NCBI RefSeq assembly: GCF_021653975.1
Contig: NZ_JAJKFK010000010.1
Coordinates: 124,001-188,000 of the forward strand
Direction of reading: 5' to 3'
Origin: Amycolatopsis sp. GM8
GTDB lineage: Bacteria > Actinomycetota > Actinomycetes > Mycobacteriales > Pseudonocardiaceae
Length of the DNA stretch: 64,000 nucleotides
The notes beneath the pieces are model-generated. The model did not search any database. It saw only the letters and a program-made list of their open reading frames with translations, and was not told the origin of the DNA. Both the position numbers and the translations under genes were made by a program. Shown here one piece after another: positions 1-64,000 of this stretch (position 1 is the stretch's first letter; the number at the start of each line of letters is the position of its first letter).

Positions 1-477
1 AAGGAAACCGCGCCCGATCTCGCGGAGCTGGTCGGCACCGGCGAGCGGGACGAGCGGTTCTACGTCGCGCGGCAGCCCGAGAACTTCTACCGGGTCTCGC
101 ACGGCGAGGGCTGGGCGCTGGTCGGCGACGCCGGCTACCACAAGGACCCGTTCACCGGCCTCGGGATCAGCGACGCGTTCAGCTACGCCGACCTGCTCGC
201 GGAGCGGGCGCACGAAGGCCTGTCCGGGGCGCGGCCGCTGACCGAGGCACTCGCCGAATACCAGGCGCAGCGCGACAAGTCGAGCAAGGGCATGTACAGG
301 TTCACCTGCGAGTCGTCGAAACTGGTGTTCCCGGACAACTACCTCGAAGTGATGCGGGCGCTCCCGGCCAGCCCCCAGCACACCCAGCAGTGGTTCCGGA
401 TGATGGCCGGCGGGCTCAACGGCCGCGACTTCTTCACCGAGGACAACCTGCGGGCCCTGTTCGAGGCGGCGGCATGA
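1..477 (+). CDS. FAD-dependent monooxygenase, C-terminal part (5' end outside window)
   Basis: This open frame runs in from the left edge and ends at TGA 475-477, giving the last 158 residues of a flavoprotein. It contains GDAGYHKDPFTGLGISDAF, the conserved GD segment that contacts the FAD ribityl and phosphate in PHBH-fold (group A) monooxygenases and halogenase-like enzymes. The N-terminal dinucleotide-binding motif lies outside the window, so the substrate cannot be judged. The stop overlaps the start of the acyl-CoA ligase gene as ATGA, so the two are very likely co-transcribed and may act on the same small molecule (inference). Confidence 0.8.
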   Translation, partial: KETAPDLAELVGTGERDERFYVARQPENFYRVSHGEGWALVGDAGYHKDPFTGLGISDAFSYADLLAERAHEGLSGARPLTEALAEYQAQRDKSSKGMYRFTCESSKLVFPDNYLEVMRALPASPQHTQQWFRMMAGGLNGRDFFTEDNLRALFEAAA

Positions 478-1982
478 CCGTGCAACCCTTTGCCACCAAC
501 GGGATCTACCGCGACGACGCCGGGATCGCGCAGTACGAGAACCAGCCTGAGTCGCTCGTCGCGATGCTGCGCGCCACCGTGGAGCAGTGGCCCGAGCAGG
601 AGGCGATCGCGGAGGTCGACGGCGAGCACCTGTCCTACCGGCAGCTGTGGGACCGCGCGGCGCGCGTCGCGGGAGGCTTGCGGGACAACGGAATCCGGCC
701 CGGCGACCGGGTCGGCGTGCTGCTCGACAACGGCGCGGACTGGGTGCTCGGCTTCCTCGGCAGCGTGCTGGCCGGCGGGGTGCCGGTGCCGGTCAACACC
801 CGGTTCGCCGCCCCGGAGATCGAGTACGTGCTCACCGACTCGGCCGTCTCGCACGCGCTGCGGCCCGGTGCGCCACTGCCGGACGGCGCACCTTATGCCT
901 ATGACGGCGCGGTTTCCGCCGATCTGGCCGCGATCTTCTACACCAGCGGCACCACCGGCCGCCCCAAGGGCGCGATGACCACGCACGGCAACTTTCTGTC
1001 CACTGTGGAGAACACACGCCGCCTGGTCGGCATCGCCGACGGCGAGGGACCGCGACTGCGGAACCTGGTGTCCGTGCCGCTGTTCCACGTCACCGCGTGC
1101 AACAGCCAGCTGATCCCGCAGCTCGCGATCGGCGGCAGCACGATCGTGCTGCCCAAGTTCGCCGTGCAGACCTTCCTGCGTGCGATGGTCGACGAGCGCG
1201 TCACCTCGATCACCAACACGCCCGCGATCTACTATCTGGCGTTCCGGCAGGAGAACTTCGGCGACTTCGACCTGAGCGGCATCAACCGGGTCGCCTACGG
1301 TGGCGCGCCGGTCGCGCCCGCGCTCGTCGAGCAGATCGCGAAGCACTTCCCGAACGCCCGTCTCGCCAACGGTTTCGGGCTCACCGAGACGTCCTCGATC
1401 TCGACCTACCTGCCGCACGAGTGGGCGCTGGAGCACCCCGAGTCGGTCGGGTTCGCCGCACCCGTGGTCGACCTGGCCCTCGACTCGCCGGACGACGCGG
1501 GTGTCGGAGAACTGCTGATCCGTGGTCCGAATGTCGTTGCGGGCTACTGGAACAAGCCCGACGCGACCGCCGCGACGTTCGTCGACGGCTGGCTGCGGAC
1601 GGGCGACCTCGCCCGGATCGACGAACAGGGCCTGGTGTCGATCGCCGACCGGGCGAAGGACATGATCAACCGCGGCGGCGAGAACGTGTACTGCGTCGAG
1701 GTGGAGAACGCGCTGGCCGGTGCGCCGGGGATCGGCGAGTCGGCGGTGGTGGGCGTGCCGGACTCGATGATGGGCGAGAAGGTCGGCGCGGTCGTGGTGC
1801 CGGTGGCCGGCACCGGGTTCGACGAGGCCGCGGTGCTGGCCTACCTGCGTGACCGGCTCGCGGATTTCAAGGTGCCGCAGTACTTTTCGGTGCGCTCGGA
1901 ACCGTTGCCGCGCAACCCCGGCGGGAAGATCCTGAAGGACCGGCTGCGCTCCGAGCCGTTCAAGCCCGCTTCTCGTGGGTAG
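474..1982 (+). CDS. AMP-dependent acyl-CoA synthetase/ligase (class I adenylate-forming)
   Basis: A 502-residue adenylate-forming enzyme that activates a carboxylic acid as acyl-AMP and usually passes it to coenzyme A. Visible motifs are the P-loop-like YTSGTTGRPKG near residue 155, GFGLTETS near 300, the TGD hinge near 375 and the C-terminal catalytic Lys in GGKILKD near 482. ATG 474 is chosen because it overlaps the previous stop (ATGA); in-frame sequence upstream is the shifted end of the previous gene. The 3' end overlaps the convergent flavoprotein gene by 23 nt. Family membership is clear; the acid substrate is not. Its flavoprotein neighbours suggest aromatic or secondary-metabolite catabolism (inference). 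Confidence 0.9.
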   Translation: MTVQPFATNGIYRDDAGIAQYENQPESLVAMLRATVEQWPEQEAIAEVDGEHLSYRQLWDRAARVAGGLRDNGIRPGDRVGVLLDNGADWVLGFLGSVLAGGVPVPVNTRFAAPEIEYVLTDSAVSHALRPGAPLPDGAPYAYDGAVSADLAAIFYTSGTTGRPKGAMTTHGNFLSTVENTRRLVGIADGEGPRLRNLVSVPLFHVTACNSQLIPQLAIGGSTIVLPKFAVQTFLRAMVDERVTSITNTPAIYYLAFRQENFGDFDLSGINRVAYGGAPVAPALVEQIAKHFPNARLANGFGLTETSSISTYLPHEWALEHPESVGFAAPVVDLALDSPDDAGVGELLIRGPNVVAGYWNKPDATAATFVDGWLRTGDLARIDEQGLVSIADRAKDMINRGGENVYCVEVENALAGAPGIGESAVVGVPDSMMGEKVGAVVVPVAGTGFDEAAVLAYLRDRLADFKVPQYFSVRSEPLPRNPGGKILKDRLRSEPFKPASRG

Positions 1983-3363
1983 CGAGCCGTTTCGCCCGCA
2001 GGTTCACCAGGATCGACCGGAGCAGCACTGCCGGGCTCGCCAGCGTGCTGGGGTGCTTGAGCATGAAGGTGACCTCGTCGAAGCGCCGGCAGATCTCGCT
2101 GTCGTGCACGGAGGCGGCGATGATCTGGCCGTTGATCCATTGGAGCACCTTGTAGAAGCGCGGGTACGGCCCGTCGACGTGCGGCAGCGCGAGGTCGGCC
2201 CCGGTGGAGATGGACCACGCGGCGTCCACGACGACCTTCTGCAACTCGAAGAAGCCGCGCGCCGGCTTCGACAGGTCAGGCCGCGAGCGCAGGAATTCGG
2301 ACAGGCACGAGGCGTGCAGCGTCGCGGACGACATGCCCTGGCCGTAGATGGGGTTGAACGAGGCGACCGCGTCGCCGACCACGACCAGCCGCGCCGGCAT
2401 CCGCTCGAGCAGGTGGAAGTCGCGCCGCCGGCTGTCGGCGTGCCGGTAGGTCCGTACGTCCTCGACGACCTCGTTCGACACCACCTGGCCGAACACGGGC
2501 GGGAACTCCGTGCGGCACAAGGTGATCAGGTCCTCGGTGGTCCGGCCCGGCCGGTGCTCGGCGTAGCCGCCGGCCATCACCAGCCACCGGTCCCGCTCGA
2601 CCTGGCAGATCGCCACGCCGGCAACGTGCGGGGACAGCTCCGGCGAGCACACGGCCAGCAGCGCGTTGACATCCGGCCCGTCCCCGTTCCGGCGGAAGGC
2701 GGCGGTGGCATAGTTGAGGTCGACGATCATTCGCTGCATGGCGGGCCGCTGCCAGCCACCCTGCTCCAGCCAGTCGCTGAGCCGGCTGGACCGCCCCATC
2801 GCGTCCACCACGAAGTCCGCCCGCTCCACGGTCTCCGCGCCGTCGGCCTCCAGCCGCACGCCGGTCACGGCGTCGCCGTCGAACCGCACGCCGGTGGCCC
2901 GGCCGGTGATCGCCTTCACGTTGGGCAGCGCGAGTGTGTGCCGGCGCATCTGAGCCTCCAGGAACGGGCGGCTGCCGCTGAGCATCATCGCCTGCGAGCC
3001 GCTGACCTTGCGCACGCCGTCCGTGTAGGCGTGCCGGACCGACGCGGGCGCCGGGCGCGCGCCGCCGGCCAGCGCCTGCTCGGCGAACCCGGGAAACCAC
3101 CGTTCCAGCTGCCGGAGCCCGCCGGGCAGCAGCGCGTGGATCTGGTTGCCCTGCGGCACTCCAGCCCGCGGCTCGCTGCTCGCGCCGGGGTCGTCGCGCT
3201 CGATGACGAGCACCGTCTCGGCGTGGTCGGCGAGCACCCGGGCCGCCAGCAGCCCGGCGACGCTGCCGCCGATGACGATCGCGGTGCCGAACAGGACAGG
3301 CGTGTCCGTCGGCGGCTTCGGCTCACTGAGCCGGTCGAAGACGGCGGCGGGCGAGATCGGCAT
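1960..3363 (-). CDS. FAD-dependent monooxygenase/oxidoreductase
   Basis: A 467-residue flavoprotein with an N-terminal Rossmann motif GGSVAGLLAARVLADHA around residues 32-50, the conserved Arg-containing segment after the first beta-alpha-beta unit, and the second FAD motif GDAVASFNPIYGQGMSSA in the C-terminal half. This is the arrangement of 2-polyprenyl-6-methoxyphenol hydroxylase-like monooxygenases. ATG 3363 is preferred over the upstream in-frame ATG at 3423 because a GGGGGA ribosome-binding stretch sits just upstream and the extension is poor in family features. It is convergent with the acyl-CoA ligase and shares 23 nt with it. No membrane segment is seen; the substrate is unknown. Confidence 0.85.
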   Translation of the reverse strand: MPISPAAVFDRLSEPKPPTDTPVLFGTAIVIGGSVAGLLAARVLADHAETVLVIERDDPGASSEPRAGVPQGNQIHALLPGGLRQLERWFPGFAEQALAGGARPAPASVRHAYTDGVRKVSGSQAMMLSGSRPFLEAQMRRHTLALPNVKAITGRATGVRFDGDAVTGVRLEADGAETVERADFVVDAMGRSSRLSDWLEQGGWQRPAMQRMIVDLNYATAAFRRNGDGPDVNALLAVCSPELSPHVAGVAICQVERDRWLVMAGGYAEHRPGRTTEDLITLCRTEFPPVFGQVVSNEVVEDVRTYRHADSRRRDFHLLERMPARLVVVGDAVASFNPIYGQGMSSATLHASCLSEFLRSRPDLSKPARGFFELQKVVVDAAWSISTGADLALPHVDGPYPRFYKVLQWINGQIIAASVHDSEICRRFDEVTFMLKHPSTLASPAVLLRSILVNLRAKRLATHEKRA

Positions 3364-3486
3364 GGTGTTGTCCCCCAACGAACGCGACGGCGATGGGTCA
3401 AACCTTAGGGGCATTGGCCGCACGCCATGGCCGGAACGCGCGTAAGGGCAACATCGTCCTCCCGAAGTGTCAGTGCCGATCGCCGA

Positions 3487-4206
3487 TCAGGTGGCGTGCG
3501 CCCGCGGGAAAAGCGTGATGCTGGACCGTTTCTGCTCCCCGAACGCGTAGATGTCGTCGTCCGGGGACAGCTCCTCGGGACGGTAGCCGATCACGGTGGA
3601 GATCCGGCCGAGGGCGGCGTCGTAGGTGTCGGTGTAGTAGAGCGCCCGGCTCACCCGGGTGTAGGCCGGATCGGTGCCGCGGTCGGTGCCGGACAGGTTG
3701 ACGTTCGCGGTGAACCAGCCCGACGGCGCCGCCAGCAACGGCGGCAGGGTCCGGGCGGCCGCCTCGGAAACCCAGCTCCAGTCCCAGGTTCCGGGCTCGC
3801 TCCACGGTCCGCCGAACTCGCGGGACACCGCGATCCCCGGCACCCCACGGCAAGCCGCTTCGAGCACGGCGCCATAGGTGCCGCTGACCATCAGTGAGCC
3901 GCCGAGGTTTTCGCCGGCGTTGACCCCGGACAGGCACAGGTCCGGCGGCGGCAGCACCCCCGAAGTCAGCGCGAACACGACGCAGCCGGCCGGGGTGGAT
4001 CGCACGTGGATCGCGGGGATCCCGGCGATCGGCTCGGTCCACGCCCACTCGGCGGGCACGCCGCTGCGCCGCGACTGCGACGCGCCGGACATCTGCTCGC
4101 TGGGCGCGACCACCGTCGCGTCCCAGCCGAGCACGCGCACCGTCTCCGCGAGCGCCCGCAATCCGGGCGCCCGGTAGCCGTCATCATTCGTGATCAGTAC
4201 GCGCAC
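3487..4206 (-). CDS. surE: 5'/3'-nucleotidase SurE
   Basis: A 239-residue SurE-family phosphatase, which removes phosphate from 5'- and 3'-nucleotides and some other phosphomonoesters in a metal-dependent way. The start MRVLITNDDG carries the metal-binding Asp pair; the Ser loop (SGAS) and the SGVNAGENLGGSLMVSGTYGA segment with its conserved Ser/Asn follow. Length is close to the usual ~250. It begins only 24 nt after the stop of the ABC ATPase gene on the same strand, so it is probably the last gene of that operon. That is unusual for surE, which is more often near pcm or rpoS, and hints at dephosphorylation of an imported or derived phosphate ester (inference). Confidence 0.9.
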   Translation of the reverse strand: MRVLITNDDGYRAPGLRALAETVRVLGWDATVVAPSEQMSGASQSRRSGVPAEWAWTEPIAGIPAIHVRSTPAGCVVFALTSGVLPPPDLCLSGVNAGENLGGSLMVSGTYGAVLEAACRGVPGIAVSREFGGPWSEPGTWDWSWVSEAAARTLPPLLAAPSGWFTANVNLSGTDRGTDPAYTRVSRALYYTDTYDAALGRISTVIGYRPEELSPDDDIYAFGEQKRSSITLFPRAHAT

Positions 4207-4230
4207 CGCTGGCCTCCGATTTTCACTCGC

Positions 4231-5385
4231 TCAGGCCTCCAACCGCATCCCGGTCGCCGGGTCGAACAAATGCAGCCGCTCGGCGGGGACGTGCACCCGG
4301 ACCGGCTCCCCGGCGGCGGGCACCGGATCGTTCGCCGGCACCGTGACGGCCCACCGGCCCGAATCACCGGTGCACTGCGCGATCATCGCGTCCCCGGTGA
4401 ACTCGACCAGATCCACCACACCGTCGGCGACCAGCCCCGGCGCTTCGGTGTGACGCAGCGTGCCGTCCCCGGGCCGCCAGCCCAGCCGCACCTCGGCCGG
4501 CACCCCGCGCAGCGGCCGCGGCAGCCGCGCGCCGAGCCCGGGCGCGGTGAGCCGGTCACCGGTGTCGTGCACGGTCACGGTGGCCAGGTTCATCGGCGGG
4601 CTCCCGAGGAACGTCGCGACGAACTCGTCCTGCGGGCGCCGGTAGACCTCGGCCGGGCTGCCCGCCTGCAGCACGTGGCCCTTGCTGAGCACGACCAGGT
4701 GCGTGGCCATCGACAGCGCCTCGAGCTGGTCGTGCGTGACGAGGACGACCGTGTTGCCGAGTTCGCGATGCAGCCGGACCAGTTCGGCCCGCGCCTGCTG
4801 GCGCAGCTGAGCGTCCAATGCGGACAGTGGCTCGTCGAGCAGCAGCACCTTCGGCCGCCGCACGATGGCCCTGGCCAGCCCGACCCGCTGGCGCTCGCCG
4901 CCGGACAGCTGCCCGGGACGGCGCCGGCGCAGCGCGGTCAGCCCGAGGCTTTCACACGCCTGCGTCACCCGGCGCTCGATCTCGGCACTGTCCAAACCGG
5001 ACTCGCTACGGTGCTTCGCGGCCAGCCGCAGCCCGAAGGAGATGTTGCGCTCGACCGTCATGTGCGGGTACAGCGCGAAGTCCTGGAACACCATGGACAC
5101 CCCGCGCCGCCCCGGCGGGGCGTGCGTGACGTCGGTGCCGTCGATGAGCACCCGCCCGGCGGTCGGCTCTTCCAGCCCGGAAACGATCCGCAGCGCGGTC
5201 GTCTTGCCGCAGCCCGACGGGCCGACGAACACGGTCAGCGAGCCGCTCGGCACGTGCAGGCTGGCCACGTCGAGCGCGGCCCGGCCGCTGTCGAAACGCT
5301 TGCTCACCCCGTCGAGCAGGACACCGGCCGGTGGCGCGTTTTCGGCGCCCGGCACGGGCGACTCGATCAGTTTGGCACTGGTCAT
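4231..5385 (-). CDS. Sugar ABC transporter ATP-binding protein (UgpC/MsmK type)
   Basis: A 384-residue ATPase that powers sugar or glycerol-phosphate import at the inner face of the membrane. Walker A GPSGCGKT is at about 55-62, the signature LSGGERQRVGLARAIV near 155, Walker B LLLDEPLSALD near 175 and the H-loop VTHDQLEAL after it. The C-terminal ~130 residues form the TOBE/MalK-type regulatory region. ATG 5385 overlaps the upstream permease stop as ATGA, which fixes the start; a longer in-frame extension is only the permease region read in another frame. The class matches carbohydrate uptake ATPases that take glycerol-3-phosphate, maltose or other sugars; the exact substrate is not determinable. 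Confidence 0.92.
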   Translation of the reverse strand: MTSAKLIESPVPGAENAPPAGVLLDGVSKRFDSGRAALDVASLHVPSGSLTVFVGPSGCGKTTALRIVSGLEEPTAGRVLIDGTDVTHAPPGRRGVSMVFQDFALYPHMTVERNISFGLRLAAKHRSESGLDSAEIERRVTQACESLGLTALRRRRPGQLSGGERQRVGLARAIVRRPKVLLLDEPLSALDAQLRQQARAELVRLHRELGNTVVLVTHDQLEALSMATHLVVLSKGHVLQAGSPAEVYRRPQDEFVATFLGSPPMNLATVTVHDTGDRLTAPGLGARLPRPLRGVPAEVRLGWRPGDGTLRHTEAPGLVADGVVDLVEFTGDAMIAQCTGDSGRWAVTVPANDPVPAAGEPVRVHVPAERLHLFDPATGMRLEA

Positions 5386-6197
5386 CTCAACCCCGAATGC
5401 AGGAAGGCGTCCGCGATCCGGCGCGACGCGAGGACGTAGATGGTCACCACCGGCAGTGACGCCAGCATGGCGGCCGCGAGCAGCGGACCGTACTGCGGGT
5501 TCTCCGGGCCGGTGAACAGCGCCAGCCCCGGCTGGATCGTGGTGTCCTCGGGGTTCGGCATCACCAGCAGCGGCCACAGGTACTCGTTCCAGGTGTTGAT
5601 GAACAGCAGGATCGAGACCGCGCCCAGCGCCGGGCGCAGCAGGCCGAGCACCACATGCCACAGGATTTCCAGTGGGGTGGCGCCTTCCAGGATCGCCGCG
5701 CCGATCAGCGACGGCGGCAGCGCGCGGATATGGTCGCGCAGCAGCAGAACCGCCAGCGCGCTGGTGCCCAGTTGCGGGATGATCAGCCCGATCGGGTTGC
5801 CCTGCCAGCCGAACTGCGTGGTGAGCAGGAACTGGGGGATGATCAGTGCCTGCGGCGGGATCAGCAGCGCGGCCCCGACGGCGCCCAGCATCAGGCCGCG
5901 GCCGCGCGCCTTTTCGAAGCGCACCAAGGCATAGGCGGCGGGCAGTGCCACGAGGATGTTGGCGACGGTCACGCCCGCGGCCATCACCAGCGTGTTGAGC
6001 AGCAGCCGGCCGATCGCGTACCGGCCGAGCGCGGCCTGGTAGTTCTCCAGCGAACCCGGCCACGGGATGGGACTCATGTCGTAGATCGTGGACAGCGGCT
6101 TGAACGACGTGCTGAGCCCCCACACCACCGGCAGCAGCATCAGGACGACGGCCGCGATCAGCAGCGCGTGCCGGCCGACGGCGTTACCGACTCGCAC
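5382..6197 (-). CDS. Carbohydrate ABC transporter permease (MalG/UgpE type)
   Basis: A 271-residue inner-membrane permease with about six hydrophobic segments. The cytoplasmic EAA loop is visible as ILEGATPLEILWHVVLGLL in the C-terminal third, the contact site for the ATPase. The start codon is GTG 6197, and the first 14 nt overlap the end of the other permease gene. The stop overlaps the ATPase start. Pairing with a MalF-type permease directly upstream is the standard arrangement for a heterodimeric carbohydrate uptake channel. Confidence 0.92.
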   Translation of the reverse strand: MRVGNAVGRHALLIAAVVLMLLPVVWGLSTSFKPLSTIYDMSPIPWPGSLENYQAALGRYAIGRLLLNTLVMAAGVTVANILVALPAAYALVRFEKARGRGLMLGAVGAALLIPPQALIIPQFLLTTQFGWQGNPIGLIIPQLGTSALAVLLLRDHIRALPPSLIGAAILEGATPLEILWHVVLGLLRPALGAVSILLFINTWNEYLWPLLVMPNPEDTTIQPGLALFTGPENPQYGPLLAAAMLASLPVVTIYVLASRRIADAFLHSGLR

Positions 6198-7095
6198 GGA
6201 ACCTCCTGGACAGGAATGCGTAGCCGGCGAGCAGCAGGCCGAACGCGACGGCGATCACGATCGCCGCCGCGGAGGCGGTGCCGGCGTCGAAGAAGGTGAA
6301 CGCGTAGGTGTAGAGCCGGAAGTACACGTTGTCGGTCGCGTTGCTGGGCCCGCCCCTGGTGAGCACCGAGATGTTGGTGAACAGCCACGGCCACACCACC
6401 ACCAGCGACAGCATCCCGAGCAGGATCATGGTCCGCCGCAGCTGCGGGATGACGACGGCCCTGGTGATCTCGCCCTCGCGGGCGTCGTCCATCCGCGCGG
6501 CCTCCACGGTGCGCCGGTCCACGTTCGCCAGCGCCGCGCCGAACAGCAAAGTGTTGAGCGCCACCACCTTCGGCACCGTGACGGCCACGATCGTCAGCAG
6601 GGCGGTGTGCGGGTCGCCGAGCCAGTTGACCGCCGGCAGCCCCACCGCCCTGAGGGTCTGGTTCACCGCGCCGTGCAAGGGATCGAGGATGAACTGCCAG
6701 GCGAGCGCGTTCGCCACGGGCGCGACCACGACCGGCAGGAACAGCAGCATCCGGTAGATCTCGCTGGCACGGCCGGGACGTTTCCACATCGCGATCGCCA
6801 GCGCGCACGGCACCACGGTCGCGAACGGCAGCACACACAGCCCGTACAGCACGGTGTTCCACGCCGCGTTGCCGAATTCCGGCTGTGTGACAAGGGTTCC
6901 GTAGTTCCGCAGGCCCTGCCACGCCGCGTCGGGGGAAACCAGGTTCCAGTCCAGGAAACTCAGCACCGCGGTGAACAGCAGCGGGCCGTACACCCAGATC
7001 AGCAGCGAGACGATGGCCGGCGTGAAGTACAACCACGCCAAGGCCGAGCCCGTTTTGCGCGCGGGCCCGGCCTTGGTCTGTGTCGCGAGCGTCAT
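6184..7095 (-). CDS. Carbohydrate ABC transporter permease (MalF/UgpA type)
   Basis: A 303-residue permease with an N-terminal anchor (SALAWLYFTPAIVSLLIWVYG) and five further hydrophobic segments. The EAA-type loop appears as AARMDDAREGEITRAVVIP. ATG 7095 overlaps the stop of the upstream TIM-barrel gene as ATGA, which defines the start even though an open frame continues much further upstream. It forms the membrane channel with the MalG-type partner and is translated in a tightly coupled operon. Confidence 0.92.
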   Translation of the reverse strand: MTLATQTKAGPARKTGSALAWLYFTPAIVSLLIWVYGPLLFTAVLSFLDWNLVSPDAAWQGLRNYGTLVTQPEFGNAAWNTVLYGLCVLPFATVVPCALAIAMWKRPGRASEIYRMLLFLPVVVAPVANALAWQFILDPLHGAVNQTLRAVGLPAVNWLGDPHTALLTIVAVTVPKVVALNTLLFGAALANVDRRTVEAARMDDAREGEITRAVVIPQLRRTMILLGMLSLVVVWPWLFTNISVLTRGGPSNATDNVYFRLYTYAFTFFDAGTASAAAIVIAVAFGLLLAGYAFLSRRFRASR

Positions 7096-8111
7096 GCCCG
7101 GATCGGTGCGGTGAGCATGCCGCGCGTGGTTTCGAGCGCCTCCGCGTAGTGCCGCGCGTGCCGCATCTCGATGATGACGGCCGGTTCGCGCGGATACGGC
7201 ACCGCGAGCACCTCCGCGAGCGGGATCGTGCCCCAGCCGGGCGGCAGGTGCAGGTCGCCCTCGCCGAGCAGCTCCAGCTCGTAGGCGTCGGCCTCGGGCT
7301 GCTTCGCCATCCGGCCGAAGTTGTCGTGGAAGTGCAGGTGCCCGACGAGCGGGGCCACCGCCTTCACCGCGGCCAGATAGTCGTACTGCAAATAGCTGGC
7401 AGCCAGGTAGGCGTGGCCGACATCGAGGCACATCGAGACCTGCGGGTGGTCGATCTCGCGCACCTGTTCGGCGACCAGGTCCAGCCGCATCCCGTAGGAG
7501 CGGCGGGTGAGTACGGCCGGGGTGGGCGCCCGGTTCTCCACGGCGATCATGATGCCGCGGGCGCCCGCCTCGTCGGCCAGGTCACGCAGCTGCTCTCGCT
7601 CGGTAGCCATCCCGGCGGCCAGTTCGGCACCGTCGCTGTACCGGTTCGCCAGCACGCCGGCGTGGTAGACCAGTACCTCGGCGCCGATCGCCGCGGCCAC
7701 TTCCAGATCCGCCCGCAATCCCTGGTACTGCACCGAAGCGGACGTCGCGTCGAGCAGGTTGCCGGTCCGCCCCGAGGAGAACCACGCGCTGTGCAGGGTC
7801 AGCCGCAGCGGGCAGTCCGCCAGGGAGTCGCGCAGTGCCGCCAGCCGCGAGCGCTGCACCTGACCGGCCATCACCACGCCCAGGCCGCAGCCACCGAGCT
7901 CGGCATAACCGAACCCGGCGGCCGCCGCCTCGTCGAGGAACGACCGCATCTCGTCGAAGTCCGAGCGCAGGAGCTGCTTGCCGGACCAGACGTTGACGGT
8001 CAGGCCGATCTTGTTGAGCAGGGCAAGGCCGGTCGGGACTCCGTCCGGGGACGTCTGGGTGGAGAGCTGTTTCGACAAGCTACGTAACCTTTCTGGGGCA
8101 GGGCACGTCAT
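7092..8111 (-). CDS. Sugar phosphate isomerase/epimerase family protein (xylose-isomerase-like TIM barrel)
   Basis: A 339-residue AP-endonuclease-2/xylose-isomerase-like barrel. The segments LTLHSAWFSSG, IAVENRAPTP, MCLDVGHAYLA and VGHLHFHDNFG carry the His/Glu/Asp residues that bind the divalent metal in this family. ATG 8111 is chosen because it lies just past the stop of the upstream lipoprotein gene; longer frames would sit inside that gene. It is flanked by the binding protein and the permeases, so it probably isomerises or epimerises the imported sugar or inositol-type compound in the cytoplasm. The exact reaction cannot be read from the sequence. Confidence 0.85.
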   Translation of the reverse strand: MTCPAPERLRSLSKQLSTQTSPDGVPTGLALLNKIGLTVNVWSGKQLLRSDFDEMRSFLDEAAAAGFGYAELGGCGLGVVMAGQVQRSRLAALRDSLADCPLRLTLHSAWFSSGRTGNLLDATSASVQYQGLRADLEVAAAIGAEVLVYHAGVLANRYSDGAELAAGMATEREQLRDLADEAGARGIMIAVENRAPTPAVLTRRSYGMRLDLVAEQVREIDHPQVSMCLDVGHAYLAASYLQYDYLAAVKAVAPLVGHLHFHDNFGRMAKQPEADAYELELLGEGDLHLPPGWGTIPLAEVLAVPYPREPAVIIEMRHARHYAEALETTRGMLTAPIRA

Positions 8112-8142
8112 CGGGCCCTGGTGGGGACGGACTCGCCCGGCC

Positions 8143-9432
8143 TCAGCCGAGCGAGCGGATCTTTGCCGCGGCGGCGTGCAGTGTCGCCGCCGGATCGGCG
8201 CCGCGGAGCACGATCGGTTCCACGGCCTCGTCCTGCAGGACCACCACACCCTGGTTGGACTTCTTGCCGGGGAAGGTGGTGTACGGGGCGAGATCGGCCA
8301 ACTGCTGCAGCGCCGGACCGAGCCGCGGGTCCGCCGCGGACGCGGCCGCCGCGCGCAGCGGGAGGTAACCCATCGACGAGGCGATGTACTCGAAGCTCTT
8401 CTCGCTGGTCAGGAACTGCACGAACTTCCATGCCGCCTGGGCCTTGGCGCTGTCCTTGGCCAGGATCGACAGGCCGTTACCGGAGAAGGTGGGATGTGCC
8501 GGCATGCCCTCGAATCCGGGGAACGGCGCCACTCCCAGCGTGTACTTGCCCTTCGCCGCCTTGTCGAGCGTTACCAGCCCGCCCGCGGTGGTGACCAGCA
8601 TGCCGAGCTTGCCGGCGCTGAAGGCACTCTGCGCCGAGTCGAACTGGACCGCCGGCTGGGCGCCGGACTTGGTCAGGTCCTGGACGGCGGACAGCGCGGT
8701 GATGGCCTGCGGCGAGTCCACCGTGATGTCCCCGTTCGGGGTCACCAGCCCGCCGCCGGCGCTGTCGACCAGCGACTGCGTCAGGTAGTCGGACTTGCCG
8801 GGGTCGACGGCCGAGACGTAGGTGCCGTCGGCGCCGGTCTTGGCCTTGATCGTCAGCGCGGCCTGCTTCATCTGGTCGATCGTCGTGGGCGGGTGCGCCG
8901 GGTCCAGACCCGCGGCCTTGAACAGGTCCGTGTTGTAGAACAGCACGGGCGTCGCCATCAGGAACGGCATCGACACGATCTTCTGCTGGCCCGCGACGGG
9001 CGTCGCCTTGAGCACCGACGGCACGATGCCGTCGAGCGTGTTCTTCCAGTCCTCGGCGGAGGTGATGTCCTCGAACGGGCGCAGCGGCAACGTTCCGGCC
9101 GCCTGCGCGACCTTGCTCCAGCCGATCTGCGCGACGTCGGGCGGGTTGCCCGCGACGACCGAAGCCTGCAGCTTCGTCAGGACATCGGCGGTCGGCACCG
9201 GCTGTGCCTCCACCTTGATCTCCGGGTTCGCGGCCTCGAAGTCCGCGATGAGCTTCTTGGTCCCGTCACCGACGGCGCTGGCCTGGCCGACGGTGTAGGA
9301 CAGGAAGGTGATGGTGACGGGACCGCCGGAGGCGGCCGTCGAGCCGCTCTGGCCACATCCGGCGAGCAGCGCTGCGACCGCGCCGAGCGCGATCACCAGT
9401 CCGGCCCGACGGCCTCGACGATGCGATTTCAT
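8143..9432 (-). CDS. ABC transporter sugar-binding lipoprotein
   Basis: A 429-residue extracellular solute-binding protein of the family-1 (maltose/glycerol-phosphate) type. The N-terminus is a lipoprotein signal with arginines, a hydrophobic stretch and lipobox ALLAGC with the lipidated Cys at residue 26. The rest is soluble and periplasmic-binding-protein-like, for example DVAQIGWSKVAQAAG and the bilobal pattern ending in a Lys-rich segment. An AAAGGG-type ribosome site precedes ATG 9432. It is the first gene of the importer operon, so the promoter should lie in 9433-9571. Confidence 0.92.
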   Translation of the reverse strand: MKSHRRGRRAGLVIALGAVAALLAGCGQSGSTAASGGPVTITFLSYTVGQASAVGDGTKKLIADFEAANPEIKVEAQPVPTADVLTKLQASVVAGNPPDVAQIGWSKVAQAAGTLPLRPFEDITSAEDWKNTLDGIVPSVLKATPVAGQQKIVSMPFLMATPVLFYNTDLFKAAGLDPAHPPTTIDQMKQAALTIKAKTGADGTYVSAVDPGKSDYLTQSLVDSAGGGLVTPNGDITVDSPQAITALSAVQDLTKSGAQPAVQFDSAQSAFSAGKLGMLVTTAGGLVTLDKAAKGKYTLGVAPFPGFEGMPAHPTFSGNGLSILAKDSAKAQAAWKFVQFLTSEKSFEYIASSMGYLPLRAAAASAADPRLGPALQQLADLAPYTTFPGKKSNQGVVVLQDEAVEPIVLRGADPAATLHAAAAKIRSLG

Positions 9433-9571
9433 GCCTGCCCTTTCAGCAGAGTATCCACAATGGACGCAAATGGTGAATTCGAAACTAGTCCAGGGAAAAC
9501 TCCCGCCGGGTTAACGAGAGCCGAACAGTCGCATCGTGAAGCAGGTCGCAGCGAACGATTCGACTCGCGAA
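9433..9571. other. Intergenic region: importer-operon promoter and P450 3' end
   Basis: This is a locally AT-richer stretch between the end of the P450 gene and the first gene of the ABC importer operon, both on the minus strand. It should hold the importer promoter and any sugar-responsive operator. I see no strong palindrome and no clear terminator. Confidence 0.4.
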
Positions 9572-10795
9572 TCAATCCGGGCGGATCCCGCTGTGCCGCA
9601 CGGTCAGGTGCTGGATCCCGCGCAGGTTCACGTTGGAGCGGTAGCTCAGCGAACCCGGCTCCAGCACCGGGTCGATCACGCGGGTCGCGAAGGCGGACAG
9701 CGCGGCCGCCCCTTCGGCCCGGCCGAGTGCCGCGGCCAGGCAGAAGTGCGCGCCCGCGGAGAACGCGAGGTGGTCGGCCGCGCCGCGCCCGACGTCGAAC
9801 CGCTCGGCGTCGGGGTAGTGCTCGGGATCGCGGTTCGCCGAAGCCAATAGCACCAACATGGCCGTGCCGGGCGTGATGTGCATCCCGTTGACGTCCATGT
9901 CTTTCGTAGCGATCCGCATGACGAACTGGATCGGCGCGTCGTAGCGCAGCGACTCGTCGGCGGCGCTCATGCCGAGTCCGGGCTCGGCGCGGAGCCGGGC
10001 CAGCTCGTCCGGGTTGCGGGTCAGCGCGAGCACCCCGTTCGCGATCATGTTCGCGGTCGTCTCGTGCCCGGCGACCATCAGCAGCACCGAGGTGGCGAGC
10101 AGCTCGCCCTCGGTCAGCATCTCGCCCTGCTCCTCGACCTGGATCAGCCGGGACAGCAGATCTTCGCCGAGGTTGCCGCGGCGGCGCGCGATCAGGTCCT
10201 TCAGGTAGTCCTGCAGCTCGTTGCGAGCGCCTTCGGCGTCGTCGAGATCGTTGTTGGGCACCACCATGCTGAAGTCCAGGACGCGGCCGAGCCGCCGCGC
10301 GGCCGGCTCGAAGTCGCCGTACTCCTCGACCGGGATGCCCAGCAGCAGGCACATGATCCGGACCGGCAGCGGCAGGGCGAAGTCGCGGACCACGTCGAAC
10401 TCGGTGCGGCCGCTCAGGTTCTCCAGCAGCTCGGCGATGATCTCGTGGATCTGGGGCTCCACGCTCGCCACGACGCGCGGGGTGAACGCCTTCGACACGA
10501 GCCTACGGATGCGGGTGTGCGACGGCGGGTCGAGGAACAGCAAGGATTCCGGCCGGTCCGGGTGGTTGCGGCCGAGCCGCGACAGCTTAGGGTCGTTGCG
10601 GACGGAGGGATCGCGCAGCACCCGCTGGGCGTCGGCATACCGGGCGATGACGACCAGATCGCCGTTCTTGGCGACCAGTGGCGTCTCCGCACGAAGTTCG
10701 CGAAGCAGGGCGTAGGGATTCGGTCGGGATTCGGGAGCGAAGAGCTCCGCCAGCGCCGACTCGGCGTCACGCCGGCTGGCAACCGTGGTCGTCAT
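9572..10795 (-). CDS. Cytochrome P450
   Basis: A 407-residue soluble bacterial P450 (typical 400-410), a haem monooxygenase that needs ferredoxin and reductase partners, not encoded nearby. The I-helix motif VAGHETTA is near residue 240, the K-helix ExxR (ESLR) near 280 and the haem-ligand loop FSAGAHFCLA with Cys at about 352. The residue two after the Cys is Ala rather than the common Gly. ATG 10795 is chosen because of a strong AAGGAG site 9 nt upstream; the in-frame extension to 11092 runs through the AT-richer control region and is not coding-like. It is divergent from a LysR regulator, a common control arrangement. Confidence 0.93.
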   Translation of the reverse strand: MTTTVASRRDAESALAELFAPESRPNPYALLRELRAETPLVAKNGDLVVIARYADAQRVLRDPSVRNDPKLSRLGRNHPDRPESLLFLDPPSHTRIRRLVSKAFTPRVVASVEPQIHEIIAELLENLSGRTEFDVVRDFALPLPVRIMCLLLGIPVEEYGDFEPAARRLGRVLDFSMVVPNNDLDDAEGARNELQDYLKDLIARRRGNLGEDLLSRLIQVEEQGEMLTEGELLATSVLLMVAGHETTANMIANGVLALTRNPDELARLRAEPGLGMSAADESLRYDAPIQFVMRIATKDMDVNGMHITPGTAMLVLLASANRDPEHYPDAERFDVGRGAADHLAFSAGAHFCLAAALGRAEGAAALSAFATRVIDPVLEPGSLSYRSNVNLRGIQHLTVRHSGIRPD

Positions 10796-10963
10796 TTGGA
10801 CTACTCCTTGTACAGGTGTGGAATCGCTGGAAACAGCCATTTCTTTCACCGGCAACGCGGAACGCGGAACTTCTGTCGAATTTCGAACGGCAGCCGGATG
10901 ATGCCGTTCACCTCGCCAAAAGCGTTCCACCAGGCCGCCCGGCGCGGCAACAGGAAACAAACT

Positions 10964-10973
10964 ATTGATCAAT
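10964..10973. promoter_or_regulatory. Palindrome in P450/lysR divergent region
   Basis: A perfect 10-bp palindrome ATTGATCAAT lies in the 432-bp region between the divergent P450 and LysR-type genes, in one of the few AT-rich patches. LysR-type regulators often bind dyads of this kind next to the promoter they control. Assignment to this regulator is an inference. Confidence 0.4.
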
Positions 10974-11031
10974 TTCCGTCCGATATGGATGATTCCAGCA
11001 CATTGCCACCCGGCGGCTTTTCCGGCGAATT

Positions 11032-11046
11032 CGTCCATAGTGGACG
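11032..11046. promoter_or_regulatory. Inverted repeat in P450/lysR divergent region
   Basis: CGTCCA and TGGACG face each other around a TAG spacer, about 180 bp upstream of the lysR start. Together with the 10964 palindrome it is a candidate operator for the P450/lysR pair. A related GTGGAC/GTCCAC dyad occurs after the lysR stop. Confidence 0.35.
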
Positions 11047-11227
11047 GTGGTGCGCCCGTCGGCTGATGTTGCCACGTTGTTACGGCACGCACGGCCGGGT
11101 GGCAAGAGTTCGGACAACGCTCATCTGCGCTTCATGGTCAGGTTCCGGGAAGACGCGAGGCCCCGCTATACATGTCGTGTCGAACATGTCAGGTCGAGTC
11201 CCGACCCACAGGCGAGGCGCGCGAACC

Positions 11228-12139
11228 ATGGAGACAAGGCATATCGAGGCTTTTCTCGCCGTCGCGGACGAGCTGCACTTCGGCCGGGCCGCCGCGCGGC
11301 TCCACCTCACGCAACCGTCGGTGAGCCAGCAGCTCAAGCGCCTGGAACGGCATCTCGGCGTGGAGCTGGTGTCCCGGTCGTCCCGGGTGGTCCAGCTCAC
11401 CCCGGCCGGCAAGGCATTCCGCGCCGACGCGCAGCGGATCCTCGGCGAGGTGCACCGGGCGACCAGCACGGCCCGCGAGATCGCCGCGGGACGCGTCGGC
11501 AATATCAGCATCGGCTTCAACGGCCGGGCGGGCCAGCTCATCATGCCTCGCTCGCTCGCGCAGCTGCATGCGAGCTATCCCAACATCACCACCAGGCTCA
11601 GTTCCGGGCGCTCCGGCCCGCAGCTCGCCGCGCTCGCCCGCGGAGAGCTCGATGTGGGGCTGCTCTACGGCCGCGGGTCGAACGGCGACGGGCCGCTGCT
11701 GTCCCGGCAGCTCGTGCCGATGCGCATCGGCGCGCTCGTCGGGCACGGGCACATGTGGGCCAACCGGTCCTCGATCGCCATCCGTGAGCTCGCCGAGCTG
11801 CCGTGCGTGATGTTCCAGCGCGACGAAAGTCCCGCGATGTACGACGCCATCATGGCCGCCGCCGAGCGGGCCGGGGTGTTCCCGCGGATCGTGGAGTACA
11901 TGAACGACTCGGTGTCCACGGAGATCATCGTGGCCGCCCGGCCGTATGTCGGCTTCGCCTCCTTCGTCAGCATCGACGAGCCGCGGTCGATGGGGCTCAA
12001 GGTGGTGCCGCTGGTCGATCCCGAGCCGGTGGTGGACCTGCAGGCCGCCTGGCGCGTCGACAGCGCGAACGAGGCGGTGCAGGCTTTCCTGGAAAGCCTT
12101 GACGCGACGAGGAAGTACCTGCAGTCTACAGTGGACTGA
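11228..12139 (+). CDS. LysR family transcriptional regulator
   Basis: A 303-residue LysR-type regulator. The N-terminal winged helix-turn-helix is clear (HIEAFLAVADELHFGRAAARL and the recognition part TQPSVSQQLKRLERHLG, residues ~5-45), followed by the linker helix and an effector-binding domain of periplasmic-binding-protein fold. ATG 11228 gives the standard METRHIEAF start. It is divergent from the P450 gene and followed after 96 bp by an MFS exporter, so it probably controls one or both in response to a small molecule (inference). Confidence 0.92.
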   Translation: METRHIEAFLAVADELHFGRAAARLHLTQPSVSQQLKRLERHLGVELVSRSSRVVQLTPAGKAFRADAQRILGEVHRATSTAREIAAGRVGNISIGFNGRAGQLIMPRSLAQLHASYPNITTRLSSGRSGPQLAALARGELDVGLLYGRGSNGDGPLLSRQLVPMRIGALVGHGHMWANRSSIAIRELAELPCVMFQRDESPAMYDAIMAAAERAGVFPRIVEYMNDSVSTEIIVAARPYVGFASFVSIDEPRSMGLKVVPLVDPEPVVDLQAAWRVDSANEAVQAFLESLDATRKYLQSTVD

Positions 12140-12157
12140 ACCGTCCACATGGGACGG
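12131..12157. promoter_or_regulatory. Overlapping dyads between lysR and MFS gene
   Basis: GTGGAC (12131-12136) and GTCCAC (12143-12148) form one dyad, and CCGTCC (12141-12146) with GGACGG (12152-12157) forms a second that overlaps it. No T-run follows, so it is either a weak terminator for lysR or an operator for the MFS gene. The same hexamer dyad type occurs upstream of lysR at 11032. Confidence 0.4.
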
Positions 12158-12222
12158 ATTGGCATCGGTTATGGCTGGAGTCCGTTCGGAAATGGATCGC
12201 CCGGCCGGGCCGGCGCCGCCGT

Positions 12223-12228
12223 TACCGT
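12223..12228 (+). promoter_or_regulatory. Putative leaderless -10 box (TACCGT) for MFS gene
   Basis: TACCGT fits the actinobacterial TANNNT -10 pattern and ends 7 nt before ATG 12236, which would place the transcription start at or next to the start codon. Confidence 0.4.
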
Positions 12229-12235
12229 GAACGCC

Positions 12236-13438
12236 ATGCCGTCCGAGACGATCGCCGCGTCCTCGCGTGCGACTGCCCGCTGGGTGCCGGTGGTCATCCT
12301 GGCGCTGGGCGCGTTCTGCGCGGGCACCGACAACTATCTGGTCGCCGGCGTGCTGTTCCCGATGGCGCACGATCTGCGCATGTCCGTCGCCGGCGCCGGG
12401 CTTTTCGTCACCGCCTATTCGCTGGCCTACGCCCTCGGCTCGCCGGCGGTGATGACGCTGGTGCGGGTGCGCTCGCCGCGGCGGTTGCTGCTGGTCTCGA
12501 TCGCGCTGTTCGTCGTCGTCAACGTGCTGGCGGCGGCCGCCTGGGCGCCGTGGGTGATGGCTGTGGCGCGGATCGCGGCCGGCTGCGTCGCCGGCCTGTA
12601 CGTCCCGCTGGCCGGGGCCGCGGCGGCGGGGATGGTGCCGGCGGACCGGCGGGGCCGGGCGCTGGCGATGATCATGGGCGGGATCTCGATCGCCACCCTG
12701 GCCGGGGTGCCACTGGGGGTGTGGATCACCAGCCTGTCGTCGTGGCGGATGGCGTTCGTGTTCGTGGCCGCGGTCGCGGTGGTGGCCACCATCGGTGTCG
12801 CGCTGAGCGTGCCGGCGGGTGGCGCCACGCCCGCGGTTTCCTTGCGGGAGCGGGTCGCGCCGCTCCGCCGCCCGGACGTCCTGCTGGGGCTGGCGGTGAC
12901 CGTCGCGGGCATGACGGCCGGTCTGATGGTCTATACCTACGTTGGCCCGATCTTCGCCGCCGCGCCCGCGGTCGGCGCGGGTTTCGTCGGCCTGCTCATC
13001 ATGGCCCACGGGTTCGGCGCGCTGATCGGGTTGTGGCGCGGCAGCATGCTGGTGGACCGGTTCGGTGCCCGGCCGGTGCTGCTCGGTTGTCTTACCGTGT
13101 TCACGGTGAACCTGGCGCTGCAGCCGCTGGCCGCGCGCTCGCTCGCGTCGGCGATCGTGTTCGTGATCCTGTGGGGTGTGGTCGGCTGGGCGTTCCTGCC
13201 GGCGCAGCAGCACAGCATGATCGCCGACGCGCCGCCGAAGCTGTCGCCGATGTTGTTGTCGCTCAACGGGTCCGCGATGTATCTTGGCGCCGCGCTCGGT
13301 TCGGCTGTCGGCGGGGCGGTGATCGCGGGGCTCGGCGCGGACCACATCTGGCTGTTCGCCACCGCGTTCGCGGCGGTCAGTGTGCTGCTGTCGCTGATCC
13401 GCCACCGCGTGACAACTTTTTCGTCTACTCGCCCGTAA
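12236..13438 (+). CDS. MFS transporter (DHA1-type drug/arabinose efflux family)
   Basis: A 400-residue major facilitator with about twelve hydrophobic helices. The loop between helices 2 and 3 (VMTLVRVRSPRRLLLVSIALF) matches the MFS motif A region, and FLPAQQHSMIAD fits the AraJ/DHA1 subgroup that exports drugs or sugars. ATG 12236 is chosen because it starts MPSETIAASSRATARWVP just before the first helix and has a TANNNT box 7 nt upstream; the in-frame extension to 12149 overlaps the dyad region. It lies in the same direction as lysR and may be part of that regulon. Confidence 0.88.
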   Translation: MPSETIAASSRATARWVPVVILALGAFCAGTDNYLVAGVLFPMAHDLRMSVAGAGLFVTAYSLAYALGSPAVMTLVRVRSPRRLLLVSIALFVVVNVLAAAAWAPWVMAVARIAAGCVAGLYVPLAGAAAAGMVPADRRGRALAMIMGGISIATLAGVPLGVWITSLSSWRMAFVFVAAVAVVATIGVALSVPAGGATPAVSLRERVAPLRRPDVLLGLAVTVAGMTAGLMVYTYVGPIFAAAPAVGAGFVGLLIMAHGFGALIGLWRGSMLVDRFGARPVLLGCLTVFTVNLALQPLAARSLASAIVFVILWGVVGWAFLPAQQHSMIADAPPKLSPMLLSLNGSAMYLGAALGSAVGGAVIAGLGADHIWLFATAFAAVSVLLSLIRHRVTTFSSTRP

Positions 13439-13446
13439 CAGCTTGC

Positions 13447-13944
13447 GTGAAAGCAAGAACGCTCCTGGGTTTCCTCGCCCTGGCGTCGGTGACGGCGTGC
13501 GCGCCCGCCCCGGCTGTACCGCCTCCGGTGCCCGTTGTCCCGTCACCCGTTCAGCCCGCGCCGTCCACGCCGGAACCGGTGACTCCGCCGCCTCCGCCGT
13601 GCGCCGCGCCGGTAACCGCGTGCGTGAGCCTTTCGCGCAAACTGGCTTGGTTGCTGCGCGACGGCGCGGTGACCGACGGGCCGGTACGCATCGAACCCGG
13701 CGGGCCGGAAATGCCGACCCCGGTTGGTCTCTTCCACGTCGAGTGGAAGGATCGTGAGCACTATAGTAGTGAGTACAACGATGACCCGATGCCGAACTCG
13801 GTGTTCTTCGCTGCCGGTGGCATCGCCTTCCACGCCGGCAGCCTCGAAAAGTCCTCGCACGGCTGCGTGCATTTGTCGGATGCCGATTCGGCGCGGTTTT
13901 TCGATGCGTTGGGGGTCGGTGCCCGGGTGCAGGTTGTGGCGTGA
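13447..13944 (+). CDS. L,D-transpeptidase-like (YkuD) lipoprotein
   Basis: A 165-residue secreted protein. GTG 13447 starts MKARTLLGFLALASVTAC, a lipoprotein signal with lipobox VTAC (Cys at 18), followed by a Pro-rich linker (residues ~19-50) and a small YkuD-type domain. The catalytic motif appears as SSHGCVHLS near residue 138, with the active Cys; the upstream His of the family is visible as IAFHAGS. These enzymes make 3-3 cross-links or attach proteins to peptidoglycan. The domain is short compared with the usual ~130-residue YkuD fold, so activity is probable but unproven. The gene begins 8 nt after the MFS stop without a clear ribosome site. Confidence 0.8.
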   Translation: MKARTLLGFLALASVTACAPAPAVPPPVPVVPSPVQPAPSTPEPVTPPPPPCAAPVTACVSLSRKLAWLLRDGAVTDGPVRIEPGGPEMPTPVGLFHVEWKDREHYSSEYNDDPMPNSVFFAAGGIAFHAGSLEKSSHGCVHLSDADSARFFDALGVGARVQVVA

Positions 13945-13979
13945 GGGTGGGGCGGGCGCTGGGCGGTGCTCGCCGAATT

Positions 13980-14015
13980 CCTCCCACGCAGGCGCGGGAG
14001 GGGCGGTTTTGTCTT
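13980..14015 (+). terminator. Rho-independent-like terminator after L,D-transpeptidase gene
   Basis: CCTCCC (13980-13985) pairs with GGGAGG (13996-14001) around a 10-nt loop and is followed within 6 nt by TTTTGTCTTT. It lies 36 nt after the stop codon at 13942-13944. Confidence 0.55.
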
Positions 14016-14030
14016 TAAAAGCTGAGGGCT

Positions 14031-14253
14031 TGGGTTGTCATCCCGTCGCCTGAAACCGAAACCATCACTTTGAGCCGGGGCCGCAACCTACAAACACAAC
14101 CGGCGGCCGACAAGACCAACCTTGCGGCCCCGGAGCAAAGTGATACATCAAACCGCAGGCGACGGGATGACAACCCACCCCGACCACCCACCCAACGCAA
14201 GATCCCCTCGGGCCCCCATCATCCCGGAGCCAGCCCGTCCGGCGAGGACATCT
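14031..14253 (-). repeat. Dispersed hairpin element, copy A
   Basis: A long interrupted hairpin. A 22-bp perfect outer stem is formed by 14031-14052 and 14156-14177 (core GTCATCCCGTCGCCTG). An inner 23-nt stem joins 14064-14086 to 14122-14144 with two mismatches (ends ATCACTTT and GCCGCAA). The flank 14200-14253 is also shared with copy B at 38552-38776, which lies in the opposite orientation. Short reading frames inside it are by-products of the repeat. No gene is seen between 13945 and 14425 apart from the terminator and this element. Confidence 0.8.
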
Positions 14254-14412
14254 CTTGATCTTGAAATCGGCCAGTAGCTCCATCAACCGTCACCATCACT
14301 CCACAGGAGGCCGGGCTGGCGTCCGACACGGCCTACGCCGACGCGACACCGTTCTGGCGCCCAGCCGGATACGTCGCCCTTTCGGTCGTGTCCAAGGTGG
14401 ACGGTGGGATGT

Positions 14413-14418
14413 TACAGT
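14413..14418 (+). promoter_or_regulatory. Putative leaderless -10 box (TACAGT) for DUF1304 gene
   Basis: TACAGT ends 7 nt before GTG 14426. This spacing decides between the two possible GTG starts (14417 and 14426) in favour of 14426, because 14417 overlaps the box. Confidence 0.45.
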
Positions 14419-14425
14419 GCCGCCC

Positions 14426-14812
14426 GTGATCACGGTCGGTTATGTTTTCGCGGCGCTCGCCGCGCTCCTGCACGTCTACATTTTCGTCCTCGAGTCCGTG
14501 CTGTGGACGAAACCGCGGGCGCGGCGGGTCTTCGGGACGACCGCCGAGGAGGCCATCGCCACCCAGGAGCTGGCCCTCAACCAGGGCTTTTACAACCTGT
14601 TCCTGGCTTTCGTGGCGGCGGCCGGCGTGGTCGCACTGGCGCGTGACTACATCGGCATCGGTGCGGCGCTCGTCTACGCCGGCGCGGGCAGCATGCTCCT
14701 GGCCGCCTTGGTGCTGCTGGTGACCTCACCCGGCAAAGCCAGGTCGGCCGCCACCCAGGGCACCTTGCCGCTGCTCTCGGTCCTGTTCCTCAGTCTCGGC
14801 CTGTATGCCTGA
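14426..14812 (+). CDS. DUF1304 family membrane protein
   Basis: A 128-residue integral membrane protein with four hydrophobic segments. The start (ITVGYVFAALAALLHVYIFVLESVLW) and NQGFYNLFLAF are the conserved features of DUF1304, a small family of unknown function. The gene stands alone, with the hairpin repeat upstream and a convergent aldo/keto reductase 2 nt downstream. GTG 14426 is preferred on promoter spacing; GTG 14417 would add three residues. Confidence 0.82.
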   Translation: MITVGYVFAALAALLHVYIFVLESVLWTKPRARRVFGTTAEEAIATQELALNQGFYNLFLAFVAAAGVVALARDYIGIGAALVYAGAGSMLLAALVLLVTSPGKARSAATQGTLPLLSVLFLSLGLYA

Positions 14813-14814
14813 GC

Positions 14815-15912
14815 TCACGCGGTCCAGTTCCGCACCGGCGGCTGGTATCCGGCCGGTTTGTCACCAACCTTCGCGCCGGGGTTGATGATCCAGCCCTGGT
14901 AGTCCGGCGTGAACATCCGGTAAACCGACTCCGGCACCGGGGCGGCGGCCCCGTCGAGTTCCGCGCGCAGTCCGGCGGGAATTTCGAAGTCGAGTGCCGC
15001 CAGCGTCGTGTCGAGCTGGTTCGCGCTGCTGGCCCCGACGATCGCCGACGCGATACCGGGCTGGGTGGCGGCCCAGTTGATCGCGACCTGGGCCATCGTC
15101 ACGTCCAGCTCCTCCGCGACCCGTTGCAGGGTGCCGAGTAGCCGCCAGTCCGCGTCTGTCCACTTGCGACTCGGATTGTCCGGCAGGCTGAGCCTGCCGT
15201 CCCCGGTCAGGCCTTGCTCGGTGTAACGGTATTTGCCGGACAGGAACCCGCCGCCGAGCGGGCTCCACGCCGAGATGCCCAGCCCCAGGTGCTGCGCCAT
15301 CGGGACGTGCTCGGTCTCGATGGCCCGCTCGGCGAGGGAATAGGGGAGCTGCAGGTTGATCATGGGCGCCAGCGCGTGCGCCTCCGCGTACGTCTGCGCC
15401 CGCGCGGCGTACCAGCTGGGCACATCGGACAGTCCCGGGTACCGGATCTTGCCCGCCCGCACCAGATCATCGAAGGTCTGGACCACTTCTTCGGCCGGGG
15501 TGATGCGGTCCCAGGTGTGGAGCAGGAACAGGTCGACGTAGTCGGTGCGCAGCCGCCTAAGTGACGCTTCGAGCGCGCGGATCAGGTGCTTGCGGCCGTT
15601 GCCCCCGGCGTTGGGATCCCCGGGATCCACGCTGTTGGTGAACTTCGTGGTGAGCACCAGCCGGTCGCGCACGCCGGCCTCCGCGATGAGCCGGCCGAGG
15701 ATCGTCTCGCTCTCACCCGCGGTGTAAAAGTCCGCGGTGTCAACGAAGTTGCCGCCCCCGTCCAGGTACCGGCGGAAGATGGGGCGGCTCTCGTCCTCGG
15801 TCTTTCCGTACGAGGCATGGAATCCGCTGGTGCCGAAGTTCATCGTGCCCAGCGCCAGCCGGCTCACGCGCAGCCCCGAACGGCCCAGCAAGTAGTACTG
15901 ATCCAGTGACAT
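14815..15912 (-). CDS. Aldo/keto reductase
   Basis: A 365-residue NADPH-dependent oxidoreductase of the AKR superfamily (YajO/Tas-like length). The catalytic residues are visible: Asp and Tyr in NFVDTADFYTAG, Lys in LVLTTKF and His in LFLLHTWD. The cofactor region is SAIVGASSANQLDTTL near the C-terminus. ATG 15912 begins MSLDQYYLLGRSGLRVSRLALGT, the usual first strand of the barrel. It is divergent from the phthalate-decarboxylase-like gene across a 108-bp region with dyads, so the two may be co-regulated. The physiological carbonyl substrate is unknown. Confidence 0.9.
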   Translation of the reverse strand: MSLDQYYLLGRSGLRVSRLALGTMNFGTSGFHASYGKTEDESRPIFRRYLDGGGNFVDTADFYTAGESETILGRLIAEAGVRDRLVLTTKFTNSVDPGDPNAGGNGRKHLIRALEASLRRLRTDYVDLFLLHTWDRITPAEEVVQTFDDLVRAGKIRYPGLSDVPSWYAARAQTYAEAHALAPMINLQLPYSLAERAIETEHVPMAQHLGLGISAWSPLGGGFLSGKYRYTEQGLTGDGRLSLPDNPSRKWTDADWRLLGTLQRVAEELDVTMAQVAINWAATQPGIASAIVGASSANQLDTTLAALDFEIPAGLRAELDGAAAPVPESVYRMFTPDYQGWIINPGAKVGDKPAGYQPPVRNWTA

Positions 15913-15983
15913 GACCACCAGCCTGCCGGGCAAAAAATGGACCAGCAAGTCCAGAAAGTGCCAAGAATTGGGCACGATATCGC

Positions 15984-15997
15984 TGACAAAATTGTCA
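15984..15997. promoter_or_regulatory. Operator-like dyad between divergent genes
   Basis: TGACAA-AA-TTGTCA is an inverted repeat centred 30 bp upstream of the start at 16021. A second, looser dyad GTGCC/GGCAC lies at about 15958-15976. The spacing suits a repressor acting on the 16021 promoter and possibly on the divergent reductase gene. No regulator gene is adjacent, so the binder is unknown. Confidence 0.45.
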
Positions 15998-16006
15998 ACG
16001 ATCGAG

Positions 16007-16012
16007 TAGCGT
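16007..16012 (+). promoter_or_regulatory. Putative leaderless -10 box (TAGCGT)
   Basis: TAGCGT ends 8 nt before ATG 16021 and lies just downstream of the TGACAA/TTGTCA dyad. Confidence 0.4.
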
Positions 16013-16020
16013 GCTGGTGC

Positions 16021-16911
16021 ATGGCTGACACGAGCGTGCTCCGGACCGTCCTCGGCGACTACCCGCACACCGCGCCGCTCAAGCGCGGCGAGCTCACCAG
16101 CCCGGCCGTGCGGCTGGAGTTCCACGAAGTTTCGCCTGTGCACAAGGCTTTCGCGCCGATGGTGCGCCAGGAGGCCTACGACTTGTCGGAACTCGCCATC
16201 GTCACCTGCCTGCAGGCGATCGCGTACGGGCGCCCAGTCGTGCTACTGCCCGCCGTCGTCGCGTCGCGGTTCCAGCGCAAATGCCTGCTGGCAACGGCCT
16301 CCCGCGCGGTACCGGCGCCGGAAGAGCTGGCGGGCAAGCGGGTCGGGGTCCGCGCGTTCACCCAGACCACGGGCTTCTGGATCCGCGCGCACCTGGCCGA
16401 GGACTACGGGCTGCGCCTGGGCCGGGTCCGGTGGATCACCCGCGACGGCGCGCATGTCGAGCAGTTCGAGGACCCGCCCTTCGTCGAGCACGGCCTGGGC
16501 GACGACAGCCTGTCCGGCCTGCTGCGCACGGGCGGGATCGACGCCGCGATCTTCGGCAACGACCTGCCCGGCGGGGACGAGTTCGTGCCGGTGATTCCCG
16601 ATGCCGACGAACGAGACCGGGAATGGGCGCGCCGCCACGGTTTCGTGCCGATCAACCACATGGTGGTCGCCGGCATGACGGCCTGCCGCCGTGACCCGGC
16701 CGCCGTCCGCGAGGCCTACACCCTGCTGAAGCGTGCCGACGAAACGGTGGTGCGCACGGGAGACGCGCCGCGGCCCACCCTGTTCGGCTTCGACCGGTTG
16801 CGGCACCCCGTCGAGATGATCATCGACACCTGTTTCGAGCAGGGCCTGCTGCCGCGCAAGCTCACCCTGGACGAGGTCTTCGGTCCCGCGCAGGACGTCC
16901 TCGGCGCTTGA
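16021..16911 (+). CDS. 4,5-dihydroxyphthalate decarboxylase-like / solute-binding-fold protein
   Basis: A 296-residue cytoplasmic protein (no signal peptide or membrane segment) of the periplasmic-binding-protein-like superfamily that includes 4,5-dihydroxyphthalate decarboxylase. The pattern begins LGDYPHTAPLKRGEL, with YDLSELAIVTCLQAIAYGRP and later LAGKRVGVRAFTQTTGFWIRAHLAEDYG typical of the two lobes. It could be a decarboxylase for an aromatic acid or a ligand-binding protein. The divergent aldo/keto reductase suggests a small catabolic unit (inference). The next gene (HIT) starts 14 nt downstream with its own promoter-like box. Confidence 0.72.
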   Translation: MADTSVLRTVLGDYPHTAPLKRGELTSPAVRLEFHEVSPVHKAFAPMVRQEAYDLSELAIVTCLQAIAYGRPVVLLPAVVASRFQRKCLLATASRAVPAPEELAGKRVGVRAFTQTTGFWIRAHLAEDYGLRLGRVRWITRDGAHVEQFEDPPFVEHGLGDDSLSGLLRTGGIDAAIFGNDLPGGDEFVPVIPDADERDREWARRHGFVPINHMVVAGMTACRRDPAAVREAYTLLKRADETVVRTGDAPRPTLFGFDRLRHPVEMIIDTCFEQGLLPRKLTLDEVFGPAQDVLGA

Positions 16912-16912
16912 C

Positions 16913-16918
16913 TAGTCT
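16913..16918 (+). promoter_or_regulatory. Putative leaderless -10 box (TAGTCT) for HIT gene
   Basis: TAGTCT begins right after the previous stop codon and ends 7 nt before ATG 16926. Confidence 0.4.
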
Positions 16919-16925
16919 TCCCGGT

Positions 16926-17282
16926 ATGAGTGAGGCCGAGACGTTGTTCGAGCGGATCATCGCGGGGGAGATCCCCGCAGACGTCGTGTACTCCGACGAC
17001 ACCACGTTCGCGTTCCGCGACATCCGGCCGCAGTCGCGGGTGCACGTGCTGGTGGTCCCGCGCAAGCGGTACCGCAACGTCGCCGAGCTCGCCGCCGCCG
17101 ACCCGCAGCTGCTCGCCGACGTCGTCGCCACCGCCGCGAAGGTCGCTGAACTCGAGGGAATCAAGGACACCGGCTACCGCGTTGTGTTCAACACGGACAG
17201 TGACGCCGGGCAGACCGTCTTCCACGTACACGCGCATGTTCTGGGCGGTGAGCAGCTCGGCCTGTTCGGGCGGTACGAGTAA
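16926..17282 (+). CDS. HIT family protein (histidine triad hydrolase)
   Basis: A 118-residue Hint-branch nucleotide hydrolase. The triad motif FHVHAHVLGG near residues 99-108 carries the catalytic central His. The N-terminal ETLFERIIAGEIPADVVYSDD is typical of YcfF/HinT-type proteins, which cleave adenosine phosphoramidates. ATG 16926 fits the family start. In many actinobacteria a HIT gene sits just before phoH, as here. Confidence 0.92.
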   Translation: MSEAETLFERIIAGEIPADVVYSDDTTFAFRDIRPQSRVHVLVVPRKRYRNVAELAAADPQLLADVVATAAKVAELEGIKDTGYRVVFNTDSDAGQTVFHVHAHVLGGEQLGLFGRYE

Positions 17283-17371
17283 CCACCTGCGATGAAGCGG
17301 GCAGTGCCGCTAGCATCATGGGTAACAGCACCGCCGACTAGCGCACGCGCAGAAAGCAGGCCCGAAAGCAC

Positions 17372-18460
17372 GTGGCCGGAACCGCACAGGGTCCAGGCGC
17401 CCGATCCGACGTCCGCCCCGACGTCCCAGAGACCCACAACGAGAGCGCCGCCGCGATGTCGCCGAGCGCGCAGTCCCGGTTCCCGATCCCCGACACGGCG
17501 GCGCTGACGCTGCTCGGCTCCCGCGACGAGAACCTCCGCATGGCCGAGGACCTGCTCGAAGCCGATGTCCACGTGCGCGGCAACGAGGTCACCATCACCG
17601 GCGCGCCCGCCGACGTCGCCTTCGCCGAACGGGTCTTCGCGGAGCTGGTCACCCTCGCCGAGCGCGGCCAGCAGGTCGGCCCCGACACCGTGCGCCGCAC
17701 CGTGGGCATGCTCTCGGCCGGCGGCAAGGAGTCGCCCGCCGAAGTGCTCAGCATGGACATCCTGTCCCGGCGCGGGCGCACCATCCGGCCCAAGACGCTC
17801 AACCAGAAGCGCTATGTCGACGCGATCGACAAGCACACGATCGTCTTCGGCATCGGCCCCGCCGGCACCGGCAAGACGTACCTCGCGATGGCGAAGGCCG
17901 TGCAGGCGCTGCAGGCCAAGCAGGTCACCCGCATCATCCTGACCCGCCCGGCCGTCGAAGCGGGTGAGCGGCTCGGGTTCCTGCCCGGCACGCTGTCCGA
18001 GAAGATCGACCCGTACCTGCGGCCGCTGTACGACGCGCTGCACGACATGGTCGACCCGGACTCGATCCCGCGGCTCATCCAGGCCGGCACCATCGAGATC
18101 GCGCCGCTGGCGTACATGCGCGGCCGCACCCTGAACGACGCGTTCATCATCCTCGACGAGGCGCAGAACACCACGCCCGAGCAGATGAAGATGTTCCTGA
18201 CCCGGCTCGGTTTCAACTCGAAGATCGTGGTCACCGGTGACATCACTCAGGTCGACCTGCCCACCGGGCAGCGCAGCGGCCTGCGCGTCGTGCGGGAGAT
18301 CCTCGACGGCGTCGACGACCTGCACTTCGCGCAGCTCACCAGCCAGGACGTGGTCCGGCACCGGCTGGTCGCGGATATCGTGGACGCCTACGAGAAGTGG
18401 CAGGCCGTGCAGGACGCCGACCCGACCAACGGCTGGAAAGGCCGCCAGCAGCAGTCATGA
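17372..18460 (+). CDS. phoH: PhoH family ATPase
   Basis: A 362-residue PhoH-like P-loop ATPase. Walker A GPAGTGKT is at about residues 162-169 and the Walker B-like acidic motif appears as [12 protein letters not shown]. An N-terminal ~130-residue region with a KH-like pattern ([12 protein letters not shown]) precedes it. The protein is thought to act with YbeY in RNA metabolism. GTG 17372 is the first start in the frame with a plausible upstream region. The stop overlaps the ybeY start as ATGA, showing translational coupling; the same pair exists across actinobacteria. Confidence 0.95.
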
Positions 18461-19014
18461 GTATCGAAATCGCCAACGAGTCGGGGATGGCGGTGGACGA
18501 GACGTCCCTCGTCTCCGCCGCCCGGTTCGCCCTGGACCGCATGGAGGTCAGCCCGCTCGCCGAACTGTCGGTGGTGCTGGTGACCCTGGACGTGATGTCG
18601 GACCTGCACGTCCGCTGGATGGACCTGCCGGGGCCCACCGACGTGATGGCCTTCCCGATGGACGAGCTGGACTCCGCCCGCCGCCCGGACGCCGGGGACA
18701 CCTCGCCCGCGCTGCTGGGCGACATCGTGCTGTGCCCGGCGTTCGCGAAGGACCAGGCCCGCCAGGCCGGGCACCCGCTGATGGACGAGCTGTTCCTGCT
18801 CACCGTGCACGGCGTGCTGCACCTGCTCGGCTACGACCACGCGGAACCGGCCGAGGAACGTGAGATGTTCGCGCTGCAGAAGCGGATCCTCGCCGACTTC
18901 AAGGTCGCGATGTCGGCGGCGAAGCGGCGGGACGCGCAGCGCACCAACGACGACCGCCTGCTGGGCGCGGCCGGGCTGGACGCCACTCTGCACGACCGAG
19001 TGGACGACAACTAG
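18457..19014 (+). CDS. ybeY: Endoribonuclease YbeY (rRNA maturation)
   Basis: A 185-residue metalloprotein for 16S rRNA 3'-end maturation and ribosome quality control. The zinc motif [11 protein letters not shown] (His-x3-His-x5-His) is intact near residues 116-126, and the conserved [11 protein letters not shown] precedes it. It starts inside the stop of phoH (ATGA) and ends 3 nt before the CBS-domain gene, so it is the middle of a tight operon. The C-terminal ~45 residues after the motif form an actinobacterial extension. Confidence 0.95.
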
Positions 19015-19017
19015 CCG

Positions 19018-20343
19018 ATGGCGAGCTCCACCTCCCTGCTGGTGATCGCCGTCGCGCTGGTCCTGCTCGGTGGGGTGTTCGCCGCGGCCGACGCCGCGGT
19101 CAGCACCGTGTCACCGGCCCGGGTCGACGGGCTGATCCGGCTGGGCCGCCCCGGCGCCCGCCAGCTCGCGGCCGTCGTCGCCGAACGCCGCCGGCACATC
19201 AACCTGCTGCTGTTGCTGCGGATGATCTGCGAGCTCACCGCGACCGTGCTGGTCACGGTGGTGTTCCTGCGCTGGATCTCGCCCGAGTGGGCGGCCGTCG
19301 TGGTCGCGGCGGCCGTGATGACCGTGGTCAGCTATGTGCTCATCGGGGTCGGCCCGCGCACCGTCGGCCGCCAGCACCCGTACCGGGTCGGCGCGGCCGT
19401 GGCCGGTGTGGTGCGGGTGCTCGGCACCGTGCTGGGCCCGCTGTCCCGCCTGCTGATCCTGGTCGGCAACGCCATCACGCCGGGCAAGGGCTTCCGCGAA
19501 GGGCCGTTCAGCTCCGAGATCGAGCTGCGCGAGCTGGTCGACCTGGCGCAGGAGCGCGGCGTGGTGGAACCGGCCGAGCGGGAGATGATCCACTCGGTGT
19601 TCGAGCTGGGCGACACCGTGGCGCGCGAGGTGATGGTGCCGCGCACCGAGATCGTCTGGATCGAGCGGGCCAAGACCGTCCGGCAGGCGCTGGCCCTGTC
19701 GCTGCGCACCGGGTTCACCCGGATCCCGGTGATCGACGAGTCCGTCGACGACATCGTCGGCGTGCTGAACCTCAAGGACCTGGTGCAGGCCGCGCTCGAC
19801 GACGGGGCCGCGAAACCCGTCGCGGACCTGATGTACCCGGCCACGTTCGTGCCCGACTCCAAGCGCCTCGACGACCTGCTGCGCGACATGCAGCGTTCGC
19901 ACAACCACATGGCGATCGCGGTCGACGAGTACGGCGGCACCGCCGGCCTGCTGACGATCGAGGACATCCTGGAGGAGATCGTCGGCGAGATCACCGACGA
20001 GTCCGACCAGGAGGAACGCCCGCCGGTCGAGCATCTCGAGGACGGCTCGATCCGGGTCTCGGCGCGGCTGGGTGTCGACGACCTGGGCGAGCTCTTCGGC
20101 ATCGAGCTGTCGGAACATGACGTCGAGACCGTCGGCGGGCTGCTCGCGCAGCAGCTCGGGCGGGTGCCGCTGCCGGGCGCGGAGGCGGAGGTCGACGGGC
20201 TGCACCTGAGTGCCGAGGGCGGCAAGGACCGCCGGGGCCGGATGCGGATCACGACGGTGGTGGCGCGCGCCGTGGCCGGAGCGGCGGAACGTAAGGTTCG
20301 TAACGGCGATGAGGAACGTGACGGGAGTATCGAGGATGTCTGA
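19018..20343 (+). CDS. Hemolysin-type CorC/HlyC family membrane protein with CBS domains
   Basis: A 441-residue protein with an N-terminal DUF21/CNNM transmembrane region (about three to four helices in residues 1-140), two CBS domains ([17 protein letters not shown]... and [28 protein letters not shown]) and a C-terminal CorC/HlyC domain. Proteins of this family are linked to magnesium or cobalt efflux. It lies 3 nt after ybeY and overlaps the next gene by 8 nt, in the conserved order also found in mycobacteria. Confidence 0.92.
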
Positions 20344-20668
20344 GCTGGCGCCGGAAGACGAGAAGATCGTGATTCTCGCCCGATCGGCCCGCGCGCGCAC
20401 GCAGGCCGCCGAGGGCGCCGCGGTGCGGGACACCGACGGCCGCACCTACGCGGCCACCACCGTCGCGCTGCCTTCGTTCCAGGTCACCGCGTTGCAGGCG
20501 GCGATCGCCGCGGCGGTGTCCAGCGGGGCGGAAGGCCTGGAGGCCGCGGCGGTCGTCACGGCCGGTCCGGTCGACGACGCGTCGGTGCGTGCTGTCCGCG
20601 ACCTGGCCGCGGCGGCGCCGATCTTCCGGGCGGATTTCAAGGGCGACGTCCAGGAAGTGTTGCGGTGA
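20336..20668 (+). CDS. Cytidine-deaminase-like protein lacking zinc ligands
   Basis: A 110-residue protein in the position of the Rv2365c-type conserved gene between the CorC-like gene and era. The layout [31 protein letters not shown] follows the cytidine-deaminase fold, but the CAE zinc/catalytic motif is replaced by TAL and no PCxxC motif is present. It is therefore unlikely to deaminate; a binding or structural role is more likely (inference). The start ATG 20336 overlaps the previous gene and the end overlaps era as GTGA. Confidence 0.75.
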
Positions 20669-21558
20669 CGCATCGTTCCGGCTTCGCGTGCTTCGTCGGC
20701 CGGCCCAACGCCGGCAAGTCGACCCTGACGAACGCGCTCGTCGGCACCAAGATCGCGATCACGTCCAGCAAGCCGCAGACGACCCGGCACGCGATCCGCG
20801 GCATCGTGCACCGGCCCGACGCGCAACTGGTCATTGTGGACACTCCCGGCCTGCACCGGCCGCGCACGGTGCTCGGCGAGCGGCTCAACGACGTCGTGTA
20901 CTCGACCTGGTCCGAAGTGGACGTCGTCGGATTCTGCGTGCCCGCCAACGAAAAGGTCGGCCCCGGCGACCGGTTCATCGCGGGCGAGCTGCGCAAGATC
21001 GCGAAGCGCACGCCCGTCGTCGGCGTCGTCACGAAGACCGATCTCGCCGACCGGAAGCAGATCGCCGATCAGTTGCTGGCGCTGCAAGAGGTGATGGAGT
21101 TCGCCGAGCTGATCCCGGTGTCCGCTGTGGACGGTTTCCAGGTGAAGCAGCTCGAGGATCTGTTGGTGGCGCGGCTTCCCGAAGGCCCGCAGCTGTATCC
21201 GGACGGGGATCTGACCGACGAGCCCGAGCAGACGCTCGTCGCCGAGCTGATCCGCGAGGCCGCGCTGGAAGGCGTGCGGGACGAGCTGCCGCACTCGATC
21301 GCCGTGACGGTCGAGGAGATGCTGCCCCGCGAAGGCCGGGACGATCTGCTGGACGTGCACGCGTTCCTGTACGTCGAGCGGCCGAGCCAGAAGGGCATCA
21401 TCCTGGGGCACAAGGGTGAACGGCTGCGCACGGTCGGCTCCGAGGCGCGCCGGCACATCGAGGCCCTGCTCGGCACGAAGGTGTACCTCGATCTGCACGT
21501 CAAGGTCGCCAAGGACTGGCAGCGCGACCCCAAGCAACTGCGCCGCCTGGGTTTCTGA
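20665..21558 (+). CDS. era: GTPase Era
   Basis: A 297-residue GTPase that binds 16S rRNA during 30S assembly. G1 is GRPNAGKS (residues 12-19), switch II has DTPGLHRPR, and G4 appears as TKTD. The C-terminal KH domain carries GIILGHKGERLRTVG. The GTG start overlaps the preceding stop (GTGA). Length is the family standard. The 3' flank holds a 3 x 21-bp tandem repeat before recO. Confidence 0.96.
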   Translation: MTHRSGFACFVGRPNAGKSTLTNALVGTKIAITSSKPQTTRHAIRGIVHRPDAQLVIVDTPGLHRPRTVLGERLNDVVYSTWSEVDVVGFCVPANEKVGPGDRFIAGELRKIAKRTPVVGVVTKTDLADRKQIADQLLALQEVMEFAELIPVSAVDGFQVKQLEDLLVARLPEGPQLYPDGDLTDEPEQTLVAELIREAALEGVRDELPHSIAVTVEEMLPREGRDDLLDVHAFLYVERPSQKGIILGHKGERLRTVGSEARRHIEALLGTKVYLDLHVKVAKDWQRDPKQLRRLGF

Positions 21559-21567
21559 CGCGCACGC

Positions 21568-21630
21568 GTGTTCGCCCGCCACGTCGCCGTGTTTGCCCGC
21601 CACGTCGGTGAGTTTGCCCGCCACGATGCC
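21568..21630 (+). repeat. Tandem repeat, 3 units of 21 bp (TTTGCCCGCCACG core)
   Basis: Three consecutive units start at 21568, 21589 and 21610 and share GTTYGCCCGCCACG. They fill nearly all the space between the era stop and recO. The reverse complement of the core (GCAAAC) is repeated with the same 21-bp spacing at 38063-38311. Confidence 0.8.
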
Positions 21631-21664
21631 GGGTTTTGTCGGTGGGAGATGAGAGGATGTGCCC

Positions 21665-22420
21665 GTGAGCCTTTATCGCGACACCGGTGTGGTGCTGCGG
21701 GTGCACAAGCTCGGTGAGGCCGACCGGATCATCACCCTGCTCACCCGCCGGCACGGCAAGGTGCGCGCCGTCGCCAAGGGCGTGCGCCGCACCACCTCGC
21801 GGTTCGGCGCGCGGCTGGAGCCGTTCGGCCATGTCGACGTGCAGTTCTACACCGGCCGCACGCTCGACGTGATCACCCAGGTGCAGACCGTGGACGCGTT
21901 CGCGCTGCCGCTGGTCGGCGACTACCAGCGCTACACCGCGGCCAGCGCGATCGCCGAGACGGCCGACCGGCTCACGGCCGAGGAGGGCGAGCCGGCGGTC
22001 CGGCTGTACCTGCTGGTCACCGGTGCGCTGCGGGCGCTCGCCGACGGGCAGCGGGACGCCTCCCTCGTGCTCGACGCGTTTCTGTTGCGCGCCATGGCTT
22101 TCGCGGGCTGGGCGCCCGCCATCACCGAATGCGCGCGCTGCGGCCTGCCCGGCCCGCACACGGCGTTCAGCGTGCCGGCGGGTGGCTCGCTGTGCGGCAA
22201 CTGCCGGGCGCCGGGGTCGGTGCGTCCCGCACCCGAGGTGCTGGTGCTGCTGGAGGCGCTGCTGCACGGCGACTGGGAGATCGCGGAGGCGTCGGTCCAG
22301 GGCGCCCGCCGCGACGCGAGCGGTCTCGTCGCGGCCCACCTGCAGTGGCACCTCGAACGACAACTGCGGTCACTGCCGCTGGTGGAGCGGCGCCCCCGGG
22401 AAGTCGCCGTCAAGAGCTAG
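21665..22420 (+). CDS. recO: DNA repair protein RecO
   Basis: A 251-residue recombination mediator that loads RecA with RecR. The N-terminal OB fold starts SLYRDTGVVLRVHKLGEADRIITLL and is followed by GVRRTTSRFGARLEPF. The zinc finger is CARCG...CGNCR near residues 155-180. GTG 21665 is preferred over GTG 21659 because GAGAGGA lies 7 nt upstream and because it gives the usual S-L-Y-R start. The C-terminus after LPLVERR is slightly shorter than in the mycobacterial protein. Confidence 0.94.
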   Translation: MSLYRDTGVVLRVHKLGEADRIITLLTRRHGKVRAVAKGVRRTTSRFGARLEPFGHVDVQFYTGRTLDVITQVQTVDAFALPLVGDYQRYTAASAIAETADRLTAEEGEPAVRLYLLVTGALRALADGQRDASLVLDAFLLRAMAFAGWAPAITECARCGLPGPHTAFSVPAGGSLCGNCRAPGSVRPAPEVLVLLEALLHGDWEIAEASVQGARRDASGLVAAHLQWHLERQLRSLPLVERRPREVAVKS

Positions 22421-22492
22421 GTTCGGTTTCCCAAGCGGGGCGGAGCCGCTCGCCCTGGGCCGTCAGCTCGCCTGGCTGTCCGCCACCTCTCT

Positions 22493-23365
22493 CTAGGCCG
22501 GGCGCTCCCGCACCTGCCCGACGCCCGCCCAGTAGAACGGGCGGACCGCGGCCGAATCGAGTTCGGGGAACAGCACGTCCGGGGTGTCCGGGCGCCACTC
22601 GGTCAGGTGCACGATGCCCGGTTCCACCGGCGCGAAGTTCGCGAACCACGAACCGAACTCCGCCTTGTCACGCAGCCAGGCCGGGTTCTGCGTGTTCCGG
22701 TAGGACTCCGCCAGCGCGCTGATCTGGGCCGCGCCTTCGGCCGGGGCGTCGTCGGTGGTGATGTGGCTGGCCGCGAGCCAGCTGCCCGGGGCGAGCCGGC
22801 GCCGGTAGCTTTCCAGCACGCCGGGCACGTTGTCCGCGCCGCCCACGAAGTGCAGCACGGACACCATCAGCACGCACACCGGCTTGGTGAAGTCCAGCAG
22901 CCGCCGGGTGGTCTCGTGTTCGCACACGACCTCGGGTTCGCGCAGGTCCGCCCGCACGATCCCGGCCCAGCCCGTGGCGTCCTGCTGGTCCAGTATCAAC
23001 TCCGAATGCGCGACCGCGACCGCCTCGTAGTCGACGTACACCACCCGCGTGTCCGTCTCGTCGCCCGCGTGCTGCCGCACGATCTCGTGCACGTTGCCGG
23101 CCGTCGGCACCCCGGAGCCCAGGTCCAGGAACTGGGTGATGCCGGCGTCCAGCGCCGCGCGCACCACCCGGCCCAGCCACTGCCGGTTCGACATGGCCAG
23201 CGGTTTGATCAGCGGGAACTGCTTGTCCGCCTGCTCGCCGAAATGCCGGTCGACGGCGTAGTTGTTGGTCCCGCCCAGGTACCAGTCGTAGATCCGGGCC
23301 GTGCTCGGCCGGTCCAGGTCGACCTCGGCCGGCGCCGCCGGTGCCCGTTCGCCATCGGCACTCAC
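22493..23365 (-). CDS. SAM-dependent methyltransferase (Methyltransf_19 / DUF574 family)
   Basis: A 290-residue actinobacterial methyltransferase-like protein. The family opening RPSTARIYDWYLGGTNNYAVD is present, followed by QFLDLGSGVPTAGNVHE as the SAM-binding motif I and VVYVDYEAVAVAHS as motif II. GTG 23365 is chosen because GGGAG lies 7 nt upstream; ATG 23398 would add an atypical 11 residues. It is inserted on the opposite strand between recO and uppS, which are normally close, so it is probably a lineage-specific insertion. The methyl acceptor is unknown. Confidence 0.88.
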   Translation of the reverse strand: MSADGERAPAAPAEVDLDRPSTARIYDWYLGGTNNYAVDRHFGEQADKQFPLIKPLAMSNRQWLGRVVRAALDAGITQFLDLGSGVPTAGNVHEIVRQHAGDETDTRVVYVDYEAVAVAHSELILDQQDATGWAGIVRADLREPEVVCEHETTRRLLDFTKPVCVLMVSVLHFVGGADNVPGVLESYRRRLAPGSWLAASHITTDDAPAEGAAQISALAESYRNTQNPAWLRDKAEFGSWFANFAPVEPGIVHLTEWRPDTPDVLFPELDSAAVRPFYWAGVGQVRERPA

Positions 23366-23489
23366 AAATCGCTCCCTACCGCCGCACATCCCCACCACTG
23401 CCCACGTAGGGTAGCGATGCGGCCGTCGGACGGGCCTCGCGCATGGGTACTGTCGGGTCGCGAAACCGAGCTATGGAGGCGAATCGACG

Positions 23490-24299
23490 GTGCTGCGCAA
23501 GGGACGTCCGGTCACCGTGGCCCAGCGGGCACCGGACCCGCACCCGTCCGGCGAGCGGCCGCCCGAGATCCCCGCGGAGCTGGTGCCCAACCACGTCGCC
23601 CTGGTCATGGACGGCAACGGCCGCTGGGCCAACCAGCGCGGCCTGCCGCGGATCGAGGGGCACAAGCGCGGCGAGGCCGTGATGATCGACGTGGCCAGCG
23701 GCGCGGTCGAGCTGGGCGTGAAATGGCTTTCGGTGTACGCGTTCTCGACGGAGAACTGGAAGCGCAGCCCCGACGAGGTGCGTTTCCTGATGGGCTTCAA
23801 CCGCGACACGATCCGCCGCCAGGTCGACTACCTCGGCTCGATCGGGGTGCGCATCCGCTGGGCCGGGCGCACACCGAAGCTCTGGCGCAGCGTCATCAAG
23901 GAGCTGCAGGCCGCCGAGGAGAAGACGAAGCACAACACGCTGCTCAACATGACGATGTGCGTGAACTACGGCGGCCGGGCCGAGATCGGCGACGCCGCGC
24001 GGCGGATCGCGCAACTCGTGGCCGAGGGCAAGATCAACCCGGACAAGGTCGACGAGAAGATGCTGGCGAAGTACCTGTACCAGCCCGAAATGCCGGACGT
24101 GGACCTGTTCCTGCGGCCCTCCGGCGAGCTGCGCACGTCGAACTTCATGCTGTGGCAGTCGGCCTACGCCGAGTTCGTCTTCCAGGACACCCTGTTCCCC
24201 GACTTCGACCGGCGCCAACTGTGGGCGGCGTGCCTGGAGTTCGCCAAGCGGGACCGCCGGTTCGGTGCCGCCGTCGACGCCGCGAAAGGTGCCTCATGA
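23490..24299 (+). CDS. uppS: Isoprenyl (cis-prenyl) diphosphate synthase UppS
   Basis: A 269-residue cis-prenyltransferase that makes the C50/C55 polyprenyl diphosphate lipid carrier for peptidoglycan and arabinogalactan. The catalytic segment [13 protein letters not shown] is near residues 35-47, the [12 protein letters not shown] and [21 protein letters not shown] motifs follow. GTG 23490 has GGAGG 10 nt upstream. Its stop overlaps the next gene as ATGA. Position matches mycobacterial uppS near recO. Confidence 0.95.
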
Positions 24300-24709
24300 C
24301 AACCGAAGCCGCGGACACCGCGGAGCTGCTGGGCCGCGCGCGTGCCGCGCTGGAGCGCTACCTGGAGGTGCACGTCGACGACGACGGCGCGCTGACGTTC
24401 GCGCACGCCGGGGTGCCGGGGGTCATCCAGTCGACCCAGCTCGCCGAGGGGCTCACGGTGCTGAGCCTGACCTGTGTCGTGGCCTGGGACCTGCCCGACA
24501 AGCCCGGGCTCGCGGCGTCGGCGGCCGAGCGCGCGGGCGAGGGCCTGTTCGGCACGCTCGGCGTCACGCACACCGAGCGTGGTCTGGACCTGACACTGCG
24601 GTACGCGTTTCCCGCGCAGGGACTGGACATCCCCGCGCTGGGCACGTTGCTGATGCTGGTGATCTCGACGGCGTCACAGCTGCGGGCGGAACTGGTCCCG
24701 GCGGGCTGA
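24296..24709 (+). CDS. YbjN/sensory-domain-like hypothetical protein
   Basis: A 137-residue soluble acidic protein that resembles the type III chaperone-like/YbjN fold (alpha-beta(5)-alpha): an N-terminal helix [12 protein letters not shown], a beta-rich middle and a C-terminal helix [17 protein letters not shown]. It overlaps uppS by 4 nt and is therefore translated with it. No catalytic motif is visible and no function can be assigned. Confidence 0.6.
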
Positions 24710-25031
24710 ACGCGGCTTGCCGAGCGGTGCGGGTGGCGGCCCCTCCCGCCGGCCCACCACCCCTCCTGGACACCCTTCGCGCGGCAGTGTCGCCATCACG
24801 TCGGCGCTGTCCTCGCCAGGAACCACCTCAGAACCCGCAGCGGCGCAAGCTGACAGCGTGGTGAAAAGCGGCTCCGGCGCTTCGAAACATCCCGGTCCCG
24901 GCGGGCTGAGTGTCGGACTCGCGGTCGCGAGTGTCCGACTCGGCGTCGGGAACGTCGGACTCGCGGTCCTGAGCGTCGGACTCGCGGGCGCGGGCCCGGA
25001 CTGTCGGTGGCTGCTGGCATCATCGACGGCT
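24710..25031. other. Intergenic region without a gene, holds 21-bp tandem repeats
   Basis: This 322-bp gap has no convincing gene. Its second half is the 4 x 21-bp array at 24908-24991. The first half has no clear dyad or promoter; the promoter of the YraQ-like gene may lie in 24992-25031. Confidence 0.6.
24908..24991 (+). repeat. Tandem repeat, 4 units of 21 bp (GTCGGACTCG core)
   Basis: Four back-to-back units begin at 24908, 24929, 24950 and 24971 and share the pattern GWRYGTCSGACTCG. Each unit holds a quasi-palindrome (GAGT...ACTC in units 1 and 2). The core differs from the arrays at 21568 and 38063, but the 21-bp period is the same. It ends 40 bp before the YraQ-like start. Confidence 0.8.
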
Positions 25032-26033
25032 GTGAACGTGCTCACCGACCGCCCGCGCGCGAAGCGCCGCCGGATCACCTCGGTCGAGGTGCTCTGCGTG
25101 GTGCTGCTGGTCGCGATCCTCGGGCAGTCGTGGCTGCAGGACGTGCTGAACGTGCCCGCCCTGCGCACCGGCTCGACGATCTTCGTCGCGGTGTGCGTGC
25201 AGGCCCTGCCGTTCCTCGTGCTCGGCGTGCTGATCAGCGGCGCGATCGCCGCGTTCGTGCCGGCCAGGGTGCTGCGGCGGGCGCTGCCCCGCAACACCGC
25301 GGCGGCGGTCGGCGTCGCGGGCCTTGCCGGCGTCGCGCTCCCCGGCTGTGAATGCGCGTCCGTCCCGGTCGCGCGGCGGCTGATGGGGCAGGGCGTCGCC
25401 CCGGCGGCGGCGCTGACGTTCCTGCTCGCCGCGCCCGCCGTGAACCCGGTCGTGCTGGTGGCCACCGCCGTCGCGTTCCCGGGCAGGCCCGAGATGGTGC
25501 TGGCCCGCTTCCTCGGTTCGCTCGCCACGGCCGTCGTGATGGGCTTGCTGTGGGCACGCTGGGGCAAGCTCGGCTGGATCGTCGAGCGCGCGTTGCAGCG
25601 CCTGCCGGACGAGGGGCGCGGCCGCTGGGCGACGTTCGCGGAGATCGCGCGTACGGATCTCGTCGAGGCAGGCGGGTTTCTCGTCCTCGGCGCGTTGATC
25701 TCGGCCGCGCTCAACGTCCTCGTGCCGCCGTCGTGGTTCGCCGTGCTCGGCGGCCAGCTCGTGCTCGGCGTGGTCGTGATGGCGGTGCTCGCGGTCGTGC
25801 TGGCCTTGTGCAGCGAGGCGGACGCGTTCGTCGCGGCTTCGCTGACCGCCCTGCCGCTGCTGCCGAAACTGGTGTTCCTGGTCGTCGGCCCGGCGATCGA
25901 CGTCAAGCTCTTCGCCTTGCAGGCAGGCACGTTCGGGCGTTCGTTCGCGCTGCGTTTCGCGCCAGTGACGTTCGTCGTCGCGGTCGCCTGTGCGCTCGTC
26001 GTCGGCACCCTGCTGATCGGCGGTGCTCGATGA
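25032..26033 (+). CDS. YraQ/DUF318 family predicted permease
   Basis: A 333-residue membrane protein with about eight hydrophobic segments. The conserved cysteine motif PGCECASVPVARRLMGQGV and the helix TFLLAAPAVNPVVLVATA mark the DUF318/YraQ (ArsP-like) permeases. GTG 25032 starts just before a basic N-terminus and the first helix; longer frames run through the tandem repeat. It overlaps the TIGR03943 gene as ATGA and stands next to smtB-zur, so a role in metal or metalloid handling is plausible (inference). Confidence 0.88.
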   Translation: MNVLTDRPRAKRRRITSVEVLCVVLLVAILGQSWLQDVLNVPALRTGSTIFVAVCVQALPFLVLGVLISGAIAAFVPARVLRRALPRNTAAAVGVAGLAGVALPGCECASVPVARRLMGQGVAPAAALTFLLAAPAVNPVVLVATAVAFPGRPEMVLARFLGSLATAVVMGLLWARWGKLGWIVERALQRLPDEGRGRWATFAEIARTDLVEAGGFLVLGALISAALNVLVPPSWFAVLGGQLVLGVVVMAVLAVVLALCSEADAFVAASLTALPLLPKLVFLVVGPAIDVKLFALQAGTFGRSFALRFAPVTFVVAVACALVVGTLLIGGAR

Positions 26034-26722
26034 GGCGCGAGACGCAGAACGTGTTGCTGGTGCTGCTCGGCGGCGCGCTGCTCAAGATCGGCATCAACGG
26101 CGACTACCTGCGTTATGTCAAGCCGTCGCAGCAGGTGTGGGTGATCGCCGGGGGAGCGGTGATGGCCGCGCTCGGCGCGATCGCCATCGTGCGCGACCTG
26201 GTCGCCCGCGGCCGCACGGGCGACGGGCACCACCATCATCTGGCCAGGTCGGCGTGGCTGCTGGTGGTGCCGGTGCTCGCGGTGTTCCTCGTCGCGCCGC
26301 CCGCGCTCGGCTCGGATTCGGTGACCCGCACCGAGGCCCGAGCCCCGGCGCAGAGCCAGGCCGTGTTCCCGCCGCTCCCCGCCGGGGACGTGATCCCGTT
26401 GTCCCTGACCGATTTCGTGACGCGCGCGGGCTGGGATTCCGGTGGTTCGCTCAACGGCCGGACCGTCCGGCTGACCGGGTTCGTCACCCACACCGGCGAT
26501 TCGGTGTTGCTGGCGCGGATGGTCATCACCTGCTGCGCGGCCGACGCGTACCCGCTGAAAGTGCGGATGCTGGGGCCGGCCGGCTACCCGGACGACACAT
26601 GGCTCGACGTGACCGGACAGGTCGTGCCGGGCACCGCGACGAAGGCGAACCGCTTCACGCCGGAGTTCACCGTGCTCTCCGCGAACCGCATCCCGCAGCC
26701 CGCGGATCCCTACGAGGATTGA
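26030..26722 (+). CDS. TIGR03943 family membrane protein (YcgQ-like)
   Basis: A 230-residue protein with two to three N-terminal helices, a cytosolic or loop His cluster (DGHHHHLARSA), another helix, and an extracytoplasmic C-terminal domain with VITCCAADAYPLKVR, the Cys pair typical of the family. YcgQ-like proteins are nearly always paired with YraQ permeases, as here. The last 13 nt overlap the convergent zur gene. The His and Cys residues suit metal binding (inference). Confidence 0.85.
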   Translation: MRRETQNVLLVLLGGALLKIGINGDYLRYVKPSQQVWVIAGGAVMAALGAIAIVRDLVARGRTGDGHHHHLARSAWLLVVPVLAVFLVAPPALGSDSVTRTEARAPAQSQAVFPPLPAGDVIPLSLTDFVTRAGWDSGGSLNGRTVRLTGFVTHTGDSVLLARMVITCCAADAYPLKVRMLGPAGYPDDTWLDVTGQVVPGTATKANRFTPEFTVLSANRIPQPADPYED

Positions 26723-27123
26723 CCGGCGCAGGTGGCGCAGGTGCCGATGATCTCGACCGTATGGGTGATTTCCGAGAACCCGTGCCCGGACGCGATCTTC
26801 TCCGCCCAGCGCTCCACGGCCGGCCCCTCGACCTCGACCGTCCGCCCGCAGTGCCGGCACACGAGGTGATGGTGGTGGTGGGACGAGCAGCGCCGGTAGA
26901 TCGCCTCGCCGGTGTCCGTGCGCAGCACGTCCACCTCACCGGCCTCCGACAGCGACTGCAGCGTCCGGTACACCGTGGTCAGCCCGATCCCGTCACCACG
27001 TTTACGCAGCTCATCGTGCAGTTCCTGGGCCGAACGGAAGTCGTCGATCTCGGCGAGCAGCTCGACCACCGCGGACCGCTGCTTCGTCGACCGGCGGCCG
27101 GGGACCGGCGCCAACCTCGTCAT
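26710..27123 (-). CDS. zur: Fur family zinc uptake regulator Zur
   Basis: A 137-residue Fur-superfamily repressor. The DNA-binding domain has SAQELHDELRKRGDGIGLTTVYRTLQSLSEAGEV. The regulatory metal region is IYRRCSSHHHHHLVCRHCGRTVEVEG and the C-terminal structural zinc cysteines are CATC. The preceding gene on the same strand is a SmtB-like repressor and the two overlap by 4 nt, exactly the smtB-zur (Rv2358-Rv2359) arrangement of mycobacteria, which supports zinc rather than iron specificity. Confidence 0.92.
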   Translation of the reverse strand: MTRLAPVPGRRSTKQRSAVVELLAEIDDFRSAQELHDELRKRGDGIGLTTVYRTLQSLSEAGEVDVLRTDTGEAIYRRCSSHHHHHLVCRHCGRTVEVEGPAVERWAEKIASGHGFSEITHTVEIIGTCATCAGQSS

Positions 27124-27476
27124 GCGTCCTCCTGCACGTGTGCCACGGCGTCCACCACGATGTGGGACAGGTGATCGTCCACGAGCCGGTACACGACCTC
27201 GCGCCCGCGCCGCTCCCCGTACACCACCCCGGCCGCCTTGAGGACCCGCAGGTGCTGGCTGATCAGCGGTTGCGCGACATCGAGCGCGTCGACCAGCTCG
27301 TGCACGCAGCGCTCGGCGTCCCGCAGCTGCAGCACGATCGCGATCCGGACGGGCGCGGCGAGCGCGCGCAGCAGCTCCCCGGCCCCGGCCAGCGCGGTGG
27401 CCGACGGAACCGGCGTGCTCGGCTTGACCGGGCCGTCCGCGTGCACCTCGCCCGGCGCCTGGCTCACCGCCGTCAT
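27120..27476 (-). CDS. ArsR/SmtB family metalloregulator
   Basis: A 118-residue winged-helix repressor. The fold is clear in LLRALAAPVRIAIVLQLRDAERCVHELVDAL and the recognition helix VAQPLISQHLRVLKAAGVVYGERRGREVVYRL. Residues Asp/His near the C-terminus (DDHLSHIVVDAVAH) fit an SmtB-type alpha5 zinc site (DxH...HxxD/H). It heads a two-gene operon with zur and, by synteny with Mycobacterium, should release DNA when zinc is high. The promoter is in the 133-bp divergent region shared with glyS. Confidence 0.9.
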   Translation of the reverse strand: MTAVSQAPGEVHADGPVKPSTPVPSATALAGAGELLRALAAPVRIAIVLQLRDAERCVHELVDALDVAQPLISQHLRVLKAAGVVYGERRGREVVYRLVDDHLSHIVVDAVAHVQEDA

Positions 27477-27529
27477 GTCGATCTCCAGCCTTGTCGTTAC
27501 GGGTCGATCACCAGTCTAGTGGGCCGCAC

Positions 27530-27553
27530 CCCTTGACCTACTGTGGTCAAGGG
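27530..27553. promoter_or_regulatory. Perfect 9-bp inverted repeat between smtB-like gene and glyS
   Basis: CCCTTGACC (27530-27538) and GGTCAAGGG (27545-27553) flank TACTGT. The left arm contains a -35-like TTGACC, and TACGCT at 27559-27564 could be the matching -10 for glyS with 20-bp spacing. The dyad could be an operator for the SmtB-like repressor or a structural element; the sequence does not decide. Confidence 0.45.
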
Positions 27554-27609
27554 CCGGATACGCTGGACCGACAGCCCATCAGTGTTTCCGCAGCTATGGA
27601 GAGCGTGGA

Positions 27610-28998
27610 GTGCCCGCCAACACGATCGAGACCGTCGTCAGCTTGTGCAAGCGCCGTGGCTTTGTCTTCCCCAGCGGGGAGATCTACGGCGGTACCCGGT
27701 CGGCGTGGGATTACGGGCCGCTCGGGGTCGAGCTGAAGGAGAACATCAAGCGCCAGTGGTGGAAGACCATGGTGCAGAGCCGCGACGACGTCGTCGGCCT
27801 GGACTCGGCGGTGATCCTGCCGCGCAAGGTGTGGGAGGCGTCCGGGCACGTCAACGCCTTCAACGACCCGCTGATCGAATGCCTGAGCTGTCACCGGCGG
27901 TTCCGCTCCGACCAGCTGGCCGAGGAGTACGCCGAGCGCACCGGCAAGGAGACGTCCGAGGACGACCTGTCCGACGTGCCGTGCCCGAACTGCGGCACGC
28001 GCGGCCAATACACGAAGCCGCGCGAGTTCAACATGATGCTCAAGACCTACCTCGGCCCGGTGGAGAGCGAGGAAGGCCTGCACTACCTGCGGCCCGAGAC
28101 CGCGCAGGGCATCTTCGTGAACTTCCTCAACGTGCAGACCACGTCGCGCAAGAAGCCGCCGTTCGGCATCGGCCAGATCGGCAAGTCCTTCCGCAACGAG
28201 ATCACGCCCGGCAACTTCATCTTCCGCACGCGCGAGTTCGAGCAGATGGAGATGGAGTACTTCGTCGAGCCCGGCGAGGACGAGCGCTGGCACCAGTACT
28301 GGATCGACCTGCGCACGGAGTGGTACACCGGCCTCGGCATCAGCCGGGACAACCTGCGCCACTACGAGCACCCCAAGGAAAAGCTGTCCCACTACTCGAA
28401 GCGGACCGTCGACATCGAGTACCGCTTCCAGTTCTCCTCGGGGCAGGAATGGGGTGAGCTCGAGGGCATCGCGAACCGCACCGACTTCGACCTCACCACG
28501 CACTCGAACCACTCCGGTGTCGACCTGTCGTACTTCGACCAGGCCACCGGGCAGCGGTACCGGCCGTTCGTGATCGAGCCCGCCGCGGGTGTCGGCCGCC
28601 CGATGATGGCGTTCCTGCTCGACGCGTACACCGAGGACGAGGTGGCGAACGCCAAGGGCGGCACGGACAAGCGGGTCGTGCTGAAGCTCGACTACCGGCT
28701 CGCGCCGTACAAGGTCGCGGTGCTTCCGTTGTCCCGCAACGCGGATCTGACGCCGAAGGCGAAGGACCTGGCCACTGCGCTGCGCCGGAACTGGAGCGTC
28801 GACTTCGACGACGCCGGGTCCATCGGGAAGCGTTACCGCCGCCAGGAGGAGATCGGCACCCCGTTCTGCGTGACGGTCGACTTCGACTCACTGGAGGACA
28901 ACGCGGTGACCGTCCGCGAGCGCGACAGCATGGCGCAGGAGCGGGTGGCGCTCGACAAGGTGGAGACCTACCTGGCCACCCGCCTGCTGGGCTGCTGA
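27610..28998 (+). CDS. glyS: Glycine-tRNA ligase (dimeric alpha2 type)
   Basis: A 462-residue class II aminoacyl-tRNA synthetase of the single-chain archaeal/bacterial homodimer type. Motif 2 is visible as [31 protein letters not shown], with [13 protein letters not shown] before it and the motif 3 region [14 protein letters not shown] after it. A zinc-type insertion has CLSCHRRF...CPNCG. The anticodon-binding domain occupies the last ~110 residues. GTG 27610 follows a GGAG site. Position beside smtB-zur is the same as in mycobacteria. Confidence 0.96.
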
Positions 28999-29018
28999 GC
29001 GGCGCCCGCCCAGTCGTC

Positions 29019-29344
29019 TCAGCGGGACGGCTGGGCGGGAATCGTGGGCAGGAGGTCCGCGATGTCGGTGTGCAGCTTGGCGAGGCCTTGGTCGAAGGTG
29101 GCGAGCCGCCCGCCGTTTACTCGTCGAGGTGCGCGAGGTAGGAGTCCGTGACCTGGCGGTGGCCCAGAATGCCGTTCATCGGCACGTCCCGGTAGGTGAT
29201 CGAGTCCGGCCAGAACTCGTGACGATCACCGGCCTCGATCGCGCTGAGCAGGGCTTGAGCGTCTTCCGCCCGCTGTCCTTCGCGGATCAACAAGCGCACC
29301 AGACTCCCCTGTGTGACCGGGCAGGTGGCGAAAGTGTCGTCTCG
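29019..29344 (-). pseudogene. VapC-like PIN-domain toxin remnant (N-terminally truncated and frameshifted)
   Basis: Directly after the stop of the antitoxin gene, in the same frame, the minus strand continues with TFATCPVTQGSLVRLLIREG and later HEFWPDSITYRDV and ILGHRQVTDSYLAHL, the second half of an actinobacterial PIN toxin. The N-terminal catalytic Asp part is missing. After AHLDE there is a TAA (29117-29119), while the continuation GGRLATFDQGLAKLHTDI lies in another frame and ends at 29019. So the toxin has lost its 5' half and carries a later frameshift. It is very probably inactive. Confidence 0.75.
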
Positions 29345-29572
29345 TCACTGTGCGTCGTCCGGTGACCGGACGTCGTCGGTGGTGATGACCTTGCCGAGCC
29401 GCACGACGGGCAGTCCTGTGCGAGGGCTCCGTGCGGCCGGAGCCGGTTTGCTCTGACGCAGACCACGTTGCACGAGTTCGGTCACGATCTCACTGAGCGT
29501 GCGCGACGTATCGCGTGCGATCGAGAGGACCTGACCGTGCAGGTCGTCGGGCAGGTCGATCAGGGTTCGCAT
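29345..29572 (-). CDS. VapB-like ribbon-helix-helix antitoxin
   Basis: A 75-residue protein with an N-terminal ribbon-helix-helix pattern (MRTLIDLPDDLHGQVLSIARDTSRTLSEIVTELVQRGL) and a flexible, Pro-rich C-terminal part that would wrap the toxin. ATG 29572 has GAGG close upstream; a longer frame to 29677 reads through the divergent promoter region and is less likely. The next frame is the decayed PIN toxin, so this is an orphan antitoxin, possibly kept as a DNA-binding regulator (inference). Confidence 0.75.
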   Translation of the reverse strand: MRTLIDLPDDLHGQVLSIARDTSRTLSEIVTELVQRGLRQSKPAPAARSPRTGLPVVRLGKVITTDDVRSPDDAQ

Positions 29573-29667
29573 GGCCTCATTGTGGGCGAAACCCCTGACA
29601 CCTGTCATGGGCAGGTCGTGACGAGCGGCCTGCCCGCGGCGTTGGCCCCGGCGGCACAGTTCGGGGT

Positions 29668-30693
29668 ATGAACCCAAGTACTCCCGTCCGCGACGCGGCG
29701 GTCACGGCCGGGGCCGCGGTGCGGCTCGCCGCCCTGCGGAAAGCCTACGGTGAGGTCCGGGCCGTCGACGGCATCGACCTCACGATCGCGCCCGGTGAGG
29801 TCGTCGCGCTGCTCGGGCCGAACGGCGCCGGGAAGTCGACCACCGTCGACATGATCCTGGGGCTGACCGAGCCCGACGCCGGTGACGTCACGGTGTTCGG
29901 TTCCTCGCCCGCGGGTGCGGTCCGCACCGGCAGCATCGGCGCGATGTTGCAGGGCGGCGCGCTGCTGGACGACGCGACCGTCGGCGAGATGGTCGCCATG
30001 GTCGCGTCCCTGCACCGTAGCCCGATGCCGGTCCGCGAAGCGCTGGCCCGGGCGGGCATCGAGGAGCTCGCGAACCGGCGCGGCAACAAGCTGTCCGGCG
30101 GCCAGAAGCAGCGCGCGCGGTTCGCCGTCGCGCTCGTGTCCGACCCGGACCTGTTGCTGCTGGACGAGCCGACCGCCGCGATGGACGTCGGCAGCCGCCG
30201 TGAGTTCTGGCGGTCCATGCAGGCGTTCACCGACTCCGGCCGCACCGTCGTGTTCGCCACGCACTATCTCGAAGAGGCCGAGGAGTTCGCCGACCGCGTC
30301 GTGCTGATGCGGAGCGGCCGGATCGTCGCCGACGGGTCCGTCGCGCAGGTCCGGGCGCTCGCCGGCGGCCGCACGCTGCGCGCGGTCGTCCCCGGCGCGA
30401 CCGACGAGGCGATCGCGAACCTCCCGTGCGTCACCGAGTTCCGGCTCCGCGGCGAGCAGATCGCCGTCTCCAGCAGCGATTCTGACAAGACCCTGCACGC
30501 ACTGCTGAGCGCGTACCCGCACGCGCACGACATCGAGATCACGGCGATCGGCCTCGAAGGCGCGTTCCTCACCCTGACTTCCGACGAGGAGGAAGAACCG
30601 AGCGCTGACGACCGCAGGGAGGAAGCGCTCAAATCGACACAGCGCACTCGAGCCTCATGGGCGTCGTCGCGCACCGAGGAACGAGGGAAGTGA
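29668..30693 (+). CDS. ABC transporter ATP-binding protein (DrrA/NodI-type exporter)
   Basis: A 341-residue ATPase of the ABC-2 exporter class. Walker A GPNGAGKS, signature LSGGQKQRARFAVALV, Walker B LLLLDEPTAAMD and the H-loop FATHYLEEAEEFADR are intact. The C-terminal ~100 residues form the DrrA-type extension and end in a charged tail. It is followed 8 nt later by its permease and then by a two-component system, an arrangement that suggests export of a lipid-active or antimicrobial compound with stress sensing. Confidence 0.92.
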   Translation: MNPSTPVRDAAVTAGAAVRLAALRKAYGEVRAVDGIDLTIAPGEVVALLGPNGAGKSTTVDMILGLTEPDAGDVTVFGSSPAGAVRTGSIGAMLQGGALLDDATVGEMVAMVASLHRSPMPVREALARAGIEELANRRGNKLSGGQKQRARFAVALVSDPDLLLLDEPTAAMDVGSRREFWRSMQAFTDSGRTVVFATHYLEEAEEFADRVVLMRSGRIVADGSVAQVRALAGGRTLRAVVPGATDEAIANLPCVTEFRLRGEQIAVSSSDSDKTLHALLSAYPHAHDIEITAIGLEGAFLTLTSDEEEEPSADDRREEALKSTQRTRASWASSRTEERGK

Positions 30694-30701
30694 GGACGTC
30701 C

Positions 30702-31424
30702 ATGAGCATCAAGTATCTGGCGCTGGAGATCCGGCGGGTGACCCGCTCGCCCCGGTTCCTGATCTTCACCGTGGGCTTCCCGGTGCTGCTTTTCCTGTTG
30801 TACGTAGGCATTTTCGCGAAGGACCCGGGCACGAAGGCCGTGCTGATGGTGAGCATGACGTCGTTCGGCGCGATGGCGGCGGCCCTGTTCACCGGCACGC
30901 GCGTCGCGCTGGAGCGGGCGTCGGGGTGGCAGCGGCAGCTGCGGCTGACCCCGCTGTCCGGCCCCGGTTACCTGACCGCGAAGGCCGCCACCGGCATGAC
31001 GCTCGCGCTCGCGCCGGCGATCCTCGTACCGCTGGTGGCCGTGCTCGGCGAAGGTGTCTCGCTCGACGCGTCGGGGTGGGTGCGGGCCACGCTGGGGGTG
31101 TGGCTCGCGGCGATCCCGTTCGCCCTGATCGGCCTGCTCATCGGGCAGATCGGCACGGCGGACTCGACCCAGCCGATCACGCAGCTGGTGATGCTGCCGA
31201 TGGCGCTGCTGGGCGGGATCTTCATCCCGGTCACCACGATGCCGGACTGGCTGCTGAAGATCGCGCACGTGCTGCCGAGCTACTGGATGGGCGAGATCGG
31301 CCGCGGGGCCATCACCGCGGGGTCCGCGAGCCTCGGCAAGGACGTGCTCTACCTGGGGATTTGGACGGTCGTACTCGGGTTCGCCGTGGTGCGGCGCTAC
31401 CGTAAAGACTCGGCCCGGGTCTGA
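30702..31424 (+). CDS. ABC-2 type transporter permease
   Basis: A 240-residue membrane protein with six hydrophobic segments typical of ABC-2 permeases; the conserved region includes MLPMALLGGIFIPVTTMPDWLLKIAHVLPSYW. ATG 30702 with GAGGAC upstream is chosen; the frame from 30657 overlaps the ATPase gene and lacks family features. It forms the membrane part of the exporter and is followed 12 nt later by the histidine kinase. Confidence 0.9.
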   Translation: MSIKYLALEIRRVTRSPRFLIFTVGFPVLLFLLYVGIFAKDPGTKAVLMVSMTSFGAMAAALFTGTRVALERASGWQRQLRLTPLSGPGYLTAKAATGMTLALAPAILVPLVAVLGEGVSLDASGWVRATLGVWLAAIPFALIGLLIGQIGTADSTQPITQLVMLPMALLGGIFIPVTTMPDWLLKIAHVLPSYWMGEIGRGAITAGSASLGKDVLYLGIWTVVLGFAVVRRYRKDSARV

Positions 31425-31436
31425 GGGGAGGCGAAC

Positions 31437-32585
31437 GTGGCGGCTCGGCGAGGCCTGGCTTGGGACAGCTGGTGGCACAATGCCGCCACCGGCGAACCAC
31501 GCGACCGGTTCTTCAAGTTCCGCTGGCCGGTGGTGGCCGTGGCGTTCCTGCTGCCGGTGCTGATCCCGGCGGTGCGGCACGCGAGCACCTCGTCCGGCGG
31601 CGTGGCCGACCTGGTGCTGACCATCGCCTACGGTGGCGCCTACGCCGTGTTCCCGCTGGTGTTGTTCCGGGACTACTCGCTCCGGCTGAAGCTGGCCTTC
31701 TGCCTCGGCACGCTGGCGCTGGGCTGGCTGGGCACGCTGATGGTCGTCGACGGCAACGTGTACGTGCTGCTCTACGCGCTGGCGATGATCGCGTTCGGGT
31801 TGCCGCCGGGCTGGGCGCTGATCCTCGACGGCGCGTCGATCGTGGCGGCGCTCGTGCTGGTGCAGCTGCACGTCGGCGCGCACGGCACCCTCGGCGACGT
31901 CGGCACCCTGGCCGGGGTCACCACCGCGATGTTCTTCATGGGCCGGCTGTTGCACACGGTGCGGCGGCTGCGCGCGGCGACCGACGAGATCGCCACCCTC
32001 GCGGTCAGCGCGGAGCGGGCGCGACTGGCCCGGGACCTGCACGACATCCTGGGCCACAGCCTCACCACGATCACGGTGAAGGCGGGGCTGGCGCGGCGGA
32101 TGCTGGAGAGCAAACAGGATCCCGGGCGGGCGATCACCGAGATCCACGAGGTCGAGGGTCTCGCGCGCAGCGCGCTCGCCGACGTGCGCGCGACCGTCTC
32201 GGACTACCGCGAGGTGTCGTTGTCGGCGGAGCTGGTGGGGGCGCGGGTGGCGCTGCGGGCCGCGGAGATCGAGGCGGACCTGCCGCACGCGGTGGACAAC
32301 GTGCGGCCGGACCTGCAGCAGACTTTCGGTTACGTGCTACGGGAAGCGGTCACGAACGTGCTGCGGCACTCGGGGGCGAAACACGTGAAGGTGCGGTTCG
32401 GCCGGACCTGCCTGGACATCGAGGACGACGGGGTCGGTGCGCCTGAGGGTGTGTGCGGGAACGGGCTGCGGGGGTTGGCCGAGCGGCTGGAGCAGGTCGG
32501 TGGGACGTTGCGGGCTGAGCCGCGTGCTGGTGGTGGTTTCGTGCTGCGGGCCGAAGTCCGGCCCGCGTTGGAGGTCGCGTCGTGA
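31437..32585 (+). CDS. Sensor histidine kinase (DesK/NarX-type, HisKA_3)
   Basis: A 382-residue membrane kinase. The N-terminal ~180 residues hold five to six hydrophobic helices without a large extracytoplasmic domain, as in DesK and other kinases that sense the membrane itself. The H-box is ERARLARDLHDILGHSLTT with the phospho-His near 202. The ATPase domain has LREAVTNVLRHSGA (N box), DIEDDGVG (G1) and GNGLRGLAERLEQVGG (G2). GTG 31437 follows a GGGAGG site. The response regulator overlaps the stop. Confidence 0.93.
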   Translation: MAARRGLAWDSWWHNAATGEPRDRFFKFRWPVVAVAFLLPVLIPAVRHASTSSGGVADLVLTIAYGGAYAVFPLVLFRDYSLRLKLAFCLGTLALGWLGTLMVVDGNVYVLLYALAMIAFGLPPGWALILDGASIVAALVLVQLHVGAHGTLGDVGTLAGVTTAMFFMGRLLHTVRRLRAATDEIATLAVSAERARLARDLHDILGHSLTTITVKAGLARRMLESKQDPGRAITEIHEVEGLARSALADVRATVSDYREVSLSAELVGARVALRAAEIEADLPHAVDNVRPDLQQTFGYVLREAVTNVLRHSGAKHVKVRFGRTCLDIEDDGVGAPEGVCGNGLRGLAERLEQVGGTLRAEPRAGGGFVLRAEVRPALEVAS

Positions 32586-33187
32586 TCCGCGTTCTGCTGG
32601 CTGACGACCAGGCGATGGTGCGCGGCGCGCTGGCCACCGTGCTCGGTCTGGAGCCGGACATCGAGGTGGTCGCGCAGGTCGGGTCCGGCGACGAGGTGCT
32701 GCCCGCGGCGAAGGAGTCCGCCCCGGACGTCGCGTTGCTGGACGTGCAGATGCCGGGCAAGGACGGGCTGACCGCCGCCGCCGAGTTGCACGCCGCGCTG
32801 CCCGCGTGCCGGATCATCGTGTGCACGACGTTCGGCCGGCCCGGCTACCTCGCCCGCGCGATGGCGGCGGGCGCGGCCGGGTTCGTGGTCAAGGACTCGC
32901 CGCCCGAGCAGCTGGTCGACGCGGTGCGCCGGGTGTCGAACGGGCTGCGGGTGGTCGATCCGGCGCTGGCCGCCGAGTCGCTGGCGACCGGGCCGAGCCC
33001 GCTGACCGGGCGTGAGCACGACGTGCTGCGCGCGGCCAGCGACGGCGGCACGGTCGCGGATATCGCGCGCCGGCTGCACCTGTCGGAAGGCACGGTGCGC
33101 AACCATCTTTCCGCCGCCATCGGCAAAACCGGCGCCCGGACGAGGGCGGAGGCGGTCCGGCTCGCGGAGGAGAACGGCTGGCTGTGA
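32582..33187 (+). CDS. LuxR-type response regulator (NarL/DesR family)
   Basis: A 201-residue regulator with an N-terminal receiver (LLADDQAMVRGAL start, phospho-Asp near 53 in VALLDVQMPGKDG, switch Thr in CTTFGRPGYL and Lys in VVKDSPPEQL) and a C-terminal LuxR helix-turn-helix (LTGREHDVLRAASDGGTVADIARRLHLSEGTVRNHLSAAIGKTG). The GTG start overlaps the kinase stop. It most likely controls the adjacent exporter genes. Confidence 0.93.
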   Translation: MIRVLLADDQAMVRGALATVLGLEPDIEVVAQVGSGDEVLPAAKESAPDVALLDVQMPGKDGLTAAAELHAALPACRIIVCTTFGRPGYLARAMAAGAAGFVVKDSPPEQLVDAVRRVSNGLRVVDPALAAESLATGPSPLTGREHDVLRAASDGGTVADIARRLHLSEGTVRNHLSAAIGKTGARTRAEAVRLAEENGWL

Positions 33188-33843
33188 CAATGGCGCGGAT
33201 GTCCGGACACCGCGTCTCGAAAGCGAGCTGGGTGCGGCGTGCCCTGTTCGGCACGGCGCTCGTGGTCGTGCTGACGATCGCCGGGACCGCGTTCCGCGTC
33301 TGGCAGGTCGCCCGCGCCGACGACCGCGACCCGGCCGACGTGATCGTCGTGCTCGGTGCCGCGCAGTACAACGGGAAACCGTCACCGATCTTCCAGGCGC
33401 GGCTGCGGCACGCCAAGCAGCTGTACGAGGCCGGTGTCGCGAAGGTGATCATCACCGCGGGCGGGAACCGTACCGGCGACGAGTACACCGAGGCGTCCGC
33501 GGGCGCGCAGTGGCTGATCGAGCAGGGCGTGCCGAAGTCGGGCACGCTGCCGGTCGGGGAGGGCAGTGACACCCTGGGCAGCCTGCGCGCGGTCGCGGAC
33601 GTCGTCGCGCGGCACGGCTGGCACACCGCGGTGCTGGTCAGCGATCCGTGGCATTCGCTGCGGGCGCGGGTGATGGCCGACGACTCCGGGCTGGACTCGT
33701 GGGCCTCGCCCACGCACAGCGGCCCGATCGTGCAGACCCGGCGGACGCAGGCGATGTACATCTTCCGCGAGACCGGTGCCCTGCTGTTCTACCTGGTGAC
33801 CAAAACTCCCGCCGATGACATCGGTGGTACGGGACTCGGCTGA
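33184..33843 (+). CDS. YdcF/DUF218 family protein
   Basis: A 219-residue protein with one N-terminal membrane anchor (residues ~20-40) and an extracytoplasmic YdcF-type Rossmann domain: [22 protein letters not shown], then [20 protein letters not shown] and later [14 protein letters not shown]. YdcF/SanA-like proteins are linked to envelope or vancomycin-related phenotypes but their reaction is not settled. The GTG start overlaps the response regulator stop; ATG 33190 and 33199 are alternatives. It is probably part of the same operon. Confidence 0.85.
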
Positions 33844-33862
33844 GAATGTCGGTGGGTGCCCG

Positions 33863-33868
33863 TACATT
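33863..33868 (+). promoter_or_regulatory. Putative leaderless -10 box (TACATT) for dgt
   Basis: TACATT ends 6 nt before GTG 33875. Confidence 0.45.
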
Positions 33869-33874
33869 GGCCCC

Positions 33875-35125
33875 GTGTACGACGAACACGATCGCGAGCG
33901 CCGGGTGGCCGAGCCGCCGAAATCCGGTGCGCTGCCGGGCTCCCGCGCTGACGTGCGCAGTGACTTCTCGCGGGACAGGGCGCGGGTGCTGCATTCCGCG
34001 GCGCTGCGCCGGCTCGCCGGCAAGACGCAGGTGGTCGGGCCGGGGGAGGGCGCGGAGGTCAGCGGTGTGCCGCGCACCCGGCTCACGCATTCGCTGGAGG
34101 TCGCACAGATCGGCCGCGGGATCGCCGAGGAGCTGGGCGCGGACCCGGACCTGGTGGACACCGCGGGCCTGGCGCACGACATCGGGCACCCGCCGTTCGG
34201 GCACAACGGGGAGCAGGCGCTCAACAGCGTCGCCGAGCCGTGCGGCGGGTTCGAGGGCAACGCGCAGACGCTGCGCATTCTCACCCGGCTCGAGCCGAAG
34301 CTGGAGCCCGTCGGGCTGAACCTGACCCGTGCCTGCCTCGACGCGGCGACGAAGTACCCGTGGCCGCGGCGTCCCGGGCTGGTCAAGTTCGGGGTGTACG
34401 ACGACGATGCGGAGATCTTCGCGTGGATGCGGGAGGGCGCGCCGGACGGGCGGCGCTGTCTCGAAGCGCAGATCATGGACTGGGCCGACGACGTCGCGTA
34501 CTCGGTGCACGACGTCGAGGACGGCGTGCTGTCCGGCCGGATCTCGTTGCCGGTGCTGGCGAGTGCCGAGGAGCGCACCGCCGTGGCGGAGCTGGCGGCC
34601 AAGCACTTCTCGGACCAGTCGGTGGCGGCGCTGGAGAACGCGGCGCGGGAGCTGCTGACCCTGCCCGTCGTGGTGGAGCTGGCCCAGCGCGGGCAGGACA
34701 ACTCGTTCGGCGCGCAGGTCGCGCTCAAGCGGCTGACCAGCGAGCTGGTCGGCCGGTTCGCCGGGGCGGCGGTCAGCACCACGCGGGAGCGGTACGGGGA
34801 CGGGCCGCTGACCCGCTACGACGCGGATCTGGCCGTGCCCGACCAGGTCGGCGCCGAGGTCGCGTTGCTGAAAGCGCTCGCGCTGCGCTACGTGATGAGT
34901 GATCCGCGGCGGCTGGCGATGCAGGACGGGCAGCGTCAGATGGTCCGGGAGCTGGTGCGGCTGCTGGTCGAACGGGCGCCCGACGCGCTCGACGCCGCGT
35001 TCCACCCGGCCTGGGCGGCGGCCGGGGACGACGCGGCGAAGCTGCGCGTGGTGATCGACCAGGTCGCGTCCCTGACCGACGCGCAAGCGCATGCGTGGCA
35101 TGCCTGGCACACCGGGCGCCATTGA
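33875..35125 (+). CDS. dgt: Deoxyguanosinetriphosphate triphosphohydrolase-like protein
   Basis: A 416-residue HD-domain dNTP triphosphohydrolase that removes triphosphate from dNTPs, thought to balance nucleotide pools. The HD residues appear in [31 protein letters not shown] and the second-half [20 protein letters not shown] 33875 fits the promoter box and gives the usual [10 protein letters not shown] start. In mycobacteria dgt is directly beside dnaG; here about 5.2 kb of other genes separates them. Confidence 0.93.
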
Positions 35126-35133
35126 GAATCCGG

Positions 35134-35139
35134 TAGCGT
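35134..35139 (+). promoter_or_regulatory. Putative leaderless -10 box (TAGCGT) for serpin gene
   Basis: TAGCGT ends 8 nt before ATG 35148 and lies just after the dgt stop codon. Confidence 0.4.
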
Positions 35140-35147
35140 CGGGGCTG

Positions 35148-36260
35148 ATGGCGAAACCTGATGTGGACCACCTGCGCTTCAGCCTCGCCCTGCATCGCGC
35201 GGTCGCGGGCAGTGGTGATTCGTGCTTCTCGCCCTATTCGGTCGCGAGCGCTCTGGGCCTGACCAGTCAGGCGTCGCGCGGTGCCACCTCCGAGGAACTG
35301 GTGCGGCTGCTGGCCGGCGCGGACGCCGACGTCACCAAGCAGGCCGAGCTGCTGCGTACCGCGGCGACGCTGACCGAACGCGGTCGCCACGAGCCGCCGG
35401 TGCTCGAGGTCGCGAACACGTTGTGGGCGGCCGAAGACGCGCCGCTGAACCAGGATTTCCTCGGCAGCCTCGCCGCCTGGCCGAATGGCGGTGTGAAGAG
35501 CGCGCCCTTCGGCACCGATCCGGATGCCGCCCGCCGCATCATCAACGCCGATGTCGCCGAGACGACCCGGGACCTGATCCCGGAGCTGCTCGCCCCGGGC
35601 GCCCTGCACCGGGACACGATCGCGACGCTGGTCAACGCGCTCTACCTGAAAGTCGCGTGGCAGCACCGGTTCCGGGACGAGCAGACCGAGGACGGCGACT
35701 TCCACAGCCCGTCCGGCACCCGCCGGGTCCCGATGATGCACCAGACGGAGTCGTTCGGTTACGCCGCGCGAGACGGCTGGCAACTGGTCGAGTTGCCCGC
35801 CGCGGGCGGGGTGCGGGCGACGATCCTGTTGCCCGACGGCGATCTCGCCGCGCGCGAGCCCGGTCTGGACGAGCGGGGGCTCGCGGCGCTGCTGTCCGCG
35901 GCGAGGAGCCGGCAGGTCCGGCTCGCCCTCCCGAAGATCAAACTCGATATGCGCGCCGAGCTCAAGCCGGCGCTCGCCGGGCTGGGTGTGCGGACGATGT
36001 TCTCCGCGCACGACTCGGATTTCACCCCCCTCACGCCGGACCCGCGGGTGTTCGTCGACGACGTCGTTCACCAGGCCGTGCTGCGGCTGGACGAGCAGGG
36101 GCTCGAGGGCGCGGCGGCGACCGCGGTGGTGTTCCGGACGTTGTCCATGATCACCCCGGTGGACCCGGTCGAGGTCGTCGTGGACCGGCCTTTCCTGCTC
36201 CTCGTGCGGCACGCCGAGACGGGTGTGGTCTACTTTTTCGCCCGCGTTGTCGAACCGTGA
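35148..36260 (+). CDS. Serpin family serine protease inhibitor
   Basis: A 370-residue serpin, near the usual 350-400. Family features are SLALHRAVAGSGDSCFSPYSVASALGL, NALYLKVAWQHRF (shutter/breach) and the C-terminal DRPFLLLVRHAETGVVYFFARV. The reactive loop hinge is EQGLEGAAATAVVF; aligned with the consensus this puts Leu332-Ser333 at P1-P1', suggesting a chymotrypsin/elastase-like target (inference). Small residues at P12-P9 fit an inhibitory serpin, although P14 is Leu instead of Thr/Ser. No signal peptide is visible, so it probably acts in the cytoplasm. It is a stand-alone gene next to dgt. Confidence 0.9.
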   Translation: MAKPDVDHLRFSLALHRAVAGSGDSCFSPYSVASALGLTSQASRGATSEELVRLLAGADADVTKQAELLRTAATLTERGRHEPPVLEVANTLWAAEDAPLNQDFLGSLAAWPNGGVKSAPFGTDPDAARRIINADVAETTRDLIPELLAPGALHRDTIATLVNALYLKVAWQHRFRDEQTEDGDFHSPSGTRRVPMMHQTESFGYAARDGWQLVELPAAGGVRATILLPDGDLAAREPGLDERGLAALLSAARSRQVRLALPKIKLDMRAELKPALAGLGVRTMFSAHDSDFTPLTPDPRVFVDDVVHQAVLRLDEQGLEGAAATAVVFRTLSMITPVDPVEVVVDRPFLLLVRHAETGVVYFFARVVEP

Positions 36261-36268
36261 GGTAAGAA

Positions 36269-38059
36269 GTGACCGCGTTGCTCGAGGCGCCCGGGACGGT
36301 GCAGGTGGTTGAGCCCGGACGGCGCAGGTGGAACAGTGCCGACACGATTGTCGGCTTGTGCTACCTCCTGGCCGCTTTGGTGATCTATGCCGGGTTGTGG
36401 GTCAACCTGGGCAGTGGCTACCTGTACAACAGCGCGCAGGACCAGAACATGTGGGAGTGGTTCTTCTCGACCACCGCCCACGCCGTGTGGAGTGGGCAGA
36501 ACCCGCTCGGGTCGGTGCTGCAGAACTATCCCGACGGCGTCAACATGATGGCCAACACGGCGATGCTCGGCCTGAGCATCCCGTTGTCGCCGATCACGTT
36601 GCTGTTCGGGCCGACCGTGACCTGGGCGATCGCGCTGACCGGTGGCCTGGCCGGCACGTCGTTCGCCTGGTACTGGGTGTTCTCGCGGAACCTGGTGAGC
36701 TCGCGGGTCGCCGCCGCGATCGGCGGGGTGTTCTGTGGTTTCGCGCCGCCGATGATCTCCCACGGCAACGCGCACCCGAACTTCGTCGTGCTGTTCCTGC
36801 TGCCGTTCATCGTGTTGCGGTTGATCCGCCTCGCGCAGGGTGAGCACCCGGTTCGTGACGGGCTGATCCTCGGCGGGCTGATCGCGTACCAGGTTTTCCT
36901 CGGCGAGGAACCGCTGCTGATCACGATGCTGGGCTTTGTCGTGTTCGCGGTCGCCTATGCCGTGACCCGCTGGCGCGAGGCCGTGAAAATGGTGCGGCCC
37001 ATGGTGATCGGCCTCGTCATCGGTGGCGTGCTCGCGCTCGCGGTGGTGATCTTCCCGCTGTGGTGGCAGTTCATGGGCCCGCAGAGTTACCGGACGCTGG
37101 AACATGGTTCGGTCGGCAATGACACCGCGGCGTTCACCCGGTTCGCGACGGAGTCGATCGCCGGTCAGCCCGAGGCCGCCGCGGACGTGTCGCTGAACCG
37201 GACCGAGGAGAACGCGTTCTTCGGCTGGCCGCTCATCGTGTTCATGGTCGTGCTGACAATCTGGTTATGGCGCAACGCTGTCGCCCGCTCGATCGCGATC
37301 TCGATGTTCGTGATGGCGTGGCTTTCGCTGGGGCTCGTGATCACCGTCGACCACCATGAGACGGGTGTCCCCGGCCCGTGGCAGTGGCTGGCGAAGCTGC
37401 CCCTGTTCGACTCGCTCCTCGAATCACGCCTGGCGATGGCGTGTATCCCGGCGGTCGGTGCCCTCCTCGCGATCGCGACCCAGCGAGTGTTCGAGGCGGC
37501 GCCCTCTTTCCGGGACAAGGAGTTGCCGATCCGGTGGTTGTGGATCGGCGCGCTGGTCGCGGTCCTGCTCCCGATCGCGCCGACCCCGCTGGAGACCATC
37601 ACGCGCCCGGCCACCCCGGCTTTCTTCTACGACGGGACCTGGCGGTCCTATGTTTCCTCGGGTTCGGTGGTCACCGTCCCGCTGCCCAGCACGGGTGATG
37701 CGCGGGCCTTGCACTGGCAGGTGCGGGCAGACTCAGGTTTCCCCCTCGCGGCGGGTTACTTTGTCGGCCCGGCGGGCCCGGATGACAAGCGTGGCCGCTA
37801 CGGCGCCGCCGAACGTCCCACGACGCACCTGTTGCAAGAGGTCCAGGACAACGGCGACGTCCCAGCCGTAACGGATGCCGACCGCGCCGCCGCAATCGCC
37901 GACCTGCGCTACTGGCACGCGGATGTCATGGTCCTGGCGCCCGGCACCACCAACCAGCAACCGCTGCAGGCCACGGTCGAGGCACTGCTGAACACCCCGG
38001 CCCGGTACGTCGACGGTGTGTGGCTGTGGGATGTGCGCCCCCTCACAGCAGCCGCGTAG
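36269..38059 (+). CDS. Large multi-pass membrane protein, GT-C glycosyltransferase-like
   Basis: A 596-residue protein with about ten to twelve hydrophobic helices in residues 25-440 and a soluble extracytoplasmic C-terminal domain of ~150 residues. The first loop (SGYLYNSAQDQNMWEWFFSTTAHAV) contains an acidic pattern like the catalytic loop of GT-C transferases or mannosyltransferase-like proteins, which use polyprenyl-phosphate sugars. This is a resemblance only. GTG 36269 follows a GGTAAGAA stretch 8 nt after the serpin stop, so the two genes may be co-transcribed. Confidence 0.7.
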   Translation: MTALLEAPGTVQVVEPGRRRWNSADTIVGLCYLLAALVIYAGLWVNLGSGYLYNSAQDQNMWEWFFSTTAHAVWSGQNPLGSVLQNYPDGVNMMANTAMLGLSIPLSPITLLFGPTVTWAIALTGGLAGTSFAWYWVFSRNLVSSRVAAAIGGVFCGFAPPMISHGNAHPNFVVLFLLPFIVLRLIRLAQGEHPVRDGLILGGLIAYQVFLGEEPLLITMLGFVVFAVAYAVTRWREAVKMVRPMVIGLVIGGVLALAVVIFPLWWQFMGPQSYRTLEHGSVGNDTAAFTRFATESIAGQPEAAADVSLNRTEENAFFGWPLIVFMVVLTIWLWRNAVARSIAISMFVMAWLSLGLVITVDHHETGVPGPWQWLAKLPLFDSLLESRLAMACIPAVGALLAIATQRVFEAAPSFRDKELPIRWLWIGALVAVLLPIAPTPLETITRPATPAFFYDGTWRSYVSSGSVVTVPLPSTGDARALHWQVRADSGFPLAAGYFVGPAGPDDKRGRYGAAERPTTHLLQEVQDNGDVPAVTDADRAAAIADLRYWHADVMVLAPGTTNQQPLQATVEALLNTPARYVDGVWLWDVRPLTAAA

Positions 38060-38062
38060 AAC

Positions 38063-38311
38063 GCCAACTCACCGACGCAGGACGCAAACACGCCCGCGCC
38101 ACGGGCAAACACGCGCGCGTGAGGGGCAAACACGCGCACAACCAGCAAACACGCCGACGCCGCGCAACCCCGGAACCCGCGCAGCCGCCTGGCACCTGCG
38201 CAGCCAGCCAACTCACCGTCACGACAAGCAAACTCACGCGCGCAGCCAGCAAACTCACCCGCGCCACGGGCAAACACGCCCGCGCGGCAAGCAAACACGG
38301 CGGAACCCGGC
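38063..38311. repeat. Tandem/dispersed 21-bp repeats (GCAAACAC/GCAAACTC core)
   Basis: GC(A/C)AAC-type cores begin at 38063, 38084, 38105, 38126, then 38145 and 38164 with 19-bp steps, and again at 38207, 38228, 38249, 38270 and 38291. Nine of the eleven keep the exact 21-bp phase within two blocks. The core is the reverse complement of GTTTGC in the array after era. The array starts 3 nt after the stop of the membrane-protein gene. No gene lies here. Confidence 0.8.
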
Positions 38312-38374
38312 AACGGAACGCAACAACGACCCCAGCCCACCCATACCTCCCCCAACCCCGATAGAAAGCCGCCC

Positions 38375-38466
38375 TAGCGGTTGGCACGTCGTGTCAAGGG
38401 TGACCGCGCCAGCGGTCATCGCGAAGCGACGCCGAAGGCGCCCTTGATACGACGTGCCAACCGTTA
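38375..38466. repeat. Cloverleaf-like palindromic element
   Basis: Arms 38375-38400 and 38441-38466 pair over 26 bp with only two G-T pairs (core TTGGCACGTCGT). Between them lie three hairpins with no spare base: TGACCGC/GCGGTCA with loop GCCA (38401-38418), TCGC/GCGA with loop GAA (38419-38429) and CGCC/GGCG with loop GAA (38430-38440). The result is a perfect four-way junction in DNA or RNA. Confidence 0.75.
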
Positions 38467-38500
38467 GACGATCGGCGATCGGGGTGGGCCCGGCGACAAC

Positions 38501-38541
38501 CCCGGCGCGAAGCGCCGGGACCCTCGCGCGAAGCGCGAGGG
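38501..38541. repeat. Two consecutive GAA-loop hairpins
   Basis: CCCGGCGC-GAA-GCGCCGGG (38501-38519) and CCCTCGCGC-GAA-GCGCGAGGG (38521-38541) stand side by side, 8 and 9 bp long with the same GAA loop as the cloverleaf arms. AAAAGAGAAAAG follows on the plus strand, so there is no T-run for a plus-strand terminator. Confidence 0.7.
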
Positions 38542-38551
38542 AAAAGAGAAA

Positions 38552-38776
38552 AGATGTCCTCGCCGGACGGGCAGGCTCCAGGATGACTGACCCCAAGGGA
38601 TCTCACCTTTTCGAGGTGGTTGAGTTGGGTGGTCATCCCGTCGCCTGCGGTTTGCGAATATCACTTTTCGCCAGAGCCGCAAGCTTTGTGTTCTCGGCCG
38701 CCGGACCCAGCCAAGGTTGCGGCCCTGACGAAAAGTGATCGTGCCGGTTTCAGGCGACGGGATGACCACCCAACTC
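38552..38776 (+). repeat. Dispersed hairpin element, copy B
   Basis: Same family as copy A (14031-14253) in the opposite orientation. The outer stem joins 38622-38647 and 38751-38776 over 26 perfect base pairs; the inner stem joins 38660-38682 and 38717-38739 (ends ATCACTTTTCG and GCCGCAA). The flank 38552-38603 (AGATGTCCTCGCCGGACGGG start) is also shared. Pairs at the top of the stem differ from copy A but stay complementary. Confidence 0.8.
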
Positions 38777-38796
38777 GGCCCGTGGGCCTGCGCCGC

Positions 38797-38823
38797 TGTC
38801 ACATCCGGCGTCCGCACGCCGTC
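38797..38823 (+). promoter_or_regulatory. ECF41-type promoter of CMD gene 1
   Basis: TGTCACA (38797-38803), a 16-bp spacer and CGTC (38820-38823) match the published ECF41 promoter pattern TGTCACA-N16-CGTC. It lies 29 bp upstream of the CMD gene start, and an ECF41 sigma gene is adjacent. Confidence 0.75.
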
Positions 38824-38852
38824 CCTCCTGCGAGATCACTAGAGGAGGAGCC

Positions 38853-39428
38853 ATGTCGCGTATTCCGGTGGTGTCCACAAAGGACGCCGGGTTGTTCACG
38901 AGGTTCGTTTACCGGGTTGCTCGCCGCCGCTATGGTGCTGTTCCGGCGCCGTTCGCCGTCAGTGCCCAGCATCCTGGACTGCTGGTGGCGGGTACGGTGC
39001 ACGAGCTGGCGGTGGAGAAGGCGTCGCATACGTTGCCGGTCAACGTGCGGGAGATCGCCGTGTACCGCGTCGCCGTGCGGCTGGGGTGTTCGTGGTGCGT
39101 CGACTTCGGCACGATGTTGCAGAAGCACGAAGGGCTCGACATCGAACGCCTCAAGGGTATCGACGACTACCCGACCTCACCGCATTTCAGCAGGCAGGAA
39201 CGCCTGGCACTCGCGTACGCCGATGCCATGACCGCCACCCCGGTCACCGTCACCGACGAGCAGGTCGCCGAGCTGGAGCGCGAGTTCGGGCGCAAGGGCG
39301 TCGTCGAGCTGACCTATCAGATCGCTCTCGAGAATATGCGCAGCCGCGTCAACAGCGCGCTCGGCATCACCGACCAGGGGTTCACGTCGGGCGAGGCGTG
39401 CCGGGTTCCGCTGCCGGGACTCGCGTGA
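38853..39428 (+). CDS. Carboxymuconolactone decarboxylase (AhpD-like) family protein
   Basis: A 191-residue CMD-family protein. The redox/active motif GCSWCVDFG (CxxC) is near residues 72-80, in the usual ...REIAVYRVAVRLGCSWC context, and a second helix has ERLALAYADAMTATP. Such proteins act as peroxidase-type reductases or decarboxylases. ATG 38853 has a strong AGGAGGAG site. It has an ECF41 promoter and overlaps the convergent ECF41 sigma gene by 47 bp: this is the sigma/target pair known for ECF41 (sigma plus carboxymuconolactone decarboxylase, oxidoreductase or epimerase). Confidence 0.9.
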   Translation: MSRIPVVSTKDAGLFTRFVYRVARRRYGAVPAPFAVSAQHPGLLVAGTVHELAVEKASHTLPVNVREIAVYRVAVRLGCSWCVDFGTMLQKHEGLDIERLKGIDDYPTSPHFSRQERLALAYADAMTATPVTVTDEQVAELEREFGRKGVVELTYQIALENMRSRVNSALGITDQGFTSGEACRVPLPGLA

Positions 39429-40317
39429 GCTTGTCCGGGTTGGCGATGTCGTAGATCGCGACGATCCGCCCATCGCGCACCGCCACAGCCTCCAGGTGCG
39501 CGTCGAGCCGCTGCTTGCCGGGCACCTCGGCGGCCGGGATGAACAGGCCGAGATCGCCGTTGACCAGCATCGGGCGCCCGCTGGTGAGCGCGTCCGCCGG
39601 GTACATCGCCAGCAGGCCGAAGAAGAACCGGATGAGCTTGTCCGCGCCGACCACGATCTGCCGGGCCGTGCGCGCCTTGCCGTTCGAGTCGCCGATCAGC
39701 ATCACGTCCGGGTGCAGTACCTCGGCCACGGCCCGCACGTCCCCGGCGAGCAGGGCCTGCAGGAACCGGTCGAGGATCTGCTGCTGTTCGGCCAGGCTCG
39801 CCCGCGGCGGCGGCTCGGCGTCCTTGAGGGCGCGCCGCCCCCGCGACGCATGCTGCCGCGCCGCGTCGGGGCTCGACCCGAGGATGGCGGCGATCTCGTC
39901 GAACGGGACCGAGAACGCGTCGTGCAGCACGAACGCGACCCGCTGCTCCGGCGTGAGCTTGTCCAGCACGACCATCGCGGCCATCCGCAGCCCTTCGTCG
40001 CGCACGGCGAGGTCGAGCGGGTCGTCCGCGGCCGCACCACTCAACGGGGTGACGACGGGCTCGGGCAGCCACTGCCCGACGTAGCGTTCCCGCCGTGCGG
40101 GCGCGGAGCGCAACCGGTCCAGGCAGATCCGGCCGACGACCGTGGTCAGCCAGCCTTTCAGGTCCCGGATCGCGGCGCGTTTCTCCTCGCTCAGCCCGGC
40201 CAGCCGCAGCCAGGACTCCTGCACGGCGTCCTCGGCGTCGGACACCGATCCGGTGAGCCGGTAGGCGACGGCGACCAGGTGCGCGCGGTGGCCGGTGAAC
40301 TCCTCAGCCAGTGCCAT
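39382..40317 (-). CDS. sigJ: ECF41 family RNA polymerase sigma factor (SigJ-type)
   Basis: A 311-residue ECF sigma factor with region 2 (HLVAVAYRLTGSVSDAEDAVQESWLRL), region 4 (LTPEQRVAFVLHDAFSVPFDEIAAILGSSPDAARQHASRGRRAL) and a ~100-residue C-terminal SnoaL-like extension that replaces an anti-sigma factor in ECF41. The linker motif WLPEPV and the final NPDKL motif are diagnostic. ATG 40317 is preferred; TTG 40323 is possible. It points at dnaG and may share its short upstream region. Its likely target is the convergent CMD gene, whose promoter matches ECF41. Confidence 0.92.
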   Translation of the reverse strand: MALAEEFTGHRAHLVAVAYRLTGSVSDAEDAVQESWLRLAGLSEEKRAAIRDLKGWLTTVVGRICLDRLRSAPARRERYVGQWLPEPVVTPLSGAAADDPLDLAVRDEGLRMAAMVVLDKLTPEQRVAFVLHDAFSVPFDEIAAILGSSPDAARQHASRGRRALKDAEPPPRASLAEQQQILDRFLQALLAGDVRAVAEVLHPDVMLIGDSNGKARTARQIVVGADKLIRFFFGLLAMYPADALTSGRPMLVNGDLGLFIPAAEVPGKQRLDAHLEAVAVRDGRIVAIYDIANPDKLTRVPAAEPGTPRPT

Positions 40318-40328
40318 GACCAAGACAG

Positions 40329-40334
40329 TATCCT
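40329..40334 (+). promoter_or_regulatory. Putative leaderless -10 box (TATCCT) for dnaG
   Basis: TATCCT ends 6 nt before GTG 40341, in the 23-bp gap between the divergent sigma gene and dnaG. Confidence 0.45.
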
Positions 40335-40340
40335 CGACGG

Positions 40341-42233
40341 GTGGCAGGTCGGATCCGGGAAGCAGACATCGCGGAGGTTCGTGACCGCAACCGGATCGAC
40401 GAGGTCGTGGGGGAGTACGTGGCCCTGCGCAACGCCGGCGGCGGCGCGCTCAAGGGGCTGTGCCCGTTCCACGACGAGAAGACCCCGTCGTTCAACGTCC
40501 GGCCCACGCACGGCACCTTCCACTGCTTCGGCTGCGGCGAGGGTGGCGACGTCATCAAGTTCCTGATGAAGATCGACCACCTGGGGTTCGTCGAGTCCGT
40601 GGAGCGGCTCGCCGACCGCGTCGGCTTCCGGCTCACCTACGAGGGTGGCGGCGCCAGCGTCCAGCGTGACCGCGGTACCCGCACCCGGATGGTCGAGGCG
40701 CACAAGGCCGCCGCCGAGTTCTACGCGGAGCAGCTGCGCAGTCCCGACGCCGCGCTCGCCCGCGACTACCTGCGGGAACGCGGCTTCGACGAGGCCGCGG
40801 CGCGCACCTACGGCTGCGGGTTCGCCCCGGCCGGCTGGGACAAGCTGACGAAGTACCTGCTCAACCACGGTTTCGAGCTGCCGGAGCTGCTCAAGGCACA
40901 GCTGGTGCGCGAGGGCAGGCAGGGCCCGATCGACCGGTTCCACCGGCGGCTGGTGTGGCCGATCAAGGACATCACCGGTGACGTCGTCGGCTTCGGCGCG
41001 CGCCGGCTGTTCGACGACGACCAGATCCAGGCCAAGTACCTCAACACCAGCGAAAGCCCGATCTACAAGAAGTCCCAGGTGCTGTTCGGGCTCGACCTGG
41101 CCAAGCGGGAGATCGCGAAGCGGCACCAGGTGGTCGTGGTCGAGGGCTACACCGACGTGATGGCGATGCACGCGGCCGGGGTGCCGACGGCGGTGGCGTC
41201 CTCGGGCACCGCGTTCGGCGAGGACCACATGAAGGTGCTGCGGCGCCTGCTGATGGACGACGACACGTTCCGCGGCGAGGTCATCTTCACGTTCGACGGC
41301 GACGCGGCCGGTCAGAAGGCCGCGCTCAAGGCGTTCGAGGGCGACCAGACGTTCGCGGGCCAGACGTACATCGCGGTCGCGCCGGACGGGATGGACCCGT
41401 GCGAGCTGCGCATCGAGAAGGGCGACACGGCCGTGCGCGACCTGGTGGCCCGGCGGATCCCGCTGTTCGAGTTCGCGATCCGCAGCATGCTCGCCGAGTA
41501 CGACCTCGACTCCGTCGACGGCCAGGTGGCCGCGCTGCAGCGGACGGTGCCGCTGGTCGCGCAGATCAAGGACAGGGCCAAGCGCGACGGGTACGCGACG
41601 AAGCTCGCGTGGTGGGTCGGCTGGCAGGACGCGGACATGGTGGTGCGCCGGGTGCGCGGCGCGGCCGGTGTGCCCGTGAAACCCGGGCGCCGCAACGGTT
41701 CCGCGCCTGCGGCGCCCGCGAGCGCCCCGGCCGAAGACGTCCCGCGCCCCGCGCCGAAGGACCCGCGGTTCATGGCGCAGCGCGAGGTGCTCAAGGCCGC
41801 GCTGCAGGAGCCCGCGCTGGCCGGGCCCCAGTACGACGCGCTGCCCGAGGACGCGTTCACCCATCCCGCGTACATCGCGGTGCATCGCGCGGTGCTGAAG
41901 GCGGGCGGCGCGAGCTGCGGGCTGACCGGGCCCGCGCTGATCGACGCCGCGAGTGCGAACGTGCCACCGGGGACGGTGCGCACGCTGCTGTCCGAGCTGG
42001 CGGTGGAACCCTTGCACGCCAAGGGAGAGGCGGACATCCGGTACATCGGCAGCATGGTCGCCGCGGTGCAGGAGAACCTGGTCGGCCGGCAGATCACGGA
42101 GATCAAGTCGCGGCTGCAGCGGCTGTCGCCGGTCGAGGCGCCGGACGACTACCGTGCGCTGTTCGGGGATCTGGTGGCGCTGGAGGAGTACCGGAAGGCG
42201 TTGCGGGAGCAGGCGATCGGCGGGATGGCCTGA
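40341..42233 (+). CDS. dnaG: DNA primase
   Basis: A 630-residue primase that makes RNA primers at the replication fork. The N-terminal CHC2 zinc ribbon has Cys41, His44, Cys62 and Cys65 (CPFHDEKTPSF...FHCFGCGEGGD). The TOPRIM catalytic core shows VVVVEGYTDVMAMHAAG and VIFTFDGDAAGQKAA. The C-terminal ~180 residues after a Pro/Ala linker are the DnaB-interacting domain. GTG 40341 fits the promoter and family start. Confidence 0.96.
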   Translation: MAGRIREADIAEVRDRNRIDEVVGEYVALRNAGGGALKGLCPFHDEKTPSFNVRPTHGTFHCFGCGEGGDVIKFLMKIDHLGFVESVERLADRVGFRLTYEGGGASVQRDRGTRTRMVEAHKAAAEFYAEQLRSPDAALARDYLRERGFDEAAARTYGCGFAPAGWDKLTKYLLNHGFELPELLKAQLVREGRQGPIDRFHRRLVWPIKDITGDVVGFGARRLFDDDQIQAKYLNTSESPIYKKSQVLFGLDLAKREIAKRHQVVVVEGYTDVMAMHAAGVPTAVASSGTAFGEDHMKVLRRLLMDDDTFRGEVIFTFDGDAAGQKAALKAFEGDQTFAGQTYIAVAPDGMDPCELRIEKGDTAVRDLVARRIPLFEFAIRSMLAEYDLDSVDGQVAALQRTVPLVAQIKDRAKRDGYATKLAWWVGWQDADMVVRRVRGAAGVPVKPGRRNGSAPAAPASAPAEDVPRPAPKDPRFMAQREVLKAALQEPALAGPQYDALPEDAFTHPAYIAVHRAVLKAGGASCGLTGPALIDAASANVPPGTVRTLLSELAVEPLHAKGEADIRYIGSMVAAVQENLVGRQITEIKSRLQRLSPVEAPDDYRALFGDLVALEEYRKALREQAIGGMA

Positions 42234-42237
42234 GCTC

Positions 42238-42750
42238 ATGTCGTGGCTGCGGTGGTTGATCGGTGACCGGTTGCCCGACGGGTTCCCGGGCGAGCTGGCG
42301 GCGTCGGAGAACGCGCTGTCGGTCGCGGAAGTGGCCTACGGCGGGCATCTCGTGGTGACCGAGCTGGGGCTGTGGCTGCCGGAGGGGCGGCGCGTCGGCT
42401 GGCATCTGATCAGCAAAGCCGTGTGGGGTGAGGGAATTCTCACGCTCATCGAGGCCAGGGAGGTCGGCTCCGCGGGCGCGGCGGTGGTGCTGGCCGACCG
42501 CGAACCCGTGCGGTTCGCCTTGCCGCGGCCGGGGAAGCTGCCGGTGATGGTGCGCCAGCGGGTGGACGCTTCCATTCGCGGGCGGCACCGGCACGAGCTG
42601 GCGAGCGGTGGCGTGTGGTTCGTGCAGCGCAAGGTGCCCGGTCAGGACGGGACGGTGCTGCAGGCCCGGCCGGATCCGGGCGTGGATCCCGACGTGGTCG
42701 CCGCGATCGCCCGGGAGGCCGCGCAGCGGCTGGCGCAGCCCGAGGTCTAG
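42238..42750 (+). CDS. Hypothetical protein (actinobacterial, dnaG-linked)
   Basis: A 170-residue soluble protein that begins MSWLRWLIGDRLPDGFPGEL. It is beta-rich, with VTELGLWLPEGRRVGWHLISKAVW and PVRFALPRPGKLPVMVRQRVDASI, and ends in a helix DPDVVAAIAREAAQRLAQ. I do not recognise a catalytic motif. It starts 4 nt after dnaG and is followed by tam, so it probably shares the dnaG transcript. Confidence 0.7.
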   Translation: MSWLRWLIGDRLPDGFPGELAASENALSVAEVAYGGHLVVTELGLWLPEGRRVGWHLISKAVWGEGILTLIEAREVGSAGAAVVLADREPVRFALPRPGKLPVMVRQRVDASIRGRHRHELASGGVWFVQRKVPGQDGTVLQARPDPGVDPDVVAAIAREAAQRLAQPEV

Positions 42751-42753
42751 CAG

Positions 42754-42759
42754 TACGCT
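42754..42759 (+). promoter_or_regulatory. Putative leaderless -10 box (TACGCT) for tam
   Basis: TACGCT begins 4 nt after the previous stop and ends 6 nt before GTG 42766. Confidence 0.4.
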
Positions 42760-42765
42760 CGTACT

Positions 42766-43530
42766 GTGTGGGATCCCGCGAAGTATCTCGACTACGCTGA
42801 CCAGCGAGGACGCCCGTTCTACGAGCTGCTGGGCCGGGTCGGCGCGGTCGCGCCGCGGCGGGTCGTCGATCTCGGCTGCGGCCCCGGCAACCTGACGAAG
42901 TCGCTGCCGTCGCGGTGGCCGTCGGCGATCCTGGAGGCCTCGGACAGTTCACCCGAAATGGTGGCCGCCGCTCAGGCGGCGGGAGTCCCGGCCGAGGTGC
43001 GCGACGTGCACGACTGGAAGCCCGCGCCGGACACGGACGTCGTGCTGTCCAACGCGGTCCTGCAGTGGGTGCCGGACCACCGTGACCTGCTGCGACGGTG
43101 GGCCGGGGAGCTGCCGTCCGGGGCGTGGTGCGCGATGCAGGTCCCGGGGAACTTCGGCGCGCCGTCACATGCGCTGATCCGCGAGCTCGCCAGCAGCCCC
43201 GCGTGGGCGCCGGTGCTCGAGCCGGTGGTGTTCCGCGGCGACGAGACGGTCGGCGAGCCGCAGGAGTACGCCGACCTGTTCGCCGACGCGGGTTGCCAGG
43301 TGGACGCGTGGGAGACGACCTACGTGCAGCGGCTGGACGGCCCGGATCCGGTGCTGGAATGGGTGTCCGGCACCGCCCTGCGGCCGATCAGGGCCGCGCT
43401 GGACGACGCTTCGTGGACCCGGTTCCGCGCGGAGCTGGCGCCCCTGCTGGCCCAGGCGTACCCGGCGCGCGCCGACGGTACGACCTGGTTCGGGTTCCGG
43501 CGCATCTTCGCCGTGGCGCGGGTTCCCTGA
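42766..43530 (+). CDS. tam: Trans-aconitate 2-methyltransferase
   Basis: A 254-residue class I SAM methyltransferase. The start [25 protein letters not shown] and motif [16 protein letters not shown] are typical of Tam, which methylates trans-aconitate, an inhibitor of the citrate cycle. The segments [13 protein letters not shown] and [11 protein letters not shown] are also family-specific. Length is similar to Tam of E. coli and Mycobacterium (~250-260). Confidence 0.9.
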
Positions 43531-43534
43531 CCGC

Positions 43535-43762
43535 TTACGGCTGCGTCACCCTCGGCTCGCTCACGCGGTGCCCGTTGCGGAAGAACGGCACCTTGTCGCC
43601 CACCTTCTCGCCGACCTTCGCCCGCGCGACACCGGCCGCGCCCTGCACCATCGGGTGGTCGGCGACCTTACGGTACGTGCGCACGATCTGGTCGTACCGC
43701 GCACGGCCGGCCTTGGCCCCGAGTACGTACCCGACTGCCGCGCCTAGCAGGAAAGTTCTCAT
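43535..43762 (-). CDS. YtxH-like small membrane-anchored protein
   Basis: A 75-residue protein that begins MRTFLLGAAVGYVLGAKAGRARYDQI, the short hydrophobic Gly-rich anchor and basic helix typical of YtxH-like proteins. The rest is a helical, charged tail (ADHPMVQGAAGVARAKVGEKVG). It is convergent with tam (4 nt apart). Function unknown. Confidence 0.75.
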   Translation of the reverse strand: MRTFLLGAAVGYVLGAKAGRARYDQIVRTYRKVADHPMVQGAAGVARAKVGEKVGDKVPFFRNGHRVSEPRVTQP

Positions 43763-43836
43763 GCCTACGCCTCCTCACCGGTAGTTGCGCCCGCCCGGCC
43801 ATTGTCCCCCACGGTGCCCCGGCGTGCCGGGGGTGC

Positions 43837-43867
43837 TTGCTGAGCGCGATCAGTGGTGCGCTATCGT
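43837..43867 (+). promoter_or_regulatory. Possible tRNA-Asn promoter
   Basis: TTGCTG (43837-43842) and TATCGT (43862-43867), 19 bp apart, precede the tRNA by 40 bp. The spacing is slightly long. Confidence 0.35.
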
Positions 43868-43907
43868 TTCTCTTCGTTGGCCGGGGCGATCCGGCCACAT
43901 GCGGCAT

Positions 43908-43980
43908 TCCCCTGTAGCTCAATTGGCAGAGCATGCGACTGTTAATCGCAGGGTTGTTGGTTCGAGTCCAACCGGGGGAG
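43908..43980 (+). tRNA. tRNA-Asn (GTT anticodon)
   Basis: A 73-nt cloverleaf. Acceptor TCCCCTG pairs with CGGGGGA with one G-T pair and G as discriminator. The D-arm has GCTCAATTGGCAGAGC, the anticodon loop is CTGTTAA with anticodon GTT, and the T-arm contains GGTTCGAGTCC. The 3' CCA is not encoded, as is common in actinobacteria. Confidence 0.95.
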
Positions 43981-43995
43981 CATCATCTGAGCAGG

Positions 43996-44018
43996 CTCCC
44001 AGGTCACAGGCCTGGGAG
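43996..44018 (+). terminator. Hairpin after tRNA-Asn
   Basis: CTCCCAGG (43996-44003) and CCTGGGAG (44011-44018) form an 8-bp stem with a 7-nt loop, 15 nt past the tRNA end. No T-run follows, so it may act as a processing or rho-independent-like stop. Confidence 0.5.
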
Positions 44019-44052
44019 TCGGTCATGTCGCCATCCTCTACACGCGTCCGAC

Positions 44053-44364
44053 ATGTCCGATCCCCGGAAAACTCCCAAGATTCACTTCTCAGCCAGCGCC
44101 GTCATGATCGACGTCGGCTCGCGGCACTACCGCTACGAGTCCGGCCGCGAGGGTGACATCGCGGCCGTCGGCTTCTCGCCGCGCAAAGCCCAGACGGTGC
44201 TGTACCTGACCAGTGGTCTGGACCAGTACGAAGCCCTGCTCGCCCGGCTCGGACGGCACACGACCGGCAAGGGTTGCCTGTACCTCAAGCGCGTCGACGA
44301 GGCCGATCCCCAGGCTCTGCGCGACATCGTCGAGCGTTCCTACCGCAAGGCGACGGAAGCCTGA
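44053..44364 (+). CDS. DUF1801-like protein, N-terminally shortened
   Basis: A 103-residue protein that matches the second half of DUF1801 proteins: SRHYRYESGREGDIAAVGFSPRKAQTVLYLTSGLDQYEALLARLGRHTTGKGCLYLKRV. The first ~40 residues of the family (the helix-rich YdhG/DUF1801 start) are replaced by an unrelated MSDPRKTPKIHFSASAVMIDVG. It may be a shortened but expressed variant or a remnant left by recombination at the tRNA gene 73 bp upstream (inference). Confidence 0.6.
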   Translation: MSDPRKTPKIHFSASAVMIDVGSRHYRYESGREGDIAAVGFSPRKAQTVLYLTSGLDQYEALLARLGRHTTGKGCLYLKRVDEADPQALRDIVERSYRKATEA

Positions 44365-44370
44365 CGCACC

Positions 44371-45039
44371 TCACGGCTGGGCGGCGCCGTGGTAGAAGTA
44401 CTGGCCCAGCCCGACCGTGAACATCAGCAGGCCGTAGAGCGAGTGCTCCACGGAGACGGTCAGGAGCGAGCGGGTCCGGCGGTAGCGGCTGCCGAAGATC
44501 ACGCCGCCGGCGGCGGAAAGCACGACCGCGACCCAGTTGCCGAACGCGATGTGCACGAACCCGAACGCCGCCGCGCTCGCCGCGACCATCCCGGCCCCCT
44601 CGCCGAACACCGGGCGGTAGCGCTGGAACACGAACGCGCGGAACAACAGTTCCTGCGGGTACACGCTGGCCAGCGGATACCCGACCACGATCAGCGCCCA
44701 CAGGCCGGGATTCTGGCGCGGCAGGCTCAGCAGCAGGTCCGGCGTGGCGAGCGCGACGACGACCGCGCAGCCGGCCGCGGTGATCAGCCACAAGATCAGC
44801 ATCGGGCGCAGCTGCCCGCGCAGCGCGCCCGCCCGCCAGAACGACTTCCGGTCGAACGACGGCGAGCGGAGCAGGTACACCACGGCCGCCGCGCCGAGCA
44901 CGAGTAGCACCGGGATCGGGCTCGTGCCACGGAAAAACACCGTGTACACGATCACCAGACCGAAGAACACCACCGCGAACTCGAGTGCGAGATACAGCCG
45001 TGGCACGGTTTTCGGCGACGTCTCCCCGGGGGCGGTCAC
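44371..45039 (-). CDS. CPBP family intramembrane metalloprotease
   Basis: A 222-residue membrane protein with about seven helices. The CPBP/Abi motifs are present as PQELLFRAFVFQRY, FGFVHIAFGNW and SVEHSLYG. The first motif is QE instead of the usual EE, so one catalytic Glu is missing from the consensus pair. Members act as CAAX-type proteases or in bacteriocin self-immunity. GTG 45039 has a TANNNT box 6 nt upstream on the minus strand. Confidence 0.87.
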   Translation of the reverse strand: MTAPGETSPKTVPRLYLALEFAVVFFGLVIVYTVFFRGTSPIPVLLVLGAAAVVYLLRSPSFDRKSFWRAGALRGQLRPMLILWLITAAGCAVVVALATPDLLLSLPRQNPGLWALIVVGYPLASVYPQELLFRAFVFQRYRPVFGEGAGMVAASAAAFGFVHIAFGNWVAVVLSAAGGVIFGSRYRRTRSLLTVSVEHSLYGLLMFTVGLGQYFYHGAAQP

Positions 45040-45045
45040 GTGCTC

Positions 45046-45051
45046 AAACTA
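45046..45051 (-). promoter_or_regulatory. Putative leaderless -10 box (TAGTTT) for CPBP gene
   Basis: TAGTTT on the minus strand ends 6 nt before GTG 45039, in the 18-bp gap behind the second ECF41 sigma gene. Confidence 0.4.
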
Positions 45052-45057
45052 CGGGAG

Positions 45058-45939
45058 TCAGCGGCGCAGCGTGGTCTCGCGCTCCATGTGCGAGAGCTTC
45101 GCGGGATTGCGCACGGCGTAGAGCCCGGTGATCAGCCCGTCGTCGATGCGCAGCGCGACGACGGTGTCGATCTCGCCGTCCAGCCGCATCACCAGCGCGG
45201 GGTAGCCGTTGACCTGCGCCGGCCGCAGCCACGTCGCGTCGATCCTGGACAGCCCGGCGGACAGCACCCGCGCCACCTTGTCGGCGCCCACGATCGGCCG
45301 GGGCACCGCCTGCTTTACACCGCCACCGTCACCCATCAGGACAACATCGGGTGCGAGCAGGTCGAGCAGGTCCTGCAGCTCACCCGTTTCGACCGCGTGC
45401 CGGAACGCTTCGAGCGCGTCCCGGGTCTCGGCCGCGGTCACCGTGCCGCGCGGCCGCCGCGCCGCGACGTGGGCCCGTGCCCGGTGCGCGATCTGGCGGA
45501 CCGCGCCCGCGTTCTTGCCGACGGCTTCCGCGATCTCGTCGTAGCCCAGGTCGAACACCTCGCGCAGCACGAACACCGCGCGCTCGGTCGGCGCGAGCGT
45601 TTCCAGCACCAGCAGCATCGCCATCGAGACGCTCTCGGCCAGTTCGATGTCCTCGGCCACGTCGGGCGCGGTGAGCAACGGCTCTGGCAGCCAGGTGCCG
45701 ACGTAGGACTCCTTGCGGCGGCCGAGCGTGCGCAACCGGGTCAGCGCCTGGCGGGTCGCGATCCGCACCAGGTACGCCCGCGGCTCCCGCACGGTGCCGA
45801 GGTCGACCCCGACCCATCGCAGCCAGGTCTCCTGCAGCACGTCCTCCGCGTCGGCCGCCGAGCCGAGCATCTCGTAGACCACGGTGAACAGCAGGTTCCG
45901 ATGCGCCAGGAACGTTTCGGTGGCGGGATCTTGTCGCAT
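45058..45939 (-). CDS. sigJ: ECF41 family RNA polymerase sigma factor (SigJ-type), second copy
   Basis: A 293-residue ECF41 sigma factor: region 2 is LFTVVYEMLGSAADAEDVLQETWLRW, region 4 is LAPTERAVFVLREVFDLGYDEIAEAVGKNAGAVRQIAHRARAH, the linker motif WLPEPL is present and the SnoaL-like C-terminus ends with NPAKLSH. ATG 45939 is chosen because the divergent ECF41-like promoter ends 8 nt upstream; the frame to 45975 would overlap it. It is divergent from the CMD gene at 46049 and about 33% of the length differs from the other SigJ-type gene, so it is a paralogue and not a recent copy (estimate by eye). Confidence 0.92.
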   Translation of the reverse strand: MRQDPATETFLAHRNLLFTVVYEMLGSAADAEDVLQETWLRWVGVDLGTVREPRAYLVRIATRQALTRLRTLGRRKESYVGTWLPEPLLTAPDVAEDIELAESVSMAMLLVLETLAPTERAVFVLREVFDLGYDEIAEAVGKNAGAVRQIAHRARAHVAARRPRGTVTAAETRDALEAFRHAVETGELQDLLDLLAPDVVLMGDGGGVKQAVPRPIVGADKVARVLSAGLSRIDATWLRPAQVNGYPALVMRLDGEIDTVVALRIDDGLITGLYAVRNPAKLSHMERETTLRR

Positions 45940-45947
45940 GCCCTTCA

Positions 45948-45974
45948 GACTCCGCTCCTCGCCGTTGTGTGACA
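45948..45974 (-). promoter_or_regulatory. ECF41-like autoregulatory promoter of second sigma gene
   Basis: On the minus strand TGTCACA (45974-45968) is followed after 16 bp by AGTC (45951-45948), one base off the CGTC consensus. It would start transcription at the sigma start codon and suggests positive autoregulation. Confidence 0.55.
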
Positions 45975-45982
45975 CCGCGGGC

Positions 45983-46009
45983 TGTCACAGGAACCGCGGC
46001 GCCGGCGTC
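45983..46009 (+). promoter_or_regulatory. ECF41-type promoter of CMD gene 2
   Basis: TGTCACA (45983-45989), 16 bp, CGTC (46006-46009): an exact match to the ECF41 pattern, 39 bp upstream of the CMD start. Confidence 0.8.
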
Positions 46010-46048
46010 TGGTGGCCGTTCCGACAGCAAACGGCAGGAGGCCACCCC

Positions 46049-46534
46049 ATGGACACCCGATTCGACATGCTCGGCAACGAGCTCGCCGCGAAGTTCGCCA
46101 AGCGGTTCGCCAACGCGGCACTGGTGATCCACCAGTCGCCGCTGCCGGCGTCCACCCAGGAACTGGTGTCGCTGCGCGCGAGCCAGCTCAACGGCTGCGG
46201 CTGGTGCGTCGACATGCACACCAAGGAGGCACTGGCCGCGGGCGAGTCGCCGGTGCGGCTCAACCTGGTCGCCGCCTGGCGCGAGTCGACCGTGTTCACC
46301 GAGGCGGAGCAGGCCGCGCTGGCGTTCGCCGAGGAGGGCACCCGGCTCGCCGACGCCTACCAGGGCGTGTCCGACGAGACCTGGGCCTTGGTGCGCAAGC
46401 ACTACGACGAGGACCAGCTCGCCGCACTGGTCTGCCTGACGTCCCTGATCAACGCGGCCAACCGGCTTGCCGTGATCGTGCACCAGAAGGGCGGTTCGTA
46501 CGAGGCCGGCATGTTCGCCGCCATGACGAACTGA
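46049..46534 (+). CDS. Carboxymuconolactone decarboxylase / AhpD-like family protein
   Basis: A 161-residue CMD protein with the CxxC motif LNGCGWCVDMHTKEA near residues 48-62 and the second-helix pattern TEAEQAALAFAEEGTRL. This is the classic ECF41 target type (AhpD-like peroxidase). ATG 46049 has AGGAGG 7 nt upstream. A strong hairpin follows the stop. Divergent from its sigma gene. Confidence 0.92.
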   Translation: MDTRFDMLGNELAAKFAKRFANAALVIHQSPLPASTQELVSLRASQLNGCGWCVDMHTKEALAAGESPVRLNLVAAWRESTVFTEAEQAALAFAEEGTRLADAYQGVSDETWALVRKHYDEDQLAALVCLTSLINAANRLAVIVHQKGGSYEAGMFAAMTN

Positions 46535-46547
46535 GCAGACCCGGCGG

Positions 46548-46591
46548 CCATGCGGGCATTCAGGTGATTGTGGAACCAAATGCCCGCATGG
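46548..46591. terminator. 13-bp hairpin between CMD gene and RHS gene
   Basis: CCATGCGGGCATT (46548-46560) and AATGCCCGCATGG (46579-46591) pair perfectly around an 18-nt loop. It sits 13 nt after the CMD stop and 34 nt before the RHS start. No long T-run follows. It is a terminator candidate or an insulation element. Confidence 0.55.
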
Positions 46592-46625
46592 TTACGTCGT
46601 AACCTCGACTGTCGAGGGGGTCATC

Positions 46626-49600
46626 ATGGCGGACGGGAATCCGCTGGTCGCGCAGGCGCAGTCGCAGACCACCGCTGTCACGGGGATCGGCATCGCGGAG
46701 TCGGCGAGCGATCTGGCCAACGGTGTCAAGGACGGTTCGTGGGTCGAGTTCGGTATGGGCGCGCTCGGCGTGGGCATGGAAGCGCTGTCGATGGTGATGG
46801 ATCCGATCGGCACGCTGGCGCAGTACGGAGCGTCGTGGCTGATCGAGCACGTGCAGCCGTTGAAGGAGGCGCTCGACTGGCTCGCGGGGAACCCGCCGGT
46901 GATCCAGTCCTACGCCGACACCTGGGGGAACGTCGCGAAGGAGGTCAACGCGGTCGCCGGTGACCTCGCGAACGAAGCGAAGACCGGCACCGCGGGCTGG
47001 ACCGGCGGCGGTGGCGACGCGTATCGCCAGCACGTCGCGGAACAGACGGACGCGATCGCGGGGGCCTCGACGCTCGCGGACGGGATCTCCACCGGCGTGA
47101 TGGTGATGGGCCAGGTCGTCGCCATGGTGCGGGAAACCGTGCGCGACCTGGTGGCCGAGCTGGTCGGCAAGCTGATCTCGTGGGTGCTCGAAGAGGCCTG
47201 CACGCTCGGCTTCGCGACCCCGCTGGTGGCGGCGCAGGCGACGACGGCGATCACGAGCACCATCTCGAAGGTCTCGGACCTGGTGCGCAAGCTGATCAAG
47301 ACGATCGGCAACGTGACGCCGAAGATCCGCAAGATCGTCGACAAGCTCGGTGAGATCATCGAGAAGCTTTCCAAGCTGGGCAAGAAGTTCGCCCGCCGCG
47401 CGGACGGCGCCACCACCCCGTCGGCGGCGCATCACATCGACTCGCCGGACGTGCACGCGCCCGACACGCCGCACACCCCGGACGCGCCGGATTCGCCGGA
47501 CCTGCCCGACGGCACCACTCCGTCGGGCACGCACAGCGGCGACGGCACCCCCGCCGGTTCCGACGGTTCGGTCAAGAACAGCGTCGACGACACGAAGACC
47601 GACTCGCGTGAAGGCGAATGCCTGCCGGGCTCGGGCGACCCCGTGGACCTGGCCACCGGGCAGATGTTCACCACGCAGCTCGACGTCGAGCTGCCCGGCA
47701 TGCTGCCGCTGATCGTCAAGCGCACACATTTCTCGTCCTACCGTGCCGGGCGGTTCTTCGGCCGGTCCTGGGCGTCCACTGTGGACCAGCGCATCGAGGT
47801 CGAGGGCGACGGCGTCTACTTCGCCGACGACGGCGGGGTGCGGCTGATCTACCCGATGCCGGCGCCGGGCGGGGAACCGGTGTTCGCCGTGGACGGGCCC
47901 CGCTGGGAACTGTCCCTTGTGGACGGTGAGTTCCGCATCCGGCAGCCGGAGAACGGGCGCACGCTGAGCTTCCTGGCGGGCGACGGGCACGTGCACCCGC
48001 TGGGTTCGATCGTCAACCGCAGCGGGCACTGGATCGACTTCGACTACGACGCGAACCTGGCGCCCACCGAGATCCGGCACTCCGGCGGCTACCGGATCAA
48101 GGTCGAGACATCCGGCCGGCAGGTCACCAAGCTGTCGATGGCCGGCCCGGGCGGCGACCTCGATCTCATCGCCTACCACTACGACGAGTCCGGCAATCTC
48201 ACCGAGATCGTGAACTCCTCGAACCGGCCGATGCGCTTCGACTACGACCTCGCGGGCCGCATCACGCGCTGGCAGGACAGCAACGGCGAGTGGTACCGCT
48301 ACCACTTCGACGACCGCGGGCGCTGCGTGCGGGCCGAGGGCTCGGGCGGCGCGCTCGCCGGAACCTGGGACTACGACGAGGAATACCCGATCACCCGGTA
48401 CACGAACTCGCTCGGCGAGACCACCGAGTACCACCTCAACGAGCGCAACCAGATCGTCCGCCGGATCGACCCGCTCGGCGCCGTCACCACCCAGGAATGG
48501 GACCGGTTCGACCACCGGCTCGCGATCACCGACCCGCTCGGCCGCACCACCCGGCACACCTACGACGACGAGGGCCACCTCGTCACGATCACCCGGCCCG
48601 ACGGCTCGCAGGCGCTGGCCGAATACAACGAACTCGGGCTGCCGGTCGCGGTGGTCGAGCCGGACGGTTCCGGCTGGCGCTACAGCTATGACGAGCAGGG
48701 CAACCTCACGTCGGTCACCGATCCCGCCGGCGCGACCACGCGGTACGACTACGACGGCACCGGCGGTCTCGTCGCGGTCACCGACGCGACCGGCGCCGTC
48801 CGCCGCCTGCGCAACAACGCGGCGGGACTGCCGCTGGCTTCCGTCGACGCGCTCGGCGCCACCACCAGTTACGAACGCGACCAGTTCGGCCGGATCGTGG
48901 CGCTCACCGATCCGGCGGGCCACACTCACCGGCAGGCCTGGACGATCGAGGGCAACCTGTTGTCCCGCACGCTTCCCGACGGCACGACGGCCCGCTGGCG
49001 GCACGACGGCGAAGGCAACCAGATCGAGTACACCGACCCGCTGGGCCGCGTCAGCACCACCAGCACCACGCATTTCGACCTGCCCGCCGACGAGATCGCG
49101 CCCGACGGGTCCCGCCTCGAATTCGGTTACGACACCGAACTGCGGCTGGTCTCGGTCACCAACCAGCAGGGCCGGGTCTGGCGCTACCACTACGACGCGG
49201 CCGGAAACCTCGTCTCCGAAACGGATTTCAACGACCGCACCGTGCGGTACGCCTACGACGCCGCGGGGCAGCTCGTCGCGCGCACCAACGCGGCGGGCCA
49301 GACCACGAGGTTCGTCCGCGACCCGCTGGGCAACATCGTCGAACGGTATTCCGGCGAATCGGTCGCCACCTTCGAGTACGACCCGATCGGCCGCCTGCGG
49401 CGGGCGCGCAACGCCGACGCGGAACTCGTCTACCAGCGCGACGCGCTGGGCCGTGTGCTGGCCGAGACCGTCAACGGGCACACCGTCGCGTCCGGGTACG
49501 ACACGCTCGGCCGCCGCGTGTACCGCCGCACCCCGACCGGGGCGGAGAGCCGCTGGCGCTACGACGGCGCGGGCCGCCCGGTGGCGCTGGAAACCGCGGG

Positions 49601-51065
49601 CCGCACCGTCACCTTCGGCTACGACTCCTCCGGCCGCGAGATCGAGCGGCTCCTGGACACCGGCACGATCCTCGCCCAGGCCTGGGACGCGAACAGCAGG
49701 CTGACCGAGCAGACAGTGTCCACTGTGGCCAGAACCCGGCAGCCGCGGCTGATCCAGCGCCGCGGCTACCACTACCGCGCGGACGGCCTGCTCGACGCCG
49801 TCGAGGACCGGATCCAGGGCGCCCGCCGGTTCGAGCTCGACGAAGCCGGGCGCGTCACCGCCGTGACCGGCAGCGGCTGGACCGAGCAGTACACCTACGA
49901 CGCGTCCGGTCAGCTGGCCGCCGCCCGCGCCCCGGGCGACGCCACCGAGCAGGGGCCGCGAGAGTTCGACGGCACGCTCGTCCGGCGCGCGGGCAACGTG
50001 CACTACCAGCACGACGCCCAGGGCCGGGTGGTGCTGCGGCAGAAACGGCGGCTGTCGGCGAAACCCGACACCTGGCACTACACCTGGGACGCCGACGACC
50101 GGCTCGTCGCCGTGGTGACCCCGGACGGCAGCCGGTGGGCCTACCGGTACGACCCGCTCGGCCGCCGGATCGCCAAGCAGCGGCTCACCCCGGACGGCAC
50201 CCGCGTCGCCGAGCAGGTCAACTTCCACTGGGACGCGGTCGTCATCGCCGAACAGGTCACCCTCGGCGGGAACGCGCTGACCTGGGACTGGGAGCCCGAC
50301 AGCTTCCGCGTGATCGGCCAGACCGAGCGGACGTCCGCGCGGCACGCGCCGCAGGACTGGGTCGACCGGCAGTTCTACTCGATCATCACCGATCTCGTCG
50401 GCACCCCGACCGAACTCGTCGACCAGGCGGGCAATCTCGCCTGGCACGCCGACCGGACGTTGTGGGGCCAGGCGCTGGCCTCGCTCAACGCGACCACGTC
50501 CACGCCGCTGCGCTTCCCCGGCCAGTACTTCGACCCGGAAACGCAGCTGCACTACAACTATTCGCGCTACTACGACCCGGCGTCCGGCGGTTACGCCAGC
50601 GCGGACCCGCTCGGTCTCGGCGGCGGGTTCAACCCGCACAGCTACGTGCCCAACCCGCAGTTCTGGATCGACCCGTTCGGCCTCGCGAAACGCAAGAAAT
50701 GCGAGGGCGAGACGGACGCGGTGGAGACGATGAGCGGCTGGCAGGGCAAGAAACCCGACCCGCCGAACATCACCCGCGCCGATCCGCAGGACGTGCTCGA
50801 CCTGCAACAGGAGATCGGGCACCCGGCGAAACGCGCGGGCGCGATGGACCAGGGTGTGCCCGGCAAGTACTTCGCCTCGCACGCCGAGCGTCAGGCAGCC
50901 GTGCTGGACCCCGGTGCGCCCATTAGGATCAACCTGCCGATGTGCCCGGACTGCCAGGACTTCTTCAAGGCGCTCGCCGCGCACCGGCAACAGACGCAGA
51001 TCGTGACCGAACCCGGTGGTATCACCAGGACCTTCCATCCAGACGGGAGCATGACAGTTGATTGA
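46626..51065 (+). CDS. RHS-repeat polymorphic toxin with WXG-like N-terminus and deaminase-type C-terminus
   Basis: A 1479-residue secreted toxin. Residues 1-250 are helical with a WXG-like turn (GWTGGGGDAYR, Trp125), suggesting type VII export. A Pro/Asp/Ser linker (~265-330) leads to the DUF6531 domain (PVDLATGQMF) and many YD repeats (for example YDEQGNLTSVTDPAG). The core ends with the cleavage-type motif WIDPFGLA near residue 1350. The last ~128 residues form the toxin: SHAERQ with His1419/Glu1421 and PMCPDCQDFF with Cys1440/Cys1443, the zinc and proton-shuttle pattern of nucleic-acid deaminases (closest by eye to XOO_2897-like). The stop overlaps the immunity gene. Confidence 0.9.
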   Translation: MADGNPLVAQAQSQTTAVTGIGIAESASDLANGVKDGSWVEFGMGALGVGMEALSMVMDPIGTLAQYGASWLIEHVQPLKEALDWLAGNPPVIQSYADTWGNVAKEVNAVAGDLANEAKTGTAGWTGGGGDAYRQHVAEQTDAIAGASTLADGISTGVMVMGQVVAMVRETVRDLVAELVGKLISWVLEEACTLGFATPLVAAQATTAITSTISKVSDLVRKLIKTIGNVTPKIRKIVDKLGEIIEKLSKLGKKFARRADGATTPSAAHHIDSPDVHAPDTPHTPDAPDSPDLPDGTTPSGTHSGDGTPAGSDGSVKNSVDDTKTDSREGECLPGSGDPVDLATGQMFTTQLDVELPGMLPLIVKRTHFSSYRAGRFFGRSWASTVDQRIEVEGDGVYFADDGGVRLIYPMPAPGGEPVFAVDGPRWELSLVDGEFRIRQPENGRTLSFLAGDGHVHPLGSIVNRSGHWIDFDYDANLAPTEIRHSGGYRIKVETSGRQVTKLSMAGPGGDLDLIAYHYDESGNLTEIVNSSNRPMRFDYDLAGRITRWQDSNGEWYRYHFDDRGRCVRAEGSGGALAGTWDYDEEYPITRYTNSLGETTEYHLNERNQIVRRIDPLGAVTTQEWDRFDHRLAITDPLGRTTRHTYDDEGHLVTITRPDGSQALAEYNELGLPVAVVEPDGSGWRYSYDEQGNLTSVTDPAGATTRYDYDGTGGLVAVTDATGAVRRLRNNAAGLPLASVDALGATTSYERDQFGRIVALTDPAGHTHRQAWTIEGNLLSRTLPDGTTARWRHDGEGNQIEYTDPLGRVSTTSTTHFDLPADEIAPDGSRLEFGYDTELRLVSVTNQQGRVWRYHYDAAGNLVSETDFNDRTVRYAYDAAGQLVARTNAAGQTTRFVRDPLGNIVERYSGESVATFEYDPIGRLRRARNADAELVYQRDALGRVLAETVNGHTVASGYDTLGRRVYRRTPTGAESRWRYDGAGRPVALETAGRTVTFGYDSSGREIERLLDTGTILAQAWDANSRLTEQTVSTVARTRQPRLIQRRGYHYRADGLLDAVEDRIQGARRFELDEAGRVTAVTGSGWTEQYTYDASGQLAAARAPGDATEQGPREFDGTLVRRAGNVHYQHDAQGRVVLRQKRRLSAKPDTWHYTWDADDRLVAVVTPDGSRWAYRYDPLGRRIAKQRLTPDGTRVAEQVNFHWDAVVIAEQVTLGGNALTWDWEPDSFRVIGQTERTSARHAPQDWVDRQFYSIITDLVGTPTELVDQAGNLAWHADRTLWGQALASLNATTSTPLRFPGQYFDPETQLHYNYSRYYDPASGGYASADPLGLGGGFNPHSYVPNPQFWIDPFGLAKRKKCEGETDAVETMSGWQGKKPDPPNITRADPQDVLDLQQEIGHPAKRAGAMDQGVPGKYFASHAERQAAVLDPGAPIRINLPMCPDCQDFFKALAAHRQQTQIVTEPGGITRTFHPDGSMTVD

Positions 51066-51597
51066 CCCGGCCGTTCTCGACCGTCTCGCGGAGTCTCTGC
51101 CGGAGAACGGGGAACCGAGCTACGCCGACCGGATCGCCGTGCGCCGCGAGCTGGACGCGGAATCGTTGCTGCGCCTGGAAGAATCGTGCGCCCGCCGGGT
51201 CTTCCCGGTGTGGGAGGCGATGTTCACCGGCGACGAGCAGCCGGTGCGGGTGATGGAGGCCGCGCTGGCCGCCCGCTCGGGGCTGGCGCGTGAGCTCGGC
51301 GAATTGCGGGTGCACCTGGACAGCGCGTTCGACCGCGGTGACGAGGCCTTCGCCGCGATCTACGCCGGCAACGCCTGCTGGGCCGTCGCCCGCGACGCCG
51401 TCGGCGACGTGACCGAGGTGCCCGAGGGCGACGGCGAGTTGGAGGTCGACCCGGCTGAATGGTCGCCGTGCTTCTACGCCTCGATCGCCGAAGCGGGCGG
51501 CGCCGTCTGGGAAGAAGGCGTGGGCGACAACGAAAAGCGGCGCGCCTTCTGGCGCTGGTACCTGCTCGAGGCCGTGCCCGCCGCACAAGCCGGCTGA
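51058..51597 (+). CDS. Imm5-like immunity protein
   Basis: A 179-residue, helical, acidic protein translated from TTG 51058, overlapping the toxin stop by 8 nt. The C-terminal segment FYASIAEAGGAVWEEGVGDNEKRRAFWRWYLLEAVP has the conserved Trp/Asp/Glu pattern of the Imm5 immunity family of polymorphic toxin systems. The overlap guarantees co-expression with the toxin. That it neutralises the deaminase domain is inferred from position. Confidence 0.8.
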   Translation: MIDPAVLDRLAESLPENGEPSYADRIAVRRELDAESLLRLEESCARRVFPVWEAMFTGDEQPVRVMEAALAARSGLARELGELRVHLDSAFDRGDEAFAAIYAGNACWAVARDAVGDVTEVPEGDGELEVDPAEWSPCFYASIAEAGGAVWEEGVGDNEKRRAFWRWYLLEAVPAAQAG

Positions 51598-51607
51598 TCC
51601 CCGCTCG

Positions 51608-52618
51608 ATGCGCGCGTTCGTCGTCACCGCCCCCGGCGAAGCGGGCGTGAAAGAGGTCGAACCGCCGGTCGCGGTGGCGGGCGAGGTGGTCGTCGACGTC
51701 GAGCGGGTCGGGGTGTGCGGCACCGACGTCGAGTTCTTCACCGGCGAGATGCAGTACCTCCACGACGGCCACGCGCAGTTCCCCATGCGGCTCGGGCACG
51801 AGTGGACCGGCACGGTGCGCGCCGTCGGCGACGGAGTGGACCCGGGCTGGCTCGGCAAACGGGTCATCGGCGACACGATGCTCGGCTGCGGGAAATGCCG
51901 CCGCTGCCGCACCGGATACCAGCACGTCTGCGAGTTCCGCGCCGAGATCGGGATCCGCGGCGGCCGGCCGGGTGCGCTCGCCGAACAGCTGCCGGTGCCG
52001 GTCACGGCGCTGCACGAGCTGCCGGACACGGTCGGCGTCACGAGCGGGGCGCTCGTCGAGCCCGGTGGCAACGCGTTGCGCGCCGTGCGTGGCGCGGACC
52101 TGCGGCCCGGTGACCGGCTACTCGTGCTCGGACCAGGCACGATCGGTCTGCTCGCGGCCATGTTCGCCCGCGCCGCGGGGGCGGAGGTGCACGTACTGGG
52201 CCTGCCCGGCTCGCAGGATTTCGTGCGCTCGCTCGGTTTCGAGTACGCGTGGACCATGGAGTCGTTGCCGTGGCTGCCTTTCGATGCCGTGATCGACGCG
52301 TCGAACGCCCCGGCGCTGCCCGCGAGGGCCGTCGAACTCGTCGAACCGGGCAAACGGGTTGTCTACATTGGACTGTCCGGCAGCCCGAGCCGGATCGACA
52401 CCCGGTCGCTGGCACTCAAGGACGTGACGGCCGTCGGCGTGCTCAGCGGGTCGCCCGGGCTGGCCGGGGCGATCGAGCACTACGCGCGCGGCGCGGTCGA
52501 TCCACGGCCGCTCGTCGCCGCGACCGTCGGGCTCGACGAGGTCGCGTCCGTCCTCGCGGGCGAGCGGCCGGGTGCGGGCGGGCCGAAGATCCACGTCGAT
52601 CCCCGGAAAACGCCCTGA
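51608..52618 (+). CDS. Zinc-dependent alcohol dehydrogenase family protein (MDR)
   Basis: A 336-residue medium-chain dehydrogenase. Catalytic zinc ligands are in GVCGTDVEFF and RLGHEWTG, the structural zinc lobe is CGKCRRCRTGYQHVC, and the Rossmann turn is VLGPGTIGLLAAMFARAAG. These features fit a zinc-binding polyol, threonine or similar dehydrogenase; the substrate is unknown. ATG 51608 is 10 nt after the immunity gene stop. Confidence 0.9.
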   Translation: MRAFVVTAPGEAGVKEVEPPVAVAGEVVVDVERVGVCGTDVEFFTGEMQYLHDGHAQFPMRLGHEWTGTVRAVGDGVDPGWLGKRVIGDTMLGCGKCRRCRTGYQHVCEFRAEIGIRGGRPGALAEQLPVPVTALHELPDTVGVTSGALVEPGGNALRAVRGADLRPGDRLLVLGPGTIGLLAAMFARAAGAEVHVLGLPGSQDFVRSLGFEYAWTMESLPWLPFDAVIDASNAPALPARAVELVEPGKRVVYIGLSGSPSRIDTRSLALKDVTAVGVLSGSPGLAGAIEHYARGAVDPRPLVAATVGLDEVASVLAGERPGAGGPKIHVDPRKTP

Positions 52619-52635
52619 CGCAGCGGAAAACCTGC

Positions 52636-52641
52636 TAGCTT
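52636..52641 (+). promoter_or_regulatory. Putative leaderless -10 box (TAGCTT) for DUF2235 gene
   Basis: TAGCTT ends 6 nt before ATG 52648; the same box with a similar spacing occurs before the TetR gene at 57111. Confidence 0.45.
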
Positions 52642-52647
52642 CGCGCG

Positions 52648-53664
52648 ATGGCCAAGCGCATCGTGATCTGTTGTGACGGGACCTGGAACTCGCGGAAACA
52701 ACCCGCCCCGACCAATGTCGTGCGAATCTCCGACGCGCTGGCGAAACGCGACGATCAGCTCGTCAACTACCACGAAGGCGTCGGCAACCAGTGGTACGAC
52801 CGGTTTCTCGGTGGTGCGTTCGGGTTCGGGCTGTCCCACAACGTGCGTGACGCGTACCGGTTCGTGGCCGAGCACTACGAACCCGGCGACGAGCTGTTCC
52901 TCTTCGGGTACAGCCGCGGCGCGTACACCGCGCGCAGCACCGTCGGGTTCATCCGCAACTGCGGCGTGCTGCGGCGCGAGGAGCTCGGCCGGATCGACGA
53001 GGCGTACACCCTCTACCGCGATCGCGATCCCAGCACCCACCCCACGGAGGCCGAAGCGACGCGGTTCCGCAAGGACTACGCGGTCGAAGACGTGACGCCG
53101 ATCCGCTTCATCGGGGTCTGGGACACCGTTGGCGCGCTGGGGATTCCGGTGAGCGGGCTGCCGCTGGTCGGCCTGATCAACCGGCAATGGCAGTTCCACG
53201 ACACGAAGCTGACCAAGATCGTGGCGTCGGCGTTCCAGGCGCTGGCGATCGACGAGCAGCGCGGGCCGTTCGTACCCGCGATCTGGCAACCCGACGACGC
53301 GCCGGAGCAGGAACGCGAACAGGTCTGGTTCGCGGGCTGTCATGGTGACGTCGGTGGCGGGGTGCCGGATCCGACGCTGTCGGAGATCACGTTGCTGTGG
53401 ATGATGGAGCAGGCTCGCCGCTGCGGGCTGGTGTTCGAGCCGGGTACGTTGCCGCAGCTCGATGCCGACGCCGCGCTGCGCGCCGTGCACAATTCGCGGA
53501 CGTCGTACTACAAGCTGCTGAAACCGTTCGTGCGCACGCTCGGGGTCACCGACTCCGGCCACGAGTACGTGTCGTTCAAGACGGTCGAGCGCACCGAACG
53601 CGACCATTCGTACGCGCCGCAAAACCTGCTCGCGTACCTGCGGGGCGAACCGCAGTACCGCTAG
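52648..53664 (+). CDS. DUF2235 alpha/beta hydrolase (Tle1-like phospholipase family)
   Basis: A 338-residue protein with IVICCDGTWNSR at the start, the Ser nucleophile in LFGYSRGAYTAR (GxSxG) near residue 91, Asp in FIGVWDTVGALG and His in GCHGDVGGGVPD. These are the features of DUF2235, the hydrolase module of Tle1-type lipase effectors and of many uncharacterised bacterial proteins. No signal peptide is visible. Its stop overlaps the convergent DUF4436-like gene by 4 nt. Confidence 0.9.
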   Translation: MAKRIVICCDGTWNSRKQPAPTNVVRISDALAKRDDQLVNYHEGVGNQWYDRFLGGAFGFGLSHNVRDAYRFVAEHYEPGDELFLFGYSRGAYTARSTVGFIRNCGVLRREELGRIDEAYTLYRDRDPSTHPTEAEATRFRKDYAVEDVTPIRFIGVWDTVGALGIPVSGLPLVGLINRQWQFHDTKLTKIVASAFQALAIDEQRGPFVPAIWQPDDAPEQEREQVWFAGCHGDVGGGVPDPTLSEITLLWMMEQARRCGLVFEPGTLPQLDADAALRAVHNSRTSYYKLLKPFVRTLGVTDSGHEYVSFKTVERTERDHSYAPQNLLAYLRGEPQYR

Positions 53665-54377
53665 CGGCGCCGTTCGACGACGGCACCGGTGAGCACCGCG
53701 ACGACCACCGTCAGCGCGATGACCACCTCGGCCCACAGGAACGCGGTGTAGTCCAGGAGCGACCCGAGCGGCGGCGAACCCGGTGTGGACAAGCTGGACA
53801 GCCTCTTCGCGGTCGGCGTGGCGCCCGGCGGCGACAGCGGGCTCGACCTCCACCTCACCCGCTCCACCGCCGTGCTCGTCTTCGCTCTGTTCATGATGAT
53901 GACCTTGCGGGCGCTGGCAATCGCGGTCGCAACGAGCGTGAGCAACACCGGCACCGGTTCTCCGTTGTACAGCGCGGCGAACTCGACGTGGGTGCGGTAC
54001 CCGTCGAAGGGATAGTCGGTGACCGGGCCGCCGGACAGCGGGACCGGCAGGTCGCTGCCGGCGATGCGCTGATGCGCGGGGAGCAGCTGGTCGCCGCGCA
54101 GGCTCGACGAGGTCAGCAGCCGCAACTCGCCGGCCGGCGCGCTCCCGTCGTCCTCGCCGAGCCGCCCGCGCGGGATCACGAGCACGCGGAGCACGACCTC
54201 GCGCGCGGCGGCGTCCACCCGCTGGACCGTCGCGTACACGTCGACCCGATCCGGGCTGCCGGCCCCGATGGAATGCCAGGACTCGCCTGTGGTCCGGTCC
54301 ACCGAGTGCAGCCAGAGCCCCAGCCCGACGGCGATCACCACGCCCGCGATACCGGCCGCGACGGCCCTTGAGATCAC
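53661..54377 (-). CDS. DUF4436-like membrane protein with an internally inverted segment
   Basis: A 238-residue frame with an N-terminal helix (VAAGIAGVVIAVGLGLWL), a DUF4436-like soluble part (GGPVTDYPFDGYRTHVEFAALYNGEPVPV) and a C-terminal PGSPPLGSLLDYTAFLWAEVVIAL segment. Between them, about residues 150-200 have no family features and use rare AGA/AGG codons, while the opposite strand of the same DNA encodes the expected RSTAVLVFALFMMMTLRALA helix. The gene therefore looks rearranged and is probably non-functional, although it stays open. GTG 54377 is the start. Confidence 0.65.
   Translation of the reverse strand: MISRAVAAGIAGVVIAVGLGLWLHSVDRTTGESWHSIGAGSPDRVDVYATVQRVDAAAREVVLRVLVIPRGRLGEDDGSAPAGELRLLTSSSLRGDQLLPAHQRIAGSDLPVPLSGGPVTDYPFDGYRTHVEFAALYNGEPVPVLLTLVATAIASARKVIIMNRAKTSTAVERVRWRSSPLSPPGATPTAKRLSSLSTPGSPPLGSLLDYTAFLWAEVVIALTVVVAVLTGAVVERRR
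53785..53935 (+). other. Segment with coding signature on the wrong strand inside the DUF4436-like gene
   Basis: On the plus strand this stretch reads LDLHLTRSTAVLVFALFMMM with almost every codon ending in G or C. On the minus strand, where the host gene runs, third positions are mixed and AGA/AGG appear. The plus-strand peptide fits the missing middle helix of DUF4436 proteins. The exact ends are uncertain by about 20 bp. Confidence 0.6.
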
Positions 54378-54430
54378 GAAGATCGATTGTGCGGGATCGG
54401 GCCTCGGCGCGCTTCCCGAGCTTATTGGCG

Positions 54431-54459
54431 TTGCCTGAGTTACTCAGCCGAGTTATTAT
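54431..54459 (+). promoter_or_regulatory. Promoter and operator of TetR gene 1
   Basis: TTGCCT (54431-54436), 17 bp, TATTAT (54454-54459), with ATG 54466 6 nt later. The dyad TGAGT-T-ACTCA (54436-54446) fills the spacer, and a related GAGT...ACTC pair (54451-54465) overlaps the -10. The layout suggests autorepression. Confidence 0.6.
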
Positions 54460-54465
54460 CTACTC

Positions 54466-55086
54466 ATGCAAGTACAAGTGGACCTCCAGCCCGAGCTGGG
54501 CCTGAGCGTCACCGAGGCGGCGCGGCGGGCGCAGCTCATCTCGGTCACCATCGCGGCGATCGCCGAGCTGGGCTACCGCAGGACGACGTTCGCCCGGATC
54601 AAGGAACGGGCGGGCCTGTCCAGCACCCGGATCATCGGCTACCACTTCGGCACCAAGGCCGGGCTGATGCAGGCGGTCGTGACGACCGTGCTGGGCATGA
54701 AGGAGAAGTTCCTCCAGGAGCGCGCGGGCGGCACCGCCGACCGCGGGGAGATGCTGCGCGCGCAGATCGAGACCGAGGTCGCGTTCCTGCGTGACTGCCC
54801 GGAATGCGTGAAGGTGCTGCGCGAGGTGGCGGCGAACGCGGACGATCCGGACGGCTGGTCCGTCGCCGGGCCGATGCTGAAGGACCTCCAGGCCGGCCAG
54901 ATCGAGCGGCTGCTGCGACAGGGGCAACGCGAGCGCGCGTTCGGGAAGTTCGCCCCGGAGGTGATGGCCCGCACGATCGTGCACGCGATCGACGGCGCGG
55001 CCGAGGCGTTCGCCGCGGACCCGTCGCTGGACCTCGACGCCTACGCGAGTGAACTGGTCGAGACCTTCACCCGCGCGACGGGGTGA
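54466..55086 (+). CDS. TetR/AcrR family transcriptional regulator
   Basis: A 206-residue regulator. The N-terminal HTH is LISVTIAAIAELGYRRTTFARIKERAGLSSTRIIGYHFGTKAGLMQAVV (residues ~25-75), followed by an all-helical ligand domain. The promoter dyad indicates self-control. The divergent DUF4436-like gene and the convergent GyrI-like pseudogene are both damaged, so its present target may be elsewhere. Ligand unknown. Confidence 0.92.
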   Translation: MQVQVDLQPELGLSVTEAARRAQLISVTIAAIAELGYRRTTFARIKERAGLSSTRIIGYHFGTKAGLMQAVVTTVLGMKEKFLQERAGGTADRGEMLRAQIETEVAFLRDCPECVKVLREVAANADDPDGWSVAGPMLKDLQAGQIERLLRQGQRERAFGKFAPEVMARTIVHAIDGAAEAFAADPSLDLDAYASELVETFTRATG

Positions 55087-55386
55087 CCGGCAGCCAGAGC
55101 CCGATCTCGCGGTGGTAGAACTCGACCAGGTGCCGGCTTTCGTCGGCGTCGGCGGCCGCCGGACCTCGGGCCCGATCCGCTCGTACACCCCGGGCGGTTC
55201 GCCCGTAAGGCGCTTGCACAGGTACGCGCCACCGGCGAGCGTGCCGGTCTCGAGACCGAACCGGTCGGCGGGATCGTCCTCGCGGACGGCGGCCGCGACG
55301 AGATAGTCCGGCTCCCGAACGACGCCGTAGAACTTGCGGCCGCGCAGCCCGACCCGGTCCTCGAGATCGCGCCAGCCTCGCTCCAT
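55067..55386 (-). pseudogene. GyrI-like effector-binding domain protein, frameshifted
   Basis: From ATG 55386 the frame reads GRKFYGVVREPDYLVAAAV and LAGGAYLCKRLTGEPPGVYERI, the GyrI-like small-molecule-binding fold. After GPEV the reading frame leaves the family pattern, while a different frame continues DESRHLVEFYHREIGLWLPV to a stop at 55067-55069. One missing base in the GC-rich run near 55165 explains this. It overlaps the TetR gene 3' end. A sequencing error is the alternative. Confidence 0.65.
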
Positions 55387-55415
55387 GGCGGGCACCTCGT
55401 CGGCCCGACGAGGCG

Positions 55416-56291
55416 TCAGGCCAGCCGCTCCGTCAGCTTCGTCAATGCCTGTCCCAGCGGGAGATCCACCAGCACCCGGGCATGCGTGTCGCCGCGGGTG
55501 ACGCCCTGGTTGATGATCAGCACCGGGGTGCCGGACTTCGCCGCGTGGCGGACGAAGCGCAGGCCGGACATGACCGTCAACGACGAGCCCAGCACCAGCA
55601 GCGCCCGGGCGTCGTCGACGAGCCGGTAGCACTCCTCGACCCGCTCCCGCGGCACGTTCTCGCCGAAGAACACCACGTCCGGCTTCAACACGCCCGACTC
55701 GCACGCGGTGCACGACACGAGCTGGAACTCCCGCACGACGTCGTCGGCCAGCTCGACGTCGCCGTCCGGGTTGATCCGGGTCGCGGCCGCGGCGAACGAC
55801 GGGTTCGCCGCTCGCAACCGGCGGTCGAGCACCTCGCGAGCGCTGATGCGGCGGCAGCCCAGGCACACCACCCGGTCCAGGCTGCCGTGCAGCTCGATCA
55901 CCGCACCGGTGCCCGCGGACTGGTGCAGCCCGTCGACGTTCTGCGTGATGACCCCCGACACGAACCCCCGCGCCGCCAGCGTCGCCACCGCCTGGTGCCC
56001 GGAGTTCGGCCGCGCCCGCGCGATCGTCCGCCAGCCGAGGTGGCTGCGCGCCCAGTACCGCTGCCGGCCCTCCTCGCTGGTGACGAACTCCTGGTACGTC
56101 ATCGGCGTGTGCCGCCGCAGGCTGCCCTCGGCGCCGCGATAGTCCGGGATGCCGGATTCGGTGGACAGGCCCGCGCCGCTCAGGACCACGACACCGCCCT
56201 CGGCCACGGCGCGCACGACCTCGTCCAGATCGGTCGTGCGCGGTGCTGGTTCGCCGGTCGGCGTCCAGGTCAGGGTCGGTTTCGTCCGCAC
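55416..56291 (-). CDS. Sir2 family NAD-dependent protein deacetylase
   Basis: A 291-residue sirtuin. The NAD pocket is VVVLSGAGLSTESGIPDYRG (residues ~34-53), then TQNVDGLHQSAGT, the catalytic His in ELHGSLDRVVCLGC and the zinc cysteines CLGC/CTAC. LKPDVVFFGENVP and VLGSSLTVMSG complete the fold. It removes acyl groups from lysines with NAD. GTG 56291 fits the -10 box 6 nt upstream. Confidence 0.94.
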   Translation of the reverse strand: MRTKPTLTWTPTGEPAPRTTDLDEVVRAVAEGGVVVLSGAGLSTESGIPDYRGAEGSLRRHTPMTYQEFVTSEEGRQRYWARSHLGWRTIARARPNSGHQAVATLAARGFVSGVITQNVDGLHQSAGTGAVIELHGSLDRVVCLGCRRISAREVLDRRLRAANPSFAAAATRINPDGDVELADDVVREFQLVSCTACESGVLKPDVVFFGENVPRERVEECYRLVDDARALLVLGSSLTVMSGLRFVRHAAKSGTPVLIINQGVTRGDTHARVLVDLPLGQALTKLTERLA

Positions 56292-56297
56292 GCTGCC

Positions 56298-56303
56298 AGC
56301 TTA
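56298..56303 (-). promoter_or_regulatory. Putative leaderless -10 box (TAAGCT) for sirtuin gene
   Basis: TAAGCT on the minus strand ends 6 nt before GTG 56291. Confidence 0.4.
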
Positions 56304-56380
56304 CGGGCCGGTACGCGGTGCGATCCGGGGTGAAACTCCTTCGCCGTGCGGTATGCCGCGGTTGGGGTGACAATTCCGCC

Positions 56381-56512
56381 ATGGCAGGTGGGGAGCAGGA
56401 GCCGACGCCGGTCTTCGACGCGGTGGTGGCGAGCGTACGGGCGACCGCTCAGGCGGAGCCGGAGCCCGAACAACAGGACACGAGCCCGGCGGAGATCGTC
56501 GCCGTCGGCTGA
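56381..56512 (+). CDS. Small hypothetical protein (43 residues)
   Basis: ATG 56381 opens a 43-codon frame with strongly GC-biased third positions, giving a Glu/Pro/Ala-rich acidic peptide (TPVFDAVVASVRATAQAEPE). No ribosome site, signal or recognised motif is seen. Codon bias makes a real gene likely but not certain. It lies alone between the sirtuin and the 56605 gene. Confidence 0.4.
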   Translation: MAGGEQEPTPVFDAVVASVRATAQAEPEPEQQDTSPAEIVAVG

Positions 56513-56604
56513 GCCTCGGCCGGGACTCCGGGTGCGCGGAAGCTGCCGTGCGCTCGGTCGAACGCGCCCCACGACCGTCCACATCGGACGGGAGCGCCGG
56601 AGTG

Positions 56605-57021
56605 TCAGGGGCGGATGCAGGCGAGCACGGCGGTCAGGCTCGGCAGCCAGCGGTTGTGCGTGTCGGGCGGGACGATCCAGTGGGTCAGCTGGTGCGGGAC
56701 GCGTTCGTCCGGCAGTGGGATCGCGGTGCCGGCCGTGAGCACCCGCACGCCCGGGGGCAGCGCCCCCGGGGCGAGCACGTCGGCCTCGACCAGCAGGATC
56801 ACCACCGCGCCGTGCTTGGTCGGGATGGAGACGGCCGGCCCCGCGCAGCCCTGCCGCGCCACGCTCGCCAGCACCCGCTCCGAGATCGACCGGGGAATCG
56901 CGATCGCGCCGATGCCCGAGCCGGTGACCAGGGTGAGCGCCCCGTTCTCCCAGCGCACCGGCCAGCCGAAGACGCGCCGGTAGTCCAGCGCACCGGTCCC
57001 GGCCTCCCGCTGAATGGTCAT
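56605..57021 (-). CDS. Hypothetical protein (Prim-Pol-like N-domain resemblance)
   Basis: A 138-residue protein with FGWPVRWENGALTLVTGSGIGAIAIPRSI and later VILLVEADVLAPGALPPGVRVLTAGTAIPLPDERVPHQLTHWIVPP. The pattern faintly recalls actinobacterial proteins labelled bifunctional primase/polymerase N-domain, but no catalytic residues can be identified, so I treat it as unknown. ATG 57021 has GGAGGG 7 nt upstream; ATG 57024 is the alternative. It is divergent from the TetR gene at 57111, with the first operator-like palindrome between them. Confidence 0.6.
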   Translation of the reverse strand: MTIQREAGTGALDYRRVFGWPVRWENGALTLVTGSGIGAIAIPRSISERVLASVARQGCAGPAVSIPTKHGAVVILLVEADVLAPGALPPGVRVLTAGTAIPLPDERVPHQLTHWIVPPDTHNRWLPSLTAVLACIRP

Positions 57022-57066
57022 CATCGTCCCTCCGGCCGCGTCCTTGATGCCTGTCCCGATCCTAAC

Positions 57067-57079
57067 GGCACTGAGTGCC
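57067..57079. promoter_or_regulatory. Operator-like palindrome 1 of TetR gene 2
   Basis: GGCACTGAGTGCC, a 13-bp palindrome with central G, 31 bp before the TetR start and 45 bp before the divergent gene. An identical copy stands at 57842-57854. Confidence 0.65.
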
Positions 57080-57097
57080 TTTAGCAACCGCGCCTGC

Positions 57098-57103
57098 TAG
57101 CTT
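57098..57103 (+). promoter_or_regulatory. Putative leaderless -10 box (TAGCTT) for TetR gene 2
   Basis: TAGCTT ends 7 nt before ATG 57111, downstream of the palindrome. Confidence 0.4.
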
Positions 57104-57110
57104 CGAGGGC

Positions 57111-57839
57111 ATGTCCGTCGAGTCCCGGCAAGCGCCGCGTCCCCGTGCCGGCCGCACCACGGCCGGGCGCCGCAGGCTCCGTCACGCCCTCACCGTCGCG
57201 GCCATCGACCTGTTCGGAGACAACGGGTACGACGCCACCACGGTCGACGAGATCGCCGCCGCCGCGGGCGTCGGGCGGCGCACCTTCTTCCGGTACTTCC
57301 GGTCGAAGGAGGACGCGATCTTCCCCGACCACGAGGAGGTGCTCGGCGACATCGAGCGCTCGCTCGCCTCCGCGGCGCCGGCACAGGACCCGGTGAGCGT
57401 CGCGTGCACGGCGGTGCGCCTCGTGCTCGACTACTACGTCGCCGACCCCGACGTGTCGGTGAAACGCTTCGCCCTCACCAGAACCGTGCCGTCACTGCGG
57501 GATCGCGAGGTCGCCACCGTCGACCGCTACCAGCGTGTGTTCGCGAGCTATCTGCGGGAGCGGTTCGAGGCGGCCGGCGACCCGGCGGCCGGGCTGCGGG
57601 CGTCCGTCGCCGCGGCCGCGATCGCGGCGGCGAACAACCACGTGCTGCGGCGGTGGCTGCGCGGCGGCGGCAAGCACGACATCCAGGCCGACGCCACCGA
57701 GGCGTTCCAGCTCGTCGTCGACGCGTTCTCCGCGCCGGGCAAGGAAAACGAGCGGACCGTGGTCGCGGTGATGGCGTCCACGGCGTCGATGGCGGAGGTC
57801 GTTCAGCAGATTTCGGTGGCGTTACGGCCGGAGCACTGA
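57111..57839 (+). CDS. TetR/AcrR family transcriptional regulator
   Basis: A 242-residue regulator with an HTH in RHALTVAAIDLFGDNGYDATTVDEIAAAAGVGRRTFFRYFRSKEDAIF (residues ~24-70). The remaining all-helical part binds an unknown ligand. Identical palindromes flank the gene, at 57067 before it and at 57842 just after its stop, so it probably represses itself, the divergent 56605 gene and the peptidase/amidohydrolase operon that follows. Confidence 0.92.
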   Translation: MSVESRQAPRPRAGRTTAGRRRLRHALTVAAIDLFGDNGYDATTVDEIAAAAGVGRRTFFRYFRSKEDAIFPDHEEVLGDIERSLASAAPAQDPVSVACTAVRLVLDYYVADPDVSVKRFALTRTVPSLRDREVATVDRYQRVFASYLRERFEAAGDPAAGLRASVAAAAIAAANNHVLRRWLRGGGKHDIQADATEAFQLVVDAFSAPGKENERTVVAVMASTASMAEVVQQISVALRPEH

Positions 57840-57841
57840 CT

Positions 57842-57854
57842 GGCACTGAGTGCC
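57842..57854. promoter_or_regulatory. Operator-like palindrome 2, upstream of M14/amidohydrolase operon
   Basis: GGCACTGAGTGCC starts 2 nt after the TetR stop and is identical to 57067-57079. The following bases (CTAGCA versus TTAGCA) also agree. TAGGCT at 57892-57897 may be the -10 of the operon. A GCCCGC/GCGGGC hairpin (57869-57885) lies between. Confidence 0.65.
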
Positions 57855-57973
57855 GCTAGCACTTACTGGCCCGCGTTCAGCGGGCAGGCGATAGGCTGCG
57901 AGACGACTTCTTTCTTGAGACCTCGCCCGTTCGGACGCGGTGCGCCGCCTGCTTTCCCGAGGAGGAAGATCGG

Positions 57974-59323
57974 TTGTTCGCACGTATTTCCCGGCTCGCG
58001 GCCAGGGTCGCGGATCCCGGCCGGTTCGCCGGGGTGGACGAGCTGCGCGCACGGATCGAAGAGCTCGCGCACGAGCACCCCGAGACGGCCGCGGTACGCC
58101 GGATCGGCACCTCCCGGCTCGGGGAGCCGCTGTGGTGCCTGACCGTCCACGGTGGACCGAAGCAGGTGGTGGTGGTCGCGGCCGTGCACCCGAACGAGCC
58201 GATCGGCGGCCTGACCTCGGTCGAGCTGGCGCGAGTCCTGCTGGCGGACCCCGGCTTGCGCGACGAGCTGGGCTGTACCTGGCAGATCGTGCCGTGCATC
58301 GATCCCGACGGCACCCGGCTCAACGAGCCGTGGTTCACCCGGGCGATGACCCTGGAGTCCTACGGCCGCTCGTTCTACCGGCCCGCGCCGGACGAGCAGG
58401 TCGAGTGGAGTTTTCCGTTCTCGTACAAGGGATTCTTCTTCGACCGGGTGATGCCGGAGACGATCGCGCTGATGCGGCTGATCGACGAGACCCGCCCGGC
58501 GCTGCTGTGCTCACTCCACAATGGAGAGTACGGCGGCGTGTTCTACTACCTGAGCCACACCAGTGACGTGCTCAACCGCCAGCTCGCCGCGCTCCCGGCG
58601 GGCCTCGGGCTCCCGCTGCAGACCGGCGAGGGCGAGGCCGCGTTCATCGAGCAGATCGCGCCCGCTGTGTTCCGGAACTTCACCGCCGAGCAGGAGTGCG
58701 ACTTCATGCTGGCGCTGGGCATCGACCCGGCGCGGCGCACCGCCGGGGCGTCCAGCGGGGCCTACGCGGCCCGATACGGAACCGCTTACCTGGCAACGGA
58801 AGTCCCGTACTGGGCGGACGGCGACGCCGATGACCACACCCCGATCGGGATGTCGTACGCGGCCCTGCTCGCCGAGCGGGGCAAGCGCATGGAGGAGACC
58901 GCGAAAACGCTTTCCGGGATCCTCGACTGCGTGCGCGCGGACCTCACCGCGCGCTCGCCGTTCCTGCGCGCCACCGAGGCTTTCGTGCCGTACCTGGAGG
59001 ATGCGGCGGGGTCCGATCTCGCCCGTGCCGCCCTGCCCGACGCCGACCGGCCCGCGGTCGTCGCCGAGCGGTTCCGGTCCACGTCGAGCCTCCAGTCCGC
59101 CCGGATCCGGTTCGGCGGGATGCTGCTGCGGGCGCTGGCGGGGGAGCTCGCCATCGGCAACGGGACCCCGGCCATCCGCGCCGGGCACGGCCGGCTCGGC
59201 GAGGTCTACGCCGGCTGGCTCGCGGAAGCCGATATGCCGCAGGCGATCCCGCTGGCCAAGCTGGTCGGGGTCCAGCTCGGCGCGATCCTGTCGACCGCGA
59301 CGACGATAGCCTTAACGGCATGA
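57974..59323 (+). CDS. M14 family zinc carboxypeptidase-like protein
   Basis: A 449-residue protein of the M14 carboxypeptidase family. The zinc motif HxxE is in VVAAVHPNEPIGG, the third ligand is in ALLCSLHNGEYGG and a conserved Glu lies in the C-terminal part of the catalytic domain (TAYLATEVPYW). TTG 57974 is chosen because of a perfect GGAGG 8 nt upstream. No signal peptide is visible, so it may process intracellular peptides or amides. It overlaps the amidohydrolase as ATGA and is probably under the TetR operator. Confidence 0.86.
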   Translation: MFARISRLAARVADPGRFAGVDELRARIEELAHEHPETAAVRRIGTSRLGEPLWCLTVHGGPKQVVVVAAVHPNEPIGGLTSVELARVLLADPGLRDELGCTWQIVPCIDPDGTRLNEPWFTRAMTLESYGRSFYRPAPDEQVEWSFPFSYKGFFFDRVMPETIALMRLIDETRPALLCSLHNGEYGGVFYYLSHTSDVLNRQLAALPAGLGLPLQTGEGEAAFIEQIAPAVFRNFTAEQECDFMLALGIDPARRTAGASSGAYAARYGTAYLATEVPYWADGDADDHTPIGMSYAALLAERGKRMEETAKTLSGILDCVRADLTARSPFLRATEAFVPYLEDAAGSDLARAALPDADRPAVVAERFRSTSSLQSARIRFGGMLLRALAGELAIGNGTPAIRAGHGRLGEVYAGWLAEADMPQAIPLAKLVGVQLGAILSTATTIALTA

Positions 59324-60885
59324 TCGACCTCCTGATCGAGGACGCGACCGTGCTCACGATGAACCCGGCGCGGCCGCGGGCCACCCGGGTGGGCATCTGG
59401 CAGGGCCGTCTCGCCGGCGTCGACGACGAGCTGGACGGGATGGCGGCGCGGCGCACGATCCGCCTCGGCGGCGCGACCGTGCTGCCCGGGTTCGTCGACG
59501 CGCACACGCACCTGGTGTGGTCGGGTATGAGCCAGGGCGGCACCGACCTGACCGGCCTGCGCGAGCGCGCCGAGGTGCTCGCAGTGCTGCGCCGGGCGTG
59601 CGCCGCGGCGAGCCCGGGCGACTGGGTGGAGGTGACCGGCTACGACCAGCGCGCCATCGGCGGGCATCTGACCACCACCGAGCTGGACGCGGTCGCGGAC
59701 GGGCGGAAGCTGTGGCTGCAGCACACCTCCGGGCACGCGGGCGTGGTGAACAGTGCGATCCTCGACGGCCTGGACGCCGACCACGACAACGGGCTGCTGC
59801 TCGAACGCGCCCACACCGCCGTGCGCGAGGCGAGGTTGCCGTACCGGGTGAGCGAACTCGTCGACGCGATCGAGCGCGCCGGGCGCACCTGCCTGGCACA
59901 GGGCATCACGACCTGTGCCGAGGCCGGGATCGGCGGCGGGCTGATCGCCACGCCGCCGGTCGAGGTCGCGGCGTACCAGGCGGCGCGGGAGGCCGGGCGG
60001 CTGCCGGTGCGGACCCAGCTGATGGTCGCGTCCGACGGGCTGCGCGATCTCGCCGGACATCCCGGCGACGGCATCACCCGTGGCATCGATCTCGGACTGC
60101 GCACCGGGTTCGGCGACGAGACGCTGAGCATCGGGGCGCTCAAAGTGTGGCTCGACGGCGGCATCATGGCCCGCACCGCCGCGCTGACCGAGTCCTATGT
60201 GGACAGCGATAGCGCCGGGCAGCTGCAGGAGGATCCGGCGGTCCTGCGGCAGATCATCATCGACGGGCACCTCGCGGGCTGGCAGCTCGCCGTGCACGCG
60301 ATCGGCGACCGCGCACTGGACATCGCACTCGGCGCGATCGCCGAGGCACAGGCCCGCAAGCCCCGCTCGGACGCCCGGCACCGCATCGAGCACTGCGGCG
60401 TGGTCCGGCCCGATCAGCTCGAACCCTTGGCGCGGCTCGGCCTCACCGCCGTGATCCAGCCGGAGTTCCTGTGGGACAACGGCGACGACTACTCCGGCGT
60501 GCTCGGCCCGGAGCGCGCGGGCTGGCTCTACCGCGGGCGCGCGTTCCTCGACGCCGGGATCCCGGTCGCGTCCAGTTCGGACCGTCCCGTCACCGGGGGA
60601 GCGCCGCTGCGGGCCATCCAGTTCATGGTCGAACGTCGGTCCAACACCGGGCGGCCCGTCGGTCCCGGCGAGAAGCTGACCGTCGGGGAAGCGCTTTCCG
60701 CGGCGACGATCGGCGCCGCCCGCGCCTGCCGCCGCGAACACCTGTCCGGCACCGTCGAAGCCGGCAAGCTCGCGGATCTCGTTGTCCTGGAACGGAATCC
60801 GCTCGACGTGCCGGTGCCGGAGCTGGCCGGTACCGGGGTGCGCGCGACGCTGCTCGGCGGCGAGGTGGTCTACGGCGCGCTGTGA
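59320..60885 (+). CDS. Amidohydrolase family protein (YtcJ-like)
   Basis: A 521-residue metal-dependent amidohydrolase. The metal ligands are GFVDAHTHLVWSG, KVWLDGGIMARTAALTE, AVHAIGDRALD and RIEHCGV; the fourth-strand Asp is in PVASSSDRPV. This is the YtcJ/AbgB-type cluster that hydrolyses N-acyl or formyl groups. Translational overlap with the M14 peptidase suggests sequential hydrolysis of one peptide-like or acylated substrate (inference). Confidence 0.92.
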   Translation: MIDLLIEDATVLTMNPARPRATRVGIWQGRLAGVDDELDGMAARRTIRLGGATVLPGFVDAHTHLVWSGMSQGGTDLTGLRERAEVLAVLRRACAAASPGDWVEVTGYDQRAIGGHLTTTELDAVADGRKLWLQHTSGHAGVVNSAILDGLDADHDNGLLLERAHTAVREARLPYRVSELVDAIERAGRTCLAQGITTCAEAGIGGGLIATPPVEVAAYQAAREAGRLPVRTQLMVASDGLRDLAGHPGDGITRGIDLGLRTGFGDETLSIGALKVWLDGGIMARTAALTESYVDSDSAGQLQEDPAVLRQIIIDGHLAGWQLAVHAIGDRALDIALGAIAEAQARKPRSDARHRIEHCGVVRPDQLEPLARLGLTAVIQPEFLWDNGDDYSGVLGPERAGWLYRGRAFLDAGIPVASSSDRPVTGGAPLRAIQFMVERRSNTGRPVGPGEKLTVGEALSAATIGAARACRREHLSGTVEAGKLADLVVLERNPLDVPVPELAGTGVRATLLGGEVVYGAL

Positions 60886-61673
60886 CCGGGCCGCCAGGGC
60901 ACGAGCGCGGAGGTGTGGCGCTGGTACTCGGCGTACTCCGGGTACCGGTGCACGCTGATGCTCTCGGTGAACCGGGTCGAACCGAGGAACAGCAGCGTCA
61001 GCAGCACTGCCCCGGCCACCGTCCACTGCCACGGCGAACCGGCGGCCGCCGCGCCGAATCCGAACACCACCCACCACTGCAGCTGCTCGAAGAAGAAGTT
61101 CGGGTGCCGCGAATAGCGGAACAGCCCGGTCCGCACGAACCGCGCGGCGGGTTCGCGGCCCGCGTCGAGCTCCGCGCGCTTGCGCCGCTGGAAGGTCCAC
61201 TGCTGCTGGTCGGCGATCGTCTCACCGGCCAGGAAAGCCAGGAACAGCACGGCCAGCACCGCGTCCCACGCGCCGAACGGCGAGCGGTGTCGCAGCGCCG
61301 TGTAGGCGGGGAGCGCGATCAGCAGCAGGATGATGTTCTGGTACAGCGAGATGAAGAAGAAGTTGAACAGCTGGAACTGCCATGGCTTCAGCCGGGCCCG
61401 CAGCACACCCCAGCGGTAGTCCTCGCCGCCGGGCGCGTACCCGCCCTTGCGCGCGTAGTTGAAGGTGAGCCGGGCGCCCCACAATGTGACGAGCGCGAAC
61501 AGCACGTCGAGGCGGGCGTCGGCGAACCCCGCGCCCGCCGCGAACACGGCGACGTAGGCGATCGGCACGAGCGACCAGATCCGGTCGACCCAGGAGTATT
61601 CCCTCGTCGCGAGCGAGAGCAGCCAGGTGCCGAGCACCACGCCGCCGAAGATGTACACGCAGAGCAGGAGCAC
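60870..61673 (-). CDS. DUF1295 family membrane protein (steroid 5-alpha-reductase-like)
   Basis: A 267-residue protein with seven or so helices. The C-terminal region has FVRTGLFRYSRHPNFFFEQLQWWVVFG and later RFTESISVHRYPEYAEYQRHTSALVPW, the DUF1295/ICMT-like methyltransferase-reductase fold that binds NADPH or SAM near the membrane. GTG 61673 is the start. It overlaps the end of the amidohydrolase gene by 16 nt on the opposite strand and is divergent from the EXPERA-type gene. Confidence 0.88.
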   Translation of the reverse strand: MLLLCVYIFGGVVLGTWLLSLATREYSWVDRIWSLVPIAYVAVFAAGAGFADARLDVLFALVTLWGARLTFNYARKGGYAPGGEDYRWGVLRARLKPWQFQLFNFFFISLYQNIILLLIALPAYTALRHRSPFGAWDAVLAVLFLAFLAGETIADQQQWTFQRRKRAELDAGREPAARFVRTGLFRYSRHPNFFFEQLQWWVVFGFGAAAAGSPWQWTVAGAVLLTLLFLGSTRFTESISVHRYPEYAEYQRHTSALVPWRPGHSAP

Positions 61674-61683
61674 ATGGTCACTT

Positions 61684-61689
61684 TACGAT
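61684..61689 (+). promoter_or_regulatory. Putative leaderless -10 box (TACGAT)
   Basis: TACGAT ends 8 nt before ATG 61698, in the 24-bp gap after the divergent DUF1295 gene start. Confidence 0.45.
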
Positions 61690-61697
61690 GTTCGTCC

Positions 61698-62192
61698 ATG
61701 ACCACTCTGCCGCTGCGCCGGCGCGGGATCGACATCTTCTTCGCGATCGTGTTCACGGCGTTCACCGTCACGTCGCTGATCAGCGACCTGCTGCCGACGG
61801 TGGGGGTGGACTTCTCGCACGCGTCCGGGAACTTCTTCGTCAACTCCAACTACTGGTACGCCCACGACACCGATCCGCTGTTCATGGACCCGCCGTCGTG
61901 GATGCGGATCATCACCGGGCTGTCCGCGTTCGGGTACATGCCGTTCTACCTGGTGCTCGTGTACGCGCTGGTCACCGGACGAGAGTGGATCCAGCTGCCG
62001 GCGGTCATCTACGCGACGATGATCGTCACGCTCACCGGGATCGTCGTGTTCGGCGTCGAGTTCTTCGGCGAGCCGCAGTGGCGCACCCCGAACCCGGCGA
62101 AGTTCCTCGCGTTCAACCTGCCGTACGTGCTGGTGCCGCTCCTGCTACTGGTGCGCATGCGCAAGCCGGCGCCCTTCACCCGCCGGTTCTGA
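61698..62192 (+). CDS. EXPERA/emopamil-binding-like membrane protein
   Basis: A 164-residue membrane protein with four helices. FFAIVFTAFTVTSLISDLLP, a loop with a WYAHDTDPLFMDPPSWMR pattern and LVYALVTGREWIQLPAVIYA resemble the EXPERA (EBP/TM6SF) domain found in sterol isomerase-like proteins. The neighbour is a steroid-reductase-like protein, which could hint at isoprenoid or lipid modification (inference). No catalytic residue can be proven. Confidence 0.72.
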   Translation: MTTLPLRRRGIDIFFAIVFTAFTVTSLISDLLPTVGVDFSHASGNFFVNSNYWYAHDTDPLFMDPPSWMRIITGLSAFGYMPFYLVLVYALVTGREWIQLPAVIYATMIVTLTGIVVFGVEFFGEPQWRTPNPAKFLAFNLPYVLVPLLLLVRMRKPAPFTRRF

Positions 62193-62221
62193 CGCGGCGG
62201 AAGCCCCACCCCGGCAGCCCG

Positions 62222-62872
62222 CTAAGTGCCGGTACTCATCGTGATCCGCCACAGCCGGCGCGGCAGGTCGCCTTCGCTGAACGGATGCACTTCGCGCAGC
62301 CGCCAGCCTTCGGCGAGTGCGTCGACCAGCTCGCGAGAGAAGAAGTGCACGGCGAAGCCACCGTGCTCGAAGATGTCGTCGCCGTGGGCGACACCGGCGC
62401 CGTAGTGCGCGTCGCCGGTGTGCCGCACGGTGTAGACGAAGGTGCCGCCGGGCACGAGCACACGCCGGACCTCGGCGACGGCGGTGTGGATCTGCGGTGT
62501 GGTCAACGCCATACACAACAGCATGTGTGCGAACACCCCGTCGACGGAGGAATCGGGCAGCGGCAACGGATCGCGCACGTCGTGCTCGTGCGTGTGCACC
62601 CGCTCGTCCCCTGCGGCCGCCTTCCGCAGTTGGGCGAGACCGGTCGCGCTGAAGTCCGTGGCGTGCACGACGAAGCCGCGGCGGGCGAAGAACAGTGCGT
62701 CCCGGCCGTGCCCGGCGCCCAGCTCCAGCACCGTTTTCGCGCCGGCGAAGACCCCGGCGGCGTACACGGCGGGCGCGGACGGCTCCGCGCCGTACATACC
62801 GGGGTGCTCGTCGTAGGTGCGCTGCCAGTGCCGGCGCTGCGCCGCCGCGAGGTCTTCGTCCTGTTCGGCCAT
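62222..62872 (-). CDS. Class I SAM-dependent methyltransferase
   Basis: A 216-residue methyltransferase. Motif I is TVLELGAGHGRDALFFARRGF (residues ~46-66), VHATDFSATGLAQLRKAA is motif II, and DGVFAHMLLCMALTT/EVRRVLVPGGTFVYTVRHTGD cover motifs III-V. ATG 62872 is chosen because the longer frame reads through the divergent promoter region. The substrate is unknown. It faces away from the DHA2 exporter gene. Confidence 0.9.
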   Translation of the reverse strand: MAEQDEDLAAAQRRHWQRTYDEHPGMYGAEPSAPAVYAAGVFAGAKTVLELGAGHGRDALFFARRGFVVHATDFSATGLAQLRKAAAGDERVHTHEHDVRDPLPLPDSSVDGVFAHMLLCMALTTPQIHTAVAEVRRVLVPGGTFVYTVRHTGDAHYGAGVAHGDDIFEHGGFAVHFFSRELVDALAEGWRLREVHPFSEGDLPRRLWRITMSTGT

Positions 62873-63015
62873 ATTGCGCCCTTCGTGACCGCGGAAATTG
62901 TGCGCTGCGGCGGATTTGCGCTGTTCCACCACCGTAGTGAGCTTGCCTTCACGTGGTGCGATCGGCTGGAATCGGTGTCGGTGGATACTTGCTGACGCTA
63001 AGGAGTTGAGGGCGC

Positions 63016-64000
63016 GTGGCCGCGGCGGACGTGCGTGGGGATCGGTACAAATGGGTGGCACTGACCAATACGACGATCGGCGTGCTGCTCGCCACGATCG
63101 ACTCGTCGATCATGCTGATCGCGATGCCGGACATCTTCCGTGGCATCCACCTCGACCCGCTGTTGCCGGAGAACAGCTTCTACCTGCTCTGGATGATCCT
63201 CGGCTACCTCGTGACCAGCAGTGTGCTGGTGGTCAGCGTCGGGCGGCTCGGTGACCTGTTCGGCCGGGTCAAGATGTACAACCTCGGGTTCGTCATCTAC
63301 ACCTTCGCCTCGCTCCTGCTCACCATCGACTGGATGACCGGGCACCCCGGCGCGATCTGGCTCTTGGTGTGGCGGATCGTGCAGGGGGTCGGCGGCGCGT
63401 TCCTGGTCGGCAACGCCGGCGCGATCCTCACCGACGCGTTCCCGGCCGGCCAGCGCGGGCTGGCGCTGGGCATCAACAACGTCGCCGGGATCAGCGGCAC
63501 GTTCATCGGGCTCGTCCTGGGCGGGCTGCTCGCCCCGATCAGCTGGCGGCTGGTGTTCCTGATCTCCGTGCCGTGCGGGGTGTTCGGCGCGGTCTGGGCC
63601 TACCGGCGGCTGCGCGACGTCTCACGCCGCTCCGGTGAGCCGATCGACTGGCTGGGCAACATCACGTTCGCGGTCGGGCTGATCCTGGTGATGGTCGGCA
63701 TCACCAGCGGCATCCAGCCCTACGGCGGGCACACGATGGGCTGGACGAGCCCGCTCGTCATGGGCAGCCTCGCGGTCGGGGTCGCGCTGCTGATCGCCTT
63801 CGGGATCATCGAGACCCGGGTGCGGTTCCCGATGTTCCGCCTGCCGCTGTTCAAGATCCGCGCGTTCACGTTCGGCACGCTGTCCACGTTCCTGTCCGCG
63901 CTCGGCCGCGGCGGGCTGATGTTCATGCTGATCATCTGGCTGCAGGGGATCTGGCTGCCGTTGCACGGCTACAGCTTCGAGGAGACCCCGCTGTGGGCGG
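63016..64000 (+). CDS. MFS transporter, DHA2 (EmrB/QacA) family, 5' part
   Basis: A drug-type exporter cut by the right edge (328 complete codons seen). The opening VALTNTTIGVLLATIDSSIMLIAMPDIFRG is the DHA2 motif D1, and GRLGDLFGRVKMYNLGF is motif A. LVWRIVQGVGGAFLVGNAGAILTDAF is motif B, and GGLLAPISWRLVFLISVPCG motif C. About ten helices are visible; 14 are expected. GTG 63016 follows AAGGAG at 63000-63005. Confidence 0.93.
   Translation, partial: MAAADVRGDRYKWVALTNTTIGVLLATIDSSIMLIAMPDIFRGIHLDPLLPENSFYLLWMILGYLVTSSVLVVSVGRLGDLFGRVKMYNLGFVIYTFASLLLTIDWMTGHPGAIWLLVWRIVQGVGGAFLVGNAGAILTDAFPAGQRGLALGINNVAGISGTFIGLVLGGLLAPISWRLVFLISVPCGVFGAVWAYRRLRDVSRRSGEPIDWLGNITFAVGLILVMVGITSGIQPYGGHTMGWTSPLVMGSLAVGVALLIAFGIIETRVRFPMFRLPLFKIRAFTFGTLSTFLSALGRGGLMFMLIIWLQGIWLPLHGYSFEETPLWA

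Follow-up and report, generated by a model that had tools for sequence, protein, structure and literature searches.

The window analyzed here, a 64,000-nt stretch of the genome of Amycolatopsis sp. GM8, carries two copies of a palindromic element, and the question they raise is whether the pairing of the arms is under selection and, if it is, whether it is RNA or single-stranded DNA that folds, and on which strand. Both copies were found where the sequence-only reading had placed them, copy B at about 38552-38776 and copy A at about 14031-14253 on the opposite strand, and the base changes described there are indeed present: the outer arm is GTGGTC/GACCAC in B and GTTGTC/GACAAC in A, while the inner stem is TTTTCG/CGAAAA in B and TTTG/CAAA in A. 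Each copy folds better than its dinucleotide shuffles (z of -8.87 for B and -6.00 for A), and none of 200 shuffles was as good in either case. What had been described as a flank is shared by the copies as claimed, but it is not mere flank; it is the 3' domain of the element, consisting of CATCCYRGAGCC, a small hairpin and a T-rich tail.

We call the element D. In copy B its long hairpin lies at 38624..38774 with the minus strand as the folded strand, and has the outer stem core GTCATCCCGTCGCCTG, a variable inner stem and an apical loop of ~37 nt. On the same strand the 3' domain holds the conserved motif CATCCTGGAGCC (38574..38585), which nearly repeats the hairpin arm CATCCCGTCGCC in direct orientation, then the small hairpin P1 (GTCC-GGCGA-GGAC, 38556..38568), in which one covarying pair is U-A, C-G or has both bases absent, and finally the T-rich tail (38540..38555), which is terminator-like but was not scored as a terminator by the scan. 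Copy B is one half of a larger composite. A second hairpin, U, stands tail to tail with D at 38346..38488 on the plus strand, with outer arms at 38346-38362 and 38477-38488 and inner arms at about 38374-38399 and 38441-38466. An array of 21-nt tandem repeats (GCAAACACGCGCGCGCCACGG-like) lies immediately left of U at 38084-38296, and similar 21-nt repeats lie left of U in several other copies of this genome. The gene left of copy B (36269..38059, plus strand) encodes 596 aa with a weak, below-cut-off match to DUF6541; it is conserved across the genus and served to locate the orthologous copy-B sites there. In copy A the long hairpin is at 14029..14179 with the plus strand as the folded strand, no U adjoins it, and the 3' domain with CATCCCGGAGCC, P1 and the T-rich tail occupies 14180..14276 on the plus strand. 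It is preceded by an L,D-transpeptidase (YkuD) gene (13447..13944, plus strand, start codon placed by eye), which ends about 85 nt ahead of the hairpin.

Two copies alone are too thin a basis, because copies of one genome evolve in concert. The two belong to a much larger set. Copy B as a query gave 75 BLAST matches in the genome of the window (G000; 8.16 Mb, 22 contigs), many of them the palindrome's own reverse, and mapping of these matches resulted in 35 copies of nearly full length, among them A and B, and in four partial ones from which the hairpin is missing. All 35 share an identical outer-stem core, GTCATCCCGTCGCCT. By BLAST the element was found in 17 of the 19 genomes of the genus, G000 included, and the exact two-arm pattern occurs in at least 91 stretches of named genomes; those listed include Amycolatopsis, Saccharomonospora, Thermocrispum and Prauserella, all of which we take to be Pseudonocardiaceae (the family of A. 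bartoniae was read from its record). The covariance-model search that had been proposed for this element was also run. The hairpin model had a match in 152 of 390 Pseudonocardiaceae genomes, spread over 32 of 46 genera, and when it was applied to 396 genomes drawn over the phylum only G000 matched and none of the other 395 did; seven candidates were scored per genome under strict filters, so that copy numbers are floors and misses are possible. The loci read in the family search were those fetched for the best model matches, and what is said below of the arms holds for the copies read, which do not include the weaker matches in many genera. The initial concern that only two copies might exist is therefore removed, as there are dozens per genome. 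No Rfam 15 model matched D at its gathering score (the window has a tRNA elsewhere only, and nine further loci have none); the best match below the cut-off in 38050-38860 reached 42 bits to a miRNA model with a cut-off of 90. In open-licence PMC papers we found no account of such repeats, RNAs or terminators for Amycolatopsis, Pseudonocardiaceae or Actinobacteria.

The structure was evaluated on 29 diverse hairpins, hand-picked from the 88 non-redundant ones among 149 copies and with the structure named from the first of them. In this set 97.3% of cells are paired and 19 of the 47 pairs have changed on both sides, with 125 such cells; since the copies of a genome are kept similar, the cells do not count as independent events. 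The covariation score was 0.277, compared with a mean of 0.110 for shuffled alignments and at most 0.063 for slid versions, and none of 500 shuffles reached any of the five structure measures. The proposal that selection acts on structure is thus supported by many intergenic copies, by pairs changed on both sides and by shuffles that never match. Fixed segments (GTCATCCCGTCGCCTG, ATCAC and CCGCAA) surround the segment of the hairpin that is variable yet paired. The search for relatives in named genomes used an exact pattern of the 16-base arms, so that arm invariance is ascertained there, whereas the G000 copies, L138-L148 and L182-L221 came from BLAST. The conservation of the arms was read from 51 BLAST-derived loci, in 43 of which the 3' domain was recognised. 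Over the two 16-base arms these 43 loci show no difference in 14 cases, one in 21, two in seven and seven in one, and three of the seven loci with two differences have one or more of them within the arm core. Besides these nearly fixed arms the element holds a third near copy of the arm.

The strand on which the structure is constrained can be read from the pairs that are imperfect. Inner stems were counted after nine of the 149 parsed copies were set aside because they misfit the anchors, and eight of the remaining 140 because they have other arm lengths. The resulting 48 distinct inner stems, read on the strand used in the sequence-only reading, contain 702 Watson-Crick pairs, 38 A·C, 21 C·C, one G·T and one G·G, with five further mismatches (three C·T and two A·A) outside these counts, and when partners are shuffled the Watson-Crick fraction drops from 0.91 to a mean of 0.67. 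Since the mismatches on that strand are mostly A·C and C·C with hardly any G·T, the constrained strand is the complement, where they become G·U and G·G. By alignment pairs of the inner stem, 12 show G·U only, one A·C only and one both. With the loop replaced, the complement folds better in 36 of the 48 inner stems, equally in 10 and worse in two. The structure had therefore been read on the wrong strand, and folding on that strand is rejected by the mismatch asymmetry together with the loop-replaced energies. This strand signal resides in the inner stem. Whole-hairpin energies of D speak against the complement, as 34 of 88 hairpins are more stable on it and 54 less, a preference that probably comes from the loop. 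The proximal pairs of the outer stem are mixed (G·U 24, A·C 10; one pair each way and five both), and all D pairs drawn by RNAalifold sum to 112 G·U and 80 A·C. Mutational bias is unlikely as the source of the signal: at paired positions inside the hairpin C>T is not in excess (17 vs 21 G>A, three clades), while outside it C>T exceeds G>A by 48 to 32 (18 vs 5 for the G000 copies) in raw counts that carry no correction for base content.

U behaves in the same manner on the other strand. In 68 of 68 pairs it lies on the 3' side of D and on the opposite strand. A recognisable U stands beside 68 of the 144 D copies with enough flank, and by the motif used none stands beside the other 76. In 33 non-redundant copies its inner stem varies, with up to four Watson-Crick types per position between fixed GUCAAGG/CCUUGAC ends. 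Mismatches in 47 distinct arm pairs, read on the strand opposite to that of D, are G·T 46, G·G 14, A·G 10 and C·C 7, and more rarely C·T 6, T·T 2, A·A 1 and A·C 1; with the outer arms included the alignment has 69 G·T and 28 A·C. On the strand opposite to that of D, 22 of 33 U hairpins fold better and 10 worse. On the strand where U folds, no T-rich tail accompanies it. The two elements can be gained or lost independently: the G000 locus L041 has D alone whereas its A. bartoniae ortholog L062 has both D and U. Lone U motifs make up three of 89 in the fetched loci, a number which understates them because the loci were chosen for having D, and in G000 five or more of the longer U matches stand without a D match in their vicinity. 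Several U matches are situated about 130 nt from the ends of contigs C3, C4, C7, C18 and C20 of G000, and it seems that the assembly breaks at these palindromes.

On the folded strand the order of parts is the long hairpin, a variable stretch, CATCCYRGAGCC (a near repeat of the arm CATCCCGTCGCC), P1 and the T-rich tail. P1 has the form GNCC-GGCGA-GGNC, and the N bases are U-A, C-G or both missing in 150 of 154 copies. A short open reading frame in this domain (ATG TCC TCG CCG GAC ...) was considered and rejected, because the variant without the two bases shifts its frame. Seven or more T within 13 tail positions are found in 126 of the 154 copies, compared with 15% T in the window. P1 has a stem of 3-4 bp; its shortness counts against a role as a terminator, and a simple terminator scan called nothing at copy B.

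The position of D relative to genes is far from even. Context was counted with a home-made gene finder based on codon scores; a copy was included if it showed the 3'-domain pattern, if its flank measured 900 nt or more, and if a gene was predicted on each side of it. In 88 of 100 such copies a same-strand gene lies on the 5' side, with a median of 36 nt from the stop codon to the hairpin core. The neighbours are convergent in 68 of 100 copies, compared with 94 of 636 (15%) other adjacent gene pairs in the same loci; the remaining copies lie between same-direction genes (20 and 9) or divergent genes (three), and 97 adjoin at least one gene 3' end. A cruder count gave a same-strand gene ending within 160 nt in 84 of 133 copies. 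Between the end of the YkuD gene (13944) and copy A a terminator-like hairpin is visible by eye, which the scan did not flag, and site L062 of A. bartoniae likewise shows one by eye, after the gene and ahead of D; at these two places transcription would thus seldom reach D. In G000 no gene on the same strand precedes copy B, while the orthologous D in G003 follows a minus-strand alpha/beta hydrolase gene (L174 610-1353). This gene is missing at the orthologous place of the window, 38780-38850, where D is left as an orphan.

The original suggestion left RNA and mobile single-stranded DNA side by side. Strand-specific mismatches, the opposite strands of D and U and the placement at gene 3' ends favor RNA, and the mobile DNA part found no support. 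Our preferred reading, which we regard as evenly poised between right and wrong, is that D is a transcribed 3'-end RNA module that helps to end or insulate convergent transcription. D would be a structured module in the 3' untranslated region of its same-strand gene; RNA polymerase leaving each of two convergent genes would transcribe first D or first U, and the folded RNA would stop or shield transcription and mark the mRNA 3' end, so that D and U together could form a two-sided barrier to transcription and an mRNA end cap. The role in termination or insulation is inferred from where D sits, from its tail and from its pairing. That the arm is nearly fixed suggests that a host factor or a mobilising enzyme recognises it, and neither was found. 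Within the RNA reading a protein or an RNA may bind the arm, since a nearly fixed sequence would be superfluous in a plain terminator. A more specific version, which we offer tentatively and hold to be rather doubtful, is that unrelated D and U, tail to tail between convergent genes in Pseudonocardiaceae, could be a dedicated insulator made of two RNAs, with a trans-acting factor that reads the 16-bp arm and with conversion among copies within the genome.

It is possible, though less likely than not, that D and U are instead non-autonomous mobile elements which insert behind stop codons or terminators, in which case the conserved parts would be recognition sites of a transposase, and position and pairing would reflect target choice and recognition of the hairpin. 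The copies are dispersed with unrelated flanks, and nearly fixed 16-base arms with a third near copy would suit such sites. The history of orthologous loci also fits. Among 11 fetched copy-B sites, where D is present at some and absent at others, G003 has a whole D, G010 a remnant, and the other nine (G001, G002, G004, G005, G007, G008, G011, G012 and G013) no D motif, and the U beside D in A. bartoniae is not present at the orthologous G000 site. On the other hand, no clean target duplication was seen at the filled and empty orthologous sites compared, which are too diverged to show one. A 20-kb piece of G015 compared with G017, G014 and G006 gave no empty site among the matches listed, and contigs of G017 break at the elements. 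In the remnant of G010 (L170) the long hairpin is gone and the 3' domain is kept; the G000 remnants L042, L043, L044 and L045 likewise lack the hairpin, and the simplest reading is that the long palindrome was lost by deletion. D was not matched on plasmids, phages or viral contigs of the collections searched, and the constraint of D and U on opposite strands is unlike what is expected of one excised single strand.

Neither of the two enzyme families tested as drivers of such mobility, Y1_Tnp and RVT_1, tracks D. A Y1/RAYT transposase had been suggested at the outset, but Y1_Tnp (PF01797) occurs in one of the 19 genomes of the genus, G013, which itself has no BLAST match to D, and is absent from all 17 genomes that carry the element, so a RAYT/IS200 origin is rejected. 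With retron msr-msd D shares a small and a long hairpin in one RNA. RVT_1 is found in eight of the 19 genomes and does not match D copy number; eight copy-rich genomes (G005, G006, G007, G009, G012, G014, G015 and G016) have none, which rejects a retron or a reverse transcriptase acting in trans. The lone RVT_1 match of G000 (L149, G000:C16:633012-633644) is a 382-aa ORF with a YADD motif that looks retron-like by eye. Its contig has no BLAST match to D, and no reverse transcriptase is encoded beside D.

Copies within a genome resemble each other more than their orthologs. In a tree of 50 D rows, one supported group (98/91) holds 14 of the 15 A. bartoniae rows, or 11 of that species' 12 distinct copies, with L112 outside. 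For six loci common to G000 and A. bartoniae some other copy was always more similar than the ortholog, which ranked between 2 and 33 of 35, and mean identity is 0.76 between orthologs vs 0.82 among copies within G000. As the tree suggests, copies within a genome are apparently kept alike by gene conversion or replacement. It is unlikely that D is a trans-acting non-coding RNA, whose transcripts from many loci would bind a common protein or each other via their arms: an arm nearly fixed in the copies read and its near repeat CATCCCGGAGCC would agree with this, but a median of 36 nt after stop codons leaves little room for a promoter, a sigma-70-type scan found none at copy A or copy B, and the genes adjoining D are varied by eye, with three neighbours covered by the family scan. 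Neutral maintenance, in which template switching during replication, a known route of palindrome correction, alters both arms without selection, would suit copies that evolve in concert but is highly improbable, since it would remove G·T and A·C alike while the inner-stem mismatches persist with a strong strand bias, and since it leaves the gene 3'-end placement and the conserved 3' domain beyond the palindrome unexplained.

The transcribed 3'-end module that we prefer has partial likenesses among known systems. REPs are, according to PMC3733652, dispersed palindromes of 20-40 bp tagged GTAG or CGTC, located mostly downstream of genes, between convergent or same-direction ones, and G·T pairs in their stems are taken there as a sign of transcription. 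Like REPs and BIMEs, D is palindromic, intergenic, downstream of genes and rare between divergent ones (3/100). However, it is a hairpin of about 150 nt with a 3' domain, by eye it has no GTAG or CGTC tag at its foot in the alignments (CGTC lies inside the arm), and it is faced by a second, unrelated hairpin on the other strand. In intrinsic terminators, according to PMC5381666, the stems change in a compensatory way and G·U is the intermediate seen most often, and D shares with them compensatory changes, a hairpin followed by a T-rich tail and a position after the stop codon. It differs in being much larger, in the nearly fixed primary sequence of the arms in the copies read, in the distance of about 60-80 nt between the long hairpin and the tail, and in the negative scan at copy B. 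The closest precedents seen are the terminators of PMC5381666, for their compensatory evolution, and the REPs of PMC3733652, for their placement and their G·T pairs.

The concerted evolution of short dispersed hairpins would itself need explaining, and the comparison of A·C with G·T mismatches is a cheap way to separate selection at the RNA level from selection at the DNA level in dispersed palindromes. Pseudonocardiaceae include antibiotic producers. If D is transcribed as proposed here, it would be an RNA family of many genera of Pseudonocardiaceae, one without a match in Rfam 15, and it would offer a test bed for how bacteria of high GC content stop convergent genes from colliding.
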